Of a stretch of DNA of 60,119 nt, positions 1 through 60,119 are shown piece after piece. Within the stretch, counting starts at the first letter, position 1. Each line of letters begins with the position of its first letter. Source of the DNA: Buttiauxella izardii (lineage in GTDB: Bacteria > Pseudomonadota > Gammaproteobacteria > Enterobacterales > Enterobacteriaceae); assembly GCF_003601925.1 (NCBI RefSeq), contig NZ_QZWH01000045.1, positions 1 through 60,119 on the forward strand, given 5' to 3'. The notes beneath the pieces were generated by a model that did no database searches, was not told the origin of the DNA, and worked only from the letters and a program-made list of their open reading frames with translations. The translations under genes and the position numbers were made by a program.

Positions 1-305
1 CCCGGTATAAATTGCCCCAGTGTTCCCCATAAGTCAGGGTTGAGCTGCCGGGAGCAGCGAAAGAGAGCGATCGTCTGGAACGAGTCGCGAACGACCCTGA
101 TGTTGGGGATAAGCTGGGGTTTACCGCGCAGCGGCAATTTAATGGCCGGGCGCCAGGATTATCAAGGAGAGGGCGTTCTCTCCTTGATTCGTTCACCGTT
201 TTCGGGCAGTAAAGAGATAACTGAACGCGCGGGTGAACGGAAAATCAGCGAGGCTTGCAGAGCTCACCCTGACAAGATTGCCAGGGCGAGTTGTATAAGA
301 GACAG
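1..305. mobile_element. possible right end of an IS50/IS4-like insertion sequence
   Basis: No believable gene starts or ends in this stretch. It stops at 305 with TGTATAAGAGACAG (292-305), which in reverse complement reads CTGTCTCTTATACA. The outer end of IS50/Tn5 is CTGACTCTTATACACAAGT, so the terminal 14 bases are very close. The ydeI stop codon follows 29 bases later, so the element would lie to the left and the flank to the right. A perfect 11-bp hairpin (161-171 with 178-188) lies inside. No transposase C-terminus can be read in either strand, so this may be only the non-coding end of an element. An adaptor artefact is an alternative. Confidence 0.35.
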
Positions 306-333
306 CCATCCAAAGAGGGAGCCGGCAAATCAT

Positions 334-732
334 TTACTGCTTCTGCAAATGATCCACTTTCATCACCGCAGGTTTCTGTTTTTTATCCAGCGTACCGTTG
401 ATAGCCACCAAATGATCGGGGCTGATGGAACGACCATCAAACACGGCCAGCGGAATTTCCACTTCTATGGTGTCGGTTTTATCTCTGAACTGGTAACGGT
501 CACCCTTGGTTTTCTTGATGAGATTACCGGTGAGCGACACGCTTGCGCCGTCGTGCATGGCTTTTGCCTGAACAACGGTCATGCCTTTGGCATCTTCCAT
601 GCCGCGATAACCTTTATCCATCGCATGCGGCGGTGGCGGCGCTTCGTCGGTTTTCAATCCACCCTGATCATCAGCCAGGGCAGGCAGACTGAGCATGGCG
701 GTAAATCCCGCCAACAGTAGCAGTTTCTTCAT
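334..732 (-). CDS. ydeI: YdeI/OmdA, periplasmic BOF-family protein
   Basis: This is a 132-residue exported OB-fold (BOF family, formerly DUF388) protein. A signal peptide ([20 protein letters not shown]) is followed by a mature start DDQGGLK and a proline run PPPPHA. The core [14 protein letters not shown]...DRYQFRDK...[11 protein letters not shown] matches E. coli YdeI well from memory, better than its paralogue YgiW. The family includes stress-tolerance proteins of the envelope, linked to antimicrobial peptide and peroxide resistance. I chose the internal ATG at 732 because CAGGAG stands just upstream and the signal peptide starts there; a longer reading to 780 has no leader. It is followed by the possible insertion-sequence end at 305. 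Confidence 0.85.
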
Positions 733-810
733 CTTTTCTCCTGAGCTTAAGCTTTTATGGGCACTCATTAAGCCTGGCATAAGGTCAGGAAAGCGTCATG
801 GAATGCAGTT

Positions 811-1338
811 TTATCTGAACTCATTACGCAGCAAGCCAAAAATCCAGTCATCCTGCCAGATACCCGCCAGAAAATAGTTTTCGCGCAGCACGCCTTCTTG
901 CTTAAAACCGGCTTTTTCCAGCGTCTTTTTCGAGCCGATATTCCCGACGGTGACGGTCGCGGTCAGTTTGCGTATCTGGCATTTTTCAAAGGCAAATTTG
1001 CACACCGCATGCAGCGATTCAAACCCGTAACCTTGCCCGTGAAACGCGGGATCGAGAATAAAACCGACTTCCGCTATATCGTCATCGCTGCGCACAAAAC
1101 CGGTAAAACCAATCGCCACGCCGCTGTGTTTATCGCGCATCACCAGGCAAAGCCAGTGGCGGCTGTGAATTTCCCAGCGCACCAGGCGAGCATTAAAAAT
1201 CTGGCGAATTTCCGCTTCCTGACGGTTATCGGAAACATAACGCATCACGTCGGGATCTTGCTGCAAGCGCAAGAATAACGACCATTCTTGTTCGGTAATT
1301 TGCGTTAAATCGAGTCTGGAGGTGGCGAGTGGAAACAT
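811..1338 (-). CDS. GNAT N-acetyltransferase, RimJ/RimL type
   Basis: This 175-residue protein has the layout of RimJ/RimL-type acetyltransferases. It opens with a TSRLDLTQI strand typical of the family. It then has VAIGFTGFVRSDDDIAEVGFILDPAFHGQGYGFESL (about 75-110), holding the Q/R-x-x-G-x-G/A acetyl-CoA loop as HGQGYG. It ends with NIGSKKTLEKAGFKQEGVLRE, the usual asparagine/leucine-rich motif B. Such proteins acetylate N-terminal amines or small-molecule amines with acetyl-CoA in the cytoplasm; the substrate here cannot be told. It is transcribed in the same direction as ydeI, 78 bases away, and could share a transcript. I do not recognise a specific symbol. Confidence 0.75.
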   Translation of the reverse strand: MFPLATSRLDLTQITEQEWSLFLRLQQDPDVMRYVSDNRQEAEIRQIFNARLVRWEIHSRHWLCLVMRDKHSGVAIGFTGFVRSDDDIAEVGFILDPAFHGQGYGFESLHAVCKFAFEKCQIRKLTATVTVGNIGSKKTLEKAGFKQEGVLRENYFLAGIWQDDWIFGLLRNEFR

Positions 1339-1415
1339 GGTTTTTAGTTCACGATATTATTTTTTTGCCGATTGTTCTTTAAGTGATATCAGCAAAATAA
1401 TAACGGCGCCATGTT

Positions 1416-1541
1416 TATACCCGTCATACTTCAAGTTGCATTTTTGTTGGCTACGCTCACTCGCCCGAATCACTTAGTTTACTAAGCTCATCGGGACTTG
1501 CTCTCTTGCCGCCGCGATGCAACTCGAATTATTTGGGTATA
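1416..1541. repeat. ERIC-type 126-bp inverted repeat, diverged centre
   Basis: The element is bounded by TATACCC (1416-1422) and GGGTATA (1535-1541). Inside these are the arms CTTCAAGTTGCAT and ATGCAACTCGAAT, with a central dyad ACTTAGTTTACTAAGCTC. Its length is 126 bases, the canonical ERIC length. Its outer arms resemble those of the clearer ERIC copy at 5076-5200, but the centre differs from the ERIC-PCR consensus. It lies between two leftward genes (the GNAT gene and yjiS), so it would be transcribed from yjiS. Confidence 0.75.
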
Positions 1542-1558
1542 AGCGCTGTTTATGAAAG

Positions 1559-1732
1559 TTATTTCCAGTGTGATATGTCATCCGTCGTCAGCCCAATATC
1601 TTTTAATTGTTCTTTGCTCAGTCCCTTTAAAGTGCGCTCTGTCTGGCGCAGTAACCTTCTTTGGCGGAAATACTGGTAAATCATCACCAGGCCATAAAAA
1701 GGCCGACGCGGTCTGTTTTCTTCAAAGCCCAT
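1559..1732 (-). CDS. yjiS: YjiS-like DUF1127 small protein
   Basis: This 57-residue basic protein ends with QTERTLKGLSKEQLKDIGLTTDDISHW, the DUF1127 signature (L-x-x-L-s-d-x-x-L-k-D-I-G-l-t-R/D-x-d-I). The start at 1732 is chosen because GAGGAG lies eight bases upstream; longer in-frame starts have no comparable leader. DUF1127 proteins are small arginine-rich proteins of poorly known function, in other bacteria linked to RNA metabolism and phosphate or stress responses. It is divergent from yjiR, the same pairing as yjiR-yjiS in E. coli, which supports the symbol. Confidence 0.75.
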   Translation of the reverse strand: MGFEENRPRRPFYGLVMIYQYFRQRRLLRQTERTLKGLSKEQLKDIGLTTDDISHWK

Positions 1733-1909
1733 GATGTTGCTCCTCATCGTGTTGATGGGAACAATCATGCGCCGCCATACAGATCGCAGGCAGAGGCAAA
1801 TATAACTTTTATTTAACATACAGACGCGCTAAAACAAGATCTGAATGGGGCTTTTGCCATCGCTCTGTACTGGTTTTCCCGTCTGTATGGTTGATTAAGA
1901 GGATACAGC

Positions 1910-3328
1910 ATGACGCGCTATCAACATCTTGCCACTTTGCTGGCAGAACGTATCGAACAAGGCTTGTATCGCAGCGGCGAGCGTCTGCCTTCGGTGCGCA
2001 ATTTGAGTAGCGAACACGGCGTCAGTATCAGCACCGTACAGCAGGCTTATCATTTGCTTGAAGACCGCCAGCTTATTTCTCCGCAGCCGCGCTCCGGCTA
2101 TTTTGTTACGCCGCGCAAATCATTGCCGCCCGTTCCACCGTTGACGCGCCCGGCCCAACGCCCGGTAGAAATCACTCAATGGGATGCGGTTCTTGAACAG
2201 CTCACCGGAAGGGAAGATGGCGGCAGTATCGCATTTGGCAGCGGATTTCCGGATGTGACCCATTCAACGATTAAACCGTTGTGGCGTGAAATGAGCCGCA
2301 TTGTGCAGTATCAGGAAGCCGAAGTTTTGGGCTATGACTGCATCAACGGCAAGCAAGTGCTGCGCGACCAAATCGCCCGCCTGATGCTCGACAGCGGTTG
2401 TGTCGTCACGCCGGATGACATTGTGATCACCACCGGTTGCCATGAAGCCCTGTCGATTGCGATTCGTGCGGTGTGCGAGGCGGGAGATATCGTGGCGGTT
2501 GAGTCGCCTTGTTTCCACGGCACCATGCAAATGCTGCGTGCATTCGGCGTTAAAGTGATTGAAATACCGACGGATTCTGAAACGGGGATTAGCGTCGAAG
2601 CCCTTGAACTGGCGCTGGAGCAGTGGCCCATCAAAGCGGTGATTTTGGTTCCTACTTGCAACAATCCGCTCGGGTTTATCATGCCCGATGCGCGTAAAAA
2701 GGCGGTGCTAAATCTGGCGCAACGCTTTGATATCGCGATTATTGAAGACGATGTTTATGGCGAGCTGGCGTATGAATATCCGCGACCGATGACGATAAAA
2801 TCGCTGGATGTCGATGGGCGCGTGTTGTTGTGCAGCTCATTTTCTAAAACGTTAGCGCCGGGTTTGCGCGTGGGCTGGATTGTGCCGGGGCGCTATTTTG
2901 ACCGCGCGATGCATATGAAATATATCGTCACCGGCAGCTCTACGACCTTTACGCAAATGGCGGTTGCTGAGTTTGTGCGTAATGGCCATTACCATCGCCA
3001 TTTGCGGCGTATGCGCCAACACTATCAGCGCAATCTCGACATTTTCACCTGCTGGGTGCGTCACTATTTCCCGTGCGGTATCTGCGTTTCTCGTCCGCAA
3101 GGCGGTTTCCTGATGTGGATAGAACTGCCGGAACACATTGATATCGTGCCAATTATTGCAACGTTGCGTGAACATAATATTCGCATTGCGGTGGGGTCAC
3201 TGCTTTCCGCTTCCGGCAAATATCGCAACTGTATGCGTCTGAACTACGCGCTGCCATTCAATGATGCGACCGAAACCGCGCTGCGAAAATTGGGCGAGGT
3301 AATCAGCGATATTTTTGAAAATGCTTAA
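1910..3328 (+). CDS. yjiR: YjiR, MocR-type GntR/aminotransferase regulator
   Basis: This 472-residue protein fuses an N-terminal GntR winged helix (about 1-70, SGERLPSVRNLSSEHGVSISTVQQAYHLLE) to a fold-type I aminotransferase domain (about 100-470). The PLP site is visible as CNNPLGFIMP, EDDVYGE and the lysine motif SSFSKTLAPGLRVGW, with Lys in SFSK the expected Schiff-base residue. MocR regulators bind PLP or a PLP adduct and control nearby metabolic genes. The N-terminus MTRYQHLATLLAERIEQGLY is nearly that of E. coli YjiR (about 470 residues). The ATG is preceded by AGAGGA. Targets cannot be told from the sequence. Confidence 0.88.
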   Translation: MTRYQHLATLLAERIEQGLYRSGERLPSVRNLSSEHGVSISTVQQAYHLLEDRQLISPQPRSGYFVTPRKSLPPVPPLTRPAQRPVEITQWDAVLEQLTGREDGGSIAFGSGFPDVTHSTIKPLWREMSRIVQYQEAEVLGYDCINGKQVLRDQIARLMLDSGCVVTPDDIVITTGCHEALSIAIRAVCEAGDIVAVESPCFHGTMQMLRAFGVKVIEIPTDSETGISVEALELALEQWPIKAVILVPTCNNPLGFIMPDARKKAVLNLAQRFDIAIIEDDVYGELAYEYPRPMTIKSLDVDGRVLLCSSFSKTLAPGLRVGWIVPGRYFDRAMHMKYIVTGSSTTFTQMAVAEFVRNGHYHRHLRRMRQHYQRNLDIFTCWVRHYFPCGICVSRPQGGFLMWIELPEHIDIVPIIATLREHNIRIAVGSLLSASGKYRNCMRLNYALPFNDATETALRKLGEVISDIFENA

Positions 3329-3424
3329 TTTTCCTGGTCTTTTATCGCCATTGCTTCCACTCCGGCTACGCTAATATTCTGTGCAATGGCGTCGTGACTC
3401 GCGCCTTATTCAAAAAGGAAAATC

Positions 3425-5041
3425 ATGACCAGCGCTGCACAGTTGCTGATGCGGGAAAAGTTCGAGACTTGCCTGAGTGTGATTCGCCAGGCGTCATTGC
3501 AAATCCTGCCACTTCTCACCATCAAAGCCTCCGATGGCAAAGATCCACAATGGTTTTTTCAACAGCTCGAACAGGCCCGACAGGTGCTTGGAAGCTGGAT
3601 GGCGGTGGCAAAACGCTTAAATCTTAATGACGCCGAAATCTCGCATTTCACGCTGCTGCTGCGCCATTTGCAGCAACTGGTGCCGCAATATGAAAGCGGC
3701 CAGGAAGTCAGCCATAACCAGTTAATTGCCGCGTTACGTTTTGTGAGTTATCTCGAGCACGTGCGGGCAAAGCAGCCGTTATTGGGTTATTCGAGTGAAA
3801 TTGAAAACAACGACGACGCCCGGCAGCAAAAAGCGGCACGCCAGATGTGTGCGCTGGAGCTGATGCTTAAAAGCCTGGTGAATCAAAGCTACCCGAGCCA
3901 GGCGAAACTGGTGCATAAACTCAAATCGCAATTTGGTGCGGATTGCGTGCGGCGCTGGCTGAAAAACGGCGAGCGCGGCGACATTCTCAGCGGCATGCGC
4001 TTTAGCGAGCTGGCTTTGATGGTGGTCGATAAAAAAGAGTACGCCAATCATTATGCCGGGATTTTCCAGGACTCAACCCATCTGAGTTTGCTTATCGATC
4101 AACGCAAAACGCTGCAAACTTTTCTCGATGATGTACGCGAAATCCGCAACGATCTGGTGATGCAACAGACGTTAACCTCGGTGCAACTCGCCTTGCTCGA
4201 GAGCTATTCACAGGAAAGCAGTGCGGCGATTCAGCGCGCTTTTGATGAGGGGCGAACGAAGGTGAATCCGGCGGCACTCATGGCTGTCAGCGATGCCGCG
4301 TTGTCGAGTTATCTGGAGCAGGCTCGCAAAAAATATCAGGCCACCGGGCGTGATACCGAGGAAGTCCGTGACGCCATCGAGCGGCCTGGATTGCGTAATA
4401 CCCGGCAAAAACAGGACACAGGCGAATCGATGCGCATGGTTCTGTGGTGTGTGGCGGGCGTAGCGGTGATTAGCGCGGCAATCTTTGGGATGTTTTTACT
4501 CAGCGAGATGACCAACAAACCCGCCGAGGCGAAAATCACACCGGCCAAAATGACCGCACTTGATTCATTGCCGGAAACGGAAAGTGCGCGTGAGAAGCTG
4601 GCAAACATCGGCATTACCTGGGAAGAAGGCAATTTGCGGTCGGCGATTGAACGTGGAGACGCCACGGTGGTGCGGCTGTTTATGTTGGGCGGCATGAACT
4701 GGAAGGTCTATTTCACCGAATCGGCACTGGCGGGGGATTACCGCGACGCGCTCAATACGTTGCTGCAATACCGTTCGCAAATGGACGAAGATCGCCCGTG
4801 TCGGCGCATGGTCAGAACCATTAGCCAGGCGATGAACGACGGGCAAAGCCTGACTTCGCTGCGCAAACAATTCCTGCAAACTTTTTGCAGTGCGCCAGAA
4901 ACCGTCCAGCGGCAGAAAGAGGAATTAGCGCGGGCAAAACTGCGGCTGAATGCGCAACAGCAGCGCAAAGACGAGCAGGGCATTGCCGAGGAAAAACGCA
5001 CCGTTGAGATTCAGCAGGCTATTTATAATGCGATGCGGTGA
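3425..5041 (+). CDS. STY4199-family membrane protein, possible degenerate HEPN domain
   Basis: This 538-residue protein has a long helical, cytoplasmic N-terminal part (1-335) with LLRHLQQL and FLDDVREIRNDLVMQQ stretches. One membrane segment follows at about 337-361 (MVLWCVAGVAVISAAIFGMFLL). The C-terminal part includes EEGNLRSAIERGDATVVRLFMLGGMNW, resembling an ankyrin-type helix pair, and ends in a charged coiled coil (ERQKEELARAKLRLNAQQQ). I recall the STY4199 family as annotated HEPN-containing, but the RN-x-x-x-x-H ribonuclease motif is not intact here (RNDLVMQQ from residue 241). Start ATG follows AAAAGGAAAATC. It lies just after yjiR in the same direction and could be its target. Function unknown. 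Confidence 0.65.
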   Translation: MTSAAQLLMREKFETCLSVIRQASLQILPLLTIKASDGKDPQWFFQQLEQARQVLGSWMAVAKRLNLNDAEISHFTLLLRHLQQLVPQYESGQEVSHNQLIAALRFVSYLEHVRAKQPLLGYSSEIENNDDARQQKAARQMCALELMLKSLVNQSYPSQAKLVHKLKSQFGADCVRRWLKNGERGDILSGMRFSELALMVVDKKEYANHYAGIFQDSTHLSLLIDQRKTLQTFLDDVREIRNDLVMQQTLTSVQLALLESYSQESSAAIQRAFDEGRTKVNPAALMAVSDAALSSYLEQARKKYQATGRDTEEVRDAIERPGLRNTRQKQDTGESMRMVLWCVAGVAVISAAIFGMFLLSEMTNKPAEAKITPAKMTALDSLPETESAREKLANIGITWEEGNLRSAIERGDATVVRLFMLGGMNWKVYFTESALAGDYRDALNTLLQYRSQMDEDRPCRRMVRTISQAMNDGQSLTSLRKQFLQTFCSAPETVQRQKEELARAKLRLNAQQQRKDEQGIAEEKRTVEIQQAIYNAMR

Positions 5042-5075
5042 GGAAAAACCCACCGCATTACGTCGTAAAAATTTA

Positions 5076-5200
5076 TATCCCAAATAATTCGAGCTGCATC
5101 AAGGCGGCAAGGGAGCGAATCCCCGGGAGCTTACTAAAGTAAGTGACCGGGGTGAACGAGCGCAGCCAACGCCGATGCAGCTTGAAGAATGAAGGGATAT
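5076..5200. repeat. ERIC element
   Basis: The element is bounded by ATATCCC (5076-5082) and GGGATAT (5194-5200). Its centre carries GAATCCCCGGGAGCTTACT and AAGTAAGTGACCGGGGTGAACG-like sequence, which match the two classic ERIC-PCR primer sites with single differences. It fills the gap between two convergent genes and its last base falls in the porin stop codon. It probably forms a long hairpin at the 3' ends of both transcripts. Confidence 0.9.
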
Positions 5201-6579
5201 TACCACCAGGCTTCCCACATCGCGCCCACATTGAACGAATCAAGCTGCGTATTTGGCTCGCCCGCAATACGCGTGGTGTGGTTGTTTTCCACCTGACCGC
5301 CGGTCATGTAGAAACGCAGCATTGGGCGGAATTCTGGCCCCATTGCGATGGAAATATTCTGCGACAGCGTCAGTTTCCAGCCTTTGTTATCACCGTCGTT
5401 TTCGTAATCTACGCGCTGATAACCCGCTTCAAGCCACGTCGAATGGATGTCGTTCCAGAAGTACATCGGGCGAACAATCGCGCCGTAGTTACGACGGTTG
5501 TCCTGCGCCAGTTCATCGTTGTCGTAATCGTGGAAGGCGAGGAGATATTCAATCTGCGCTTGTTGCGTGAACTTATAGTTCCCTTCGAAGCTGGCGTACA
5601 CGGTGTGTAAGCCGTTGGTTTTGTTGTACACGCTGTTGTCTGAATGGTCAGAATAACGGGTGATGATTTTGTTCACGCCGTTGTCGCCAGTGTGACTTAA
5701 CACCACGGCGGCCTGCCAGGCTTTGGAGCGTTCGTCGCTGTCGATGGCTTTGGAATCAAAGCCGTAGTTGGCGTACAGCTCGAAATCAATCGGGCCAAAC
5801 TTGATGCCGTGCAGTTTTGATGTTGCCGCGTAGTTGCCTTTATCGCCCGTGCCGGAGCCGCCGGTACAGGAAATGCGCGACGGGTTATCGCCGTCATCAA
5901 TCATCTCAGGATTGCACTGATCCACAGCGGCCACCGCCGCGATATCCAGTTGTGCAAAACCGAGATCAAGGCTCTTCACTCCCGCGCCTTGCCCGTCGTG
6001 GTTCATCCAGAAGTAGTCATTGATGCCCTGTTGTGGACGCTGGTGGAAGTCACGCCCCGCCCAGAAATAGGCATTTGGCTGCGCTTCAAAAAGATTGGTG
6101 ACGCCCGCATAAGCCTTTTTCAGGTTAACTTCGTCGCCCCAATGGTCGATCATCACGCCGATGTCCCAGATGGCCCCGTTATCGCCTTTAATGATTTTGG
6201 TGAGCTGGAATTCGCCGCCGTTGCCTTCGTTACCCAAACGGCCAATTGCTGAGGAACCGTTATAGGAACCGTCAACGCCAATATATTTCTGATCGCCCGC
6301 CTGGAAATGCGCACCGTAACGCGCATAGCCGGTGAATTTAAGCCCCAACGGAACAGACTTGTCCGGCGTGGTGGGAACTTGCGGCGTGACCAGGGTATCG
6401 GTTCTTTTCAGTCGTGCGGCTTCGATTTTCGCATCGCGGTCAGCCAGTGCTTTATCCACCGCTTTCGCCACGATTTGGTCAATTTGTTCCTGAGTCATGG
6501 CTTCTTGTGCGAGTACAGAAATTGGGCAAAGCGCGGCGATAACCGCCATTGTTAATGGAAGCTGTTTTATTAATTTCAT
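5200..6579 (-). CDS. LamB-type carbohydrate porin of the PTS operon
   Basis: This is an outer-membrane sugar porin of about 459 residues. The signal peptide MKLIKQLPLTMAVIAALCPI...VLA is followed by a short coiled-coil-like region (QEQIDQIVAKAVDKALADRDAKI), as in ScrY-type porins. The 18-strand barrel starts near LKFTGYARYGAHFQ. NAYFWAGRDFHQRPQ and the C-terminal NVGAMWEAWW, ending in an aromatic residue, are typical of LamB. I place the start at the ATG at 6579 because TTGAG sits about six bases upstream; an ATG two codons earlier (6585) is possible. It is the last gene of the leftward PTS operon and should admit the sugar or oligosaccharide that the PTS takes up. Substrate unknown; BglH- or ScrY-like roles are alternatives. 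Confidence 0.85.
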   Translation of the reverse strand: MKLIKQLPLTMAVIAALCPISVLAQEAMTQEQIDQIVAKAVDKALADRDAKIEAARLKRTDTLVTPQVPTTPDKSVPLGLKFTGYARYGAHFQAGDQKYIGVDGSYNGSSAIGRLGNEGNGGEFQLTKIIKGDNGAIWDIGVMIDHWGDEVNLKKAYAGVTNLFEAQPNAYFWAGRDFHQRPQQGINDYFWMNHDGQGAGVKSLDLGFAQLDIAAVAAVDQCNPEMIDDGDNPSRISCTGGSGTGDKGNYAATSKLHGIKFGPIDFELYANYGFDSKAIDSDERSKAWQAAVVLSHTGDNGVNKIITRYSDHSDNSVYNKTNGLHTVYASFEGNYKFTQQAQIEYLLAFHDYDNDELAQDNRRNYGAIVRPMYFWNDIHSTWLEAGYQRVDYENDGDNKGWKLTLSQNISIAMGPEFRPMLRFYMTGGQVENNHTTRIAGEPNTQLDSFNVGAMWEAWW

Positions 6580-6763
6580 TATCATCTCAATTTAGTCATT
6601 TATTTTTTAGACGATAAATATCCTGTTCCGGGTTAATAGAGAAAACGCTATTACCAAAACATATTTATCTTTATTTATACTTTCATCGGATTAGAATTAA
6701 TTAAATTATTTACGTAATGATCTCTCCCTGCCAGAGGTAATATTATTGTTTTATACGTAATAC

Positions 6764-7069
6764 TTAGCGCTGATACAGATGAATAATTTCGTTGGAAAGC
6801 TCGCGCGCCAACATTGATGTCATCAGGTGATCCTGAGCATGTACCATAATTAATGTCATTGGCTGTTTGGCTTCACCGGCATCTTGTTCAATCAATTTGG
6901 TTTGCATTTTATGCGCTTCACGGGCGTAACCATCGGCTTCCACTAATAACAGTTTGGCTTCTTCAATATTGCCCTGACGCGCAGAATGCAGGGCTTCAAA
7001 ACACAGGCTGCGTGATTGCCCGGCATTCATAATAATTTCCATCACGGCTTCTTCTAATTCGATCATCAT
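6764..7069 (-). CDS. PTS lactose/cellobiose-family IIA component
   Basis: This 101-residue three-helix IIA protein of the Lac family accepts phosphate from HPr and passes it to IIB. The active-site segment TLIMVHAQDHLMTSML is clear: His77 is the expected phosphohistidine, and Asp80 is the acidic metal or packing residue of ChbA/LacF. The N-terminal half NAGQSRSLCFEALHSARQGNIEEAKLLL also fits. The ATG has only a weak leader, so translation may depend on coupling with the IIC gene 24 bases upstream. It lies third in the operon IIB-IIC-IIA-porin. Confidence 0.92.
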   Translation of the reverse strand: MMIELEEAVMEIIMNAGQSRSLCFEALHSARQGNIEEAKLLLVEADGYAREAHKMQTKLIEQDAGEAKQPMTLIMVHAQDHLMTSMLARELSNEIIHLYQR

Positions 7070-7093
7070 TTATTCCAGAGTTATTAAACGATA

Positions 7094-8419
7094 TTAATTG
7101 CTGGTAGCAGTTTCGGTTAAAGGGGCACGCGCTTCGTTTTCTGCGGCAGTTTTTTGTAATGAACGCTCGTAAGCGCGCAGGAACGGCAGATAAATAATGG
7201 TTGAAACGACCATGCAAATTACACACATCACCACCGGACTGAAGGCCCAGTTTGTTGCCCATGACGCGCCAATCGGTGCCGGAGTTGTCCATGGAGTCAG
7301 TGAAACGACTTGTGCCAACCAGCCCAATTTTGTCGCGGTATAAGCCAGAATGGCGTTGACCATTGGTACGCAAATAAACGGAATAAACAGCAGCGGGTTC
7401 ATAATAATCGGCGCGCCGAACAGAATCGGTTCGTTGATATTAAAGAAGCTCGGCACGATGCCCATTTTGCCGATGGTGCGTAAGTGCGTCACTTTGCTGC
7501 GCAGCAGTAAAAACGCTAATGGCAAAGTGGAACCGACGCCGCCAATCAATAAATAGTGATCCCAGAAACCTTGCAGATAGATGTGCGGTAACGCGGTGCC
7601 TGCGGCGAGTGCGGCCTGGTTTGCTGCGAGGTTCGTCATCCAGAACGGGTTCATGATGCCGGTAACAATCAGCGAACCGTGAATGCCAGAGAACCAAAAA
7701 ATCTGGCACAGCAACACAGAAAGCAGAATCGCAGGCAGGGAATCGGATGCGGAAACCAGCGGTGCCAGCAGGTGCATAATCGCTTGCGGCATGATCATGC
7801 CGGTCTGCGCTTCGATGAATAAATTCAACGGATGCAGCGTGCCGATAATCACCACCACCGGAATCAAAATCTCAAATGAACGCGCCACGCCGGTTGGCAC
7901 TTCTTTTGGCAGGCGAATGGTGATTTTGTTTTCTTTAAGCCATGCATAAACACGAGTGGAGTAAATCGAGGTAATCAGCGCGGTGAAAATGCCTTGCCCG
8001 GAAAGATACTGCGTCGAAATTTTGCCGTCCGCATACGGTGCGGCGACCAGCAAAAAGGCCATGAAAGCCAATAGGCCGGACATCACCGGGTCGAGATTAA
8101 ACTGCCGCCCGAGACTTGCGCCAATGCCGACTGAGATAAAGAACGTCATCACGCCCATGCTCAGGTTGAACGGCAACATCAGTTGTTCACGATAAGTCTG
8201 TGAGAAATCCAGCCACGCGCGGGCAAAGCCAATGGTGGTATCAGCGGAGAACGGTGGGAAAATAAATACCAGCATAAAGGAGCCGATAATCATAAACGGC
8301 AGGGCTGCGGTGAACCCATCACGAATCGCGATAACGTACTTTTGTTGCCCCAGACGCCCGGCCAGCGGGGTGATGGATTGCTCAATCACCGCCACCATCG
8401 ATTGATATAGCGAACTCAT
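7094..8419 (-). CDS. PTS lactose/cellobiose-family IIC permease
   Basis: This 441-residue membrane permease moves the sugar and presents it for phosphorylation by IIB. It starts MSSLYQSMVAVIEQSITPLAGRLGQQKYVIAIRDGFTAALPFMIIGSFMLV, the usual CelB/ChbC N-terminus. It has about ten hydrophobic segments and the conserved NINEPILFGAPIIMNPLLFIPF segment that carries the family's substrate-binding NEP motif. The start at 8419 is set by AAAAGGG eight bases upstream; an extension to 8485 overlaps the IIB gene. The gene is 13 bases after IIB. No phospho-beta-glucosidase is found in the operon, so the sugar cannot be named. Confidence 0.92.
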   Translation of the reverse strand: MSSLYQSMVAVIEQSITPLAGRLGQQKYVIAIRDGFTAALPFMIIGSFMLVFIFPPFSADTTIGFARAWLDFSQTYREQLMLPFNLSMGVMTFFISVGIGASLGRQFNLDPVMSGLLAFMAFLLVAAPYADGKISTQYLSGQGIFTALITSIYSTRVYAWLKENKITIRLPKEVPTGVARSFEILIPVVVIIGTLHPLNLFIEAQTGMIMPQAIMHLLAPLVSASDSLPAILLSVLLCQIFWFSGIHGSLIVTGIMNPFWMTNLAANQAALAAGTALPHIYLQGFWDHYLLIGGVGSTLPLAFLLLRSKVTHLRTIGKMGIVPSFFNINEPILFGAPIIMNPLLFIPFICVPMVNAILAYTATKLGWLAQVVSLTPWTTPAPIGASWATNWAFSPVVMCVICMVVSTIIYLPFLRAYERSLQKTAAENEARAPLTETATSN

Positions 8420-8432
8420 ATGAATAACCCTT

Positions 8433-8747
8433 TTAGTGAGCCGCTTCGATAAGCGACAGAGCGTAATCCAGCACTTTATCGCCACGCTGCATGCCGTAAT
8501 CCATCATGTCGATGGCCTGAACCGGGATGCCGTGCGGGGCAGTCTTTTCTGAGAGCGTACTTAACATATATTTCACCTGCGGCCCGAGTAGCACCACTTG
8601 GTAGCGCGGGAACTGCACATCAAACTCCGCCACACCGTAAGCCTCTATTTCAACAGGCATTCCTCGTTCTTCGGCCACTGTCAGCATCTTTTTAACTAGC
8701 AGGCTGGTGGACATTCCGGCGGAACAACACAACATGATCTTGACCAT
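8433..8747 (-). CDS. PTS lactose/cellobiose-family IIB component
   Basis: This 104-residue IIB protein takes phosphate from IIA onto a cysteine and gives it to the incoming sugar. The N-terminal MVKIMLCCSAGMSTSLLVKKM carries the family P-loop; the second Cys (immediately before SAGMST) corresponds to the phosphocysteine of ChbB. QVVLLGPQVKYML in the middle is also typical. GAGGA precedes the ATG at 8747 by nine bases; a GTG two codons upstream is too close to that leader. First gene of the leftward operon. Confidence 0.92.
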   Translation of the reverse strand: MVKIMLCCSAGMSTSLLVKKMLTVAEERGMPVEIEAYGVAEFDVQFPRYQVVLLGPQVKYMLSTLSEKTAPHGIPVQAIDMMDYGMQRGDKVLDYALSLIEAAH

Positions 8748-8801
8748 TAACACTCATCCTCAAAATGTAAATAAAGTATTGCGGAAATGATTTGATACTT
8801 T

Positions 8802-8819
8802 ATGGAAACCGTTTTCCAT
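8802..8819. promoter_or_regulatory. LacI-family operator candidate O1
   Basis: ATGGAAACCGTTTTCCAT is palindromic at 16 of 18 positions and centred on CG, the usual form of LacI-family operators. It lies 55 bases before the first gene of the PTS operon, close to where its promoter should be, so the divergently encoded LacI-type regulator is the likely ligand. Confidence 0.7.
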
Positions 8820-8835
8820 TTGCAGTGAACAGATC

Positions 8836-8851
8836 TGTGACACCCATCAAG
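8836..8851. promoter_or_regulatory. weak CRP site candidate
   Basis: TGTGA (8836-8840), a six-base spacer and TCAAG (8847-8851) match the CRP consensus TGTGA-N6-TCACA at eight of ten positions. It lies between the two operators in the divergent control region. Catabolite control is expected for a PTS operon, but the right half is poor. Confidence 0.35.
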
Positions 8852-8926
8852 ATCCCGTATTTATAGGCTTTACTTATTGGATCATCATCACAAAATTGTC
8901 TGATGAATAGTTGGTTTGGACATCAT

Positions 8927-8960
8927 GCGGAAAATCGGTTTCCATCAAAAATGGAAACGA
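8927..8960. promoter_or_regulatory. LacI-family operator candidate O2 plus half-site
   Basis: GGAAAATCGGTTTCC (8929-8943) is a second palindrome with the same half-site as O1. A third half-site, ATGGAAACGA (8951-8960), follows directly. They lie before the regulator gene and about 125 bases from O1, a distance that could allow DNA looping and autoregulation. A TACAAT hexamer at 8977-8982 may be the -10 of the regulator promoter. Confidence 0.6.
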
Positions 8961-9041
8961 CTATACTGGAATTGGCTACAATATGAGCCGCAGTTGTACT
9001 CAGGACAGACAGGCATGAACAGAGCCTGATTAAGGAAAAAG

Positions 9042-9998
9042 ATGTCTACAATCAATGATGTATCGCGTTTGGCTGGGGTGTCAAAAGCCACAGTATCACG
9101 GGTGTTGAGTGGATCTCGCGGAGTGAAGGAAGCCAGCCGTCTGGCTGTGCTCAAAGCGGCGGAAGAGTTGCGTTACCGTCCAAATATGATTGCGCAATCA
9201 TTACTCAGCCAATCGACAGGCTGCATTGGCGTGATTTGCGCACAGGAAAATATCAACCAGACCACCGGTTATCTTTACGCGCTGGAGAAACACCTCAGCC
9301 AGCATCAAAAACACCTGCTTTTGCGTTTTGCGAACAGCAAAGCGGAAGTCATGCACGCACTCGACGAGCTGACCTGCGGGCTGTGTGATGACGTGCTGAT
9401 CATCGGCGCGCGTTTCCCGCTCAACATCAGCCAGGAAAACGTGATTCTGGTGGATTGCGTGGATGTGGATTCCAGTAACAGCATTCAGTTTGACCACGCC
9501 TTTGCGGCGGAAACGGCCTGTAATTATCTGATTAAACAGGGAAGGCGGCAGATTGCGGTGATCAACCCTGACTCATGCGGGTCGGTTGATCAGATCCTGC
9601 TAGGTTATAAACGCGCGCTGGAAAACAATTTCCTGCCGTTCAACCGCAACCTGATTTTTATGGATTCAAGCTCTTCATCGGTTGCGCTCCAGGTGCTACT
9701 CAATAACAGCACGACTTTGAATTTCAACGCGTTATTAGTGGCTGATGAGCAAGAAGCACAACGCATCATTCCGCAATTGCAGGCGTTTAATAAATCGGTC
9801 CCGAAAGACATTATGGTGTTTAGCCTGGCGGGTTCGCTGCATCTGCCGGGGATTCCAAATATTCCCGCGATTGAATATTCAATGGATGCAATGGCGGCCA
9901 GAATCGTGGCGTGGCTAACGGAGAAAACCCAAAGTGCGCTAGGCTCGAATGTGCTGCGAGGGGATTTGATTATTCCAGATATGCAGGGCAGAAAATAA
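9042..9998 (+). CDS. LacI-family regulator of the PTS operon
   Basis: This 318-residue repressor begins TINDVSRLAGVSKATVSRVLSGSRGVKEASRLAVLKAAEELRYRPN, the standard LacI-family DNA-binding headpiece and hinge (1-55). A periplasmic-binding-protein-like ligand domain follows. AAGGAAAAAG precedes the ATG. It is divergent from the PTS operon across a 294-base control region that contains palindromes with the same half-site, so it very likely represses that operon and itself until an inducer, probably the sugar or its phosphate, binds. It is somewhat shorter than the usual 330-340 residues. Confidence 0.88.
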   Translation: MSTINDVSRLAGVSKATVSRVLSGSRGVKEASRLAVLKAAEELRYRPNMIAQSLLSQSTGCIGVICAQENINQTTGYLYALEKHLSQHQKHLLLRFANSKAEVMHALDELTCGLCDDVLIIGARFPLNISQENVILVDCVDVDSSNSIQFDHAFAAETACNYLIKQGRRQIAVINPDSCGSVDQILLGYKRALENNFLPFNRNLIFMDSSSSSVALQVLLNNSTTLNFNALLVADEQEAQRIIPQLQAFNKSVPKDIMVFSLAGSLHLPGIPNIPAIEYSMDAMAARIVAWLTEKTQSALGSNVLRGDLIIPDMQGRK

Positions 9999-10002
9999 AA
10001 AA

Positions 10003-10034
10003 GCCATACCCGATAAGGGTATGGCCTGATTTTT
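10003..10034. terminator. bidirectional intrinsic terminator
   Basis: GCCATACCC (10003-10011) pairs with GGGTATGGC (10017-10025). An A-rich tract lies on the left and CTGATTTTT on the right, so it can end both the rightward LacI-type gene and the leftward small gene at 10033-10296. Confidence 0.85.
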
Positions 10035-10296
10035 AATATTTAATATCGCGTGCTTCTTCACGACCATCTTGTTTGCTTTGACGCTTATCCTGGCGGCAAT
10101 CACTATTACTTTTATTGTCGTTAACCACACATTCACGCTTATCGTGGCGTGAATCCTGACGGGTATCCTGGCGAACATCTCGCGCCTGGCGGCGTTGCTG
10201 GCCTTGCTCAGTGGCGTAAGCATTGTTGATGGAGAGCGTGGAGAACATAAAAATACCCGCCATAACACCCATTAATATCGAAGATTTATGTTTCAT
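10033..10296 (-). CDS. small exported Arg/Asp-rich protein
   Basis: This 87-residue protein has a signal peptide (MKHKSSILMGVMAGIFMFSTLSINNAYA). A very hydrophilic mature part follows, built from imperfect RQDxR units (RQARDVRQDTRQDSRHDKRE...CRQDKRQSKQDGREEARD). It contains two cysteines (ECVVN and DCRQD) that could form a disulphide. Probably periplasmic; charge balance rather than fold seems conserved. The start at 10296 begins the signal peptide, though its leader is weak. I do not recognise a family and propose no function. Confidence 0.6.
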   Translation of the reverse strand: MKHKSSILMGVMAGIFMFSTLSINNAYATEQGQQRRQARDVRQDTRQDSRHDKRECVVNDNKSNSDCRQDKRQSKQDGREEARDIKY

Positions 10297-10511
10297 AAGA
10301 TGGACTCTGCAAATAGACAATTTCAAAAGAATATAATCAGATTAGTATAAGTGTGACGATTGCGTCTAAATGTAAGCAAATAGTTTGAAGTATGATTTAT
10401 TATTCAATAATAGAGGTTTAATTTCGCAGGTGTTTGAAATTTAATGGGTTGGTATTTTTGATTATTCGAGCTATAGCAGATTATTTATATCGCGATGCGA
10501 TAAATGAAAAT

Positions 10512-10538
10512 GGCGGATAGCATTAACGCAGATCCGCC
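10512..10538 (-). terminator. intrinsic terminator of the SgcJ/EcaC-like gene
   Basis: GGCGGAT (10512-10518) and ATCCGCC (10532-10538) form a perfect seven-base stem. On the minus strand it is followed by ATTTTCATTT, 38 bases after the stop codon of the gene at 10576-11028. Confidence 0.55.
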
Positions 10539-10575
10539 TTCAATTTAAATACTGACCAGATTATCTATTCGTTGC

Positions 10576-11028
10576 TTATGCTTCTGGCATCGCCGAAGAG
10601 TGGTGGGTGGAGATTTTCCACTCTTTCCCATCCCAGGCGTAAGTGAAGGTATAGCGCGCTGACACTGTTGATTTATCAGCGAAGGTAAAGGTATAAGTCC
10701 CGGCATCAACCGCTTTATTACAACCCAGTCGTACGGTGCGGCTGTCAATTTTGCCGAACGGTTTCTTCTCTAAGAAATGCTCGAAGTAATCAACTCGCTC
10801 GGCATCCGTCAGGCGTACTTTATTGGAAACAGTAGGAAGCAATACCGCATCACTCAGGTAATTGTCTGCTACTTTTTTAGCATCACCCGTCTGCAGAGAA
10901 TCGTTCCATTTATCGAACAACCCTTCAATCTGTGCTTTGTCAGTTTTGACGCAGTCTGGCGCAGTGGCAGCCATTGCAGAGCCTGATACAAGAAGCAGTG
11001 ATCCGACGATACCAAGTACCTTTTTCAT
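10576..11028 (-). CDS. exported SgcJ/EcaC-family (NTF2-like) protein
   Basis: This 150-residue protein has a clear signal peptide (MKKVLGIVGSLLLVSGSAMA) and an NTF2-like fold. KAQIEGLFDKWNDSLQTGDAKKVADNYLSDAVLLPTVSNKVRLT is the usual N-terminal helix-loop, and YTFTYAWDGKEWKISTHHSSAMPE is the C-terminal sheet of the SgcJ/EcaC family (calcium/calmodulin-kinase association-like domain). Two cysteines (PDCVK and LGCNK) suggest a periplasmic disulphide. AAGGGATA precedes the ATG. The biochemical role of these proteins in enterobacteria is not known to me; homology to polyketide-associated SgcJ does not imply that activity here. Confidence 0.75.
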   Translation of the reverse strand: MKKVLGIVGSLLLVSGSAMAATAPDCVKTDKAQIEGLFDKWNDSLQTGDAKKVADNYLSDAVLLPTVSNKVRLTDAERVDYFEHFLEKKPFGKIDSRTVRLGCNKAVDAGTYTFTFADKSTVSARYTFTYAWDGKEWKISTHHSSAMPEA

Positions 11029-11193
11029 TAATATCCCTTTGTTTCTGTTGTGTTTTTCCTGTTTGGTAAATTACTAATAATATTGTGGGTATACAATACA
11101 ATTTATGAATAGTTACAGTTCATTACTATAACCTACGTAAATGAATCAAATGGCGTCAAAACAGTGCTATCAAGCTCCAGAGAAAGCCCAAAA

Positions 11194-11222
11194 AAAAGCT
11201 GACCTGTGAGAGTCAGCTTTTA
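11194..11222 (-). terminator. gor intrinsic terminator
   Basis: AAAAGCTGAC (11194-11203) pairs with GTCAGCTTTT (11212-11221) around an eight-base loop. On the minus strand the stem is followed by a run of T, 25 bases beyond the gor stop codon. Confidence 0.9.
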
Positions 11223-11246
11223 AGATTCGGTAACGGAATGAATAAA

Positions 11247-12599
11247 TTACCTCATGGTAACGAATTCTTCCGAGCCAGTTGGGTGAATCGCCACGGTGTT
11301 ATCAAAGTCTTTCTTGGTTGCACCCATTTTCAGCGCCACCGCAAAGCCTTGCAGCATTTCATCCATACCGTAACCGATGCCGTGGATGCCGACGATTTTC
11401 TCGTCCGGGCCAGCACAAACTAACTTCATGCGGCATGGCTGGCGGTGAGAAGTCACAGCGGTATACATTGCGGTGAAGGAAGATTTGTACACCTTCACGT
11501 TGTCGTCGCCGTATTGCTCACGCGCTTGTGGTTCGGTCAAACCGACCGTGCCGATTGGCGGGTGGCTGAACACGACGGTTGGCACGTTGCTGTAATCTAA
11601 ATGCTCGTCTGGCTTGTTGTTAAACAAGCGCTCAGACAGGCGACGGCCCGCAGCAACCGCGACTGGCGTCAGTTCTACTGCGCCGGTGTTATCGCCCACG
11701 GCATAAATGCCCGCAACGCTGGTGTTCTGGAACTTATCGACTTCGATATAGCCTTTAGCGTTGGTTTTCACACCGGTCGCTGCCAGGTTGAAGTTGTCGG
11801 TTTCTGGCTGGCGGCCAATCGCCCAAATCAGGCAATCGACAGTTTCAGAACGGCCATCTTCCAGTTCCAGCGTCAGGCTGCCATCGGCATTTTTGACTAC
11901 CGCTTTTGGCACCGCTTGGGTGTGCAGCGTTGGGCCTTCGGTGTTGATCACTTCCAGCAGCGTTTCGACGATTAACGGGTCAAAAGTACGCAGTGGTGCG
12001 TGTTGACGCACGAACAGATGCGTTTCGGAACCCAGCGCGTTAACCACGCCTGCGATTTCAACGGCGATATAACCCGCGCCAACTACGGCAATGCGTTTTG
12101 GCAGCGCTGGCAGCGCGAAGAAACCATCGGAATCAATGCCGTATTCTGCGCCTGGAATAGACGGACGGCTTGGGCGGCCACCGGTCGCAATCAGAATGTG
12201 GTCGGCAGTAATGGTTTCGCCGTTCACTTCAACGGTGTGCGCATCGACAAATTTGGCAAAGCCGCGAATCACGTCAACGTTGTTCTTACCCAGAACGTTG
12301 TCGTAAGAGGTGTGGATGCGGTCGATATAGGCGGTACGGCTGGCGATTAACTTGTCCCAGTCGAACTTATTCACTGTGGTGTCGAACCCGTAATCCGGGC
12401 CGTAGTTGTGAATCGCTTCGGCGATTTGCGCCGCATGCCACATCACTTTTTTAGGCACGCAACCGACGTTGACGCAGGTGCCGCCCAGCTCTTTCGCTTC
12501 AATCAGTGCGCATTTCTTTCCATACATCGCCGCACGGTTAATGGAGGCAATACCGCCGCTGCCGCCGCCAATGGCGAGGTAGTCATAATGTTTGGTCAT
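11247..12599 (-). CDS. gor: glutathione reductase
   Basis: This 450-residue flavoprotein reduces glutathione disulphide with NADPH in the cytoplasm. The FAD-binding GGGSGG is at 11-16, and the redox pair is in [13 protein letters not shown] (Cys42 and Cys47). The NADPH-binding motif GAGYIAVE and the dimer-interface end [12 protein letters not shown], with the catalytic His at 439, are all intact. Length equals that of E. coli Gor. It lies next to rlmJ as in E. coli and ends at a strong terminator. E. coli gor belongs to the OxyR regulon; I cannot confirm an OxyR site here. Confidence 0.97.
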
Positions 12600-12683
12600 G
12601 ATGTTTCCCTAATTGAGTCGAAAAAATATTCGCGATTGTAACGCGTGCACTAAAAGGTTCCACCGATAGCTCTGATAGCCTGT

Positions 12684-13526
12684 TTACTCAGGCACAACCC
12701 AGCTCAACGTGGTTGAACCATTACCCGATGGCACCAGCGTTTTGTGCAGCCACGGCAGTACATTAGCCATTTGCTGTTCCAGTTTCCACGGTGGGTTGAT
12801 AACAATCATGCCGGATGCGGTCATGCCACGGCGGTCGCTGTCCGGCAGAACCGCCAGCTCGATTTGCAGAATGCGGCGAATGCCGGTTTCTTCCAGTTCG
12901 CGCAGCATTCGTTTGATTTGCTGGCGCATCACCACCGGATACCACAGCGCGTAAGTGCCTGTTGCAAAACGCTTATAACCGTCGTTGATGCCGGTCACAA
13001 CGGCCTGATAGTCAGTTTTAATCTCATACGGCGGGTCGATAAGAATCAGACCACGGCGAGAAACTGGCGGCAATTTGGATTTCAGTTGGGTGTAACCGTC
13101 CGCACGTTCAACACGCGCGCGGTTATCCTTCTGGAATTCAGAACGCAGCAGCGGGAAATCTGACGGGTGCAGTTCGGTCAGTTGCAGGCTGTCTTGCTCG
13201 CGCAGAAGTTGACGGGCAATCAGCGGGGAACCTGGGTAATAACGAAGTTGGCCGCTGTGGTTATAGGCTTTTACTGCGCCAATATACGCTTCAAGTTCCG
13301 CTGGCAAATCATCGTGTTGCCAAATGCGGGCGATCCCTTCCAGATATTCACCGGTGCGCTCTGCGTGCTCGCTGCTCAGTTTGTATCGGCCTGCGCCTGC
13401 ATGGGTATCCAGATACAGAAAAGGTTTTTCCTTCTCTTTTAAGGATTCGATGATCAGACTTTGAACGGTGTGTTTCAGTACGTCGGCGTGGTTGCCGGCG
13501 TGAAAGCTGTGGCGATAACTGAGCAT
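12684..13526 (-). CDS. rlmJ: 23S rRNA m6A2030 methyltransferase RlmJ
   Basis: This 280-residue SAM-dependent methyltransferase makes N6-methyladenine at 2030 of 23S rRNA. It begins MLSYRHSFHAGNHADVLKH, and the start at 13526 gives the exact E. coli length; a reading to 13550 is an artefact. The SAM pocket includes LDTHAGAGRY and the catalytic DPPY motif is in LILIDPPYEIKTDY. SDRRGMTASGMIVINPPW near the C-terminus is also characteristic. It is divergent from prlC. Confidence 0.96.
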   Translation of the reverse strand: MLSYRHSFHAGNHADVLKHTVQSLIIESLKEKEKPFLYLDTHAGAGRYKLSSEHAERTGEYLEGIARIWQHDDLPAELEAYIGAVKAYNHSGQLRYYPGSPLIARQLLREQDSLQLTELHPSDFPLLRSEFQKDNRARVERADGYTQLKSKLPPVSRRGLILIDPPYEIKTDYQAVVTGINDGYKRFATGTYALWYPVVMRQQIKRMLRELEETGIRRILQIELAVLPDSDRRGMTASGMIVINPPWKLEQQMANVLPWLHKTLVPSGNGSTTLSWVVPE

Positions 13527-13602
13527 GGCTTGCAGGGTTTCCAAAGACAAAAGAAGAACAACTATTCTGCACAGTATACAGCCTTATGCTCGCCGCCTGG
13601 CA

Positions 13603-13630
13603 TTGAAATTAACTACACTAAGCCTCATGT
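13603..13630 (+). promoter_or_regulatory. sigma-32 heat-shock promoter of prlC
   Basis: TTGAAA (13603-13608), a 14-base spacer and CCTCATGT (13623-13630) match the sigma-32 consensus (CTTGAAA, 13-15 bases, CCCCATNT). It lies 66 bases before the prlC start. E. coli prlC is known as a sigma-32 heat-shock gene, and rpoH itself is in this window. Confidence 0.8.
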
Positions 13631-13695
13631 TAAAAGGTATTGCCTTTGTAGCGCGCGAGCCGCGCTCCACTTATCAGATATCAGGAACCGCGCTT

Positions 13696-15738
13696 ATGAC
13701 TAATCCATTGCTGACCCCTTTCGATCTGCCGCCGTTTTCCGCTCTAAAACCTGAACATATCGTGCCAGCCGTGCAGCAAGCGCTGGATGATTGCCGTGCG
13801 AAAGTCGAAAGCGTGGTAGCGCAAGGCGCGCCTTATAACTGGGATAATCTTTGCCAACCGCTGGCAGAAGTGGACGACCGCCTGGGCCGTATTTTCTCCC
13901 CGGTCAGCCATTTGAATTCCGTGCAGAACAGTGCGGAACTGCGCGAAGCCTACGAACAAACGCTGCCGCTGCTGTCTGAATACAGCACTTGGGTTGGGCA
14001 GCACGAAGGGCTTTATCAGGCGTATCGCAACCTGCGCGACGGCGCGTTTTATGCCGATCTCAGCGTTGCTGAGAAAAAGGCCGTCGATAACGCGCTGCGT
14101 GATTTCGAGCTTTCTGGCATTGGTTTGCCGGAAGAAAAACAGAAGCGTTATGGCGAAATCGCCGCGCGCTTGTCTGAACTGGGTTCGACCTACAGCAACA
14201 ACGTGCTGGACGCGACTCAGGGCTGGACAAAACTGATCACCGACGAAGCACAACTTTCTGGTATGCCGGAAAGCGCGCTGGCGGCGGCACGCGCTCAGGC
14301 TGAAGCCAAAGAGCAAGATGGCTGGTTGCTGACGCTGGATATTCCAAGCTATTTGCCAGTGCTCACTTACTGCGACAACCGCGAACTGCGTGAAGAAATG
14401 TACCGCGCGTATGCGACTCGTGCCTCTGATCAAGGCCCGAACGCAGGCAAGTGGGACAACACGCCAGTGATGGAAGAAATTCTGGCGCTGCGTCACGAAC
14501 TGGCGCAACTGCTGGGCTTTGGCAACTATGCAGAAAAATCTCTTGCCACCAAAATGGCGGAAAACCCGCAGCAGGTTCTCGAGTTCTTAACCGATCTCGC
14601 GAAACGTGCGCGTCCACAGGGCGAAGCGGAACTGGCGCAACTGCGCGCATTCACGCAAAAAGAGTTCAACGTTACCGAGCTGGAACCGTGGGATATCACT
14701 TATTACAGCGAAAAACAGAAGCAGCATTTGTACAGCATCAGCGACGAGCAACTGCGCCCGTACTTCCCGGAAGACCGCGCGGTAAACGGCTTGTTCGAAG
14801 TGGTGAAACGCATTTACGGCATCACCGCGAAAGAGCGCAAAGACATCGACGTCTGGCATTCTGACGTGCGTTTCTTCGAGCTGTATGACGAAAAAGGCGA
14901 GCTGCGCGGCAGCTTCTATCTCGACCTGTATGCTCGCGAGAACAAGCGTGGCGGGGCGTGGATGGACGATTGCGTTGGCCAGATGCGTAAAGCAGACGGT
15001 TCGCTGCAAAAACCAGTCGCGTATCTGACTTGTAACTTCAACCGCCCGGTGAATGGCAAACCTGCGCTGTTTACCCACGACGAAGTGATCACCCTGTTCC
15101 ATGAGTTCGGCCACGGCTTGCACCACATGCTGACCAAAGTCGAAACTGCGGGCGTTTCTGGTATCAACGGTGTGCCGTGGGATGCGGTCGAACTGCCAAG
15201 CCAATTTATGGAAAACTGGTGTTGGGAGCCGGAAGCACTGGCGTTTATCTCCGGCCATTACGAAACCGGCGAACCGCTGCCAAAAGAGTTGCTCGATAAA
15301 ATGCTGGCGGCGAAGAACTACCAGGCGGCGCTGTTTATTCTGCGTCAGCTTGAGTTCGGCCTGTTCGATTTCCGTCTGCATGCGGAATTTAACCCGCAAC
15401 AGGGCGCGAAAGTGCTGGAAACTCTGTTCGAAATTAAGAAGCTGGTTGCGGTTGTGCCATCGCCAAAATGGGGCCGTTTCCCACACGCGTTCAGCCATAT
15501 CTTTGCAGGCGGTTACGCGGCGGGTTACTACAGCTATTTGTGGGCCGACGTGCTGGCGGCAGACGCGTTCTCACGCTTTGAAGATGAAGGTATTTTCAAT
15601 CGTGAAACCGGGCAGTCGTTCCTCGATAACATTCTGACCCGTGGCGGTTCAGAAGAGCCAATGGAGCTGTTCAAACGCTTCCGTGGCCGTGAACCACAGC
15701 TTGACGCGATGCTGGCTCATTACGGCATCAAGGGCTAA
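13696..15738 (+). CDS. prlC: oligopeptidase A
   Basis: This 680-residue M3-family zinc metallopeptidase degrades short peptides, including cleaved signal peptides, in the cytoplasm. The zinc site is HEFGHGLHH with the first His at residue 469, as in E. coli OpdA. The C-terminal [33 protein letters not shown] is the conserved substrate-binding block. The start at 13696 ([14 protein letters not shown]) follows AGGAA and gives the E. coli length; the frame stays open upstream to 13525 but that part overlaps rlmJ and is not homologous. A sigma-32 promoter precedes it and rsmJ follows eight bases later. Confidence 0.97.
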
Positions 15739-15746
15739 GTCATTCT

Positions 15747-16499
15747 GTGAAAATCTGTTTATTGACTGAATCAGGCGCCGACCCCGGCGCCTTATCACTT
15801 TTGAGCGAGCGCTGGGGTCTTGAGCACGACGAAGATTCCCTGATGGCGCTGGTTTTGACGCCTGATCATCTCGAATTGCGTAAGCGCGACGAACCCAAAC
15901 TCGGCGGCATTTTTGTCGACTTTGTTTCGGGTGCGATGGCGCATCGCCGTAAGTTTGGCGGTGGACGCGGTGAAGCGGTGGCAAAAGCGGTCGGCATCAA
16001 AAGCGGTTATCTGCCGGATGTTGTCGATGCGACGGCGGGGCTTGGGCGCGATGCGTTTGTATTGGCGTCTGTCGGCTGCCGTGTGCGGATGCTGGAGCGC
16101 AACCCGGTGGTTGCCGCGTTGCTCGACGACGGCTTGCGCCGGGGTTATGCAGATCCTGAGATCGGCGGCTGGTTGCAGGAGCGTTTGCAGCTGATTCACG
16201 CTTCAAGCCTGACGGCGTTAAGCGATATCACGCCGCGCCCAGAAGTGGTGTATCTCGACCCGATGTTCCCGCATAAGCAAAAAAGTGCATTGGTGAAGAA
16301 AGAGATGCGTGTGTTCCAGTCGCTGGTGGGGCCGGACGAAGATGCAGATGGTTTGCTGTTGCCCGCGCAGAAGCTGGCGACAAAACGTGTGGTCGTGAAA
16401 CGCCCGGATTACGCGCCGCCGCTCGGTGGCGTCGAAACGCATAATGCGGTGGTCACTAAAGGGCACCGGTTTGATATTTATTCGGGTACGGCAGTCTAA
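15747..16499 (+). CDS. rsmJ: 16S rRNA m2G1516 methyltransferase RsmJ
   Basis: This 250-residue methyltransferase makes N2-methylguanine at 1516 of 16S rRNA. It uses a GTG start eight bases after prlC. The SAM-binding region [29 protein letters not shown] and the catalytic [22 protein letters not shown] are intact, and the length equals E. coli RsmJ (YhiQ). It is probably cotranscribed with prlC from the heat-shock promoter. A GC-rich hairpin (16503-16523) follows. Confidence 0.96.
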
Positions 16500-16502
16500 A
16501 TA

Positions 16503-16523
16503 ATCCCCTGCATTGCGGGGGAT
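16503..16523. terminator. possible terminator after rsmJ
   Basis: ATCCCC (16503-16508) can pair with GGGGGAT (16517-16523) right after the rsmJ stop codon. There is no strong T run on the plus strand, only TCTCGCAAAAAAATTG, so termination may be weak. Confidence 0.4.
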
Positions 16524-16714
16524 CTCGCAAAAAAATTGTTGATGTAACCGCGCGATAAATTATTTTACGAGGGCTTGCGAAGAACCTCGATCTTGCGCTT
16601 TCCATTCTCCTTCAAAAAGCACAATCTCTTGTCATCCCAGCAACCGGGGACGCTAGCTCCAGGTTGCTCAGTTATAAAATCAATTTATCAATATGCATTT
16701 ATACGGAGGTAAAG

Positions 16715-16891
16715 ATGTGTGGGAAAAGGGAATTAGAAGGTGCGCAATCAGCGTGTCCGGCTTCTGTAAGTGGAAAGCAGCAGAAAAATAACGAGTCTAG
16801 CTGGTATGAAGAAAACCGGGACGCCATCGACGCACTGAATAAGTTTGTTGAAGAAAACGGTACATTTAGTGATTTCCAGCGAGCGTTTTGA
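16715..16891 (+). CDS. ccdA: short CcdA-like antitoxin
   Basis: Only the C-terminal half of this 58-residue protein, SSWYEENRDAIDALNKFVEENGTFSDFQRAF, resembles CcdA; that is the disordered domain which wraps and neutralises CcdB. The N-terminal 30 residues (MCGKRELEGAQSACPASVSGK...) do not look like the ribbon-helix-helix DNA-binding domain of normal CcdA (about 72-80 residues). ACGGAGG before the ATG is an excellent leader, so it is likely translated as it stands. Its stop codon overlaps the ccdB start (TGATG), which couples the two. A truncated or rebuilt antitoxin is the best reading. Confidence 0.75.
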   Translation: MCGKRELEGAQSACPASVSGKQQKNNESSWYEENRDAIDALNKFVEENGTFSDFQRAF

Positions 16892-17205
16892 TGGAGCAAT
16901 TTATTGCTTATGAGAATAAGGGGATTGGTAAATCCACTTACCCTTATCTGATCAATATCCATCATCCGGTTGCAAATATTCTGAGCCGTGTCGTCGTGAT
17001 CCCTGTAGTGGGATTACAGAGATTGGGGATGGTACCGCCGAAGAAAGCGTGTCCAGTCATTACTATTGCCGGACATAACTGCGTGGCGATGACGCATATG
17101 ATTGCGGGTATCCCTGAAAAAGAATTGGGTCGCCCAGTTCAGGATTTAAATGCACATCGCCATACAATTTGTGATGCGGTTGATTTCATCGTTAATGGCT
17201 ACTGA
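16891..17205 (+). CDS. ccdB: CcdB-like gyrase toxin
   Basis: This 104-residue protein is aligned with CcdB: QFIAYENKGIGKSTYPYLINIHHPV at the start, RVVVIPVVGLQRL in the middle, CPVITIAGHNCVAMTHMIAGIPEKELG, and DLNAHRHTICDAVDFIVNGY at the end (F plasmid CcdB ends NDIKNAINLMFWGI). CcdB poisons DNA gyrase by trapping its cleavage complex unless CcdA is present. The C-terminal W-G-I contact of the plasmid protein is N-G-Y here, so activity on gyrase is uncertain. The pair sits between rsmJ and uspA, where E. coli K-12 has dtpB. Confidence 0.85.
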   Translation: MEQFIAYENKGIGKSTYPYLINIHHPVANILSRVVVIPVVGLQRLGMVPPKKACPVITIAGHNCVAMTHMIAGIPEKELGRPVQDLNAHRHTICDAVDFIVNGY

Positions 17206-17215
17206 GCATATGAAA

Positions 17216-17240
17216 AAGCCCCGCAGTGTAGGCGGGGCTT
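17216..17240. terminator. bidirectional terminator between ccdB and uspA
   Basis: GCCCCGC (17218-17224) pairs with GCGGGGC (17232-17238). An A run on the left serves as the T run for leftward uspA transcripts, and a short TT on the right serves ccdAB. The two genes converge here. Confidence 0.85.
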
Positions 17241-17260
17241 CAGGTTATCTAGAATAAATT

Positions 17261-17698
17261 TTAATCTTCGTCTTCATCGCGCAATGGAACAATCAACATA
17301 TCAACGTGAACGGTGTTGATCAGCTGACGTGCTGAAGACATCAGTTTGCTCCAGAAATCCTGGTGGTGCCCGCAGACCACTAAGTCCATATCGTATTTCT
17401 TAATCGCATCGACCAGAACCTGGCCCAGGTCGCCGCTGCCGCTCAGGGTTTCAGTAATCGGATAACCCGCGCCAGTGGAAAGCTCGCTCAGCGCGTGGTG
17501 AGTTTCTTCGGAAATGCGTTTCTGCATATCACCCAGATTTACATCAATCAGTCCGGTATAGAGATCGGAGTAATTTACATCGACATGAATCAAGGAAACC
17601 TTGGCGTTGTATGGGCGAGCCATAGAAACCGCTTTTTCCACCAATACTTTGCTCTCCGGGGAGAGGTCTACCGCGATCAGAATGTGTTTGTAAGCCAT
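17261..17698 (-). CDS. uspA: universal stress protein A
   Basis: This 145-residue cytoplasmic protein made in growth arrest starts [55 protein letters not shown], nearly identical to E. coli UspA (144 residues). Conserved [32 protein letters not shown] follows. It lacks the ATP-binding G-x2-G-x9-G(S/T) loop, as does E. coli UspA, which is autophosphorylated rather than a classic ATP binder. Divergent from uspB across 365 bases. Confidence 0.97.
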
Positions 17699-18063
17699 AA
17701 TTTTACTCCTTCCATAAGTTGTCGATGACCAGCCTGGCCGGATAGCACGATGTGTTTCTCGAGTGCTAACCGCGTGTAAGGACTTAAATTGTAGATTGTA
17801 TTTCTACCCTATAGCGAATGATAAAAATCGTCAATGTGTCACCGCTTTATACATTGAAGCCCCAAATGAACGTAATCGCTTTGATAAAGGCTAACGATCT
17901 GGCAAAAAAAGTAGCGGATCTCCTACACTATTAAATAAGCCGTTCCGGAATAGTAATGTGAGCCGGATCGGCTTTTTGGGCTCGCTGAACGGTCTTTCTG
18001 GTTTTCGGGGTGTGCGGTTGCCCTGGAGTGATGTTCTGGGGCTTCACCGGGAGGGGTATTATG
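17699..18063. promoter_or_regulatory. uspA-uspB divergent control region
   Basis: This 365-base gene-free stretch should hold the promoters of both genes. CTACACT (17923-17929) is close to the sigma-S -10 consensus CTATACT and suits uspB, which is sigma-S dependent in E. coli. A short hairpin AGCCG-GAT-CGGCT followed by TTTTT (17961-17975) lies in the uspB leader and could attenuate it. I could not identify the uspA promoter with confidence. Confidence 0.45.
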
Positions 18064-18399
18064 ATGATCAGCACCGTCGCGCTTTTTTGGGCGCTTTGTG
18101 TAGTTTGTGTGGTGAATATGGCGCGCTATTACTCATCTTTGCGTGCGCTGCTGGTGGTACTGCGCGGTTGCGATCCGCTGCTGTATCAATATGTCGATGG
18201 CGGGGGCTTTTTTACCGCACACGGCCAGCCAAGCAAACAGATTCGCTTAGTGGGCTATATCTATGCTCAGCGTTATCTTGACCATCACGACGATGAGTTT
18301 ATCCGCCGCTGTGAACGTCTGCGTCGCCAGTTTATTTTGACCAGCGCGTTATGCGGACTTGTGGTGATCAGCCTTATCGGTTTGATGATTTGGCATTAA
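18064..18399 (+). CDS. uspB: universal stress protein B
   Basis: This 111-residue inner-membrane protein has two membrane segments, at the start ([23 protein letters not shown]) and the end ([22 protein letters not shown]), and a basic middle part ([14 protein letters not shown]). Sequence and length match E. coli UspB, a sigma-S-controlled protein needed for ethanol resistance in stationary phase. GGGAGG precedes the start; an ATG one codon earlier (18061) is equally possible. Confidence 0.95.
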
Positions 18400-18412
18400 C
18401 AGCTTTGAGCAC

Positions 18413-18450
18413 ATAAAAAAAGCGAGCCAGTTTCCTGACTCGCTTTTTGC
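18413..18450. terminator. terminator between uspB and pitA
   Basis: AGCGAGCCAG and CTGACTCGCT (18421-18444) form a stem with one mismatch around TTTC. It is flanked by an A run on the left and TTTTT on the right, so it can end both convergent genes. Confidence 0.9.
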
Positions 18451-18470
18451 TTTTTACAGCGCCTGCAATC

Positions 18471-19973
18471 TTAAATGAAGTGCAGTGAAATCCAGTAAAG
18501 CGTACCGGAAAGCAGAATCGATACCGGCAAAGTAAACACCCAGGCCATCAGGATGTTCGTCACCGTTTTACGCTGCAAACCACCACCATCAACCACCATC
18601 GTCCCCGCTACGGAAGAAGACAGCACGTGAGTAGTGGAAACCGGCATCCCGGTGTAGCTCGCAATACCGATAGAGACGGCGGCTGTCATCTGCGCGGACA
18701 TACCCTGCGCATACGTCATGCCTTTCTTGCCAATCTTCTCACCGATAGTGGTCGCCACACGACGCCAGCCAATCATAGTACCGAGGCCAAGCGCCAGAGC
18801 GACCGCCATGATAATCCAGATTGGTGCGTACTCGATGGTATACAACAGGTCAGTTTTCAGCTCTTTCAGGAAGCGCTTATCGTCCGGTTTGGTTTCCGGC
18901 AGTTTAGCCACTTTCTCTGAAGTATCAGAGATGCACAGCAGCAGGCGGCGCATATGGCTGCGCTGCTCAACGCTCAACTTGTCATAGCTGTCGATAGTGC
19001 CCAGCAGTTCTTTCGCACGCTGTACCGCAATAATGGCGCGGCTGGCATCGCAGTGGAACTCAGCAGGCTTATCCTGGCCCTTCACTTCTTCAGGGGTCGG
19101 AATAGCCGGGTTGAGATCAACCACGTGCTTAATCACATCGCCGTGCTGCGCGTAGTACTGCTCGAGGTGAGTGATGGCATCGCGAGTACGAGCAATGTCG
19201 TAACCGGAAGCATTCATGTTCACCACGAAGCCCGCAGGAGCAACGCCAATCAAAACCAGCATGATCAGGCCGATGCCTTTCTGACCGTCGTTTGCGCCAT
19301 GGGAGAAGCTCACGCCAATAGCGGAGATAATCAGGGCGATACGCGTCCAGAATGGTGGCTTTTTCTTGCCGTCTTGTTTTTCACGTTCGGCAGGTGTCAG
19401 GTGGATACGACGGCGCTTTTTGGTGCCGCTCCAGTAGCGACGTAGCAAAAAGATTAACCCGCCCGCAATCACCAGACCCACGAGTGGAGAGAGGATCAAC
19501 GACATGAAAATCCCAATCACTTTCGGGATATTCAATGCATCAACGACCGAAGTGCCGTTCATTAATGCGTTCGTCAAACCAATACCAATGATGGCACCGA
19601 TTAGCGTATGGGAGCTGGAGGCCGGCAGACCGAAATACCAGGTGCCGAGGTTCCAGATGATAGCGGCCAGCAACATAGAGAACACCATGGCAAGACCATG
19701 AGCGGACCCTACGTTCAATAGCAGATCGGTTGGCAACATATGCACGATGGCATACGCAACACTCAATCCGCCGAGCAGAACGCCGAGGAAGTTAAATAAT
19801 GCTGCCATTGCCACCGCAAGTTGCGATCGCATTGCGCGAGTATAGATAACCGTTGCCACCGCGTTAGCAGTGTCGTGGAAGCCGTTGATCGCTTCGTAGA
19901 AGAGAACAAATGCCAGAGCAAGTAATAGCAATAGCCCGGTATGAAGATCCAGGCCGTTAAACAGAAATTCCAT
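18471..19973 (-). CDS. pitA: low-affinity phosphate/metal-phosphate transporter PitA
   Basis: This 500-residue inner-membrane symporter takes up metal-phosphate with protons. Two inverted PHO4-family signatures are visible: [24 protein letters not shown] near the start, and [39 protein letters not shown] near the end. [18 protein letters not shown] and [21 protein letters not shown] are also conserved. The start at 19973 ([13 protein letters not shown]) corresponds to the E. coli start; the open frame to 20039 is extra. The large cytoplasmic loop differs most from E. coli, as expected. Confidence 0.96.
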
Positions 19974-20202
19974 AGACGTTACGCCATTTTGAGGACATGA
20001 ACGCGGCGCATTATGTAAGACAACTCCGTAATGCGCCAACAGAAATATGGCCTTTTCTTGATGTTTGTTAGTTGAACGTCAAACATTGAAAAGATTTACG
20101 TATTTATTTTCAATCACCTGCAATTGTTAAGACGCTTTTAGCTGGTGCGACCAGCCCGCTATCTTTACAATTCCTTGCATTAAGCATAGTCGGGAGTAGG
20201 TC

Positions 20203-21396
20203 GTGGAAAAGTTTGATGCCGTAATAATTGGTGCGGGAGCCGCAGGAATGTTCTGTGCAGCGATGGCTGGGCAGGCGGGAAGCAAAGTGCTGCTCATCGA
20301 TAACGGTAAAAAACCAGGCCGTAAAATTCTGATGTCCGGCGGCGGGCGCTGCAACTTTACTAACCTTTATATCGAGCCCGCAGCGTATCTCAGCCAAAAC
20401 CCTCATTTTTGTAAGTCTGCTCTTGCGCGCTACACCCAATGGGACTTTATCGACATGATCGGTAAGCACAATATTGCGTGGCACGAAAAGACTCTGGGCC
20501 AGCTTTTTTGTGACGAATCCGCGCAGCAGGTTGTCGATATGCTGGTGGCCGAGTGTGAAAAAGGGCAAGTTACGACGCGCCTGCGCAGTGAAGTGTTGAG
20601 CGTGGAACGTGATGAAAACGGCTATACCCTCGAATTAAACGGTGACACCGTACAAGCGCCAAAACTCGTCATCGCCACGGGCGGGCTTTCGATGCCGGGC
20701 CTGGGCGCGACGCCATTCGGCTACAAAATTGCTGAACAGTTTGGTTTGAAAGTGTTACCGACTCGCGCTGGCCTGGTGCCGTTTACGCTCCATAAACCGC
20801 TGCTCGAACAATTACAGGTGCTTTCTGGCGTCTCGGTTCCTTCTGTTATTACGGCTGAAAACGGTGTCAGTTTCCGCGAAAGTTTACTGTTTACCCATCG
20901 CGGCCTTTCCGGCCCGGCGGTTTTACAGCTTTCGAGTTACTGGCAACCTGGCGAGTTTGTGAGCGTTAACTTACTTCCTGATACCGATCTGGATGAGCTT
21001 CTTAACGAACAGCGCAACGCCCATCCGAATCAAAGTCTGAAAAACACGCTGGCGATGGTGCTGCCAAAACGCCTGGTGGAATGCCTGCAACAGCTTGAGC
21101 AAATTCCTGATGTGACGTTAAAGCAGCTTAATAGCCGCCAACAAACTGAATTAACCGAAACGCTGCAAGAATGGAAAGTGCAACCTAACGGCACCGAAGG
21201 CTATCGCACCGCAGAAGTCACCCTCGGCGGCGTGGACACCAACGAACTGAGTTCACGCACCATGGAAGCGCGTAACGTGCCGGGGCTTTACTTCATCGGC
21301 GAAGTGATGGACGTAAGTGGTTGGTTAGGTGGGTATAATTTCCAATGGGCATGGAGTTCCGCCTGGGCTTGTGCGCAGGATTTAGTGGGTCAGTAG
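20203..21396 (+). CDS. yhiN: YhiN, NAD(P)/FAD-dependent oxidoreductase (HI0933 family)
   Basis: This 397-residue flavoprotein begins with a dinucleotide-binding motif (VIIGAGAAGMFCAAMAGQAG). It has the family signatures GRKILMSGGGRCNFTN and, at the end, EVTLGGVDTNELSSRTMEARNVPGLYFIGEVMDVSGWLGGYNFQWAWSSAWACAQ. The start is GTG at 20203 after GGGAGTAGG. The HI0933/BaiN family includes bile-acid reductases, but the reaction of YhiN itself is not known to me. Next to pitA and divergent from it, as in E. coli. Confidence 0.92.
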   Translation: MEKFDAVIIGAGAAGMFCAAMAGQAGSKVLLIDNGKKPGRKILMSGGGRCNFTNLYIEPAAYLSQNPHFCKSALARYTQWDFIDMIGKHNIAWHEKTLGQLFCDESAQQVVDMLVAECEKGQVTTRLRSEVLSVERDENGYTLELNGDTVQAPKLVIATGGLSMPGLGATPFGYKIAEQFGLKVLPTRAGLVPFTLHKPLLEQLQVLSGVSVPSVITAENGVSFRESLLFTHRGLSGPAVLQLSSYWQPGEFVSVNLLPDTDLDELLNEQRNAHPNQSLKNTLAMVLPKRLVECLQQLEQIPDVTLKQLNSRQQTELTETLQEWKVQPNGTEGYRTAEVTLGGVDTNELSSRTMEARNVPGLYFIGEVMDVSGWLGGYNFQWAWSSAWACAQDLVGQ

Positions 21397-21500
21397 CGTC
21401 CAAATTTAAAACATTACATACCATGCCGATGGCAAAACTCTGAGTGGGTTAATTTTATTTCCTCATTCATATCAGGTGATCAAATTACAGGGACAGTTTT

Positions 21501-23114
21501 ATGAACGTTATCTATTACTCAATTGCAGGAGTTGTCGCTCTCATAGCCTTTTTGGTTGTGCTTGTCGTAAACAACAGAAAGTTAAAAGCTGTTAAAGCGG
21601 ATGCCGCAGATAAAGCCGCTCGCCTGGAACGCTACGCGACTATCACTGATGCCGAGGCTGAAGCTGATCGTATTGTCAGTATAGCCAAAGCAGCTGCACA
21701 GGAGCTGGAAACGGATTCACAGCGCATCCTGGATGAAGCAAAGATCGAAGCTGCGAAGACTATTGCTGTGAGTGAAGATGATGCAAAGTCAATTACTACA
21801 CGCGCTGATAATATTCTTTCTGATGCGCGTATCGCTGCCAAACGTCTGAACACTGAAGCTCTGGACGCTGTTGAAAAACAACGTTCCAAACGTGCTGAAA
21901 TTGAAAAGCAGATCGATGATCTACGTAATTCATACCGCGAAAAGAAGATTACTTTTGACGAGTTGGATGAAGCATTGTCGATTTATAAAGACGATATGGA
22001 ATTTGCCGAAATGGGCTTCTATGCCCCGCATTTTGATTTTGATACTTCTGAAGTTTTCCAGAATGCTATTCGCGCCAATCGTCAACGGCAGAAAGATATG
22101 TTGCGCGTCAAAACCGCGCTAGGTGCTATTTATTGCACTACAGAATGGACTGTGGGTGGCTCGAAGACTGAGGGCAATAAAATGACCACACGGGGCATTA
22201 ACATGACCGCCCGTGCATTTAATGGTGAGTGTGATGCAGCCATTGCCAATACCAACTTTAAGAACGTGGCAACCATGGAGTCACGTATATACAAAGCCTT
22301 TGATGTGTTGAACAAGTTAAATGAAGTCAACCAGATCCACATTAACCACGCCTACCGTGATCTGAAAATTGAAGAATTGCAGCTCACGTTTGAATACCGG
22401 GCAAAGAAGCAGGAAGAGAAAGAAGAGCAACGAGAAATTCGAGCCCAGATGGCCGAAGAGCGAAAAGCTCAGGCTGAGATTGACCGTGCCATCCGTGAAG
22501 CTGAAGAAGAAGAGCGCCGCGCCCAGAAAGCGCTGGATAAAGCCCGTAAAGAAATGGCTGAGAAATTGGCGAAAATGACCGCTGAACAAGCGTCAAAATA
22601 TCAGGAAAAGATCGATGCATTACAAGATGCGTTAACGGAAGCTGAGCTGAAAGGACAAAAAGCCCTAAGCATGGCGCAGCAGACCAAACGGGGTCATGTT
22701 TACGTTATTTCTAACATTGGCTCATTTGGAGAGAATGTCTTTAAAATAGGTATGACGCGTCGCCTTGACCCACAAGACCGCGTAGATGAACTGGGAAGTG
22801 CTTCAGTCCCATTCCTGTTTGATGTTCACGCAATGATTCATAGTGACGATGCTCCTGCCATGGAAAACTCGCTTCATCAGCATTTCAACGAGAAACGCAC
22901 CAACCTGGTGAACAAACGAAAAGAATTCTTTAACGTGAGCCTCGAGGAAATTAAAGAAGCGGTGTTTGATGTTGCCGGGAGCGATGTGGACTTTATCGAA
23001 ACGGCAAGTGCTCAGCACTACTTTGAAACGAAAGCCATTCGTAAACAACAGGCCGCAGCAGTAACACCGGTGGAAAATGAAGTTAAGCCACCTCGCTTTG
23101 CCGAAGCTATTTAA
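21501..23114 (+). CDS. membrane-anchored DUF4041 protein with GIY-YIG (T5orf172) nuclease domain
   Basis: This 537-residue protein has four parts. One N-terminal membrane helix (4-24, YYSIAGVVALIAFLVVLVV) is followed by a long alanine/glutamate-rich coiled coil (25-165). A DUF4041-like domain (about 165-295) includes EMGFYAPHFDFDTSEVFQ and AIYCTTEWTVGG. A second charged coiled coil (295-395) leads to a T5orf172/GIY-YIG-type domain (396-490) with HVYVISNIG...NVFKIGMTRR...DRVDELG and the acidic residue in APAMENSLHQHF. This suggests a nuclease held at the inner membrane, facing the cytoplasm. AGGGA precedes the ATG. Not present at this site in E. coli K-12, so probably acquired. Function unknown; phage defence is one guess. 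Confidence 0.8.
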   Translation: MNVIYYSIAGVVALIAFLVVLVVNNRKLKAVKADAADKAARLERYATITDAEAEADRIVSIAKAAAQELETDSQRILDEAKIEAAKTIAVSEDDAKSITTRADNILSDARIAAKRLNTEALDAVEKQRSKRAEIEKQIDDLRNSYREKKITFDELDEALSIYKDDMEFAEMGFYAPHFDFDTSEVFQNAIRANRQRQKDMLRVKTALGAIYCTTEWTVGGSKTEGNKMTTRGINMTARAFNGECDAAIANTNFKNVATMESRIYKAFDVLNKLNEVNQIHINHAYRDLKIEELQLTFEYRAKKQEEKEEQREIRAQMAEERKAQAEIDRAIREAEEEERRAQKALDKARKEMAEKLAKMTAEQASKYQEKIDALQDALTEAELKGQKALSMAQQTKRGHVYVISNIGSFGENVFKIGMTRRLDPQDRVDELGSASVPFLFDVHAMIHSDDAPAMENSLHQHFNEKRTNLVNKRKEFFNVSLEEIKEAVFDVAGSDVDFIETASAQHYFETKAIRKQQAAAVTPVENEVKPPRFAEAI

Positions 23115-23180
23115 TCTTCGATACGAAATGCATTAGTGGGTGCGCAATAACCCTCTCGTTCAATAAACCAGGCTGCTGAT

Positions 23181-23528
23181 ATGCGTCTTAATGTTGTTTG
23201 TTACACCTTGCTGGGGCTGGCGCTAATCGCCAGCTTTTTCTTTACTCATCCGATTGGGATGTGGTTGTTCCTCGTCACTTTATTGACGTTTCTGGTGTAC
23301 GGCGCAGACAAATTTGCGGCCCGTAAAGGCTGGCAGCGAGTCCCGGAAATCACGCTGTTAGTTTTTGGACTTGTCGGCGGTTGGATTGGTGCGATTTTCG
23401 GCCAGCAGGTGTTCCGGCATAAAACTCAAAAACAGCCGTTCAGAACCTGGTTTATGCTCAGTATTGCCGTGAATATCGTGGCGGTGTTGGGAGCGGGATA
23501 CTGGATGTATGGTCGCTGGATTTTTTAG
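23181..23528 (+). CDS. DUF1294 inner-membrane protein
   Basis: This 115-residue protein has three or four membrane segments. The DUF1294 signature is clear: LVYGADKFAARKGWQRVPEITLLVFGLVGGWIGAIFGQQVFRHKTQKQPFRTWF. Family members sometimes carry a cold-shock domain; this one does not. It follows the DUF4041 gene by 66 bases in the same direction and is closed by a strong terminator, so the two may form one transcript. Function unknown. Confidence 0.85.
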   Translation: MRLNVVCYTLLGLALIASFFFTHPIGMWLFLVTLLTFLVYGADKFAARKGWQRVPEITLLVFGLVGGWIGAIFGQQVFRHKTQKQPFRTWFMLSIAVNIVAVLGAGYWMYGRWIF

Positions 23529-23544
23529 TTTCATATAATAAAAA

Positions 23545-23577
23545 ACGCCCCGGTTAACGAATTAGCCGGGGCGTTTG
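23545..23577 (+). terminator. intrinsic terminator after the DUF1294 gene
   Basis: ACGCCCCGG (23545-23553) pairs with CCGGGGCGT (23566-23574) around a 12-base loop. TTTGTCTTTTC follows, 17 bases after the stop codon. Confidence 0.92.
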
Positions 23578-23579
23578 TC

Positions 23580-23980
23580 TTTTCTTACTTAAAAAATATA
23601 AGAATTTCACTTTTACGTTCAGGGTTTATCCTCTTCTTCAGTCAGAATTTTTTTTGGGTCCTTTTGCGCGCTGGTTTTTGGTTGACTTGGTTATTTATAG
23701 GCGATCTGTTTTAATAAGATCGGTGTAAAGTGGTGAGTTAAAAACTGAACAGATAATATCATAGCCACCGAACTTTGGTATCTGCCCCCCCATCTTTTAT
23801 AATTTCATAAAATCATTTAGTAATTCTTAATTAAGTTTTGATTGTTTTATCTGTTAGTAAATCTAATGGCGGTGACTGCATATTAAATGTGAAACTTCGT
23901 CTATTATTGTTTTCCCAATGGTGCAACTGCGACTTGAATATTCAACCAGTTTTTCTGACCCATTTATGTATTTAACATCA
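23580..23980. other. AT-rich stretch without a recognisable gene
   Basis: About 400 bases after the terminator contain no supported gene on either strand. A 23-codon minus-strand fragment reading SQPKTSAQKDPKKILTEEEDKP (around 23624-23692) could be a remnant C-terminus but has no start. The stretch is markedly AT-rich, and with the bepA remnant to its right it looks like debris left by past rearrangements. Confidence 0.5.
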
Positions 23981-23984
23981 ACGT

Positions 23985-24330
23985 TATTAGCAGGTAGCAC
24001 GTTAAGCATTGCTCAAGAACTGAGCATGGGGATTTTTACGTTCGTCAGTTGCGCGCTTCAACGCCACTCATTAACGACCCTTTTTTGGCGGCAAGGTGGT
24101 GATTCACTCGAGCATCTTGGTTTATAGCGATAATGGAAGCCAACTAGCATCGGTTGTGGCGCACGAAATCTCACACGTTACCCAGCGCCATCTGGCGCGT
24201 GCGATGGAAGACCAGAAAAATAGTTCTTCATTAGTCTGGGTCGGAACATTAGGCGCGTTGTTTTAGCCACCGCCAGCACATAAGCGGGAATGGCTGCGTT
24301 AACGGCGATAAACACCGGGCTTTCTAAGTC
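23985..24330 (+). pseudogene. bepA: decayed internal fragment of bepA (M48 metallopeptidase)
   Basis: Pieces of periplasmic protease/chaperone BepA (YfgC) can be read across two frames. GSTLSIAQELSMG is followed by a frameshift near 24029. [17 protein letters not shown] then jumps straight to [45 protein letters not shown], as if about 38 residues were deleted. A TAG stop follows near 24264, and AGMAALTAINTGLS reappears in another frame. The zinc motif HEISH is intact but there is no start, signal peptide or C-terminal TPR domain. E. coli bepA lies far from this locus, so this looks like an extra, dead copy. The rightward LysR gene begins just after it. Confidence 0.8.
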
Positions 24331-24342
24331 AAAAAGGAATGT

Positions 24343-25236
24343 ATGAAAGATAAAATAACAAAGGCAGAATTGAAAGCGTTTCAAATACTTGATCTTGTCC
24401 TCCGTCTTAAAAGTATAAAAGGTGCGGCTTCCGCTCTCGATATATCACAGGCAACCGTAAGTAAAACTCTTCAAAATATGCGTGAACTGTATAACGACCC
24501 AATCTTTTTTCGGGTGAGTCGGCAGTTAGAGCCAACCGTTTTTGCGCGTAGTCTTCACAAACGCATACAGTTAAAATTAAAGAGTAATACTGCACGGCCT
24601 GATTCGTCGGAGCTGATTCCAGGCAGTGAGCGGCTGGTGATTTCGAGTGCAGAGCATATCTCACCCAATATCATCCCTCTCACTTTTCATTTAGCAAAAG
24701 ATGAGAAGATCAATTCTGTCATACACGTTCCATTACCAGATTCACCAGAGAATGATTTGTTAAACAAATCAGTGGATGTGGTTTTTGATTATTATCCCAT
24801 TAACCACCCGGATATCATTTACAAGAAACTATTAAAAGAAGAGTTATGCATAGCTTGTAGTGAAAACCATCCGCGTATTTCACATTCAATGACGCAGAAA
24901 GAGTACTTACAGGAGTCGCATGCGCTTCTGAAAGGGAAATCTCCGGTCATCCGCATGAATGACAGCAAACCCGGCGACAGTTTGATAGGCAAAAATGTTG
25001 AGTTCGAAAGCGGTAGTTACATCGATCTGCTTTCCGTCGTGGAAGTGAGTGACCTGATTTGTATTATACCGACCAGCATTTTTGTGAAATTCAGCAGTGT
25101 ATTTATGATTAAAGCACCAAGATATAATTTTAATTTAGGCTTTAAAGCACCGATGCTCTATATGAGCTATCGTAAGAATTTTCAAAATGATTTTGAAAAA
25201 TACCCGATCATGAAGCTTTTGGAAAAAATTCATTAA
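24343..25236 (+). CDS. LysR-family regulator (first of two)
   Basis: This 297-residue protein has an N-terminal winged helix, FQILDLVLRLKSIKGAASALDISQATVSKTLQNMRELYNDPIFFRVSRQLEPT, typical of LysR regulators. The effector domain has a predicted RD-I segment DVVFDYYPINHPDIIYKKLLKEELCIACSENHPR. AAGGAATGT precedes the ATG. It lies between the bepA remnant and a REP pair, facing the second LysR gene, and upstream of a fimbrial operon in an AT-rich region. Its target is unknown; control of the fimbriae is possible. It is not a close match to any LysR protein I can name. Confidence 0.82.
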   Translation: MKDKITKAELKAFQILDLVLRLKSIKGAASALDISQATVSKTLQNMRELYNDPIFFRVSRQLEPTVFARSLHKRIQLKLKSNTARPDSSELIPGSERLVISSAEHISPNIIPLTFHLAKDEKINSVIHVPLPDSPENDLLNKSVDVVFDYYPINHPDIIYKKLLKEELCIACSENHPRISHSMTQKEYLQESHALLKGKSPVIRMNDSKPGDSLIGKNVEFESGSYIDLLSVVEVSDLICIIPTSIFVKFSSVFMIKAPRYNFNLGFKAPMLYMSYRKNFQNDFEKYPIMKLLEKIH

Positions 25237-25299
25237 GATTGTTAAAGATGAAAGGTTACGAAAATAATTTTTGTTGTGTTCAAGGTTTCAAAGGCATTT

Positions 25300-25376
25300 G
25301 TCGGATGACGCTTACGCTTATCCGACCTACGAAGGGAACGGTTTTGTAGGGTGGATAAGCGCTAGCGTCATCCACC
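25300..25376. repeat. REP pair in inverted orientation (BIME-like)
   Basis: The first unit GTCGGATGACGCTTACGCTT...CTAC (25300-25330) and the second, GTAGGGTGGATAAGCGCTAG...CACC (25346-25376), are near-perfect inverted copies separated by 15 bases. The form is that of enterobacterial REP elements. They lie between two convergent LysR genes and can fold into a long hairpin. Confidence 0.85.
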
Positions 25377-25397
25377 ATTTTCGTATGAAGGAAAAGG

Positions 25398-26330
25398 TTA
25401 ATAGAGTTCTTTACAGCCATTGATTACCTTAAGCAATTCGGTGAAGTTTTTGTTCTTTAGCGAGCTTCTATTGTAGGTCATATAAAACGTGACGGGGTCG
25501 GCTACAAAATCGGTTTCCAGCGTTTTGATGTTAAAGCTCAATGCTGCTTTTTTGGCAAACCATAAAGGAATGAAACTGATGCAGTCGGTCGATTCAGTAA
25601 TGGCCGTAATTGCGATAATAGAACTGCTGCTGAACGAAAATTCACGTTCGCCAAAATGTTCAAGTACATCATTTTGAAAACGTTTTACCCCTTCTGAACC
25701 GGTCATGAGTAAGGTTGCGTTTTCCCTTGCAATGTCTTCTATCGACAGGGTTGACCCTAAACGTGGGTGATCCTTGCGGCAAATCGGTACCGTTTGTTCC
25801 GTGATAAACTGCTCTGTGACGGTCGAAAAACTGTAATAAGGTTTGGTATCAAAAATGATGTCTGCTTTGCGGTAGATTAAAATATCTTCGTCATTGTTTA
25901 ATGATGCATCTGCGCTGATGTGCGAGATTTCACAGCGCAAGTTTGTAGTTTCAATTTTCGAGCATATTGGCGGCAAAATCCGCATGGCACCGTAGGCGGT
26001 TGAATGAATGATAAATTTGCTTTTTGTGCTGGTGTCCTTGAAGTAGTCCAGGCTATTAATTAGCTGACCAAAACCTTCACTCAAGTGCGTGTGCAGGTTT
26101 TCAGCAACCGTCGTTGCCACCAGGCCTTTCCCTTCCCGCACAAAAAGCGGATCGTCAAAGAAGCTGCGTAATCGAGTCAACGACTGGCTCACCGCTGATG
26201 GAGTAATTCCAAAAAGACTGGCAGCCTTAGACACGCTTTGATGTATAAAAATTGCCTCAAACGTTAAAAGCAAGTTTAAATCAAAACCTTTGATTTTATC
26301 TATGTTGGATAAAAGTGTGTTGTCAGACAT
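25398..26330 (-). CDS. LysR-family regulator (second of two)
   Basis: This 310-residue LysR-type regulator has the winged helix FDLNLLLTFEAIFIHQSVSKAASLFGITPSAVSQSLTRLRSFFDDPLFVREGKGLVATTVA, resembling YbeF/LeuO-type proteins, and a full effector domain. It is divergent from the fimbrial operon, whose first gene starts 311 bases away. That arrangement makes it the most likely direct regulator of the fimbriae and of itself. No TTG start or unusual feature was needed. Not recognisable as LeuO itself. Confidence 0.85.
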   Translation of the reverse strand: MSDNTLLSNIDKIKGFDLNLLLTFEAIFIHQSVSKAASLFGITPSAVSQSLTRLRSFFDDPLFVREGKGLVATTVAENLHTHLSEGFGQLINSLDYFKDTSTKSKFIIHSTAYGAMRILPPICSKIETTNLRCEISHISADASLNNDEDILIYRKADIIFDTKPYYSFSTVTEQFITEQTVPICRKDHPRLGSTLSIEDIARENATLLMTGSEGVKRFQNDVLEHFGEREFSFSSSSIIAITAITESTDCISFIPLWFAKKAALSFNIKTLETDFVADPVTFYMTYNRSSLKNKNFTELLKVINGCKELY

Positions 26331-26640
26331 ATAACCCTCTGAATTTATAAATTGCCCAGAAGCCCGATTTGCTGTTTTTCCTGTTCTATTTTAGGAAGCA
26401 GTATAGCAGAAGAAAGCTTATCTATTATCTTAAACGCTACAAAAATAGTCGAATAAATAATTATTACTGATGTCACTACTAATGATATCTAAAGGTTTTT
26501 TTACGGGGAACGTGCATTAAGAATTTTTAAAACTATCTATAAGCGTGGCTAACTGTTCTGCTAACTCATTAAGTTGTAAAATTCAGTCTGTTTAGAAAAT
26601 ATAATCATTTCAACTAATATATAAAGAGAATAGGCATTTT
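26331..26640. promoter_or_regulatory. control region between LysR gene and fimbrial operon
   Basis: This 310-base AT-rich gap should hold the promoters of both divergent genes. TATAAT at 26600-26605 is a perfect -10 hexamer 36 bases before the fimbrial start, but no good -35 stands at 16-18 bases, which suggests an activated promoter. No inverted repeats typical of phase-variable fim switches flank it. Confidence 0.45.
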
Positions 26641-27210
26641 ATGAAACGTATAGCTAAACGTACATTATCTGCTGCTATTATTTTAGCTGCAGTAAGTTCG
26701 CCGTTGATCGCCAATGCGGAAGAAGGGGATGTTACTTTTAATGGTAAAGTTGTTGCCTCTACTTGTGTATTAAAAGGTGTTAATGGAACGGCTCAAAAGA
26801 CAGGTGTTATTGTTACATTACCTGATGTTAATGTAGGTGAATTTAACAAAACCTCTCTGTTAGCAGGGATGACTCCTTTTACCCTTGAGTTAGAAAACTG
26901 CAATACTGCGACCAAACAAAATGCCAGTGTGCATTTTGAAGGGCCAGAGGCACCTAATGATCCGGATGTTTTGAGGAATACCATCGACGCCCCTGCCGGT
27001 GGTGCAAGTGGTGTAGGTATTGCTTTATTTGAAGATAACGGCACAGACAAAATCAGCGTTAAGCCCGGTGTTTATTCTGCTAAGCAGGCAATCGTAAATG
27101 GTGATAATGCGTTGAAATTTAAAGTGGCCTATAAAGCAACTGAAGGAATTGCGTTGATGTCTGATGGTAATGTTTCCGCAAAAGCTATTTTTGATATTGC
27201 CTACGAGTAA
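26641..27210 (+). CDS. type 1-like fimbrial major subunit
   Basis: This 189-residue pilin has a signal peptide (AAIILAAVSSPLIANA), then EEGDVTFNGKVVASTCVLKG, the standard N-terminal donor strand and first beta strands. Cys42 and Cys87 form the expected pilin disulphide. It ends AKAIFDIAYE with the penultimate Tyr of chaperone-usher subunits. First gene of a four-gene cluster (subunit, usher, chaperone, adhesin). Codon use and AT content are lower in GC than in the neighbouring core genes, in line with transfer. Confidence 0.9.
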   Translation: MKRIAKRTLSAAIILAAVSSPLIANAEEGDVTFNGKVVASTCVLKGVNGTAQKTGVIVTLPDVNVGEFNKTSLLAGMTPFTLELENCNTATKQNASVHFEGPEAPNDPDVLRNTIDAPAGGASGVGIALFEDNGTDKISVKPGVYSAKQAIVNGDNALKFKVAYKATEGIALMSDGNVSAKAIFDIAYE

Positions 27211-27269
27211 TATATCGTTACACTTTAAAACATAATTACATCTTAATTTCTCTTATTAATCCGTTTGTA

Positions 27270-29855
27270 ATGAAAAGTGGGGGTATTTTGCTGAATTATA
27301 TAGATGCCCCCGCTTTTATATTAATTATTATTTCGTGGCTTCTATGTGGTTTCTTTGCAAACGCTGCTTGTGCAGAAGATGCACAACCTATTTATGACGT
27401 GAATTTCTTACGTCAGGGAAATGACAACGCTCCATTACCGGACAGCTTTTATAAACCGGATGCCGTGTCTGCTGGCGAAAAAGAAACCGAAGTCTCGGTA
27501 AATGGGGAAAGCAATAAAAAAGTTAAAATAGTCTATTTTCAGAATTTAGAGAAAAAAGAAACAGAGCCTTGCTTTACTGCCGAGTTATTAAAAAATCTGG
27601 GCGTTAACTCTCAGGGGCTTGAGGCAATAAATTCCTCAAGTTTTCAAAATGCCCCAAAAGAAACTTGCCTGGATATGAACCAAAAATGGCCAGATGCCAC
27701 CTTCAAATATGACGAAGGCAATCAAAGCGGCACGTTATCGGTTCCACAGTCCGTTTTAATCCCTGTTGATCCTTTTGCAGTCATAGACCAGAGCCTGTGG
27801 GATAACGGAATTAACGCGGTACGCCTGAATTACAACGCCTATACCTACCAGACGAATAACCATTCAGGCGCGGGCGATTCCACCACTAACAGCAGTTATT
27901 TAAGTCTGAATTCGGCCATAAATTTGGGGCGCTTTCGTTTTTATAGTTTCGATACATTCAATAAAAATGACAACGAAAAGTGGGAAAACAACCACGATCA
28001 CGCCTATGGCGAAGTGGACGTTAATCCGCTGCTGTCTACGCTTTCGATGGGAGGGGTTTACAGCGCCGCTCCGAATAACATTATGGGTTCGATCCCTATA
28101 AATGGGATGTCGATAGGGACCAATGCGCAGATGTTGCCCAATGAATCCTTTAACTACACGCCGGTGATTCGTGGTGTGGCGCGAACCAATGCCAAAGTCA
28201 CTATTCGCCAGCGTAATAACATTATTTATAGTAAAACCGTGCCGCCGGGCAGCTTTGCGATAACCGACCTGGTCAACGCCCAGCATGATACTGACCTGAA
28301 CGTCACCGTTGAGGAAAGCGACGGCACGCAGCAGACATTCAGCATGCCATATACATCTGTGCCCGACATGATTCGCCCTGGAAGCTGGCGCTACAGCGTG
28401 AGCGCAGGCCGTTATCGCGGCAGCGATTCCCTCAGCCATTCGCCAAATATTGCTCAGGCCAGCCTCGAGTACGGTTTTGACAAAATGACGTTGAGTAATG
28501 TTCTGCTGGCGGGTGAAGGCTACAAATCGGTGGGGATTGGCGGCGCGTACAACCTGGGTTACTGGGGAACGCTGTCCCTGGACTGGGCGATGGAACGCCA
28601 TGAAGACGACGGTTCAGAGGTAGAAAACCAGGCGGCGCAAACCACCCATCAAGGGCAGGCTGTTCGGGTGTTATATGCACGCCAGTTCGATTCCACGAAC
28701 ACCTCAGTCCAGGTGTCGGGCTATCACTTCCGCACGCCAGATTTTCAGGAATTTAGCGATTATGCCGACCGTCGCTGGGGCGATGGTGATGACTATTCTG
28801 AGCATCGTAGAAACGAATTTGAGCTGACCGTAAACCAGATATTAGGCAGCTATGGCAACGTGTATCTGACGCTGGACAAAACCCAGTATTATCAGGACAA
28901 ACCCGGCGGGCACTCGCTGACGTTTGGCTATAATGCATTAATAGGTAAAGCCTCCGTGGGCCTTAACGCCAGCTACAACAAAACCGAAGGTAGCAGTAAT
29001 AGCAACGACAAACAGTTGTCGATGAACATCTCTATACCTCTGGATTTCGGCGAACACCACAGCAGCTCATTGTCGTTCTCCACGACCAGCAGCGGCGGTC
29101 AGAGCAGCCAGAACGCGACGCTATCGGATTCAGTGTTGGATAACACGCTGGATTACAGCGTTAGTGCGCAGCGCAACGAGCAGGGCGAGTTGTCGCCTTC
29201 GGCAGCAGTAAACTACCGAACTCCATCGGCAAACTACACAGCCAGCACGTCGTTAGGCAAAGATTCTGATCAGTATTCACTGGGTGTTTCTGGCGCCATG
29301 TTGGGGTACAGCGGGGGCGTGATTCTGGCGCAAAACCTCAGCGACACGGTGAATATCGTCGAAGCGCCCGACGCCGCGAATGTCTCGATTGACGGGCATC
29401 CTGGCGTGCGAACTAACGCTAAAGGTAACGCGGTAGTGCCGTATGTTACTCCATATCGTGAAAACAAAATTTCACTCGATACCCGCACTGCGGCACAAAA
29501 CGTGGAATTGCAACAAACAGGAATGAACGTGACGCCAACACGCGGCGCCGTGACTTTGACCCGTTTTGCGACCCGCGTCGGTCGGCGAGCCATCGTTAAA
29601 TTAACCCTGCCAGACGGTAAGAACGCGCCATTCGGTGCTTACGTTTATCAGGAAAAGGTAGAAGTCGGAATGGTCGCCAATGACGGCATTATTTATTTGT
29701 CTGGTGTACTGGCGAAAGGCACGACGCCACTAACGGTGCAATGGGGTGATAAAGGGAGTGAGCAATGCCACTTTACCCTTCCCGCGACGACAGAGTCCTC
29801 GTCTTCTGATTGGTATCAACAAACGCAGCAAATATGTCAGCCAGGTGCAGCATGA
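27270..29855 (+). CDS. fimbrial outer-membrane usher
   Basis: This 861-residue FimD/PapC-type usher accepts chaperone-subunit complexes and extrudes the fibre through the outer membrane. It has an N-terminal periplasmic domain (YDVNFLRQGNDNAPLPD...), a plug and barrel (VIRGVARTNAKVTIRQRNNIIYSKTVPPGSFAITDL), and C-terminal domains (DGHPGVRTNAKGNAVVPYVTPYRENKISLDT). The C-terminal CHFTLPATT...ICQPG carries the usual two cysteines. The ATG at 27270 has a poor leader; TTG at 27288 follows GTGGGGG and may be the real start, still giving a signal peptide. The stop overlaps the chaperone start by four bases. Confidence 0.9.
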   Translation: MKSGGILLNYIDAPAFILIIISWLLCGFFANAACAEDAQPIYDVNFLRQGNDNAPLPDSFYKPDAVSAGEKETEVSVNGESNKKVKIVYFQNLEKKETEPCFTAELLKNLGVNSQGLEAINSSSFQNAPKETCLDMNQKWPDATFKYDEGNQSGTLSVPQSVLIPVDPFAVIDQSLWDNGINAVRLNYNAYTYQTNNHSGAGDSTTNSSYLSLNSAINLGRFRFYSFDTFNKNDNEKWENNHDHAYGEVDVNPLLSTLSMGGVYSAAPNNIMGSIPINGMSIGTNAQMLPNESFNYTPVIRGVARTNAKVTIRQRNNIIYSKTVPPGSFAITDLVNAQHDTDLNVTVEESDGTQQTFSMPYTSVPDMIRPGSWRYSVSAGRYRGSDSLSHSPNIAQASLEYGFDKMTLSNVLLAGEGYKSVGIGGAYNLGYWGTLSLDWAMERHEDDGSEVENQAAQTTHQGQAVRVLYARQFDSTNTSVQVSGYHFRTPDFQEFSDYADRRWGDGDDYSEHRRNEFELTVNQILGSYGNVYLTLDKTQYYQDKPGGHSLTFGYNALIGKASVGLNASYNKTEGSSNSNDKQLSMNISIPLDFGEHHSSSLSFSTTSSGGQSSQNATLSDSVLDNTLDYSVSAQRNEQGELSPSAAVNYRTPSANYTASTSLGKDSDQYSLGVSGAMLGYSGGVILAQNLSDTVNIVEAPDAANVSIDGHPGVRTNAKGNAVVPYVTPYRENKISLDTRTAAQNVELQQTGMNVTPTRGAVTLTRFATRVGRRAIVKLTLPDGKNAPFGAYVYQEKVEVGMVANDGIIYLSGVLAKGTTPLTVQWGDKGSEQCHFTLPATTESSSSDWYQQTQQICQPGAA

Positions 29856-30559
29856 ATCTTAAGTTTTTAAAATATACCGCTCTTTTATTGGGCATTGTTT
29901 CCGCTTCTGCGAGCTTTGCCGCAGTCAGGCCAGAATCGACCCGCGCATTAATTTATGTCAGCGACAAAGAAGGCAGCGTGCCGATTACCAACGACAGCAC
30001 GGATACTGCCTATCTGGTGCAGTCGTGGCTTGTGGATCTCAAAGGGAACGACAAAAACATTCCCGTTATTCTGACTCCGCCGCTGTTCAAAATTGAACCG
30101 AAAAAACAGGCTAAACTGCGTTTAATGGTGGTGCCAAACCAACTGCCTCAGGATCGCGAATCTGTTTACTGGCTGGTGATTCAGGAAATCCCACCGAAAA
30201 CCACGGCTAAATCTAATGAACTGGTGGTGGCGGTTCGCACGCGCATGAAAGTGTTTATTCGCCCTCAGGGTTTAGAAGGCAAACCGCGTGAGAGCGTGGA
30301 AAAACTGAACTGGCGCGTGGAATCGAGCGGTAAAGAGAGCTGGCTTGTGGCGCAGAACCCAACGCCGTATTACGTCAGCTTTGCCGAACTGGATGTCAAT
30401 TCCAAAGAGTTGAGCGATCGCCGTGAAATGGTGCCTGCCAAAGGTGAAGCACGTTATCGCCTGCCTGCCGGAGTCTCAGCCGGTAACCTGAACGTGAGTT
30501 ATTCAGCCATTAATGATTTTGGTGGCAACAGCGCGGTTATCACTAAAAGCGTTAAATAA
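29852..30559 (+). CDS. periplasmic fimbrial chaperone
   Basis: This 235-residue PapD/FimC-type chaperone has a signal peptide ending ASASFA, then AVRPESTRALIYV, where the Arg corresponds to the subunit-anchoring residue. KKQAKLRLMVVPNQLPQDRESVYWLVIQEIPP is the classic G1-F1 region and VFIRPQGLEGKP the interdomain linker; QNPTPYYVSF starts the second Ig domain. Start at 29852 overlaps the usher stop as ATGA, so the two are translationally coupled. It folds fimbrial subunits by donor-strand complementation. Confidence 0.93.
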   Translation: MNLKFLKYTALLLGIVSASASFAAVRPESTRALIYVSDKEGSVPITNDSTDTAYLVQSWLVDLKGNDKNIPVILTPPLFKIEPKKQAKLRLMVVPNQLPQDRESVYWLVIQEIPPKTTAKSNELVVAVRTRMKVFIRPQGLEGKPRESVEKLNWRVESSGKESWLVAQNPTPYYVSFAELDVNSKELSDRREMVPAKGEARYRLPAGVSAGNLNVSYSAINDFGGNSAVITKSVK

Positions 30560-30579
30560 CCTTATCTACAAAGGCCCCT

Positions 30580-31710
30580 ATGAAGCTAAAAAATGGTATT
30601 GCCGGGATGTTTTTACTGGCGCTCGCCACACCAGGTTGGGCTGCTTTTAGCTGCTCAATTGACGACGGGGGCGTGAAACCTTTTAGCCTGATGGGGCCAG
30701 ATAACCCAATTGTTGTCTCGCAAAATACGCCTGATGGAACGGTCATTAAGCACTGGGATTACGGTGAATTCCTGCCCAGCATGAAGTTTTCCTGCACTAC
30801 TGGCGGGCAAATGATGACCTTCCCGGCAGGGTTCAACGGCTATATCTGGCTGAATCTTACCGCTGTGAATAACAGCATTTATGCTAACGGGATCGCTGCA
30901 ACAAATAACCCCGGTTTATTTTTGCGCTTGTATGTCAAAGCGGTTTCCGTTAACGACTCACCTGTGGCAAATAGCTATCCCCCATCCGAAATGGTTCCGG
31001 GCAAAACCCTGAATACGGAATACCTGCTAACGGATAAAACGGCCTCTGTGTTGTTCCAGTTTGGTGGGCAATATAATGTGGATAAAAGCCAGTACTCCTT
31101 TGACGGGGCAAAAAACTTTGCCGTGCAGGCGATGGCTGCCGATTTAGTTAAACATGGCACTATTACATACGATGGCACTCCCGCGGTCATTGGTTCTCCC
31201 CTACGATATAATATTGAAAACTCAAACGATCAAAGCGCCTACGTGACAGTATTGCTGGGCACAGGCGTTTATCTCGCCCAGCCAAGTTGCGAATTAATTA
31301 ATAAACACCAGATTGTCGATTTGCCCGACTTAATGAAAAAAAGCGGCGGCGGCTTGCCTTATGAGGGTTCGCGTAAAGCTTTCGATTTAACGATTGAATG
31401 CAGCAACACGATGGATAATATGGACATCACTTTTAGTGACGCCAATTCAGCGCAAACCGATGAATATTTGAGTATGTTTGATGCCAGCTCAAGCAAGCCT
31501 ATTTCGGGCATTGGCGTCGGTTTGTTTGATGAAAACGGCAATAAAGTCACTTTAGGCGAAGCGGTAAAAACCGGCGCCGCGATTCAGGGCGTGGGCAATA
31601 AACGCTTTTATGCCGCCATGACGCAAACCGAATCTGACATAAAATCGGAAGGCCAGGATTACGGCGGTGACGTCACGGCCCGAGCTAATGTGGTGTTAAC
31701 CTATTACTGA
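30580..31710 (+). CDS. fimbrial tip adhesin, two-domain
   Basis: This 376-residue exported protein has a signal peptide (MKLKNGIAGMFLLALATPGWA) and AFSCSIDDGG at the mature start. Residues 23 to about 210 should be a receptor-binding domain, followed by a pilin domain (about 220-376) with QPSCELINKHQIVDLPDL and FDLTIECSN, the latter pair of Cys forming the pilin disulphide. The end TARANVVLTYY has the C-terminal aromatic signature. Twice subunit length and last in the operon, so it is the likely tip adhesin. Ligand unknown; I see no clear FimH-type mannose pocket. Confidence 0.85.
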   Translation: MKLKNGIAGMFLLALATPGWAAFSCSIDDGGVKPFSLMGPDNPIVVSQNTPDGTVIKHWDYGEFLPSMKFSCTTGGQMMTFPAGFNGYIWLNLTAVNNSIYANGIAATNNPGLFLRLYVKAVSVNDSPVANSYPPSEMVPGKTLNTEYLLTDKTASVLFQFGGQYNVDKSQYSFDGAKNFAVQAMAADLVKHGTITYDGTPAVIGSPLRYNIENSNDQSAYVTVLLGTGVYLAQPSCELINKHQIVDLPDLMKKSGGGLPYEGSRKAFDLTIECSNTMDNMDITFSDANSAQTDEYLSMFDASSSKPISGIGVGLFDENGNKVTLGEAVKTGAAIQGVGNKRFYAAMTQTESDIKSEGQDYGGDVTARANVVLTYY

Positions 31711-31755
31711 CGAGATGGTTTTCAAGCAAAGTTGAGACGATGAGAATTTTAAATA

Positions 31756-33003
31756 ATGAGCAGTGAAGCGACCGCAATATCTTCAAAGCGCGCGTTTCAC
31801 TATGCGTCGTTCCGTAATCTGTTTTTCGCACGTCTTCTTACCGTTCTGGGCAATGGAATTGCGCCGATTGCGCTGGCCTTTGCGGTGCTCGATATGGGCG
31901 GAACGGCTGCTGATTTAGGCATTGTGATTGCCGCACGTTCAATTTTTAACGTCGCCTTTCTGCTGATTGGCGGGGTTCTCGCCGACCGCTACTCGCGAAG
32001 CAAAGTTCTGCTTTATTCATCTGTGATTGCTGCCGTTTCGCAGGGCATTGTGGCGGGTCTGGTGCTGGATGGCTCGGCGACGATTGCACTGCTGGCGGTG
32101 CTTGGCGCGATAAACGGCGCGGCGGCGGGAGCATCATTACCGGCTTCGCAATCCATGGTTCCGCAAACCGTTCCGGTGCATTCATTGCGTGAAGCGAATG
32201 CCCTGGTTCAGCTTGGGATTTACGGCGGAACGGTGATTGGCGCATCGTTAGGCGGCGTGCTCATCAGCGTGCTGGGGCCGGGCTGGGGACTCGCTGTCGA
32301 TGCCCTGGGTTTTGCCGCATCCGCACCGCTTTATTTGATGATTCGCACCCATTCAATACAGCCGCAAGGCACGCAATCCAACATCTTGCAGGACTTGAAA
32401 GACGGCTGGACAGAGTTTATTTCTCGCTCCTGGGTTTGGGCGATCGTCGTGCAATTTACTATCGTGAATGCGGCCTTTAGCGGCGTGATGATGGTGCTCG
32501 GTCCGGTGGTAGCCGATACCACATTTGGCCGTGCGGGTTGGGGAATGGCGATTGCGGCACAAAGTGCGGGCTTGATTATCGGCTCTGTTATTGCGCTGCG
32601 CTGGCGGCCTCGCCGCGACTTATTCATCGGCACGATATTGACCGTATTTTGCGCCGGGCCGATTGTGGTTCTTGCTGTCGTGCCATCGACATCGCTTTTA
32701 ATGGCAGCATTCTTTGTCGCAGGAATCGGTTTCGGGTTGTTCGGTGTGGCGTGGGCGCAGTCATTGCAAACCCATATTCCGCCAGAAAAACTGGCGCGGG
32801 TTTACGCTTATGACGCGTTAGGTTCGTTCGTGGCAATTCCGATTGGCGAGCTTGCCGCAGGCCCGCTGGCGATGCACTACGGCAATGAAAAAGTGTTACT
32901 GGCTTGCGCGCTGGCCGTGTTGCTGGCGACGATGGCCGCCAGTTTCACACCATCCATCAGGCGGCTGAATAATTCAGCTCAGGTCAGGCAGCATCAGGTT
33001 TAA
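31756..33003 (+). CDS. MFS transporter, EntS-like (MFS_3)
   Basis: This 415-residue protein has about twelve membrane segments. FRNLFFARLLTVLGNGIAPIALAFAVLDMGGTAADLGIVIAARSI at the start and the loop ADRYSRSKVLLYSS are the MFS motif A region of EntS/MFS_3-type exporters. Its 3' end overlaps the 3' end of the convergent M24-fold gene by 20 bases. It starts 45 bases after the fimbrial adhesin with a weak leader, so it may be read from its own promoter. Substrate unknown; drug or siderophore export is the family's usual role. Confidence 0.85.
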   Translation: MSSEATAISSKRAFHYASFRNLFFARLLTVLGNGIAPIALAFAVLDMGGTAADLGIVIAARSIFNVAFLLIGGVLADRYSRSKVLLYSSVIAAVSQGIVAGLVLDGSATIALLAVLGAINGAAAGASLPASQSMVPQTVPVHSLREANALVQLGIYGGTVIGASLGGVLISVLGPGWGLAVDALGFAASAPLYLMIRTHSIQPQGTQSNILQDLKDGWTEFISRSWVWAIVVQFTIVNAAFSGVMMVLGPVVADTTFGRAGWGMAIAAQSAGLIIGSVIALRWRPRRDLFIGTILTVFCAGPIVVLAVVPSTSLLMAAFFVAGIGFGLFGVAWAQSLQTHIPPEKLARVYAYDALGSFVAIPIGELAAGPLAMHYGNEKVLLACALAVLLATMAASFTPSIRRLNNSAQVRQHQV

Positions 33004-34387
33004 GTCTGCAAACTAGCGCCAAATCCTTGTTCAGCAGATAAGGCCGCAAATACCCCACGGTGTTAGACAGCGGCAGCACATCTTCAGGTAATTGAATATG
33101 CAGCACGTCGCGGATGTATTCCCGACGTGCGCTAATACGCTGCCAAAGTGCGGGATAATCGGTTTTGATCTGCTCGCGAAGCGCTTCGTCTGCCAGCGCA
33201 ACGGTGTCTTCAATGCTGGCTCCGGCGTAGCCTTTGCGTGACGGAATAATGTCGATTTGCAGCAGCATTCCGCTGGCTAAAGGAATATCGGAAGCCGGAA
33301 AAATCGGCGAGCATAACCACTCTTCATCAGCCACTAAATGCCCTGGATTCAGGTGCCAGTGGTACTCCGCTTTCGGCAATACGCGCTCAATCAGGTCGTA
33401 AACTTCATGGCCCTTCACGCCAACACGCATATTCTCAAGCCAGGCGACCACCGCGCGATAATAAGGAATCGCCACCACGTCGACGTAATCTTTAACCTCT
33501 GGATTAAGCTCATCAGCGTTGCTAACCACATACGCCGCGCGGCTGGTTAAACCGCCTTTATAGCTGACGGTTAACGAGAATTTATCGCCTTTTTGGATTT
33601 GTTTATCGGAAGGATAAAGGTTGGCGTTTTCAAAGCGATCGCCTGTGGCGGCAATGGTGACGACGTTATTGGCTTGCCCTTCAGCAGCCAGCAGGGCGGC
33701 AATCGCCTTTTCTGATTTACCCACTTCAATGGCGTTAAGAGCGGTCAGTGCCGCACCTGATGCCAGATTGGCACCGTATTCGTAATGAGCGATTTCATTG
33801 GCGTTATTAATTATGCGAGCGCCCTCGCGCGGGGAGATAAACAGCCCGGTCGCATTCAGCAGTTGGCAATTACTGGTGAGCGCGGATTGAAGTGCCTGGA
33901 AAATAAAAGTTGGGATATCGAACAGTGACACGTTGTTATCGTAGCTGCCGGTGAACAGCTTCCAGCCCGCGATACCGACGCGCTGTTGCCCGCCCAGCCC
34001 GGCTTGTTTCAACACTTGGTGCAGGGAAAGCGTGGTGTCCATCGGCTGATTGGGCAGCGAAAACCACGGCGCGTGAACCTCGCTGGCTGAGATTCTGGAA
34101 TACTGCGCGAGCTTGAGGTTTTCATTGCCGAGCACCAGCACCGCCTCGCCGCTTTTGTGCAGTACCAGTAAACCTTCTTCAAAGCGCGGGATAAAACCGG
34201 TGAGATATTCAAAGTTGCCGCCGTGTTCTTTGTCGGCGTAAACCACTAACGCATCAAGATTCTGCCGCGCCATTCCCTGCAAAACTTTGCGCAAGCGCTG
34301 TTCAATCGTCTGGTCATTTAACACAACGCTCGGCACGTTGAGGTAGATTTCAGGCTGCTTGATGGTGGTAAGGGTAATGTTCGTCAT
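32984..34387 (-). CDS. M24 (aminopeptidase P-fold) protein without usual metal ligands
   Basis: This 467-residue protein has a creatinase/prolidase N-terminal domain (MARQNLDALVVYADKEHGGNFEYLTGFIPRFEEGLLVLH) and a pita-bread C-terminal domain. Where active M24 peptidases have two metal-binding aspartates (D-x-G...S-D), this one reads SLTVSYKGGLTSRAAYVV. The later His (NPGHLV) and Glu (ASIEDTVAL) remain, while the mid Glu appears as Asp in LQIDII. It is therefore probably not a normal metallopeptidase. GGAG precedes the ATG by ten bases. Tail-to-tail overlap with the MFS gene. Alternative: an unusual hydrolase of the creatinase type, which needs no metal. Confidence 0.72.
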   Translation of the reverse strand: MTNITLTTIKQPEIYLNVPSVVLNDQTIEQRLRKVLQGMARQNLDALVVYADKEHGGNFEYLTGFIPRFEEGLLVLHKSGEAVLVLGNENLKLAQYSRISASEVHAPWFSLPNQPMDTTLSLHQVLKQAGLGGQQRVGIAGWKLFTGSYDNNVSLFDIPTFIFQALQSALTSNCQLLNATGLFISPREGARIINNANEIAHYEYGANLASGAALTALNAIEVGKSEKAIAALLAAEGQANNVVTIAATGDRFENANLYPSDKQIQKGDKFSLTVSYKGGLTSRAAYVVSNADELNPEVKDYVDVVAIPYYRAVVAWLENMRVGVKGHEVYDLIERVLPKAEYHWHLNPGHLVADEEWLCSPIFPASDIPLASGMLLQIDIIPSRKGYAGASIEDTVALADEALREQIKTDYPALWQRISARREYIRDVLHIQLPEDVLPLSNTVGYLRPYLLNKDLALVCRLKPDAA

Positions 34388-34452
34388 GGGTCTGTAACTC
34401 CGTTTTCTTTTCCCTGGAAGAACCTTAACTTACCACCGGGTGAATGCCGAAC

Positions 34453-35502
34453 CTATCCCGGCAGCCTGGATTTGGGACGCCCAGGGCCAAGTAATACCGC
34501 CAGTTTCGCGCCGCCTTTGGTGGTTTCCATCAGAATTTTACACACGCTGGTGAGCGGAACGGAAAGCAACATGCCCACCGGGCCGAGCAGCCATCCCCAG
34601 AACAGTAACGACAGGAAGACCACAAACGTCGACATTCCCAGGCCGCGACCCATCATGCGCGGCTCAAGGATATTCCCCAGCACCATATGGACGACCAGGA
34701 ACAGCACGCCAACCAGCACCATTTCGTATGTGCCGTTGAACAAAAATGCCTGAATCATTGGCGGAATGGCGGAAATCACTGAGCCGATATTGGGAATGTA
34801 ATTGAGCAAGAAGCCGAGCACGCCCCACATCAGCGCAAACTGTACGCCCAGTAATTCGAGGCCCAGCCAGATAATCAGCCCCGTCCACAGGCTGATTAAA
34901 GTTTTCAGCGCCAGATAATGCGTTACGCCTTTTAATGCGCGGTGCAAACTGGCGATGTGAACTTTCGGGTTAGAAAGGGCAAAACGCAGTTTGTACGGAA
35001 CGTGGCGCACCTCGAACAACATAAATACCACGGTCATCACCAGCAGCAGAATGCTGGCCATCGCCCCGGAAAGGCCGGTCATCAGTGTTGTGGCATACGA
35101 CATGACTTTCTCGGAATCCATGCGCTGCAACATGCGCTCGGGCGATAATCGCAGATGCATAAACGGCAGCATCTTTTCTATTTCAAACACCTTTTGCGTC
35201 AGCATCTTGTTGTATTTCGGCAGCAAATCAATGAAGTCACTCATCGACGCCGCCAGCACACCAAACAGCATGGTCAGCAGCACTAACATGGCAAACACGA
35301 CCATCGAAATAGCCAACGGACGATTCACTCCCCGGCGAAGCAACCAGGTCACCAGCGGGTTAAGCACAATGGCAAAAAAGAGCGCCATCAGCAGCTGCAC
35401 GATAATATCTGCGGCGGCATGAATACCGGCCAGAATAATCACCAGCGCTGAAAGTTTGATAAGAATATGCAGCCCGGTTTTATCGGGTTCTGGAGCAAGC
35501 AT
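34453..35502 (-). CDS. yhhT: YhhT, AI-2E-family inner-membrane transporter
   Basis: This 349-residue protein is the same length as E. coli YhhT. It has seven or eight membrane segments and the family motifs FALMWGVLGFLLNYIPNIGSVISAIPP and HMVLGNILEPRMMGRGLGMSTFVVFLSLLFWGWLLGPVGMLLSVPLT. AI-2E proteins export autoinducer-2 or act as ion antiporters; the substrate of YhhT is not established. The end ATTKGGAKLAVLLGPGRPKSRLPG matches E. coli closely. Divergent from yhhS. Confidence 0.95.
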   Translation of the reverse strand: MLAPEPDKTGLHILIKLSALVIILAGIHAAADIIVQLLMALFFAIVLNPLVTWLLRRGVNRPLAISMVVFAMLVLLTMLFGVLAASMSDFIDLLPKYNKMLTQKVFEIEKMLPFMHLRLSPERMLQRMDSEKVMSYATTLMTGLSGAMASILLLVMTVVFMLFEVRHVPYKLRFALSNPKVHIASLHRALKGVTHYLALKTLISLWTGLIIWLGLELLGVQFALMWGVLGFLLNYIPNIGSVISAIPPMIQAFLFNGTYEMVLVGVLFLVVHMVLGNILEPRMMGRGLGMSTFVVFLSLLFWGWLLGPVGMLLSVPLTSVCKILMETTKGGAKLAVLLGPGRPKSRLPG

Positions 35503-35644
35503 GGAAAAATCCTGTATACGAGGGATCTTTATAGTGTAGCGCTTCGTTTATTTCTCACTTGCAGGGCGAGTCTGAAAGTCTGTTGCTGAAATGTGAATCC
35601 TTCCGTGTATATACTTGGGAACGCTGTTTTAAAAGTGAATGACC

Positions 35645-36868
35645 ATGCCTGATCTCACCCCCGCGCCCGCAACAAGCAGTTTCCGACTCAATCTACAGAT
35701 TGTCTCTGTCGTGATGTTCAATTTTGCCAGCTACATGACGATTGGCCTGCCGCTTGCGGTATTGCCCGGTTACGTTCATGACGTGATGGGATACAGCGCG
35801 TTTTGGGCGGGGCTGGTGATCAGTCTGCAATATTTCGCCACGCTGCTCAGCCGCCCACATGCCGGGCGTTATGCGGATATTCTCGGCCCGAAAAAAATCG
35901 TCATCTTCGGTTTGTGCGGCTGCTTCCTGAGTGGCGTGAGTTACATGCTGGCGGCGTTTGGCAGCACGTGGCCGTTGATTAGCCTGGTGTTGCTGTGCCT
36001 GGGGCGCGTGATTCTGGGGATTGGGCAAAGCTTTGCCGGAACCGGCTCAACGCTGTGGGGCGTGGGCGTTGTTGGTTCGCTACACATCGGGCGCGTGATC
36101 TCGTGGAATGGCATCGTCACTTATGGCGCGATGGCGATGGGCGCACCGCTCGGCGTGCTGTTCTATCATCTCGGTGGGCTGAAATTACTGGCGGGAATCA
36201 TTATGGCGGTGGCGCTGATTGCGATACTGCTCGCACTTCCGCGCCCGGCGGTGAAAGCCAGCAAAGGCAAACCGCTGCCGTTCCGCGCAGTGCTCGGGCG
36301 CGTCTGGCCTTACGGCATGGCACTTGCGCTGGCATCAGCCGGTTTCGGCGTTATCGCCACGTTCATTACGCTATTTTATGACGCCAAAGGCTGGGACGGC
36401 GCGGCCTTCGCATTAACCCTGTTTAGCTGCGCGTTTGTGGGCGCTCGCTTACTTTTCCCGAACGGCATTAACCGGCTTGGCGGCCTGAACGTGGCGATGA
36501 TTTGCTTTGCAGTCGAGATTATCGGCTTGCTGCTGGTGGGCTTTGCGGCTGAACCGTGGATGGCAAAAGTGGGCACTTTCCTGACGGGCGCCGGTTTCTC
36601 TCTGGTGTTCCCGGCATTGGGCGTGGTGGCGGTGAAAATGGTGCCGCAGCAAAATCAGGGCAGCGCACTGGCGACCTACACGGTGTTTATGGATTTATCG
36701 CTGGGGATTACCGGGCCATTGGCTGGGTTTGTGATGGCATACGCGGGTGTTTCGGTGATTTATCTTTCAGCGGCGGTATTGGTTTGTATCGCATTTTTGA
36801 TGGCGAGGCAGCTAAAAAAACGGCCCCCGGTTGAAGAACCGGAGGCCGCGTCATCATCACAATCTTAA
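35645..36868 (+). CDS. yhhS: YhhS, MFS transporter
   Basis: This protein of about 407 residues has twelve membrane segments. YVHDVMGYSAFWAGLVISLQYFATLLSRPHAGRYADILGPKKIVIFGLCGCFLSG is MFS motif A, and GVGVVGSLHIGRVISWNGIVTYGAMAMGAPLG is nearly identical in E. coli YhhS. I use the ATG at 35645, which aligns with E. coli; an ATG two codons earlier is possible. YhhS is linked to arabinose efflux and herbicide tolerance in E. coli. Its last codons contain the terminator of the convergent dcrB gene, and the two stop codons abut at 36868/36869. Confidence 0.94.
   Translation: MPDLTPAPATSSFRLNLQIVSVVMFNFASYMTIGLPLAVLPGYVHDVMGYSAFWAGLVISLQYFATLLSRPHAGRYADILGPKKIVIFGLCGCFLSGVSYMLAAFGSTWPLISLVLLCLGRVILGIGQSFAGTGSTLWGVGVVGSLHIGRVISWNGIVTYGAMAMGAPLGVLFYHLGGLKLLAGIIMAVALIAILLALPRPAVKASKGKPLPFRAVLGRVWPYGMALALASAGFGVIATFITLFYDAKGWDGAAFALTLFSCAFVGARLLFPNGINRLGGLNVAMICFAVEIIGLLLVGFAAEPWMAKVGTFLTGAGFSLVFPALGVVAVKMVPQQNQGSALATYTVFMDLSLGITGPLAGFVMAYAGVSVIYLSAAVLVCIAFLMARQLKKRPPVEEPEAASSSQS
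36814..36847 (-). terminator. dcrB intrinsic terminator inside the yhhS coding end
   Basis: On the minus strand GGCCTCCGGTT and AACCGGGGGCC form an 11-base stem with one mismatch around CTTC, followed by GTTTTTTT. In plus coordinates the arms are 36837-36847 and 36822-36832 and the T run is 36814-36820. The same bases encode KKRPPVEEPEA of YhhS. Confidence 0.85.
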
Positions 36869-37426
36869 TTATTTGATAGTGATGGTGTTAATGATGTTCT
36901 CAGCGGCGGTTTGCGCCAGTTGCTGATTATCCGCAGGCAGCGTGATCTGCATGGTTAACAGTTGGTTATCCACTTTACCCAGGATAACAGACGAATAAGC
37001 GGTCTGGCCTTTGGCTGAGATAACGCTGTCGAGCTGTTGCAGTGTGTGGCCTTTAATCTCAACGGATTTATTGGTCACGACTTGCAGCTGTGGGTCACGA
37101 GCGCGCTGTTGATCTTCAAGACGTTTTGCCAGTGCAGCCAGGTCGTCAGGCGTGTTATCACCCACAATCACAATCACCGCTTTCTGACCGGATGCATCAG
37201 AATAAACGTGCATATTGTTTGCCTGAGTCCCAACTTTACCGCTCTGGTCAGTCATATCGGCAGGCAGTGCAAAGCTAATTTTCCCGTCTAACAGGCTAAC
37301 CGGCTGACCCGCCGCGCTACTTTCCGCCGCGTTGTTTGTTGTGGCCGTTTTGCTGTCGTTGTTATCGCAAGCGGCCAGGCCCAATACCAGCAGGCCAATA
37401 CCGACATATTTTACCAGGTTACCCAT
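36869..37426 (-). CDS. dcrB: DcrB, inner-membrane lipoprotein
   Basis: This 185-residue lipoprotein has signal [20 protein letters not shown] with lipobox LAAC, the Cys being the lipidation site. It is followed by DN, an aspartate at position +2 that predicts inner-membrane retention. The mature part [46 protein letters not shown] matches E. coli DcrB, which is needed by phages C1 and C6 and for lipoprotein maturation homeostasis. Ends next to yhhS with its terminator inside that gene. Confidence 0.96.
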
Positions 37427-37498
37427 GACTTCTTCCTTTACGTTAGCAAGCCTTTGCGGCCGATCTCATCATCTTATCACAAGATAATTCAACCACCG

Positions 37499-38164
37499 TC
37501 AACCGGGCTGTAACGCTGAGTTTTCAGACTTATCTGCCAGCCGTTTCAACAACATATTCAGCAACACGCCGTACATTGGCAGGAAGAATACAATGCTGAT
37601 TAACACTTTGAAGCAGTAATCCACGACCGCGATTTCGACCCAATGCTGCGCCATAAAGGCATCCGGGCTGCGCCAGAAAGCGATGAAGAAGAAGGAAAGC
37701 GTGTCGCTGATGTTACCGAAAAGTGTTGATGCGGTCGGCGCGAGCCACCAGTAACGGCTCTGGCGGAGGCGGTTAAACACATGCACATCGAGAATCTGCC
37801 CCAACGCATAAGCCATAAAGCTGGCGACAGCGATACGCGCAACGAAGAGGTTAAAGTGCAGCAGCGCTTCGAATCCTTGCCAGGTGCCCATATAAAACAG
37901 TGCGGAAATGGCGTAGGAAATCACCAGCGCGGGGAGCATCACGGCAAAAATAATGCGGCGAGCCAAAGGTGCACCAAAAATGCGTACCGTCAGGTCGGTT
38001 GCGAGGAAAATAAACGGAAAGCTGAACGCGCCCCAGGTGGTGTGGAACCCAAAAACCGCGACCGGTAATTGCACCAGATAGTTGCTGGAAGTGATCACCA
38101 GCAAATGGAATAGCGATAGCCAGAACAGCGCTTTAGTGCGCTGCATAGAATTGAACTGCGTCAT
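37499..38164 (-). CDS. yhhQ: YhhQ, queuosine precursor transporter
   Basis: This 221-residue inner-membrane protein with about six membrane segments is identical in length to E. coli YhhQ, which imports 7-cyano-7-deazaguanine for queuosine in tRNA. NYLVQLPVAVFGFHTTWGAFSFPFIFLATDLTVRIFGAPLARRIIF and FGNISDTLSFFFIAFW are the ECF/YhhQ-family signatures. Divergent from tusA. I looked for a preQ1 riboswitch in the leader and saw none. Confidence 0.95.
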   Translation of the reverse strand: MTQFNSMQRTKALFWLSLFHLLVITSSNYLVQLPVAVFGFHTTWGAFSFPFIFLATDLTVRIFGAPLARRIIFAVMLPALVISYAISALFYMGTWQGFEALLHFNLFVARIAVASFMAYALGQILDVHVFNRLRQSRYWWLAPTASTLFGNISDTLSFFFIAFWRSPDAFMAQHWVEIAVVDYCFKVLISIVFFLPMYGVLLNMLLKRLADKSENSALQPG

Positions 38165-38336
38165 TTTGTAGCCTTTTTAGTGAAAGGGGTGAGGGAACCC
38201 TGATTTTTAAAGCGGTGGCGATGATACTGCTTTAGCCCGCCATTGCAATGGTTAATTTTAGCGCAATCGTTCACGTCACTTGCGCGAGATTTTACCGCGC
38301 GTAAACTATCGCGGTTTGTTAAATCCGAGACAGCTG

Positions 38337-38582
38337 ATGACCGATCTTTTCTCTAATCCTGACCATACGCTTGATGCGTTGGGCCTTCGTTGCCCGGAAC
38401 CGGTAATGATGGTGCGCAAAACCGTGCGCGGTATGCAGCCTGGCGAAACCCTGCTGGTGATTGCTGACGACCCCGCAACCACCCGCGACATTCCCGGTTT
38501 TTGCATTTTTATGGAACACGAATTACTCGCTAAACAAGTGGAATCATTGCCTTACCAATACTTGCTGCGTAAAGGCCAGTAA
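38337..38582 (+). CDS. tusA: sulfur carrier protein TusA
   Basis: This 81-residue cytoplasmic protein takes persulfide sulfur from IscS and passes it through TusBCD and TusE to MnmA for tRNA 2-thiouridine. The active Cys19 is in [17 protein letters not shown]. The start at 38337 ([13 protein letters not shown]) gives the exact E. coli length; the open frame upstream to 38280 is extra. In E. coli its neighbour is zntA; here a TRAP operon and higBA lie between. Confidence 0.97.
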
Positions 38583-38671
38583 TTCCGCCCAGCCCTTTGC
38601 TCCCCCGCTTTGGGCTTATGAACCTTCTTTGCATCCGCGTTGAACCCCAATTTCATTTTTTTGTCGCTTTT

Positions 38672-38687
38672 TGTGAAGTGCTTCACC
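38672..38687. promoter_or_regulatory. CRP site before the TRAP operon
   Basis: TGTGA-AGTGCT-TCACC matches the CRP consensus TGTGA-N6-TCACA at nine of ten positions. It is centred about 95 bases before the dctP start and just upstream of an AT-rich promoter-like stretch (TTTAAACGATAAATTAAAAC), so catabolite activation of the TRAP operon is likely. Confidence 0.75.
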
Positions 38688-38774
38688 CACGTTTTTCTCC
38701 ACTTAGGCTAGTTTTTAAACGATAAATTAAAACATTGTTTTATTTCTTACCCCTACCTCTGCTGGAGCGACACA

Positions 38775-39758
38775 ATGAAGAAGACTTTTCTGCCTGCTTT
38801 TGCTGGTTTATGTCTGTCTACCGCGTCCGTTTTATTTGCGCAATCTGCAATCGCACAAGTAATTAAAGCCGCCGACGTCCACCCTGAAGGCTATCCAAAC
38901 GTAGTTGCGGTTCAGCACATGGGTGAAAAACTCAAACAAGAAACTAACGGTGATTTAGAAATTAAAGTGTTCCCAAGCGGCGTGCTGGGGGACGAAAAAC
39001 AGATGATTGAACAGGCGCAAATGGGGGCAATCGACATCATCCGCGTTTCGATGGCACCGGTTGCGGCAATCCTTCCGGATGTGGAAGTCTTTACCCTGCC
39101 GTATGTATTCCGCGATGAAGATCATATGCACAAAGTGATCGACGGCGATTTGGGCAAAGAGATTGGCGACAAGCTGACGAACAACCCGAAATCCCGCCTG
39201 GTGTTCCTCGGCTGGATGGACTCCGGCACGCGTAACCTGATTACCAAAAACCCGGTGGTGAAACCTGAAGATCTGAAAGGGATGAAAATCCGCGTTCAGG
39301 GCAGCCCGGTCGCGCTGGCAACGCTGAAAGACATGGGCGCAAACTCGGTCGCGATGGGCGTGAGTGAAGTTTATAGCGGCATGCAAACTGGCGTTATCGA
39401 CGGCGCAGAAAACAATCCGCCAACCTTTATTGCCCACAACTACATGCCGGTCGCCAAAAACTACACTCTGAGCGGCCACTTCATCACCCCAGAAATGCTG
39501 CTTTATTCAAAAGTGAAGTGGGACAAATTAACCCCAGACCAACAGCAAAAAATCCTCAAACTGGCTCGTGATGCGCAAATGGAACAGCGTGAACTGTGGA
39601 ATGCGTACAACAAACAAGCGCTGGAAAAAATGAAAGCCGGTGGCGTGCAGTTCCACGAAATCGACAAATCCTGGTTTGTGAAAGCGACGGAGCCGGTGCG
39701 TAAAGAGTACGGCGATAAGCATCAGGATCTGATGAAAGCCATTGCTGACGTTCAGTAA
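38775..39758 (+). CDS. TRAP transporter substrate-binding protein (DctP family)
   Basis: This 327-residue periplasmic protein has a signal peptide (CLSTASVLFAQSAIA|Q) and the DctP fold. The conserved MKIRVQGSPVALATLKDMGANSVAMGVSEVYSGMQTGVIDGAENNPPTF contains the Arg that normally binds the ligand carboxylate, plus the QTGVIDGAENNP hinge signature. GGAG precedes the ATG. First gene of a three-gene TRAP operon. The ligand is probably an organic acid or sugar acid, but I cannot name it. Confidence 0.93.
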   Translation: MKKTFLPAFAGLCLSTASVLFAQSAIAQVIKAADVHPEGYPNVVAVQHMGEKLKQETNGDLEIKVFPSGVLGDEKQMIEQAQMGAIDIIRVSMAPVAAILPDVEVFTLPYVFRDEDHMHKVIDGDLGKEIGDKLTNNPKSRLVFLGWMDSGTRNLITKNPVVKPEDLKGMKIRVQGSPVALATLKDMGANSVAMGVSEVYSGMQTGVIDGAENNPPTFIAHNYMPVAKNYTLSGHFITPEMLLYSKVKWDKLTPDQQQKILKLARDAQMEQRELWNAYNKQALEKMKAGGVQFHEIDKSWFVKATEPVRKEYGDKHQDLMKAIADVQ

Positions 39759-39784
39759 CTTTTAGTTCCGTGGGGGTTTGCAAT

Positions 39785-40294
39785 ATGTCGCAACGCTACT
39801 CTGACTTGATGGATAAAGTTTATTTGCTGGCGATGGTTATCGCCGGGCTGTCGCTATTGGTGATGACAGTCATTATTCCGATTGGGATTTTCTCACGATA
39901 TGTCCTTAACCGTGGCGAGTCCTGGCCGGAGCCGGTGGCGATAATCTGCATGGTGACCTTCACGTTTATCGGCGCGGCGGTGAGCTACCGCGCCGGTTCA
40001 CACATCGCCGTGAATATGCTGACTGACCGACTGCCACAGGCTGCGCAGGCGTTTTGTGCGCGTGTCGTCGATTTGCTGATGTTGCTGATTTCGCTGGTGA
40101 TGTTTTATTACAGCTTCTATTTGTGCGCGGATCTCTGGGAACAGCCTGTTGCCGAATTCCCGATCCTCACATCCGGTCAAACCTATCTTCCGCTGCCCAT
40201 TGGCGCGATTTTGATGATTCTGTTTGTTGTTGAACGATTGATGTTCGGCTCGCAAGAGAACCGCCCAATAGTGTTGCTGGGTAATCACGGCTAA
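39785..40294 (+). CDS. TRAP transporter small permease (DctQ family)
   Basis: This 169-residue inner-membrane protein has four membrane segments and the DctQ signature RYVLNRGESWPEPVAIICMVTFTFIGAAVSYRAGSHIAVNML. The start at 39785 follows GTGGGGG; a longer frame from 39770 has no leader. It pairs with the DctM-family gene 14 bases downstream to form the sodium-dependent permease. Confidence 0.92.
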   Translation: MSQRYSDLMDKVYLLAMVIAGLSLLVMTVIIPIGIFSRYVLNRGESWPEPVAIICMVTFTFIGAAVSYRAGSHIAVNMLTDRLPQAAQAFCARVVDLLMLLISLVMFYYSFYLCADLWEQPVAEFPILTSGQTYLPLPIGAILMILFVVERLMFGSQENRPIVLLGNHG

Positions 40295-40308
40295 GGTCAG
40301 GGGATAAC

Positions 40309-41598
40309 ATGGACGCATTTATTTTATTAGCAACGCTTGCGGTGCTACTCGCGGTGGGAATGCCCGTGGCGTTTGCCGTTGGGCTAAGTGCTATCGTCGG
40401 CGCGTTATGGATAGATTTACCGCTGGAAGCGATCATGATTCAAATCACCAGCGGGGTGAACAAATTCACTCTGCTGGCGATCCCGTTCTTCATCCTGGCT
40501 GGCGCGATTATGGCGGAAGGCGGCATTGCTCGCCGCCTGGTTAACTTTGCCTACATCTTCGTTGGGTTTATTCGCGGCGGTTTATCGCTGGTGAATATCG
40601 TGGCGTCGACTTTCTTCGGGGCGATTTCAGGATCGTCGGTGGCGGATACCGCGTCCATCGGCAGTGTGATGATCCCGGAAATGGAGAAAAAGGGTTATCC
40701 GCGGGAATATGCGGCGGCGGTTACGGCGAGCGGATCGGTGCAGGCGATTTTGATCCCGCCGAGCCATAACTCGGTGATTTACTCGCTGGCGGCGGGCGGC
40801 ACGGTGTCAATCGCCACGCTGTTTATCGCAGGCGTGCTGCCGGGATTATTGCTCGGTTTCTGCCTGATGGCGATGTGCCTGGCCTTTGCTCATAAACGAG
40901 GTTATCCAAAAGGCGAGCGCATTCCCTTCAAACAGGCGGTTAAGATTTTCTTCGACGCGCTGTGGGGCTTGATGACGGTGGTTATCATCCTCGGCGGGAT
41001 TCTAACCGGGGTTTTCACCGCGACGGAATCGGCGGCTGTTGCCTGCGTTTGGGCGTTCTTCGTCACCATGTTTATCTACCGCGATTACAAGTGGAACGAG
41101 CTGCCGAAGCTGATGTTCCGCACCGTAAAAACCGTCTCTATCGTGATGATTTTGATTGGTTTTGCGGCGGCATTTGGCGCGGTAATGACCTACATGCAGT
41201 TGCCTTCACGCATCACGGAGTTCTTCACGTCGCTGTCTGATAACAAATACGTGATCCTGATGTATCTCAACGTCATGCTGCTACTGATTGGCACGCTGAT
41301 GGATATGGCCCCGATTATCCTGATTCTGACACCGGTATTGCTGCCGGTGACCAATTCGCTGGGCATCGACCCGGTGCATTTCGGCATGATCATGATGGTC
41401 AACCTCGGGATTGGCCTGATTACGCCGCCGGTGGGTTCGGTGCTGTTTGTTGCCAGCGCGGTGAGCAAACAGAAAATCGAGGTAGTGGTTCGCGCCATGT
41501 TGCCGTTCTACGCCATGCTGCTGGTGGTGCTGGCGATGGTGACTTACATCCCGGCAGTTTCGTTGTGGCTGCCGCATATACTGGGAATGACGAGTTAA
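40309..41598 (+). CDS. TRAP transporter large permease (DctM family)
   Basis: This 429-residue inner-membrane protein has about twelve membrane segments. The DctM signatures are clear: IPFFILAGAIMAEGGIARRLVNFA, FFGAISGSSVADTASIGSVMIPEMEKKGYPREYAAAVTASGSVQAILIPPSHNSVIYSLAAGG, and MNVLLLIGTLMDMAPIILILTPVLLPV-like sequence near 310-340. It forms the sodium-coupled translocation pathway. GGTCAGGGG precedes the ATG. Last gene of the operon, closed by a hairpin that overlaps the higA stop. Confidence 0.95.
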   Translation: MDAFILLATLAVLLAVGMPVAFAVGLSAIVGALWIDLPLEAIMIQITSGVNKFTLLAIPFFILAGAIMAEGGIARRLVNFAYIFVGFIRGGLSLVNIVASTFFGAISGSSVADTASIGSVMIPEMEKKGYPREYAAAVTASGSVQAILIPPSHNSVIYSLAAGGTVSIATLFIAGVLPGLLLGFCLMAMCLAFAHKRGYPKGERIPFKQAVKIFFDALWGLMTVVIILGGILTGVFTATESAAVACVWAFFVTMFIYRDYKWNELPKLMFRTVKTVSIVMILIGFAAAFGAVMTYMQLPSRITEFFTSLSDNKYVILMYLNVMLLLIGTLMDMAPIILILTPVLLPVTNSLGIDPVHFGMIMMVNLGIGLITPPVGSVLFVASAVSKQKIEVVVRAMLPFYAMLLVVLAMVTYIPAVSLWLPHILGMTS

Positions 41599-41608
41599 AA
41601 AGCTGAAT

Positions 41609-41636
41609 AACCCTCGATCCAGGATGGGCGAGGGTT
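41609..41636. terminator. bidirectional terminator between dctM and higA
   Basis: AACCCTCG (41609-41616) pairs with CGAGGGTT (41629-41636); the right arm contains the first bases of the higA stop codon. It is followed by AAATAAA on the right and, on the minus strand, by ATTCAGCTTTTT, so it serves both convergent operons. Confidence 0.75.
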
Positions 41637-42045
41637 AAATAAACAGTGCCGGAGAAATACCAAATCGTTGCGCCAGCTTTCTAATATGTTCTGTGGTGAG
41701 TTGGCGCTCACCGCGTAAAACGCGAGAAACCATGGATTTACTGCCAATCTCCTGCTGAAAATCGTTTTGATTCAACTCGTATTGATCCATCAAGGTTCGT
41801 AGCACCGCAATGCCGGGTGGCAGCGCGTTCATCTGCTCACGAAATGCGATAACCTCTGGTAAATTGCTTTCATATTCAGAAATCTTATTGCTGACCCATT
41901 CCAGCAAAGGATTGGCGGGGTCATTCACCAGTAGATATTCCACCAGTTCCAGCACTTCTAAATACTCTTTTTCACCTGTTTTCCCGGCAAGGAACGGCAC
42001 GGCGGCTTTCAGGGCTTCGGCGGCTTTTAGTGCATCTGCAATCAT
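41635..42045 (-). CDS. higA: HigA-type antitoxin with C-terminal HTH
   Basis: This 136-residue antitoxin has an N-terminal helical, toxin-binding part and an HTH domain near the C-terminus: GIAVLRTLMDQYELNQNDFQQEIGSKSMVSRVLRGERQLTTEHIRKLAQRFGISPALF. The same end in E. coli HigA (YgjM) reads GSKSMVSRVLSGKRKLTLEH...RFGISPALF. It overlaps the higB end by four bases (toxin first, as usual for higBA). It should repress its own operon through the inverted repeat at 42367-42414. Confidence 0.92.
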   Translation of the reverse strand: MIADALKAAEALKAAVPFLAGKTGEKEYLEVLELVEYLLVNDPANPLLEWVSNKISEYESNLPEVIAFREQMNALPPGIAVLRTLMDQYELNQNDFQQEIGSKSMVSRVLRGERQLTTEHIRKLAQRFGISPALFI

Positions 42046-42353
42046 CTTTTCTTTCCCCGATGGGCCTCGGTAAATTTGATGTAATCCGCATGCGTCATGA
42101 TGTCGCGCACATAGAATTTCTGGCTTTCAAAAAAAATCAGAGCGATCACACGCAACTCATTGCGGGCGATATTGATGATGTAGTGCTTGTCGAGATACTT
42201 AAAATTATCCAGTGTCGGATAAATTTTCCTGAGTGATTCAGGCGTCGGGAAATTCCCTTTTTCAATAATCCGCGCCAGCATCAGCAGTTCTTGTGAATGC
42301 TGCGGAAATCGTTGGCTGGCTTCGCTCAGCGCTTTTAGAGAGATTAAGTGCAT
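42042..42353 (-). CDS. higB: HigB-type mRNA interferase toxin
   Basis: This 103-residue RelE-superfamily toxin cleaves mRNA on the ribosome. MHLISLKALSEASQRFPQH...LRKIYPTLDNFKYLDKHYIINIARNELRVIALIFFESQKFYVRDIMTHADYIKFTEAHR aligns along its length with E. coli HigB (YgjN). The basic and His residues in NELRV...FYVRDIMTHADY are the likely active-site region. AGGAAGAAGT precedes the ATG. First gene of the leftward pair. Confidence 0.92.
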   Translation of the reverse strand: MHLISLKALSEASQRFPQHSQELLMLARIIEKGNFPTPESLRKIYPTLDNFKYLDKHYIINIARNELRVIALIFFESQKFYVRDIMTHADYIKFTEAHRGKKR

Positions 42354-42366
42354 ACTTCTTCCTGAA

Positions 42367-42435
42367 GTTGACTATCTGGCAACTATTTAAACACCGAGTT
42401 GCCAATTAGTCAACCCGGAGCCGTGAGTTGCCATT
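42367..42435 (-). promoter_or_regulatory. higBA promoter and HigA operator
   Basis: GTTGACTATCTGGCAACT (42367-42384) and AGTTGCCAATTAGTCAAC (42397-42414) are inverted copies with 16 of 18 positions matching. On the minus strand TTGACT (42408-42413) and TTAAAT (42385-42390), 17 bases apart, form the promoter. The operator arms cover the -35 and the bases just after the -10, so bound HigA would block RNA polymerase. A third AGTTGCCATT half-site lies at 42426-42435. Confidence 0.85.
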
Positions 42436-42496
42436 GTGATGTGTGAGCATTTTTCACGCCATCAGTTCGCTGCGAATCCCCGAGCCGGTACGCAAT

Positions 42497-44704
42497 TTAA
42501 CGTTTTCTCAGCAGCCGCAACGCATTTGCCGTAACCAATGCCGTCGCGCCGGAATCCGCTAAAACTGCCAGCCACAAGCCCGTGATCCCCAGCAGCGTTG
42601 TCACCAGGAAAATGCCTTTTAGCCCAAGCGCAATCGTGATGTTCTGGCGAATATTATTATGCGTTGCCCGCGCCAGACTAATCATGCTGGCGAGTTCGGT
42701 CAGGCGGTTGTGAGTCAGGGCGGCGTCAGCGGTTTCGAGTGCCACATCGGTGCCGCTGCCCATCGCGATACCGATGGTTGCCGCTTTCATGGCGGGCGCA
42801 TCGTTGATGCCGTCGCCGACCATCGCCAGCGGTGAGCGGGCATTGAGTTCATTGACCGCGCTGACTTTATCGGCTGGCAACAAACTGGCACGATAATCCA
42901 TCCCCAATTCCTGAGCGATTGCCGCCGCCGCGCGAGGGTTATCGCCGGTGAGCATCACGCTTTGAACGCCAATATTTTGCAAGGCTGCAATGGCCGTTTT
43001 AGCGTCGCTGCGTAAGGTATCGCGCAATGCCAGAACGCCGAGTAATTTGCCTTGCACAACAGCGGTAATCACCGTCTGGCCTTTGGCTTCAAGTTCGGTA
43101 ATCCGTGCCTGCCAGCGTGCATCAAGAACGTTTTCGGCAAGTTTGCCCGGCGCACTTAGCAGCACGGTTTCGCCATTAATCGTCGCTTCCACGCCAATAC
43201 CCGCCAGCGCCCGGTGCGCACTGGTTTCAGGTAAAGTCAGACCGCGAGTTTGTGCTTCACGCACAATCGCTTGTGCCAGTGGGTGCGATGAACCTTGCTC
43301 AACGGCTGCTGCCAGCGCCAGCAGGTCGTTTTCGCTAACCTCGCCATTCACTTCAATGGCGGTCACCTGCGGTTTGCCCGCGGTCAGCGTGCCGGTTTTA
43401 TCGAAGGCGATATGCTGGATTCTGCCGAGGCGTTCGAGTGCCGCGCCGCCTTTAATCAGTGCGCCATGACGTGCCGCTGCTGCCAGTCCGGAGGTAATCG
43501 CCGCAGGCGTAGAAATCACCAGTGCGCACGGGCAACCAATCAGCAATAGCGCCAGACCTTTGTAAATCCACTCGCCCCAGCTTTGCCCGAACAACAATGG
43601 TGGAATGACCGCTGCGAGCAGTGCGATGGCCATAATAATCGGCGTATAAATGCGGCTGAAACGATCGATAAAGCGCTCAATCGGTGCGCGGCGTTCATCG
43701 GCTTCTTCAATCAAACGCAGAATGCGGTCGATGGCGCTGTCGCCCGGTTCGGAAATGACTTCGAGCTGAACCAGTCTGTCGACGCTGGTGCTGCCTGCCG
43801 GGACTTTTTCGTCTTGCTGACGTTCGACCGGAATCGACTCCCCGGTTAAGGCACTTTCATCGAAGCTGGCGAAAGGCGTTAGCAAGCGGCCATCGGCAGG
43901 CAAACGTCCACCAGCCGCGACTTCAATCACATCGCCGGGGCGCAAATCGCCCAGCGCGACGGTTTCGCGTTCACCATTACGAATGCGGATAGCGACTTCT
44001 GGTTTCAACGCCATCAGCGCACTAACCCCACGGCGGGCGCGGCTGGCGGCGTAAGATTCCAGACGCTCACCAATTAAGAACAGCAGCAGAACCATGGCGG
44101 CTTCGGCGGTTGCGCCGATAAACAGCGCGCCAATCGCCGCGACGCTCATTAAGGTTTCGATGGCAAACCAGTTGCCGCTGCGCATCAGACGCACGGCCTG
44201 GCGAGCAATCGGCCATAGCCCAACCAGCGTGGTGGCGATAAACGCCATATTGCCGAACGGGTGGTTGAATTGCTCAAGACCCCAGCTTAGCGCCATCATC
44301 ACGACCAGCAAGATGAGCGGGAGATTTTCGCGCAGTGCCGATGTTGTCGGAGCCGGCGCGGTGCTGTTACGCAGCGTGTAACCCGCGGCTTTAACCGCTT
44401 GTTCAACTTGTGGGCGGATATCACTCCCGGCGCTGACCAGTAGCTTTTCTGTGGAGAACAGCACCTTAACCTGCTGCACGCCCGCAACCTGCTTGACGGC
44501 GTTTTCGACTTTACGTGCGCAGGCGGCGCAATCCATGCCATTGACGACCCAGCTATAACGCTCGCCAGTATCAGCAATCACGTCATTTTCCACAGGAGGC
44601 ACGGCTTCGCTACAGCAGTCGTTACCGTGGCATACGTCGGGTTTTATCGGCAACGGACTGAGTTTTGCTTTAGCAAATTGCGGTGGTTTTGGGGAGTTGA
44701 GCAT
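42497..44704 (-). CDS. zntA: Zn(II)/Cd(II)/Pb(II)-exporting P1B-ATPase ZntA
   Basis: This 735-residue inner-membrane pump exports soft divalent metals. Its N-terminus has a Cys-rich metal-binding stretch (VCHGNDCCSE, 24-33) and one HMA domain with GMDCAAC (56-62). The transmembrane metal site is CPC in LLIGCPCALVISTPAA. The phosphorylation motif DKTGTLT and the GDGINDAPAMKAA hinge are intact. Length is close to E. coli ZntA (732). A ZntR-type promoter precedes it. Confidence 0.97.
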   Translation of the reverse strand: MLNSPKPPQFAKAKLSPLPIKPDVCHGNDCCSEAVPPVENDVIADTGERYSWVVNGMDCAACARKVENAVKQVAGVQQVKVLFSTEKLLVSAGSDIRPQVEQAVKAAGYTLRNSTAPAPTTSALRENLPLILLVVMMALSWGLEQFNHPFGNMAFIATTLVGLWPIARQAVRLMRSGNWFAIETLMSVAAIGALFIGATAEAAMVLLLFLIGERLESYAASRARRGVSALMALKPEVAIRIRNGERETVALGDLRPGDVIEVAAGGRLPADGRLLTPFASFDESALTGESIPVERQQDEKVPAGSTSVDRLVQLEVISEPGDSAIDRILRLIEEADERRAPIERFIDRFSRIYTPIIMAIALLAAVIPPLLFGQSWGEWIYKGLALLLIGCPCALVISTPAAITSGLAAAARHGALIKGGAALERLGRIQHIAFDKTGTLTAGKPQVTAIEVNGEVSENDLLALAAAVEQGSSHPLAQAIVREAQTRGLTLPETSAHRALAGIGVEATINGETVLLSAPGKLAENVLDARWQARITELEAKGQTVITAVVQGKLLGVLALRDTLRSDAKTAIAALQNIGVQSVMLTGDNPRAAAAIAQELGMDYRASLLPADKVSAVNELNARSPLAMVGDGINDAPAMKAATIGIAMGSGTDVALETADAALTHNRLTELASMISLARATHNNIRQNITIALGLKGIFLVTTLLGITGLWLAVLADSGATALVTANALRLLRKR

Positions 44705-44740
44705 GCGCCCTCCTGGGTAATGATAATGTTCTCATTACGC

Positions 44741-44772
44741 ATGTTACTCTCTGGAGTTGACTCCAGAGTCAA
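44741..44772 (-). promoter_or_regulatory. ZntR-type zntA promoter
   Basis: On the minus strand TTGACT (44767-44772) and TAACAT (44741-44746) are separated by 20 bases, the stretched spacer of MerR-family promoters. The spacer holds the palindrome CTCTGGAGTTGACTCCAGAG (44749-44768), nineteen of twenty bases as in the E. coli ZntR site from memory. ZntR with zinc would twist this DNA and switch on zntA. Confidence 0.92.
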
Positions 44773-44810
44773 GAGGGAAATTTGATGGGCGGAAAAAACC
44801 GCCCGGAGGG

Positions 44811-45437
44811 TCAGATATACAGGGCGCGAACAATCATAAAGTGCCCGGCAAAATAGCAGGCTGCGGCAATGGCGCTGTCGCCTGTGAAGCGGCGGCGATA
44901 GTGGCTACCCAGCCAGACAATATTACCTAACAGCAACAGCGTGGCACCGATAAAACCGGAGAAACTTGGACGCGTCGGTAGGAAGAAGTAAAGCTCGCCT
45001 GCCAGCCAAACCATCACCAGCGTCATGCCGATAAACGTCAGAATCGGCCAGCGGAAGGTTTCGAGCCGCGTCCAGATAACGGCAACCAGCAAGGCTCCAA
45101 CAACCAGCAAAACCAGCGGTAGCGGCCAGAAGAAACTAAAGGTCATCTGGCTGGCGAAATAGAGCGTATACAGCAGATGCGAGAGGAAAAACGCCCCGAT
45201 GGCATACAACATACGCTGAGTGGGCAGCAAGGTCAGCGCATCGCCGAGCAGCGTTGCCGCGAGTCCCGCGAGAATTAAATAGCCCGTGGCGTTAAACATC
45301 GGCGCTTGCCAGGCCAGCAACAGTAACAGCAGAAGGGTGACGGGTTTAAACACCCAGCGTTGCCAGGTTGGCCCACGATAAGAGGCGTCGACGTAGAGCC
45401 ATCCGGAGAAGAATACGGCGATGAAAGACCAAAGCAT
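44811..45437 (-). CDS. yhhN: YhhN, lysoplasmalogenase/TMEM86-family membrane protein
   Basis: This 208-residue protein with about eight membrane segments is the same length as E. coli YhhN. It carries the family's conserved aspartate-rich pattern [13 protein letters not shown] and [15 protein letters not shown]-like sequence. The YhhN/TMEM86 family includes vinyl-ether hydrolases; activity in enterobacteria is not shown. It lies just upstream of zntA in the same direction, but zntA has its own promoter. Confidence 0.93.
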
Positions 45438-45561
45438 GGCATGTCCCTTTTTCTATTAGTTAATCTACCGTTGAGTTAAGTCTAGTGGTCAACAGCGACA
45501 GATGACAATGTCCTGAGCAGCAGGGTATTCTTAAAAGTGCCTGACAAATCGAGATAAATCT

Positions 45562-45918
45562 ATGAGTAAAATGCCCCTTTTCTTCATCGCCGTCGTTGCG
45601 GTCATTGTTGTTGCCGCGTCGTTCCGCTTTGTGCAGCAGCGTCGTCAGAATGCGGAAAATGATGCCGCCCCCGTGATGGAAAGAAGCGTGCTGGTGGCAA
45701 CAAAACGTGAAACGCCCAGCAACGATCGGCGCTCAAGGCAACGCCAGGTTACGCCAGTAGAAGATACAATGCGTTATGAGGTTTGGTTTCGCCCACAAAG
45801 TGGCGGGCTGGAGCTAAAAATGCGCGTGACGCCAGAGGCTTATCACTCAATGAGCGTCGGTGACAAAGGGACATTGCAGTATAAGGGGACGCGTTTTGTG
45901 GGCTTCGTCCCCGAGTGA
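45562..45918 (+). CDS. yhhM: YhhM, DUF2500 membrane protein
   Basis: This 118-residue protein has one N-terminal membrane helix (MPLFFIAVVAVIVVAASFRF) and a beta-rich domain. NDRRSRQRQVTPVEDTMRYEVWFRPQSGG and VGDKGTLQYKGTRFVGFV match E. coli YhhM (119 residues). Function unknown. Its stop codon abuts that of convergent yhhL with no gap. Confidence 0.94.
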   Translation: MSKMPLFFIAVVAVIVVAASFRFVQQRRQNAENDAAPVMERSVLVATKRETPSNDRRSRQRQVTPVEDTMRYEVWFRPQSGGLELKMRVTPEAYHSMSVGDKGTLQYKGTRFVGFVPE

Positions 45919-46188
45919 TTATTTGCCCTGACGAAGTTTCTTCTGCCAGACCAACAGCTCGAACACTCCGAAGATGAAAATTTTAATCTGCTGGGCGCGA
46001 CTGAGCGGCGGGCTGCCTTTCGGCTGAGTCGATTTCAACAACGCCAACTGCATGCCGTGCATTAACACTGTGAAGATCAGCGCAACGTTCACAAAGATGT
46101 TCAGCGGGCGTGGAAACGGGTGGAAAATATTCAGTAACAAAAACGCCCAGACGCCCAGCATCAACAGGCGGCCTATATTAATCAGCAT
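45919..46188 (-). CDS. yhhL: YhhL, DUF1145 membrane protein
   Basis: This 89-residue protein has two or three membrane segments. NIGRLLMLGVWAFLLLNIFHPFPRPLNIFVNVALIFTVLMHGMQLALLKST is nearly the same as in E. coli YhhL. Function unknown. It follows rsmD by 11 bases in the same direction and is probably cotranscribed with it. Confidence 0.94.
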   Translation of the reverse strand: MLINIGRLLMLGVWAFLLLNIFHPFPRPLNIFVNVALIFTVLMHGMQLALLKSTQPKGSPPLSRAQQIKIFIFGVFELLVWQKKLRQGK

Positions 46189-46199
46189 TGCGTCGCTCC

Positions 46200-46775
46200 T
46201 TAAATTTCACGGCTAAATAGACGGTAAGCGACCTGGCCTGCCACCTTTTCACGGTGCAAAGACCAGCTTGCCGGTACCGCAGGCATTCCATTTTCCACTT
46301 CGCTTTCAACGTAAATCAGCGCTTCATCCGCCAGCCAGTCGTTGCTCTCAAGTAACGCTAACGTCTCGTCCAATAAGCCTTTTCTGAACGGAGGATCAAC
46401 AAACACGATGGTGTGCGGTTCTCCGGGCTGCGCCAGGAAATTCAACGTGTTAGTGTTCACAACTTTGGCGTTATTTGCTTTCAACGTGACAAGATTTTTT
46501 TGCAATTGCTGTGAAACGTTGCGATCCATCTCCAGCAATGTGGCGCGGGAGGCGTAACGCGATAACGCCTCAAGCCCCAATGCACCACTTCCGGCAAAGC
46601 AGTCCAACACGGTTGCATCGACCATTGACGGCGCGAGCCAGTTGAACAGGGTTTCACGAACCCGGTCGGTGGTAGGGCGCAGGCCTGGGCTGTCTGGGAC
46701 GGGCAGTTTACGGCCGCGCCATTGGCCGCCAATAATACGAATCTGGCCAGCGCCAGTAGATTGCGGTTTTTTCAT
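46200..46775 (-). CDS. rsmD: 16S rRNA m2G966 methyltransferase RsmD
   Basis: This 191-residue methyltransferase makes N2-methylguanine at 966 of 16S rRNA. IRIIGGQWRGRKLPVPDSPGLRPTTDRVRETLFNWL starts the domain, LDCFAGSGALGLEALSRYASRATLLEMD is the SAM site, and IVFVDPPFRKG carries the catalytic DPPF motif. The start at 46775 (MKKPQST) is chosen by E. coli homology; an ATG three codons earlier is possible. It ends about seven residues short of the E. coli tail. Divergent from ftsY. Confidence 0.96.
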   Translation of the reverse strand: MKKPQSTGAGQIRIIGGQWRGRKLPVPDSPGLRPTTDRVRETLFNWLAPSMVDATVLDCFAGSGALGLEALSRYASRATLLEMDRNVSQQLQKNLVTLKANNAKVVNTNTLNFLAQPGEPHTIVFVDPPFRKGLLDETLALLESNDWLADEALIYVESEVENGMPAVPASWSLHREKVAGQVAYRLFSREI

Positions 46776-46935
46776 GAGACTCACAGTGATGCAATTTCTT
46801 GCCGACTAGTGTAACGGTGTGTGTAAGGCGGGGAAAGTGATAGACTAACGCATTCAATAGATAATTATTTTCAGTGCCCGTGGCAAGCCGAATCGGGCCT
46901 GTGCCATGAATTAACAGCGAGGAGTGTGTTCGCAA

Positions 46936-48531
46936 ATGGCGAAAGAGAAAAAACGTGGCTTTTTTTCATGGCTAGGCTTTGGCCAGAAAGAGCAGGCTTC
47001 TGAACAAGAAACAGAACAAAAATTAGCTGAAGAACAACCGGTTGCGGAAGAAGTTGTTGAGCAGAATATTGAAGCTGAACAGCCGCAAGCGATTGAAGAA
47101 ACTGCACAGCCAGAAGAGACTAAGCCTGAAATTCAGCCAGAAATTCTGACTGAAGAAGAGCCTGTCGCGCATGTTTTACGTGATGAGCCAGAAGTCTTCG
47201 CAGAAGAAATTGTTGAAGTCACCGAAAAGCTTGTTGAGAGCGAAGCGGCGGCGGTCGAACCAGAAATTATTCCGGAACCGGAACCCGTCGTTACAGAACC
47301 CGAACCTGTTGTTAATGAACCTGTTGTTAATGAACCTGAAGTTAGCGCGCAAGTTGTCGTAGAACACGAAGAATTGCCAATTCCGGAAGAGTTAGCTCCA
47401 GAAGCTGAAACGCAGCCAGAAGAGTGGCAGCCGGAAGTCGAGCCTGTTGTTGCCGAAGCCGAAGAAGTCGTTGTCCTTGAAGAAGTACAGGTTGAAGAAG
47501 TGCTGGTTGAAGAAACTCCGGTTGCTGCGGCTATCGTCGAAGAACCGGAAGAAACGCCAGCAGAAGAAATCCAGCAAGAACAACCTCAGCAAGAACAAGA
47601 GCGCCCAACCAAAGAAGGTTTCTTCGCCCGCCTCAAACGCAGCCTGGTTAAAACCAAACAGAACCTCGGTTCCGGATTTATCAGTCTGTTCCGCGGCAAG
47701 AAAATCGACGATGATCTGTTTGAAGAACTTGAAGAGCAGTTGCTGATTGCCGATGTTGGCGTTGAAACCACGCGTAAAATCATCGCCAATCTGACAGAAG
47801 GCGCGAGCCGTAAAGATCTGCGTGATGCGGAAGCGTTATACGGTCTGCTGAAAGAAGAGATGGGCGAAATCCTGGCGAAAGTCGATGAGCCGCTGAAAGT
47901 CGAAGGGAAAACCCCGTTTGTTATCCTGATGGTTGGCGTCAACGGCGTGGGTAAAACCACCACCATCGGTAAAATGGCTCGTCAGTTCCAGCAGGAAGGC
48001 AAATCCGTCATGCTGGCAGCGGGCGATACGTTCCGTGCCGCAGCGGTTGAGCAATTGCAGGTTTGGGGCCAGCGCAATGATATTCCAGTGATTGCGCAGC
48101 ATACCGGTGCGGATTCCGCATCCGTCATTTTCGATGCCATTCAGGCGGCGAAAGCGCGCAATGTCGATGTTCTTCTGGCGGATACCGCCGGGCGTTTACA
48201 GAACAAAGCGCACTTGATGGAAGAGTTGAAGAAAATCGTCCGCGTCATGAAAAAGCTGGACGTCGATGCACCGCATGAAGTTATGCTCACTCTCGATGCG
48301 AGCACTGGGCAAAATGCGATTAGCCAGGCTAAATTGTTCCATGAAGCCGTTGGATTGACAGGCATTACGCTAACCAAACTGGATGGTACAGCCAAAGGCG
48401 GCGTGATTTTCTCCGTTGCCGATCAGTTTGGTATTCCGATTCGCTACATTGGCGTCGGCGAGCGTATTGAGGACTTGCGTCCGTTTAATGCGGGCGATTT
48501 TATTGAGGCACTTTTTGCCCGAGAGGATTAA
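46936..48531 (+). CDS. ftsY: signal recognition particle receptor FtsY
   Basis: This 531-residue GTPase docks SRP-ribosome complexes at the inner membrane. It starts with a basic tip (MAKEKKRGFFSWLGFG), then a very acidic A domain of about 210 residues rich in E, P and V, then the NG domain. G1 is GVNGVGKTT at about 334, the DTAGR motif is at about 416 and TKLDGTAKGG at about 480. The A domain includes a direct repeat EPVVNEPVVNEPE. E. coli FtsY has 497 residues, so the A domain is expanded. First gene of ftsYEX. Start chosen to match E. coli MAKEKK. Confidence 0.97.
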   Translation: MAKEKKRGFFSWLGFGQKEQASEQETEQKLAEEQPVAEEVVEQNIEAEQPQAIEETAQPEETKPEIQPEILTEEEPVAHVLRDEPEVFAEEIVEVTEKLVESEAAAVEPEIIPEPEPVVTEPEPVVNEPVVNEPEVSAQVVVEHEELPIPEELAPEAETQPEEWQPEVEPVVAEAEEVVVLEEVQVEEVLVEETPVAAAIVEEPEETPAEEIQQEQPQQEQERPTKEGFFARLKRSLVKTKQNLGSGFISLFRGKKIDDDLFEELEEQLLIADVGVETTRKIIANLTEGASRKDLRDAEALYGLLKEEMGEILAKVDEPLKVEGKTPFVILMVGVNGVGKTTTIGKMARQFQQEGKSVMLAAGDTFRAAAVEQLQVWGQRNDIPVIAQHTGADSASVIFDAIQAAKARNVDVLLADTAGRLQNKAHLMEELKKIVRVMKKLDVDAPHEVMLTLDASTGQNAISQAKLFHEAVGLTGITLTKLDGTAKGGVIFSVADQFGIPIRYIGVGERIEDLRPFNAGDFIEALFARED

Positions 48532-48533
48532 CC

Positions 48534-49202
48534 ATGATTCGCTTTGAACACGTTAGTAAGGCCTATCTCGGTGGGAGACAAGCGTTGCAGGGAGTCACCT
48601 TCCATATGCAACCTGGCGAGATGGCTTTTCTGACCGGCCACTCAGGCGCGGGGAAAAGTACCCTGCTCAAGCTTATCTGCGGTATTGAGCGGCCAAGCGC
48701 CGGGAAGATCTCTTTTAGCGGCCATGATATTAGCCGCCTCAAGAGCCGCGAAGTGCCGTTCCTGCGTCGCCAGATTGGGATGATCTTCCAGGATCACCAT
48801 TTGTTGATGGACAGAACCGTGTACGACAACGTGGCGATCCCGCTGATCATCGCGGGTGCCAGCGGTGAAGACATTCGCCGCCGCGTGTCAGCGGCGCTGG
48901 ATAAGGTCGGCCTGCTCGATAAAGCGAAAAACCTCCCGATCCAACTCTCTGGCGGTGAACAACAGCGCGTGGGTATTGCCCGCGCGGTGGTGAATAAGCC
49001 CGCTGTTTTGCTGGCGGATGAACCCACTGGTAACCTCGACGATGCGCTCTCAGAAGGGATTTTGCGTCTGTTCGAAGAGTTTAACCGTGTAGGCGTAACG
49101 GTTCTGATGGCAACGCACGACATGAGCCTGATATCCCGCCGTAATTATCGCATGTTGACGTTAAGTGACGGCCATTTGCATGGAGGCCTGGCAGGTGAAT
49201 AA
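48534..49202 (+). CDS. ftsE: cell division ATP-binding protein FtsE
   Basis: This 222-residue ABC ATPase works with FtsX at the septum to activate cell-wall amidases through EnvC. Walker A is GHSGAGKST, the signature is [14 protein letters not shown] and Walker B is VLLADEPTG. It starts three bases after ftsY with GAGGATTAACC as leader, and ends inside ftsX. Confidence 0.97.
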
Positions 49203-50250
49203 ACGCAGCGCGCTCAATCACATAAAGCGTTTCAGCAACAAGCTGGATAAAATCAACTCGCTGAATAAGTTAGGGGATTTAGGCCGCTCGGTGAAAAAAC
49301 GCGGCAAAGGACCTCAATCGAAAAGCAAATCCCTTAAAGGTGGCGTGAACGAACAGTTCCGTTACGCCTGGCAGGGGGCTTTACAGGACTTACGCAGCAA
49401 GCCGATAGCCACATTTTTGACGGTGATGGTTATCGCCATTTCCCTGACGCTGCCTAGCGTGTGCTACATGGTTTACAAAAACGTAAACCAGGCCGCCACC
49501 CAATATTACCCTTCGCCGCAAATCACCGTTTACCTCGATAAAGCGCTGGACGACAACGCCGCGCAGCAAGTGGTAGGCGCGATTCAAGCGGAAGAGGGCG
49601 TTGATAAAGTTAACTATTTATCCCGTGATGAAGCGCTGGGCGAATTCCGCAACTGGTCGGGCTTTGGCGGCGCGCTGGATATGCTGGAAGAAAACCCGCT
49701 GCCAGCCGTTGCGGTGGTGAATCCGAAACTCGATTTCCAAACCACCGACCACCTGAACACTTTGCGCGATCGCGTAGCGCGTATTAACGGTGTTGATGAA
49801 GTGCGCATGGATGACAGCTGGTTTGCGCGTCTTGCCTCGCTGACCGGCCTTGTGGGGCGTGTTGCCGCCATGATTGGCGTGCTGATGGTTGCCGCTGTAT
49901 TCCTGGTGATCGGTAACAGTGTGCGCTTGAGCATTTTTGCCCGCCGCGACACCATCAACGTGCAGAAACTCATTGGTGCAACGGATGGATTTATTCTGCG
50001 CCCATTCTTGTACGGCGGTGCGTTGTTAGGTTTTAGCGGTGCGTTTTTGTCGCTGATTTTGACTGAAATTCTGGTGTGGCGCTTATCATCTGCGGTCACT
50101 CAAGTGGCGCAAGTGTTTGGCACTAAGTTCGATTTGACGGGCTTAGGTTTCGACGAATGTCTGCTGTTGCTGCTGGTGGCATCAATGAGCGGCTGGTTGG
50201 CTGCGTGGATTGCAACAGTACAACATTTACGTCGTTTTACCCCAGAGTAA
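49195..50250 (+). CDS. ftsX: cell division membrane protein FtsX
   Basis: This 351-residue membrane partner of FtsE has a basic cytoplasmic N-terminus and four membrane helices. The large periplasmic loop [44 protein letters not shown] is the EnvC-binding region. The start is GTG at 49195, eight bases inside ftsE, with GGAGG eight bases upstream; ATGs further upstream lie deep in ftsE. The end [16 protein letters not shown] matches E. coli. Confidence 0.96.
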
Positions 50251-50267
50251 AAATTTTTTGATATACT

Positions 50268-50304
50268 AGTCCCCTGCTACTGAAGTACCTATCAGCAGGG
50301 GACT
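50268..50304 (+). terminator. hairpin after ftsX
   Basis: AGTCCCCTGCT (50268-50278) pairs perfectly with AGCAGGGGACT (50294-50304). No T run follows (CGCTCCCACC), so it may pause transcription or protect the ftsX 3' end rather than terminate, leaving some read-through into rpoH. Confidence 0.5.
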
Positions 50305-50507
50305 CGCTCCCACCTCGGTTAGTGTTTCTCCTGCCAAGTTTCATAGCTCTGTCACATTTTGTGTGCAATCTATGCACAGCTTTACACGGAACTTGTGGAT
50401 AACATCACTGTCTGAGTTTACTGTGAGTGGTACGGTTTGGCGCTTGACGTGGAGTCAGGTGTGCACTGTGTAGCAACCTGTACGTTAGTCTCTAAGAGAG
50501 GGTTTGA
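50305..50507 (+). promoter_or_regulatory. rpoH control region with DnaA box
   Basis: This stretch should hold the several rpoH promoters known in E. coli (sigma-70 and sigma-E). TGTGGATAA (50394-50402) is a perfect DnaA box in reverse orientation, in line with DnaA control of E. coli rpoH. TGTGCA-ATCTA-TGCACA (50372-50388) is a perfect six-base palindrome, possibly a CRP/CytR-like site. I could not fix individual -10 and -35 hexamers. Confidence 0.6.
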
Positions 50508-51362
50508 ATGACCAAAGAAATGCAAAATTTAGCTTTAGCCCCTGTTGGTAACCTGGAATCTTATATCCGGGCCGCTAACTCCTGGCCGATGTTGACGGCT
50601 GAGGAAGAGAAGGAGCTTGCTGAAAAGCTGCATTACCAGGGCGATCTGGAAGCAGCGAAAAGGCTGATCCTGTCTCACCTGCGCTTTGTTGTTCATATCG
50701 CTCGTAATTACTCGGGCTATGGCTTGCCGCAGGCTGACTTGATTCAGGAAGGTAATATCGGCCTGATGAAAGCGGTGCGCCGCTTTAACCCGGAAGTGGG
50801 TGTCCGTCTGGTGTCGTTCGCCGTTCACTGGATCAAAGCTGAAATTCACGAATACGTTCTGCGTAACTGGCGTATTGTGAAAGTGGCAACCACTAAAGCA
50901 CAACGTAAGTTGTTCTTTAACCTGCGTAAAACTAAACAACGTCTGGGTTGGTTCAACCAGGACGAAGTTGAAATGGTCGCCAACGAGCTGGGTGTTTCCA
51001 GCAAAGATGTCCGTGAGATGGAATCTCGCATGGCGGCGCAGGACATGACGTTCGACATGGGCAACGACGACGATTCAGACAGCGCGCCAATGGCACCAGT
51101 GCTATTCTTGCAGGATAAGTCTTCTAACTTTGCCGACGGCATTGAAGATGACAACTGGGAATCGCACGCCGCTGATAAACTCAGCGATGCCATGTTAGGT
51201 CTGGATGAACGTAGCCAGGATATTATCCGTGCCCGTTGGCTCGACGAAGACAACAAGAGCACGCTGCAAGAACTGGCTGACCGTTATGGCGTTTCCGCCG
51301 AGCGTGTGCGCCAGCTTGAAAAGAACGCGATGAAAAAACTGCGCATGGCCATCGAAGCGTAA
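50508..51362 (+). CDS. rpoH: heat-shock sigma factor RpoH (sigma-32)
   Basis: This 284-residue sigma factor has the same length as in E. coli. Region 2 is [60 protein letters not shown]. The RpoH box [10 protein letters not shown] near 132-141 mediates core-enzyme and chaperone control, and region 4 is [28 protein letters not shown]. In E. coli its translation is limited by base pairing of the first codons with an internal segment until heat melts it; the 5' coding sequence here is well conserved. GAGAGGG precedes the ATG. Confidence 0.98.
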
Positions 51363-51377
51363 GTTCTTTCGTCAGAT

Positions 51378-51407
51378 AAAAAACCGCCTTCCGGGGCGGT
51401 TTTTTTA
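51378..51407 (+). terminator. rpoH intrinsic terminator
   Basis: AAACCGCC and GGCGGTTT pair around TTCCGG (51381-51402), followed by a run of seven T, about 20 bases after the rpoH stop codon. Confidence 0.93.
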
Positions 51408-51584
51408 TGCCTGTCACTTTCCCATTCTTATTGTGAAAAAATTGTTATTCCAAAAACCGCAAATTCGGGTATGTTTTTAACTCTGAGTGCGGCGAAGGCA
51501 CACGCGGTATTCGTAAATCAAAAATAAAACCGTGCCAAAACAACACAACAAATACCAATCACAACAAGAATGGGGATTCTCAGG

Positions 51585-52688
51585 ATGAACATGAAGGGCA
51601 AAGCGTTATTGGCTGGTTGTATTGCACTTGCGATGAGCAACGCAGCATTTGCGAAGGATATCAAAGTCGCGGTCGTTGGGGCGATGTCTGGCCCGGTTGC
51701 GCAGTATGGCGACCAGGAATTTACCGGTGCAGAACAAGCGGTTGCAGATATTAATGCCAAAGGCGGCATCAAAGGTGACAAACTGGTTATCACCAAATAT
51801 GACGATGCTTGTGACCCGAAACAAGCGGTAGCCGTCGCCAACAAAGTGGTTAACGATGGCATCAAATACGTGATCGGCCATCTGTGTTCTTCTTCCACTC
51901 AGCCTGCGTCTGATATCTACGAAGACGAAGGTATTCTGATGATCACTCCTGCGGCGACAGCGCCAGAACTGACTTCCCGTGGTTACAAATTGACGATGCG
52001 CACCACCGGCCTGGACTCTGATCAAGGCCCAACTGCGGCGAAATACATCCTTGACCATGTGAAACCGAAAAACATCGCGGTTATCCATGACAAACAACAG
52101 TACGGCGAAGGCCTGGCGCGTTCCGTTCAGGACAACCTGAAAAAAGGCGGCGCGAACGTGGTGTTCTTTGACGGTATTACCGCAGGCGAGAAAGATTTCT
52201 CCACGCTGGTCGCGCGTCTGAAGAAAGAAAACATCGACTTCGTTTACTACGGTGGCTATCACCCGGAAATGGGCCAGATCCTGCGTCAGTCTCGTGCGGC
52301 AGGTCTGAAAACTCAGTTCATGGGCCCAGAAGGTGTGGCGAACGTTTCACTGTCTAACATCGCTGGCGAATCTGCCGAAGGCCTGTTAGTGACTAAGCCT
52401 AAGAACTACGACCAGGTTCCTGCGAACAAACCAGTTGTAGATGCAATCAAAGCCAAGAAACAAGATCCAAGCGGCGCGTTTGTGTGGACCACTTACGCAG
52501 CGTTGCAATCGCTGGCGGCTGGCCTGAACAAGTCAGAAGAGCCTGCTGAAATCGCTAAATATCTGAAAGGCGCAACGGTTGAAACCGTAATGGGGCCATT
52601 GAGCTGGGATGAGAAAGGCGACCTGAAAGGCTTTGAGTTCGGCGTGTTTACGTGGCATGCGAACGGCACTGCGACTGACGCTAAATAA
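51585..52688 (+). CDS. livJ: Leu/Ile/Val-binding periplasmic protein LivJ
   Basis: This 367-residue periplasmic receptor for branched-chain amino acids has a signal peptide ([23 protein letters not shown]). The mature part [106 protein letters not shown] is nearly E. coli LivJ. It delivers substrate to LivHMGF. The start at 51585 gives the E. coli length; the open frame from 51570 is extra. Confidence 0.97.
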
Positions 52689-52697
52689 GTTTTAACC

Positions 52698-52777
52698 CCC
52701 TCACCCTAACCCTCTCCCCCAGGAGAGGGGATCGCTCGGTTTTCTCCCTCTCCCGTGGGAGAGGGCCGGGGTGAGGG
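52698..52777. repeat. dispersed palindromic repeat between livJ and panM
   Basis: CCCTCACCCTAACCCTCTCC at the left is matched by an inverted GGAGAGGGCCGGGGTGAGGG at the right, with a second inner dyad (CAGGAGAGGG / CCCTCTCCC). It fills the gap between the convergent genes livJ and panM and probably acts as a terminator or 3' stabiliser. The same family appears at 59978-60119. Confidence 0.85.
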
Positions 52778-52782
52778 CAATT

Positions 52783-53163
52783 TTATTTACCCCAACCCCC
52801 ACTCTGAACCCTAAACCCTACCGCTTGCATAAATTCATTCATCACGTCGCGGTCATCTACTCCCGCGTCGCTCATCCACCATCCGGTGATTTCCGGGTTA
52901 TCACGAATCATTTCTTCGACTAAATATTGCCCCACGCCCCGGCGGCGGGTGATTTCGCGCACCCGCAACGAATCCAGCGCTCCCTCCGTTCCTGCCAGCG
53001 TGACGCGCACCGCGCCCAGCAGTCGGTCGTTAAATTTTGCAGCATAAATTCTGTGGCTCTCACTAAGCGTAAGCGAAGCGCTGGAATATTCCGGCCAGAT
53101 CTTAGCGAGATCGATTTCATCCTGGGCACTACACTCAAACAGACGAATGATGGTGAGTTTCAT
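52783..53163 (-). CDS. panM: PanM, PanD maturation factor
   Basis: This 126-residue GNAT-fold protein triggers self-cleavage of aspartate decarboxylase PanD and senses CoA in pantothenate synthesis. MKLTIIRLFECSAQDEIDLAKIWPEYSSASL and GTEGALDSLRVREITRRRGVGQYLVEEMIRDNPEITGWWMSDAGVDDRDVMNEFMQAVGF match E. coli PanM (127 residues). The R-R-R-G-V-G-Q acetyl-CoA loop is intact. The start at 53163 agrees with E. coli; the leader is weak. It lies between livJ and livK as in E. coli. Confidence 0.95.
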   Translation of the reverse strand: MKLTIIRLFECSAQDEIDLAKIWPEYSSASLTLSESHRIYAAKFNDRLLGAVRVTLAGTEGALDSLRVREITRRRGVGQYLVEEMIRDNPEITGWWMSDAGVDDRDVMNEFMQAVGFRVQSGGWGK

Positions 53164-53578
53164 AAGCGAGCTAACCAAAAAGCGGGAAAACACCGAGTGT
53201 AACCAATTTATTTGCGCCAGACGCTTTCTCTTTTATCTGTCATATCCCAGACGATTAATTTTTACGTCAAACATATGCCAGCTCGATAAATGGCAGATTG
53301 AAAAATGGTCAGTATAAAACGCTAAATCCTAGTGATTTATTCCGCTCTTTGTATCGCTATTTTATGCTGAAAAAGCTGCTTTTTTTTGTTTAACTCTAAG
53401 CAAATACAGAATAATATCTTTGCTTAATAGCCTGAAAAATAGAGAGTTTAGCCTTAAAAATTGTAAATTTTAACGCTAAGCCCTTAAAGGCGCTCATAAA
53501 AATGGTTAAAGGCTAAAAAGCGCGCAGTTTGTTTTTTCGCCAAAATAAAACCACAAATCACGAACAGGAATTGGATCT
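53164..53578 (+). promoter_or_regulatory. livK upstream region
   Basis: This 415-base AT-rich gap has no gene that I can support. It should carry the livKHMGF promoter and Lrp sites, since the E. coli operon is repressed by Lrp with leucine. A/T tracts are frequent from 53330 to 53500. No certain -10/-35 pair was found. Confidence 0.4.
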
Positions 53579-54688
53579 ATGAAAATGAACGCGAAGACAT
53601 TACTCGCTGGGGTTATTGCGCTGGCGGTGTCTCACGCGGCAACAGCAGCTGATATCAAAGTTGCGGTTGTTGGTGCCATGTCTGGCCCGGTCGCGCAGTG
53701 GGGCGACATGGAATTTAACGGTGCTCGCCAGGCGATCAAAGACATCAACGCTAAAGGCGGCATCAAAGGTGACAAACTTGTCGCGGTTGAATATGACGAT
53801 GCTTGTGACCCGAAACAAGCCGTTGCGGTTGCCAACAAAATCATTAACGACGGTGTGCGCTATGTTATCGGCCACCTCTGCTCCTCTTCAACTCAGCCCG
53901 CGTCTGATATCTACGAAGACGAAGGCATCCTGATGATCACCCCGGGTGCGACTAACCCGGAGCTGACTGCTCGCGGCTACAAAATGATTATGCGTACCGC
54001 TGGCCTGGATTCTTCCCAGGGCCCGACGGCATCTAAATACATTCTGGAAACCGTTAAGCCGCAGCGCATCGCTATCATTCATGATAAGCAGCAATACGGT
54101 GAAGGCCTGGCGCGTTCTGTACAGGACGGCCTGAAAAAAGGCGGCGCGAACATCGTCTTCTTCGACGGCATCACCGCGGGCGATAAAGACTTCTCCACGC
54201 TGGTGGCGCGTCTGCAAAAAGAAAATATCGACTTCGTTTACTACGGCGGCTACTACCCGGAAATGGGCCAGATCCTGCGCCAGGCGCGTGCTGTTGGCCT
54301 GAAAACTCAGTTCATGGGGCCAGAAGGTGTGGGTAACGCTTCGCTGTCCAACATCGCGGGCAAAGCGGGCGAAGGCATGTTAGTGACTATGCCAAAACGC
54401 TATGACCAGGATCCAGCGAACAAAGTTATCGTTGACGAGCTGAAAGCTGAGAAGAAAGACCCGAGTGGCCCATATGTGTGGATCACTTACGCCGCGGTGC
54501 AGTCCCTGGCGACAGCACTTGAGCGCACCGGCAGCGAAGAGCCTGCTGATTTAGTCAAAGATTTGAAAGCAAACGGTGCGAAAACCGTGATTGGGCCGCT
54601 GAACTGGGATGAGAAAGGCGATCTGAAGGGATTTGATTTTGGAGTCTTCCAGTGGCATGCCGACGGTTCGTCTTCAGTGGCGAAATAG
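53579..54688 (+). CDS. livK: leucine-specific periplasmic binding protein LivK
   Basis: This 369-residue paralogue of LivJ has a signal peptide ([23 protein letters not shown]) and the same fold. [55 protein letters not shown] and AMTNPEL-like [27 protein letters not shown] match E. coli LivK. Trp at the AQWGD position, where LivJ has Tyr, fits the leucine-specific type. It feeds the LivHMGF ABC transporter encoded just downstream. Confidence 0.97.
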
Positions 54689-54707
54689 TAGCGGCAATTC
54701 TGGGTCA

Positions 54708-54741
54708 TCCCTCCTCTCCGGCGGCTATGCGTCGGAGGGGG
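54708..54741 (+). other. hairpin between livK and livH
   Basis: CCCTCC (54709-54714) pairs with GGAGGG (54734-54739) around a GC-rich loop, and the GGAGGGGG arm ends 20 bases before the livH start. As livK is the highly expressed gene of the operon, this hairpin may cap its 3' end and lower the flow into livHMGF. Confidence 0.5.
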
Positions 54742-54759
54742 AATAAATAAGGTTATTGT

Positions 54760-55686
54760 ATGTCCGAGCAGTTCCTCTACTTCCTGCAACAGATGTTTAA
54801 CGGCGTCACGCTGGGCAGTACTTACGCGCTGATTGCCATCGGTTACACCATGGTTTACGGCATTATCGGCATGATCAACTTCGCCCACGGCGAGGTGTAT
54901 ATGATCGGCAGCTACGTCTCGTTCATGATCATCGCCGCACTGATGATGCTGGGCATTGATGTGGGCTGGATGCTGGTCGGTGCTGGCTTTATTGGCGCAA
55001 TTATCATCGCAAGCGCCTACGGCTGGAGTATTGAACGCGTCGCTTATAAACCGGTGCGTAACTCTAAACGTCTGATTGCCCTGATCTCTGCCATCGGGAT
55101 GTCCATCTTCCTGCAAAACTACGTCAGCCTGACGGAAGGTTCGCGCGATATCGCGCTGCCAAGCCTGTTCAACGGCCAGTGGGTAGTCGGTTCTAGCGAA
55201 AGCTTCACCGCAACCATCACGACGATGCAGTTGGTGATTTGGGTGGTGACGTTCCTTGCCATGCTCGCGTTGACGCTTTTCATCCGCTATTCCCGCATGG
55301 GCCGTGCCTGCCGTGCGTGTGCAGAAGATTTGAAAATGGCGAGTCTGCTCGGCATTAACACTGACCGCGTAATCTCCCTGACGTTCGTAATTGGTGCGGC
55401 AATGGCCGCAGTGGCGGGCGTCTTGCTCGGCCAATTCTACGGCGTAATCAACCCGTACATCGGCTTTATGGCCGGGATGAAAGCCTTCACCGCAGCGGTT
55501 CTTGGCGGTATCGGCAGCATTCCTGGTGCGATGATTGGCGGCCTGATTTTAGGTGTCGCAGAAGCGCTGACCTCGGCTTATCTGAGCACTGAATATAAAG
55601 ATGTTGTCTCCTTTGCTCTGCTCATCGTGGTGCTGTTGGTTATGCCAACCGGTATCCTGGGCCGTCCGGAGGTAGAAAAAGTATGA
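54760..55686 (+). CDS. livH: branched-chain amino acid ABC permease LivH
   Basis: This 308-residue inner-membrane protein has eight or so helices and the same length as E. coli Liv[53 protein letters not shown]-like and [34 protein letters not shown] are family hallmarks. It overlaps livM by four bases (ATGA). Confidence 0.97.
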
Positions 55687-56969
55687 AACCGATGCATGTT
55701 GTTCTTGCGCTGCTTTCAGCGGCGATATTTTTCGTGCTGGCGGGCGTCTTTATGGGCGTTCAGCTGAGTCTCGATGGCACTAAACTTGTGGTACACAGCG
55801 CCGAAACCGTGCGCTGGGAATGGGTTCTGATTGGCACGGCGATTGTCTTCGTCTTCCAGTTATTGCGACCTGCATTCCAGAAAGGCATGAAAAAAGTCTC
55901 CGGGCCGAAGTTTGTGCTGCCTGCGTTAGACGGTTCCACACCTAAACAAAAACTGTTCCTGCTGGCGTTGCTGGTGCTTGCCGTGGCTTGGCCGTTTGTG
56001 GTTTCGCGCGGTACGGTCGACATCGCCACGCTAACCATGATTTACATCATCTTAGGCCTCGGCCTGAACGTGGTGGTCGGTTTGTCCGGCTTGCTGGTTC
56101 TGGGCTACGGCGGTTTCTATGCCATTGGCGCGTACACCTTTGCGCTGCTGAACCACTATTACGGCCTGGGTTTCTGGACTTGCCTGCCAATCGCGGGACT
56201 GGTTTCGGCGGCGGCAGGCTTCCTGCTCGGCTTCCCGGTCTTGCGTCTGCGAGGTGACTACCTGGCGATTGTGACGCTGGGTTTCGGTGAAATAGTCCGT
56301 ATCCTGCTGCTTAACAACACCGAAATCACTGGTGGCCCGAACGGCATCAGCCAGATTCCAAAGCCAACCCTGTTTGGCCTGGAGTTCAGCCGTAGCGCGC
56401 GTGAGGGCGGTTGGGACACCTTCAGCAACTTCTTTAACGTCGCGTATAACCCCGGCGACAGGATTATCTTCCTCTACCTGGTCGCGCTTTTGCTGGTTGT
56501 GTTGTCGCTGTTTGTGATTAACCGTTTGCTGCGTATGCCGCTGGGTCGTGCGTGGGAAGCGCTGCGTGAAGATGAAATTGCCTGCCGTTCATTGGGCCTG
56601 AACCCAACACGCATCAAGCTGACCGCATTCACCATCAGCGCCGCGTTTGCAGGCTTCGCCGGTACGCTGTTCGCCGCACGCCAGGGCTTTGTCAGCCCGG
56701 AATCCTTCACCTTCGCCGAATCGGCCTTCGTACTGGCGATTGTGGTGCTGGGTGGGATGGGCTCGCAGTTTGCCGTTATCCTCGCCGCCGTGCTGCTGGT
56801 GGTTTCACGCGAATTGATGCGTGACTTGAACGAATACAGCATGTTGGTGCTCGGTGGCTTGATGGTGCTGATGATGATTTGGCGTCCGCAAGGCCTGCTG
56901 CCAATGACGCGCCCGCAGTTGAAGCTGAAAAAAGAGAAAGTGGAACAAATCAAAGGAGAGCAGGCATGA
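55683..56969 (+). CDS. livM: branched-chain amino acid ABC permease LivM
   Basis: This 428-residue inner-membrane protein, about 425 in E. coli, has an extra N-terminal membrane region. Conserved [88 protein letters not shown] and [14 protein letters not shown] identify it. It overlaps both livH and livG by four bases. Confidence 0.97.
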
Positions 56970-57733
56970 GTCAGCCATTGTTATCCGTAGACGGCCTGAT
57001 GATGCGTTTCGGCGGCCTGCTCGCCGTAAACAATGTTTCTCTGGAACTGCATCCGCAAGAAATTGTTTCGTTAATCGGCCCCAACGGTGCCGGTAAAACC
57101 ACCGTTTTTAACTGCCTGACCGGTTTCTACAAACCGACAGGCGGCACGATTATGTTGCGCGACCAACACCTTGAAGGGCTGCCAGGGCAACAAATCGCGC
57201 GTATGGGCGTGGTGCGGACTTTCCAGCACGTGCGTCTGTTCCGCGAAATGACGGTCATTGAAAACCTGCTGGTCGCCCAGCATATGCAGCTCAAAACCGG
57301 CGTGTTCTCCGGTTTGCTGAAAACGCCTGCTTTCCGCCGTTCACAAAGCGAAGCGCTCGACCGCGCGGCGACCTGGCTGGATCGCATTGGTTTGCTTGAG
57401 CAGGCTAACCGCCAGGCGAGCAACCTCGCGTATGGCGATCAACGCCGTCTTGAAATTGCACGCTGCATGGTGACTCTGCCGGAAATTTTGATGCTGGACG
57501 AACCGGCTGCTGGCCTTAACCCGAAAGAAACGCATGAGCTCGATGAGTTAATCATGGAGTTGCGTAACCATCACAACACCACCGTGCTGTTAATCGAACA
57601 CGACATGAAACTGGTGATGGGCATTTCTGACAGGATTTACGTGGTAAACCAGGGGACGCCGCTTGCGAACGGCACACCGGAGCAAATCCGTAATAACCCT
57701 GACGTAATCCGTGCCTATTTGGGAGAGGCGTAA
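56966..57733 (+). CDS. livG: branched-chain amino acid ABC ATPase LivG
   Basis: This 255-residue ATPase has Walker [10 protein letters not shown], signature [14 protein letters not shown] and Walker [11 protein letters not shown]. The start at 56966 ([17 protein letters not shown]) gives the exact E. coli length and overlaps the livM stop (ATGA); a longer frame from 56879 lies inside livM. It pairs with LivF to drive LivHM. Confidence 0.97.
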
Positions 57734-57734
57734 G

Positions 57735-58448
57735 ATGGAAAATATCATGTTGTCCTTTGACCATGTGAGCGCCCACTACGGAAAAATCCAGGCGCTTCAT
57801 GAAGTCAGTCTGCACATCAAACAGGGCGAAATCGTCACCCTGATTGGCGCGAACGGCGCGGGTAAAACCACGCTGCTCGGAACACTGTGCGGCGACCCGC
57901 GCGCGTCCAGCGGCAAAATTACTTTTGATGGCAAAGACATTACCGACTGGCACACCGCGCGCATCATGCGTGAAGCGGTCGCGATTGTGCCGGAAGGCCG
58001 CCGCGTTTTTTCCCGCATGACAGTGGAAGAAAACCTGGCAATGGGCGGATTCTTCGCCGAGCGCGACCAGTATCACGAACGCATCCAACGCGTTTACGAA
58101 CTGTTCCCGCGCCTGCATGAGCGCCGCATCCAACGTGCGGGCACCATGTCCGGCGGTGAACAGCAGATGCTGGCGATTGGCCGTGCGCTGATGAGCCAGC
58201 CGCGCCTGCTGCTGTTGGATGAGCCGTCGCTCGGCCTTGCGCCAATCATCATTCAGCAGATTTTCGACACCATTGAGCAACTGCGCAGCGAAGGCATGAC
58301 CATCTTCCTCGTCGAGCAAAACGCCAACCAGGCGCTGAAACTCGCCGACCGTGGCTACGTGCTGGAAAACGGCCACGTCGTTCTGGAAGATACCGGCGAC
58401 GCACTGCTGGCGAACGAAGCGGTACGCAGCGCCTATCTCGGCGGGTAA
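57735..58448 (+). CDS. livF: branched-chain amino acid ABC ATPase LivF
   Basis: This 237-residue ATPase has Walker A GANGAGKTT, signature MSGGEQQMLAIGRA and Walker B LLLLDEPSLGLAP. The start at 57735 (MENIMLSFDHVSAHYGKIQALHEVSLHI), one base after the livG stop and after GGAGAGG, gives the E. coli length. Last gene of livKHMGF. Confidence 0.97.
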   Translation: MENIMLSFDHVSAHYGKIQALHEVSLHIKQGEIVTLIGANGAGKTTLLGTLCGDPRASSGKITFDGKDITDWHTARIMREAVAIVPEGRRVFSRMTVEENLAMGGFFAERDQYHERIQRVYELFPRLHERRIQRAGTMSGGEQQMLAIGRALMSQPRLLLLDEPSLGLAPIIIQQIFDTIEQLRSEGMTIFLVEQNANQALKLADRGYVLENGHVVLEDTGDALLANEAVRSAYLGG

Positions 58449-58465
58449 ATTATCGCTTGAATATG

Positions 58466-58491
58466 AAGGAGCCTTTTTGGCTCCTTTTTTT
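58466..58491 (+). terminator. livF intrinsic terminator
   Basis: AAGGAGCC (58466-58473) pairs with GGCTCCTT (58479-58486) around TTTTT, followed by a T run, 18 bases after the livF stop codon. Confidence 0.93.
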
Positions 58492-58539
58492 ATGACATTT
58501 TTCCGTCGGTCATAATTCCTTCACTTCATCGTAACGATC

Positions 58540-58568
58540 CTGTCACCTCCCGGTTATTTTTCTGTCAT
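58540..58568 (+). promoter_or_regulatory. Pho box array of ugpB
   Basis: CTGTCAC (58540), CGGTTAT (58551) and CTGTCAT (58562) are 7-mers spaced exactly 11 bases apart, the arrangement of PhoB sites. A fourth ATGTCAT lies at 58575 but with 13-base spacing. They stand 83-111 bases before ugpB, whose E. coli counterpart is in the Pho regulon. Confidence 0.85.
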
Positions 58569-58650
58569 TCGCGCATGTCATGTTTTGATGCGAACAAAAA
58601 CGCGTGTTTTCGCGCAGTTAACTAATGACTAACCCGCAGGGAAATAAGAC

Positions 58651-59970
58651 ATGACGGCATCATTACGACACACAGCAATTTGCCTGGCGCTTGGATGCGT
58701 ATTTAGCAGTAGCGCCATCGCTGCCACCTCCATTCCATTCTGGCACTCGATGGAAGGCGAACTGGGCAAAGAAGTCGATTCGCTGGCTCAACGTTTTAAC
58801 CAGACGCATCCTGACTACAAAATTGTCCCGGTTTATAAAGGCAACTACGAACAAAACCTGGCGGCAGGGATTGCGGCTTTCCGTTCGGGCAACGCGCCCG
58901 CGATTTTGCAGGTTTATGAAGTCGGCACCGCGACCATGATGGCCTCGAAGGCAATCAAACCGGTCTACGAAGTGTTTAACGATGCGGGTATTAAGTTCGA
59001 CGAATCCCAGTTTGTGCCGACGGTTTCCGGGTACTACACCGATGCGAAAACCGGGCATCTGCTTTCCCAGCCGTTTAACAGCTCCACGCCAGTTTTGTAT
59101 TACAACAAAGACGCCTTTAAGAAAGCCGGCCTGAACCCGGACCAGCCACCAAAAACCTGGCAGGATCTGGCTGAATACACCGCCAAACTGAAAGCGGCAG
59201 GTATGAAGTGCGGCTACGCCAGCGGCTGGCAGGGCTGGATTCAAATTGAAAACTTCAGTGCCTGGAATGGCCTGCCGGTTGCCACCAAAAACAATGGTTT
59301 CGATGGCACTGATGCGGTTCTGGAATTCAACAAGCCTGAGCAAGTCAAACACATCGCGCTGCTGGAAGAGTTGAACAAGAAGGGCGATTTCAGTTATTTC
59401 GGTCGTAAAGACGAATCCACCGAGAAGTTCTACAACGGCGATTGCGCGATTACCACCGCCTCGTCGGGCTCGCTGGCTGATATCCGCCACTACGCCAAAT
59501 TCAACTACGGCGTGGGCATGATGCCTTACGATTCAACCATTCCAAACGCGCCGCAAAACGCCATTATCGGCGGGGCGAGTTTGTGGGTGATGCAGGGCAA
59601 AGACGCGGCGACTTACAAAGGCGTTGCCGAGTTTATGCAGTTCCTTGCGCAGCCTGAAATCGCCGCCGAATGGCACCAGAAAACCGGTTATCTACCGATC
59701 ACCAAAGCCGCTTACGACCTGACGCGTGAACAAGGCTTCTACGAGAAAAATCCAGGGGCTGACATCGCCACGCGCCAGATGATGAACAAGCCACCATTGC
59801 CGTTCACCAAAGGTCTGCGTCTGGGCAACATGCCGCAGATTCGTACCATTGTGGATGAAGAACTGGAATCGGTATGGACCGGTAAGAAAACCCCTCAGCA
59901 AGCGTTAGACAGCGCGGTTGAGCGTGGTAATCAACTGCTGCGTCGCTTCGAGCAATCGACTAAGTCCTGA
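58651..59970 (+). CDS. ugpB: glycerol-3-phosphate-binding protein UgpB
   Basis: This 439-residue periplasmic receptor of the Ugp ABC transporter binds sn-glycerol-3-phosphate and glycerophosphodiesters during phosphate starvation. A signal peptide ([15 protein letters not shown]) leads to [65 protein letters not shown] and [44 protein letters not shown] match E. coli UgpB (438). GCAGGG precedes the ATG. The rest of the ugp operon should lie beyond the window. Confidence 0.97.
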
Positions 59971-59977
59971 TAAACAA

Positions 59978-60119
59978 CCCTCACCCTAACCCTCTCCCTG
60001 AGGGAGAGGGAACTTTCTTTCCTCCCTCTGCTGAGGGAGAGGGAACTTCCTTTCCTCCCTCTGCTGGGGGAGAGGGGACTTCCTTTTCTCCCTCTCCTGG
60101 GGGAGAGGGCTGGGGTGAG
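59978..60119. repeat. palindromic repeat expanded as a 33-bp tandem array
   Basis: The stretch starts CCCTCACCCTAACCCTCTCC and ends GGAGAGGGCTGGGGTGAG, the inverted outer arms also seen at 52698-52777. Between them the unit GAGGGAGAGGGAACTT recurs at about 60000, 60033 and 60066, with a further GGGAGAGGG near 60100, giving a 33-base period. It lies after ugpB, where the rest of the operon would be expected, and may stop or slow transcription. Confidence 0.85.

Follow-up and report, generated by a model that had tools for sequence, protein, structure and literature searches.

A putative SNIPE (PD-lambda-1) phage-defence gene in an apparent single-gene insertion beside yhiN of Buttiauxella izardii

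Gene content and insertion site

The window analysed here is a 60,119-nucleotide stretch of Buttiauxella izardii DNA (assembly GCF_003601925.1, contig NZ_QZWH01000045.1, positions 1 to 60,119). Positions 21501–23114 of its plus strand hold a genuine open reading frame, without in-frame stops, whose product is 537 residues long and which we annotate from the ORF, Pfam, PADLOC and alignment evidence as a homologue of SNIPE (PD-lambda-1). Upstream lies yhiN (20203–21396, +; ORF, Pfam), the host gene at the insertion site, which encodes an HI0933-like flavoprotein and is not part of the system. Downstream lies a gene for a DUF1294 membrane protein (23181–23528, +; Pfam, congener), followed by a terminator-like stem of 15 pairs (23543–23576). 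The first-pass annotation had placed these last two elements correctly, but its proposal that the gene separates pitA from yhiN did not stand: the gene adjoins the 3' end of yhiN, and comparison with the congener G011 places the insertion between yhiN and the DUF1294 gene. No promoter was found upstream of the gene; the one match of the scan is on the minus strand within the gene, and shuffled sequences gave 3.7 matches on average.

The empty site is seen in G011, where yhiN directly adjoins the DUF1294 gene; the flanks align at 86% (left) and 85% (right), with the intervening 1.75 kb absent. Alignment to this congener delimits an inserted segment of 1751 bp, counting one repeat copy (21391–23141), and a 9-bp direct repeat, TTAGTGGGT, whose left copy (21382–21390) falls within the last codons of yhiN and whose right copy occupies 23133–23141. 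G011 has one copy of the repeat, with one mismatch, and the repeat is the sole 9-bp identity at its offset among 58,359 window positions. Read by eye, the insertion alters the end of the YhiN protein from GAQ-stop to GQ-stop. The insert consists of one gene, carries no recombinase and has a G+C content of 0.451, compared with 0.526 for yhiN. By eye, no terminal inverted repeats were seen at its ends; no tRNA that would explain the site lies in the window, and megablast of the insert against plasmids and phages, to trace where its DNA came from, gave no match. The DNA that Serratia plymuthica shares with the window runs only from 21464 to 23128 (82.6% identical), so the piece in common is approximately the gene itself. 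The repeat is compatible with target-site duplication as well as with a short-homology join, on the basis of one empty-site genome, and the host bacterium apparently gained the gene as a single-gene segment.

The homologue is patchily distributed: it is present in one of the 12 genomes of the genus, all 12 of which carry yhiN. In a family sample of 295 genomes, 23 have a match at E 0.001 or better, and in five the match is near full length (the host's own; G270, 83%; G058, in two pieces; G185 and G225, 44%). The DUF1294 gene was ruled out as a component of the system, both because it sits beside yhiN without SNIPE in G011 and because its relatives occur in 6/12 genus genomes compared with 1/12 for SNIPE. 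The stretch downstream of yhiN varies within the genus, with the DUF1294 gene in 2/12 and a common transporter gene in 8/12 of the pieces fetched. In the window, two LysR-type regulator genes and a chaperone-usher fimbrial cluster (24343–30559) lie between the DUF1294 gene and the transporter gene. The same transporter gene directly follows the DUF1294 gene in G011, which makes 24343–30559 a second insertion adjoining that of SNIPE. A short remnant with an HEISH motif (about 24096–24267), presumably resembling the core of an M48 metalloprotease, lies between the DUF1294 and LysR genes.

Domain organization and structural models

The architecture described in the first-pass annotation, with one N-terminal membrane helix, long coiled coils around DUF4041 and a C-terminal GIY-YIG-type domain, was borne out in each of its elements. 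A single hydrophobic segment at about residues 3–23 (21507–21569, +) is predicted from hydropathy to form a membrane helix: the top 19-residue Kyte-Doolittle means (2.6) begin at residues 3–5, and the highest such mean past residue 40 is 0.97. In the AlphaFold2 model of the whole protein, built from 56 sequences (pLDDT 80.9, pTM 0.45), helices 2–88 and 92–172 are followed by a mixed domain from residue 183 to about 282, and helices 283–355 and 361–396 by an alpha/beta domain at 398–492. According to the model, these helices include a helical stalk (about residues 31–172; 21591–22016, +), which in the alignment has the lowest conservation, and a long helical linker (residues 283–396; 22347–22688, +). 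DUF4041 (PF13250) itself covers residues 238–289 (22212–22367, +; E 4.6e-18, 65.3 bits against a cut-off of 27); the corresponding domain of the model is larger (about 183–282). The nuclease domain (residues 398–488; 22692–22964, +; Pfam, alignment and model) is matched by T5orf172 (398–488, E 3.9e-17) and MUG113 (414–488, E 1.6e-17). All three Pfam matches exceed their gathering cut-offs; NCBIfam gave weak matches only, far under the cut-offs. The window protein is the one T5orf172 match in its own genome.

No PDB fold match reached E < 0.001 for the whole model or for the nuclease domain alone. When the nuclease domain was modelled separately (pLDDT 88.8), its four top PDB matches, at weak E values of 0.55–1.4, were three entries of Slx1 and one of HIGLE, which we take to be GIY-YIG-type proteins. 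The whole-model search (best E 0.41) returned mostly coiled-coil or unrelated proteins among the 50 matches listed, with Slx1 entries at ranks 6, 7 and 14, indicating the nuclease fold. Searches of PDB sequences gave nothing with the single protein, nothing up to E 1 with the nuclease profile, and weak, mostly coiled-coil matches with the whole profile. In a viral structure library the whole model had 37 matches with E < 0.001, and many of these carry the name T5 Orf172 domain protein.

Comparison with E. coli SNIPE at residue level

The window protein matches the PADLOC PD-Lambda-1 model (PDLC03977) at 4e-205, with residues 1–536 aligned to positions 1–495 of 496, and PHROG 1847, a family of unknown function, at 5e-161. 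The DUF4041 protein first came from a phage-defence selection in E. coli (PMC9519451), a study that also describes a gene-neighbour tabulation for its 21 systems, and PD-lambda-1 was renamed SNIPE in 2026 (PMC13190303). As described there, E. coli SNIPE resides in the inner membrane and uses its GIY-YIG domain to cut lambda DNA as this is injected. Its DUF4041 promotes the binding of DNA and is probably in contact with the tape measure protein, through a face that is variable across the family. ManYZ is the membrane partner for lambda; the published model sets the N-terminal region of SNIPE against ManYZ, and the authors suggest that this region is an adapter setting the phage range. A 2026 review gives the same account (PMC12904381). 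SNIPE is an already known defence system with a published mechanism, of which the window gene is an additional copy.

As reference we used the PD-lambda-1-annotated protein of Escherichia phage PhiR26_1, because at each of the nine residue numbers that PMC13190303 names it carries the wild-type letter; we infer that it is the very protein used in that study. Its gene is found at 95% or above in 128 of 5426 E. coli genomes. The two proteins are 51.6% identical over 492 aligned residues, and the identity is unevenly spread along the chain. It is 17% for residues 1–30, 29% for 31–165, 60% for 166–300 (the DUF4041 region), 54% for 301–395, 75% for 396–490 (the nuclease region) and 38% for 491–537. 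E455 of the window protein aligns with E414, the catalytic Glu mutated in PMC13190303. Among the other eight named positions two are kept (E223 and T319 of the reference), and N250, L253, W257, E264, K305 and I308 are replaced by D, I, Q, A, Q and L, respectively. Because the membrane and stalk ends have diverged and two of the eight named residues are kept, the phage range of the window copy may differ from that of the reference.

Conservation across the family

From 111 confirmed homologue loci 80 were retained, and 55 of these together with the window protein make up a 56-protein alignment (A1); nine loci with in-frame stops in the translated frame and, by our choice, 16 near-duplicate or truncated ones were left out of it. 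A second alignment (A2) holds 46 of the 56 proteins. Eight residues are invariant in A1: Y401, K415, G417, R420, R421, R427, E455 and N468. The catalytic Tyr/Arg/Glu set, whose absence the first-pass annotation had named as grounds for giving up its reading, is present as Y401, R427 and E455, identical in 56/56. The mean majority fraction is highest in the nuclease region (0.77) and lowest in the stalk (0.36) across the 56 proteins, and PMC13190303 likewise describes the nuclease region as the most conserved and the stalk as the least.

SNIPE proteins have a conserved face of positive charge on DUF4041. In the DUF4041 region, 11 positions are basic in at least 45 of the 56 proteins; the window protein is basic at seven of these and non-basic at positions 187, 226, 234 and 252. 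These four lost basic positions speak against a straight transfer of function from the reference. When a crude hydropathy cut is applied, an N-terminal membrane helix is scored in only 18 of 77 homologues; PMC13190303 gives a higher share, 66% (59% with one, 7% with two).

Genomic contexts of the relatives

The first-pass annotation had proposed tabulating the neighbours of DUF4041 homologues for defence genes, and would have been contradicted by a housekeeping context shared by most relatives. The three nearest homologues lie in contexts unrelated to one another, with no housekeeping context common to them. Ten neighbouring proteins (those of the three homologues and of the window gene) were compared with PADLOC at 1e-5. 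The DUF4041 protein of Serratia plymuthica NBRC 102599, 89% identical to the window protein and of equal length, has two defence-type genes upstream, encoding an OLD/GajA-like ATPase (PADLOC Old, 1.3e-65) and an nSTAND3 protein (PDC-S73, 1.5e-40). The other eight proteins had no match at this threshold: the two downstream neighbours in Serratia plymuthica, three neighbours in Superficieibacter (83%), one in Erwinia aphidicola (78%), and yhiN and DUF1294 in the window. The Serratia locus (L002:128–4573), with its OLD/GajA-like ATPase-TOPRIM gene, nSTAND3 gene and SNIPE homologue, is likely a small defence cluster.

A separate observation concerns relatives that have the SNIPE linker and nuclease. 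In the 414-residue E. coli representative these are 49.5% identical over 202 residues and accompanied by a coiled coil; no DUF4041 match was found in it, and two hydrophobic N-terminal stretches were noted by reading. Such proteins, with a gene for a 133-residue protein in front, lie at L106:3144–4388 (E. coli A30), L148:5144–6388, L149–L154 and L156. In E. coli A30 the relative is part of a type VI secretion cluster, where it follows tssF, tssG, tssJ, tssE and the 133-residue gene. In E. coli MB06234 it is accompanied by the small gene and a fragment of a type VI ImpA-family gene, with no tss genes in the piece shown. Among eight larger family loci, five have adjoining TssG, TssJ and TssE genes, another two carry the small gene together with a VasL-like gene, and one has neither, so that seven of the eight, plus E. 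coli A30, are in or near type VI secretion genes. A NERD/UvrD gene lies downstream of the relative in both E. coli loci and in one of the eight family loci. In E. coli 326 records matched, and 29 of 30 among the matches listed are named "GIY-YIG nuclease family protein"; two of these loci were examined. The main text of the SNIPE paper makes no mention of T6SS or type VI (PMC13190303), and the GIY-YIG entries in a paper on Salmonella are PAAR-RhsA fusions, a different kind of protein from the 414-residue relatives. The DUF4041-less relatives are perhaps a nuclease module with another sensor, and their presence in type VI secretion clusters may be a more open question than the SNIPE of the window.

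Interpretation and alternative explanations

We consider that the window gene probably encodes a SNIPE (PD-lambda-1) defence protein, tethered to the membrane and cutting entering phage DNA, with a probability of roughly 0.87. The reading draws on homology over the whole length, the order of the domains, the predicted membrane helix, the conserved catalytic residues, the patchy presence and the empty site. The first-pass annotation had guessed at a nuclease held at the inner membrane against incoming DNA; this has been demonstrated for the E. coli homologue (PMC13190303), and for the window copy the guess is supported by the full-length PADLOC match and the conserved catalytic Glu.

A protein that is SNIPE by descent may nevertheless have become inactive, or act only on phages that the usual panels do not include, after its membrane end and tape-measure face drifted. 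The replaced residues at six of the eight named positions and the four lost basic positions would agree with this, as would the finding that near-identical homologues can differ in activity: in Streptococcus thermophilus one PD-Lambda-1 homologue is strongly protective against some phages, and a second, 98.5% identical, gives no protection (PMC12322248). The frame without stops, the intact catalytic residues and the retention of an 89% identical relative in another genus argue against it, and we regard such a loss as unlikely, although it is the most serious of the alternatives.

Homing endonucleases of the T5orf172 type are free-standing soluble nucleases. A selfish element of this type spreading its own gene would account for the bare insertion, and phage T5orf172 nucleases are indeed homing endonucleases (PMC10448857), but the window protein has a predicted membrane helix and a DUF4041, its nearest relatives are found at unrelated sites, and defence is the role of the reference protein (PMC13190303), so we hold this origin to be very improbable. 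Still less credible is a host protein of chromosome segregation or the envelope; the long coiled coils and the names "chromosome segregation ATPase" or "ParA" given to some homologues would suit it, but Pfam finds no ATPase domain and the gene is missing from 11 of the 12 genus genomes.

For the defence reading, the E. coli reference provides the outline of a mechanism. The protein most likely sits in the inner membrane through its single N-terminal helix, with the remainder in the cytoplasm. At the site of phage injection DUF4041 would bind both the tape measure protein and the incoming DNA, and the C-terminal GIY-YIG domain would cleave this DNA ahead of its replication. Host DNA would be left unharmed because the nuclease is tethered and kept inactive.

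The host encodes manXYZ (ManX 90%, ManY 91% and ManZ 92% identical to K-12) and also carries a second, distant PTS set. The known partner ManYZ is thus available in the host, yet the N-terminal region, which faces ManYZ in the published model, is the part of SNIPE that has diverged. Taking the diverged helix, the longer stalk and the altered tape-measure face together, we tentatively suggest, at somewhat less than even odds, that the window protein belongs, with its relatives, to a branch of SNIPE that has another membrane adapter. This branch would dock at an injection route other than ManYZ, have a different phage range and move as a bare one-gene segment without a recombinase of its own. 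With its nuclease and DUF4041 kept and its membrane end and tape-measure face changed, the protein can serve to test the idea of an N-terminal adapter. The empty site and the 9-bp repeat show that a SNIPE-type system can be acquired on a 1.75-kb segment with one gene and no visible mobile element. An architecture picked blind from raw sequence turned out to be one whose mechanism was published in 2026, here in a divergent natural copy.

Comparison with known systems

The window protein shares with E. coli SNIPE (PD-lambda-1) its membrane helix, stalk, DUF4041, linker and GIY-YIG domain with the catalytic Glu, all encoded in a single gene. It is longer (537 compared with 500 residues), with a net gain of 36 residues in the stalk, and it lies in a bare insertion at yhiN, whereas the PhiR26_1 copy is inside a lambdoid phage. 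New here are the patchy presence in the genus, the empty site and the 1751-bp single-gene insertion with its 9-bp repeat. The Serratia plymuthica copy differs in location, lying beside the OLD/GajA-like and nSTAND3 genes rather than at yhiN.

Among the matches listed, DUF4041 proteins encoded on Klebsiella plasmids and phages or on Pantoea plasmids are 74–75% identical over the full length; 185 plasmid records match, 113 of them from Klebsiella, together with 37 phage records. The Klebsiella-type forms have a stalk 18 residues shorter than that of the window protein, as aligned with the pKP389-3 form. In the three loci of Klebsiella-type plasmids and phage examined (L105, L108 and L157, one of them an E. 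coli plasmid) the homologue has a similar location, flanked on one side by a metallophosphoesterase/exonuclease block and on the other by a RepB replication gene. The T5orf172/MUG113 GIY-YIG proteins of phages and giant viruses have the nuclease domain family and fold in common with the window protein, and their matches cover mainly the nuclease domain.
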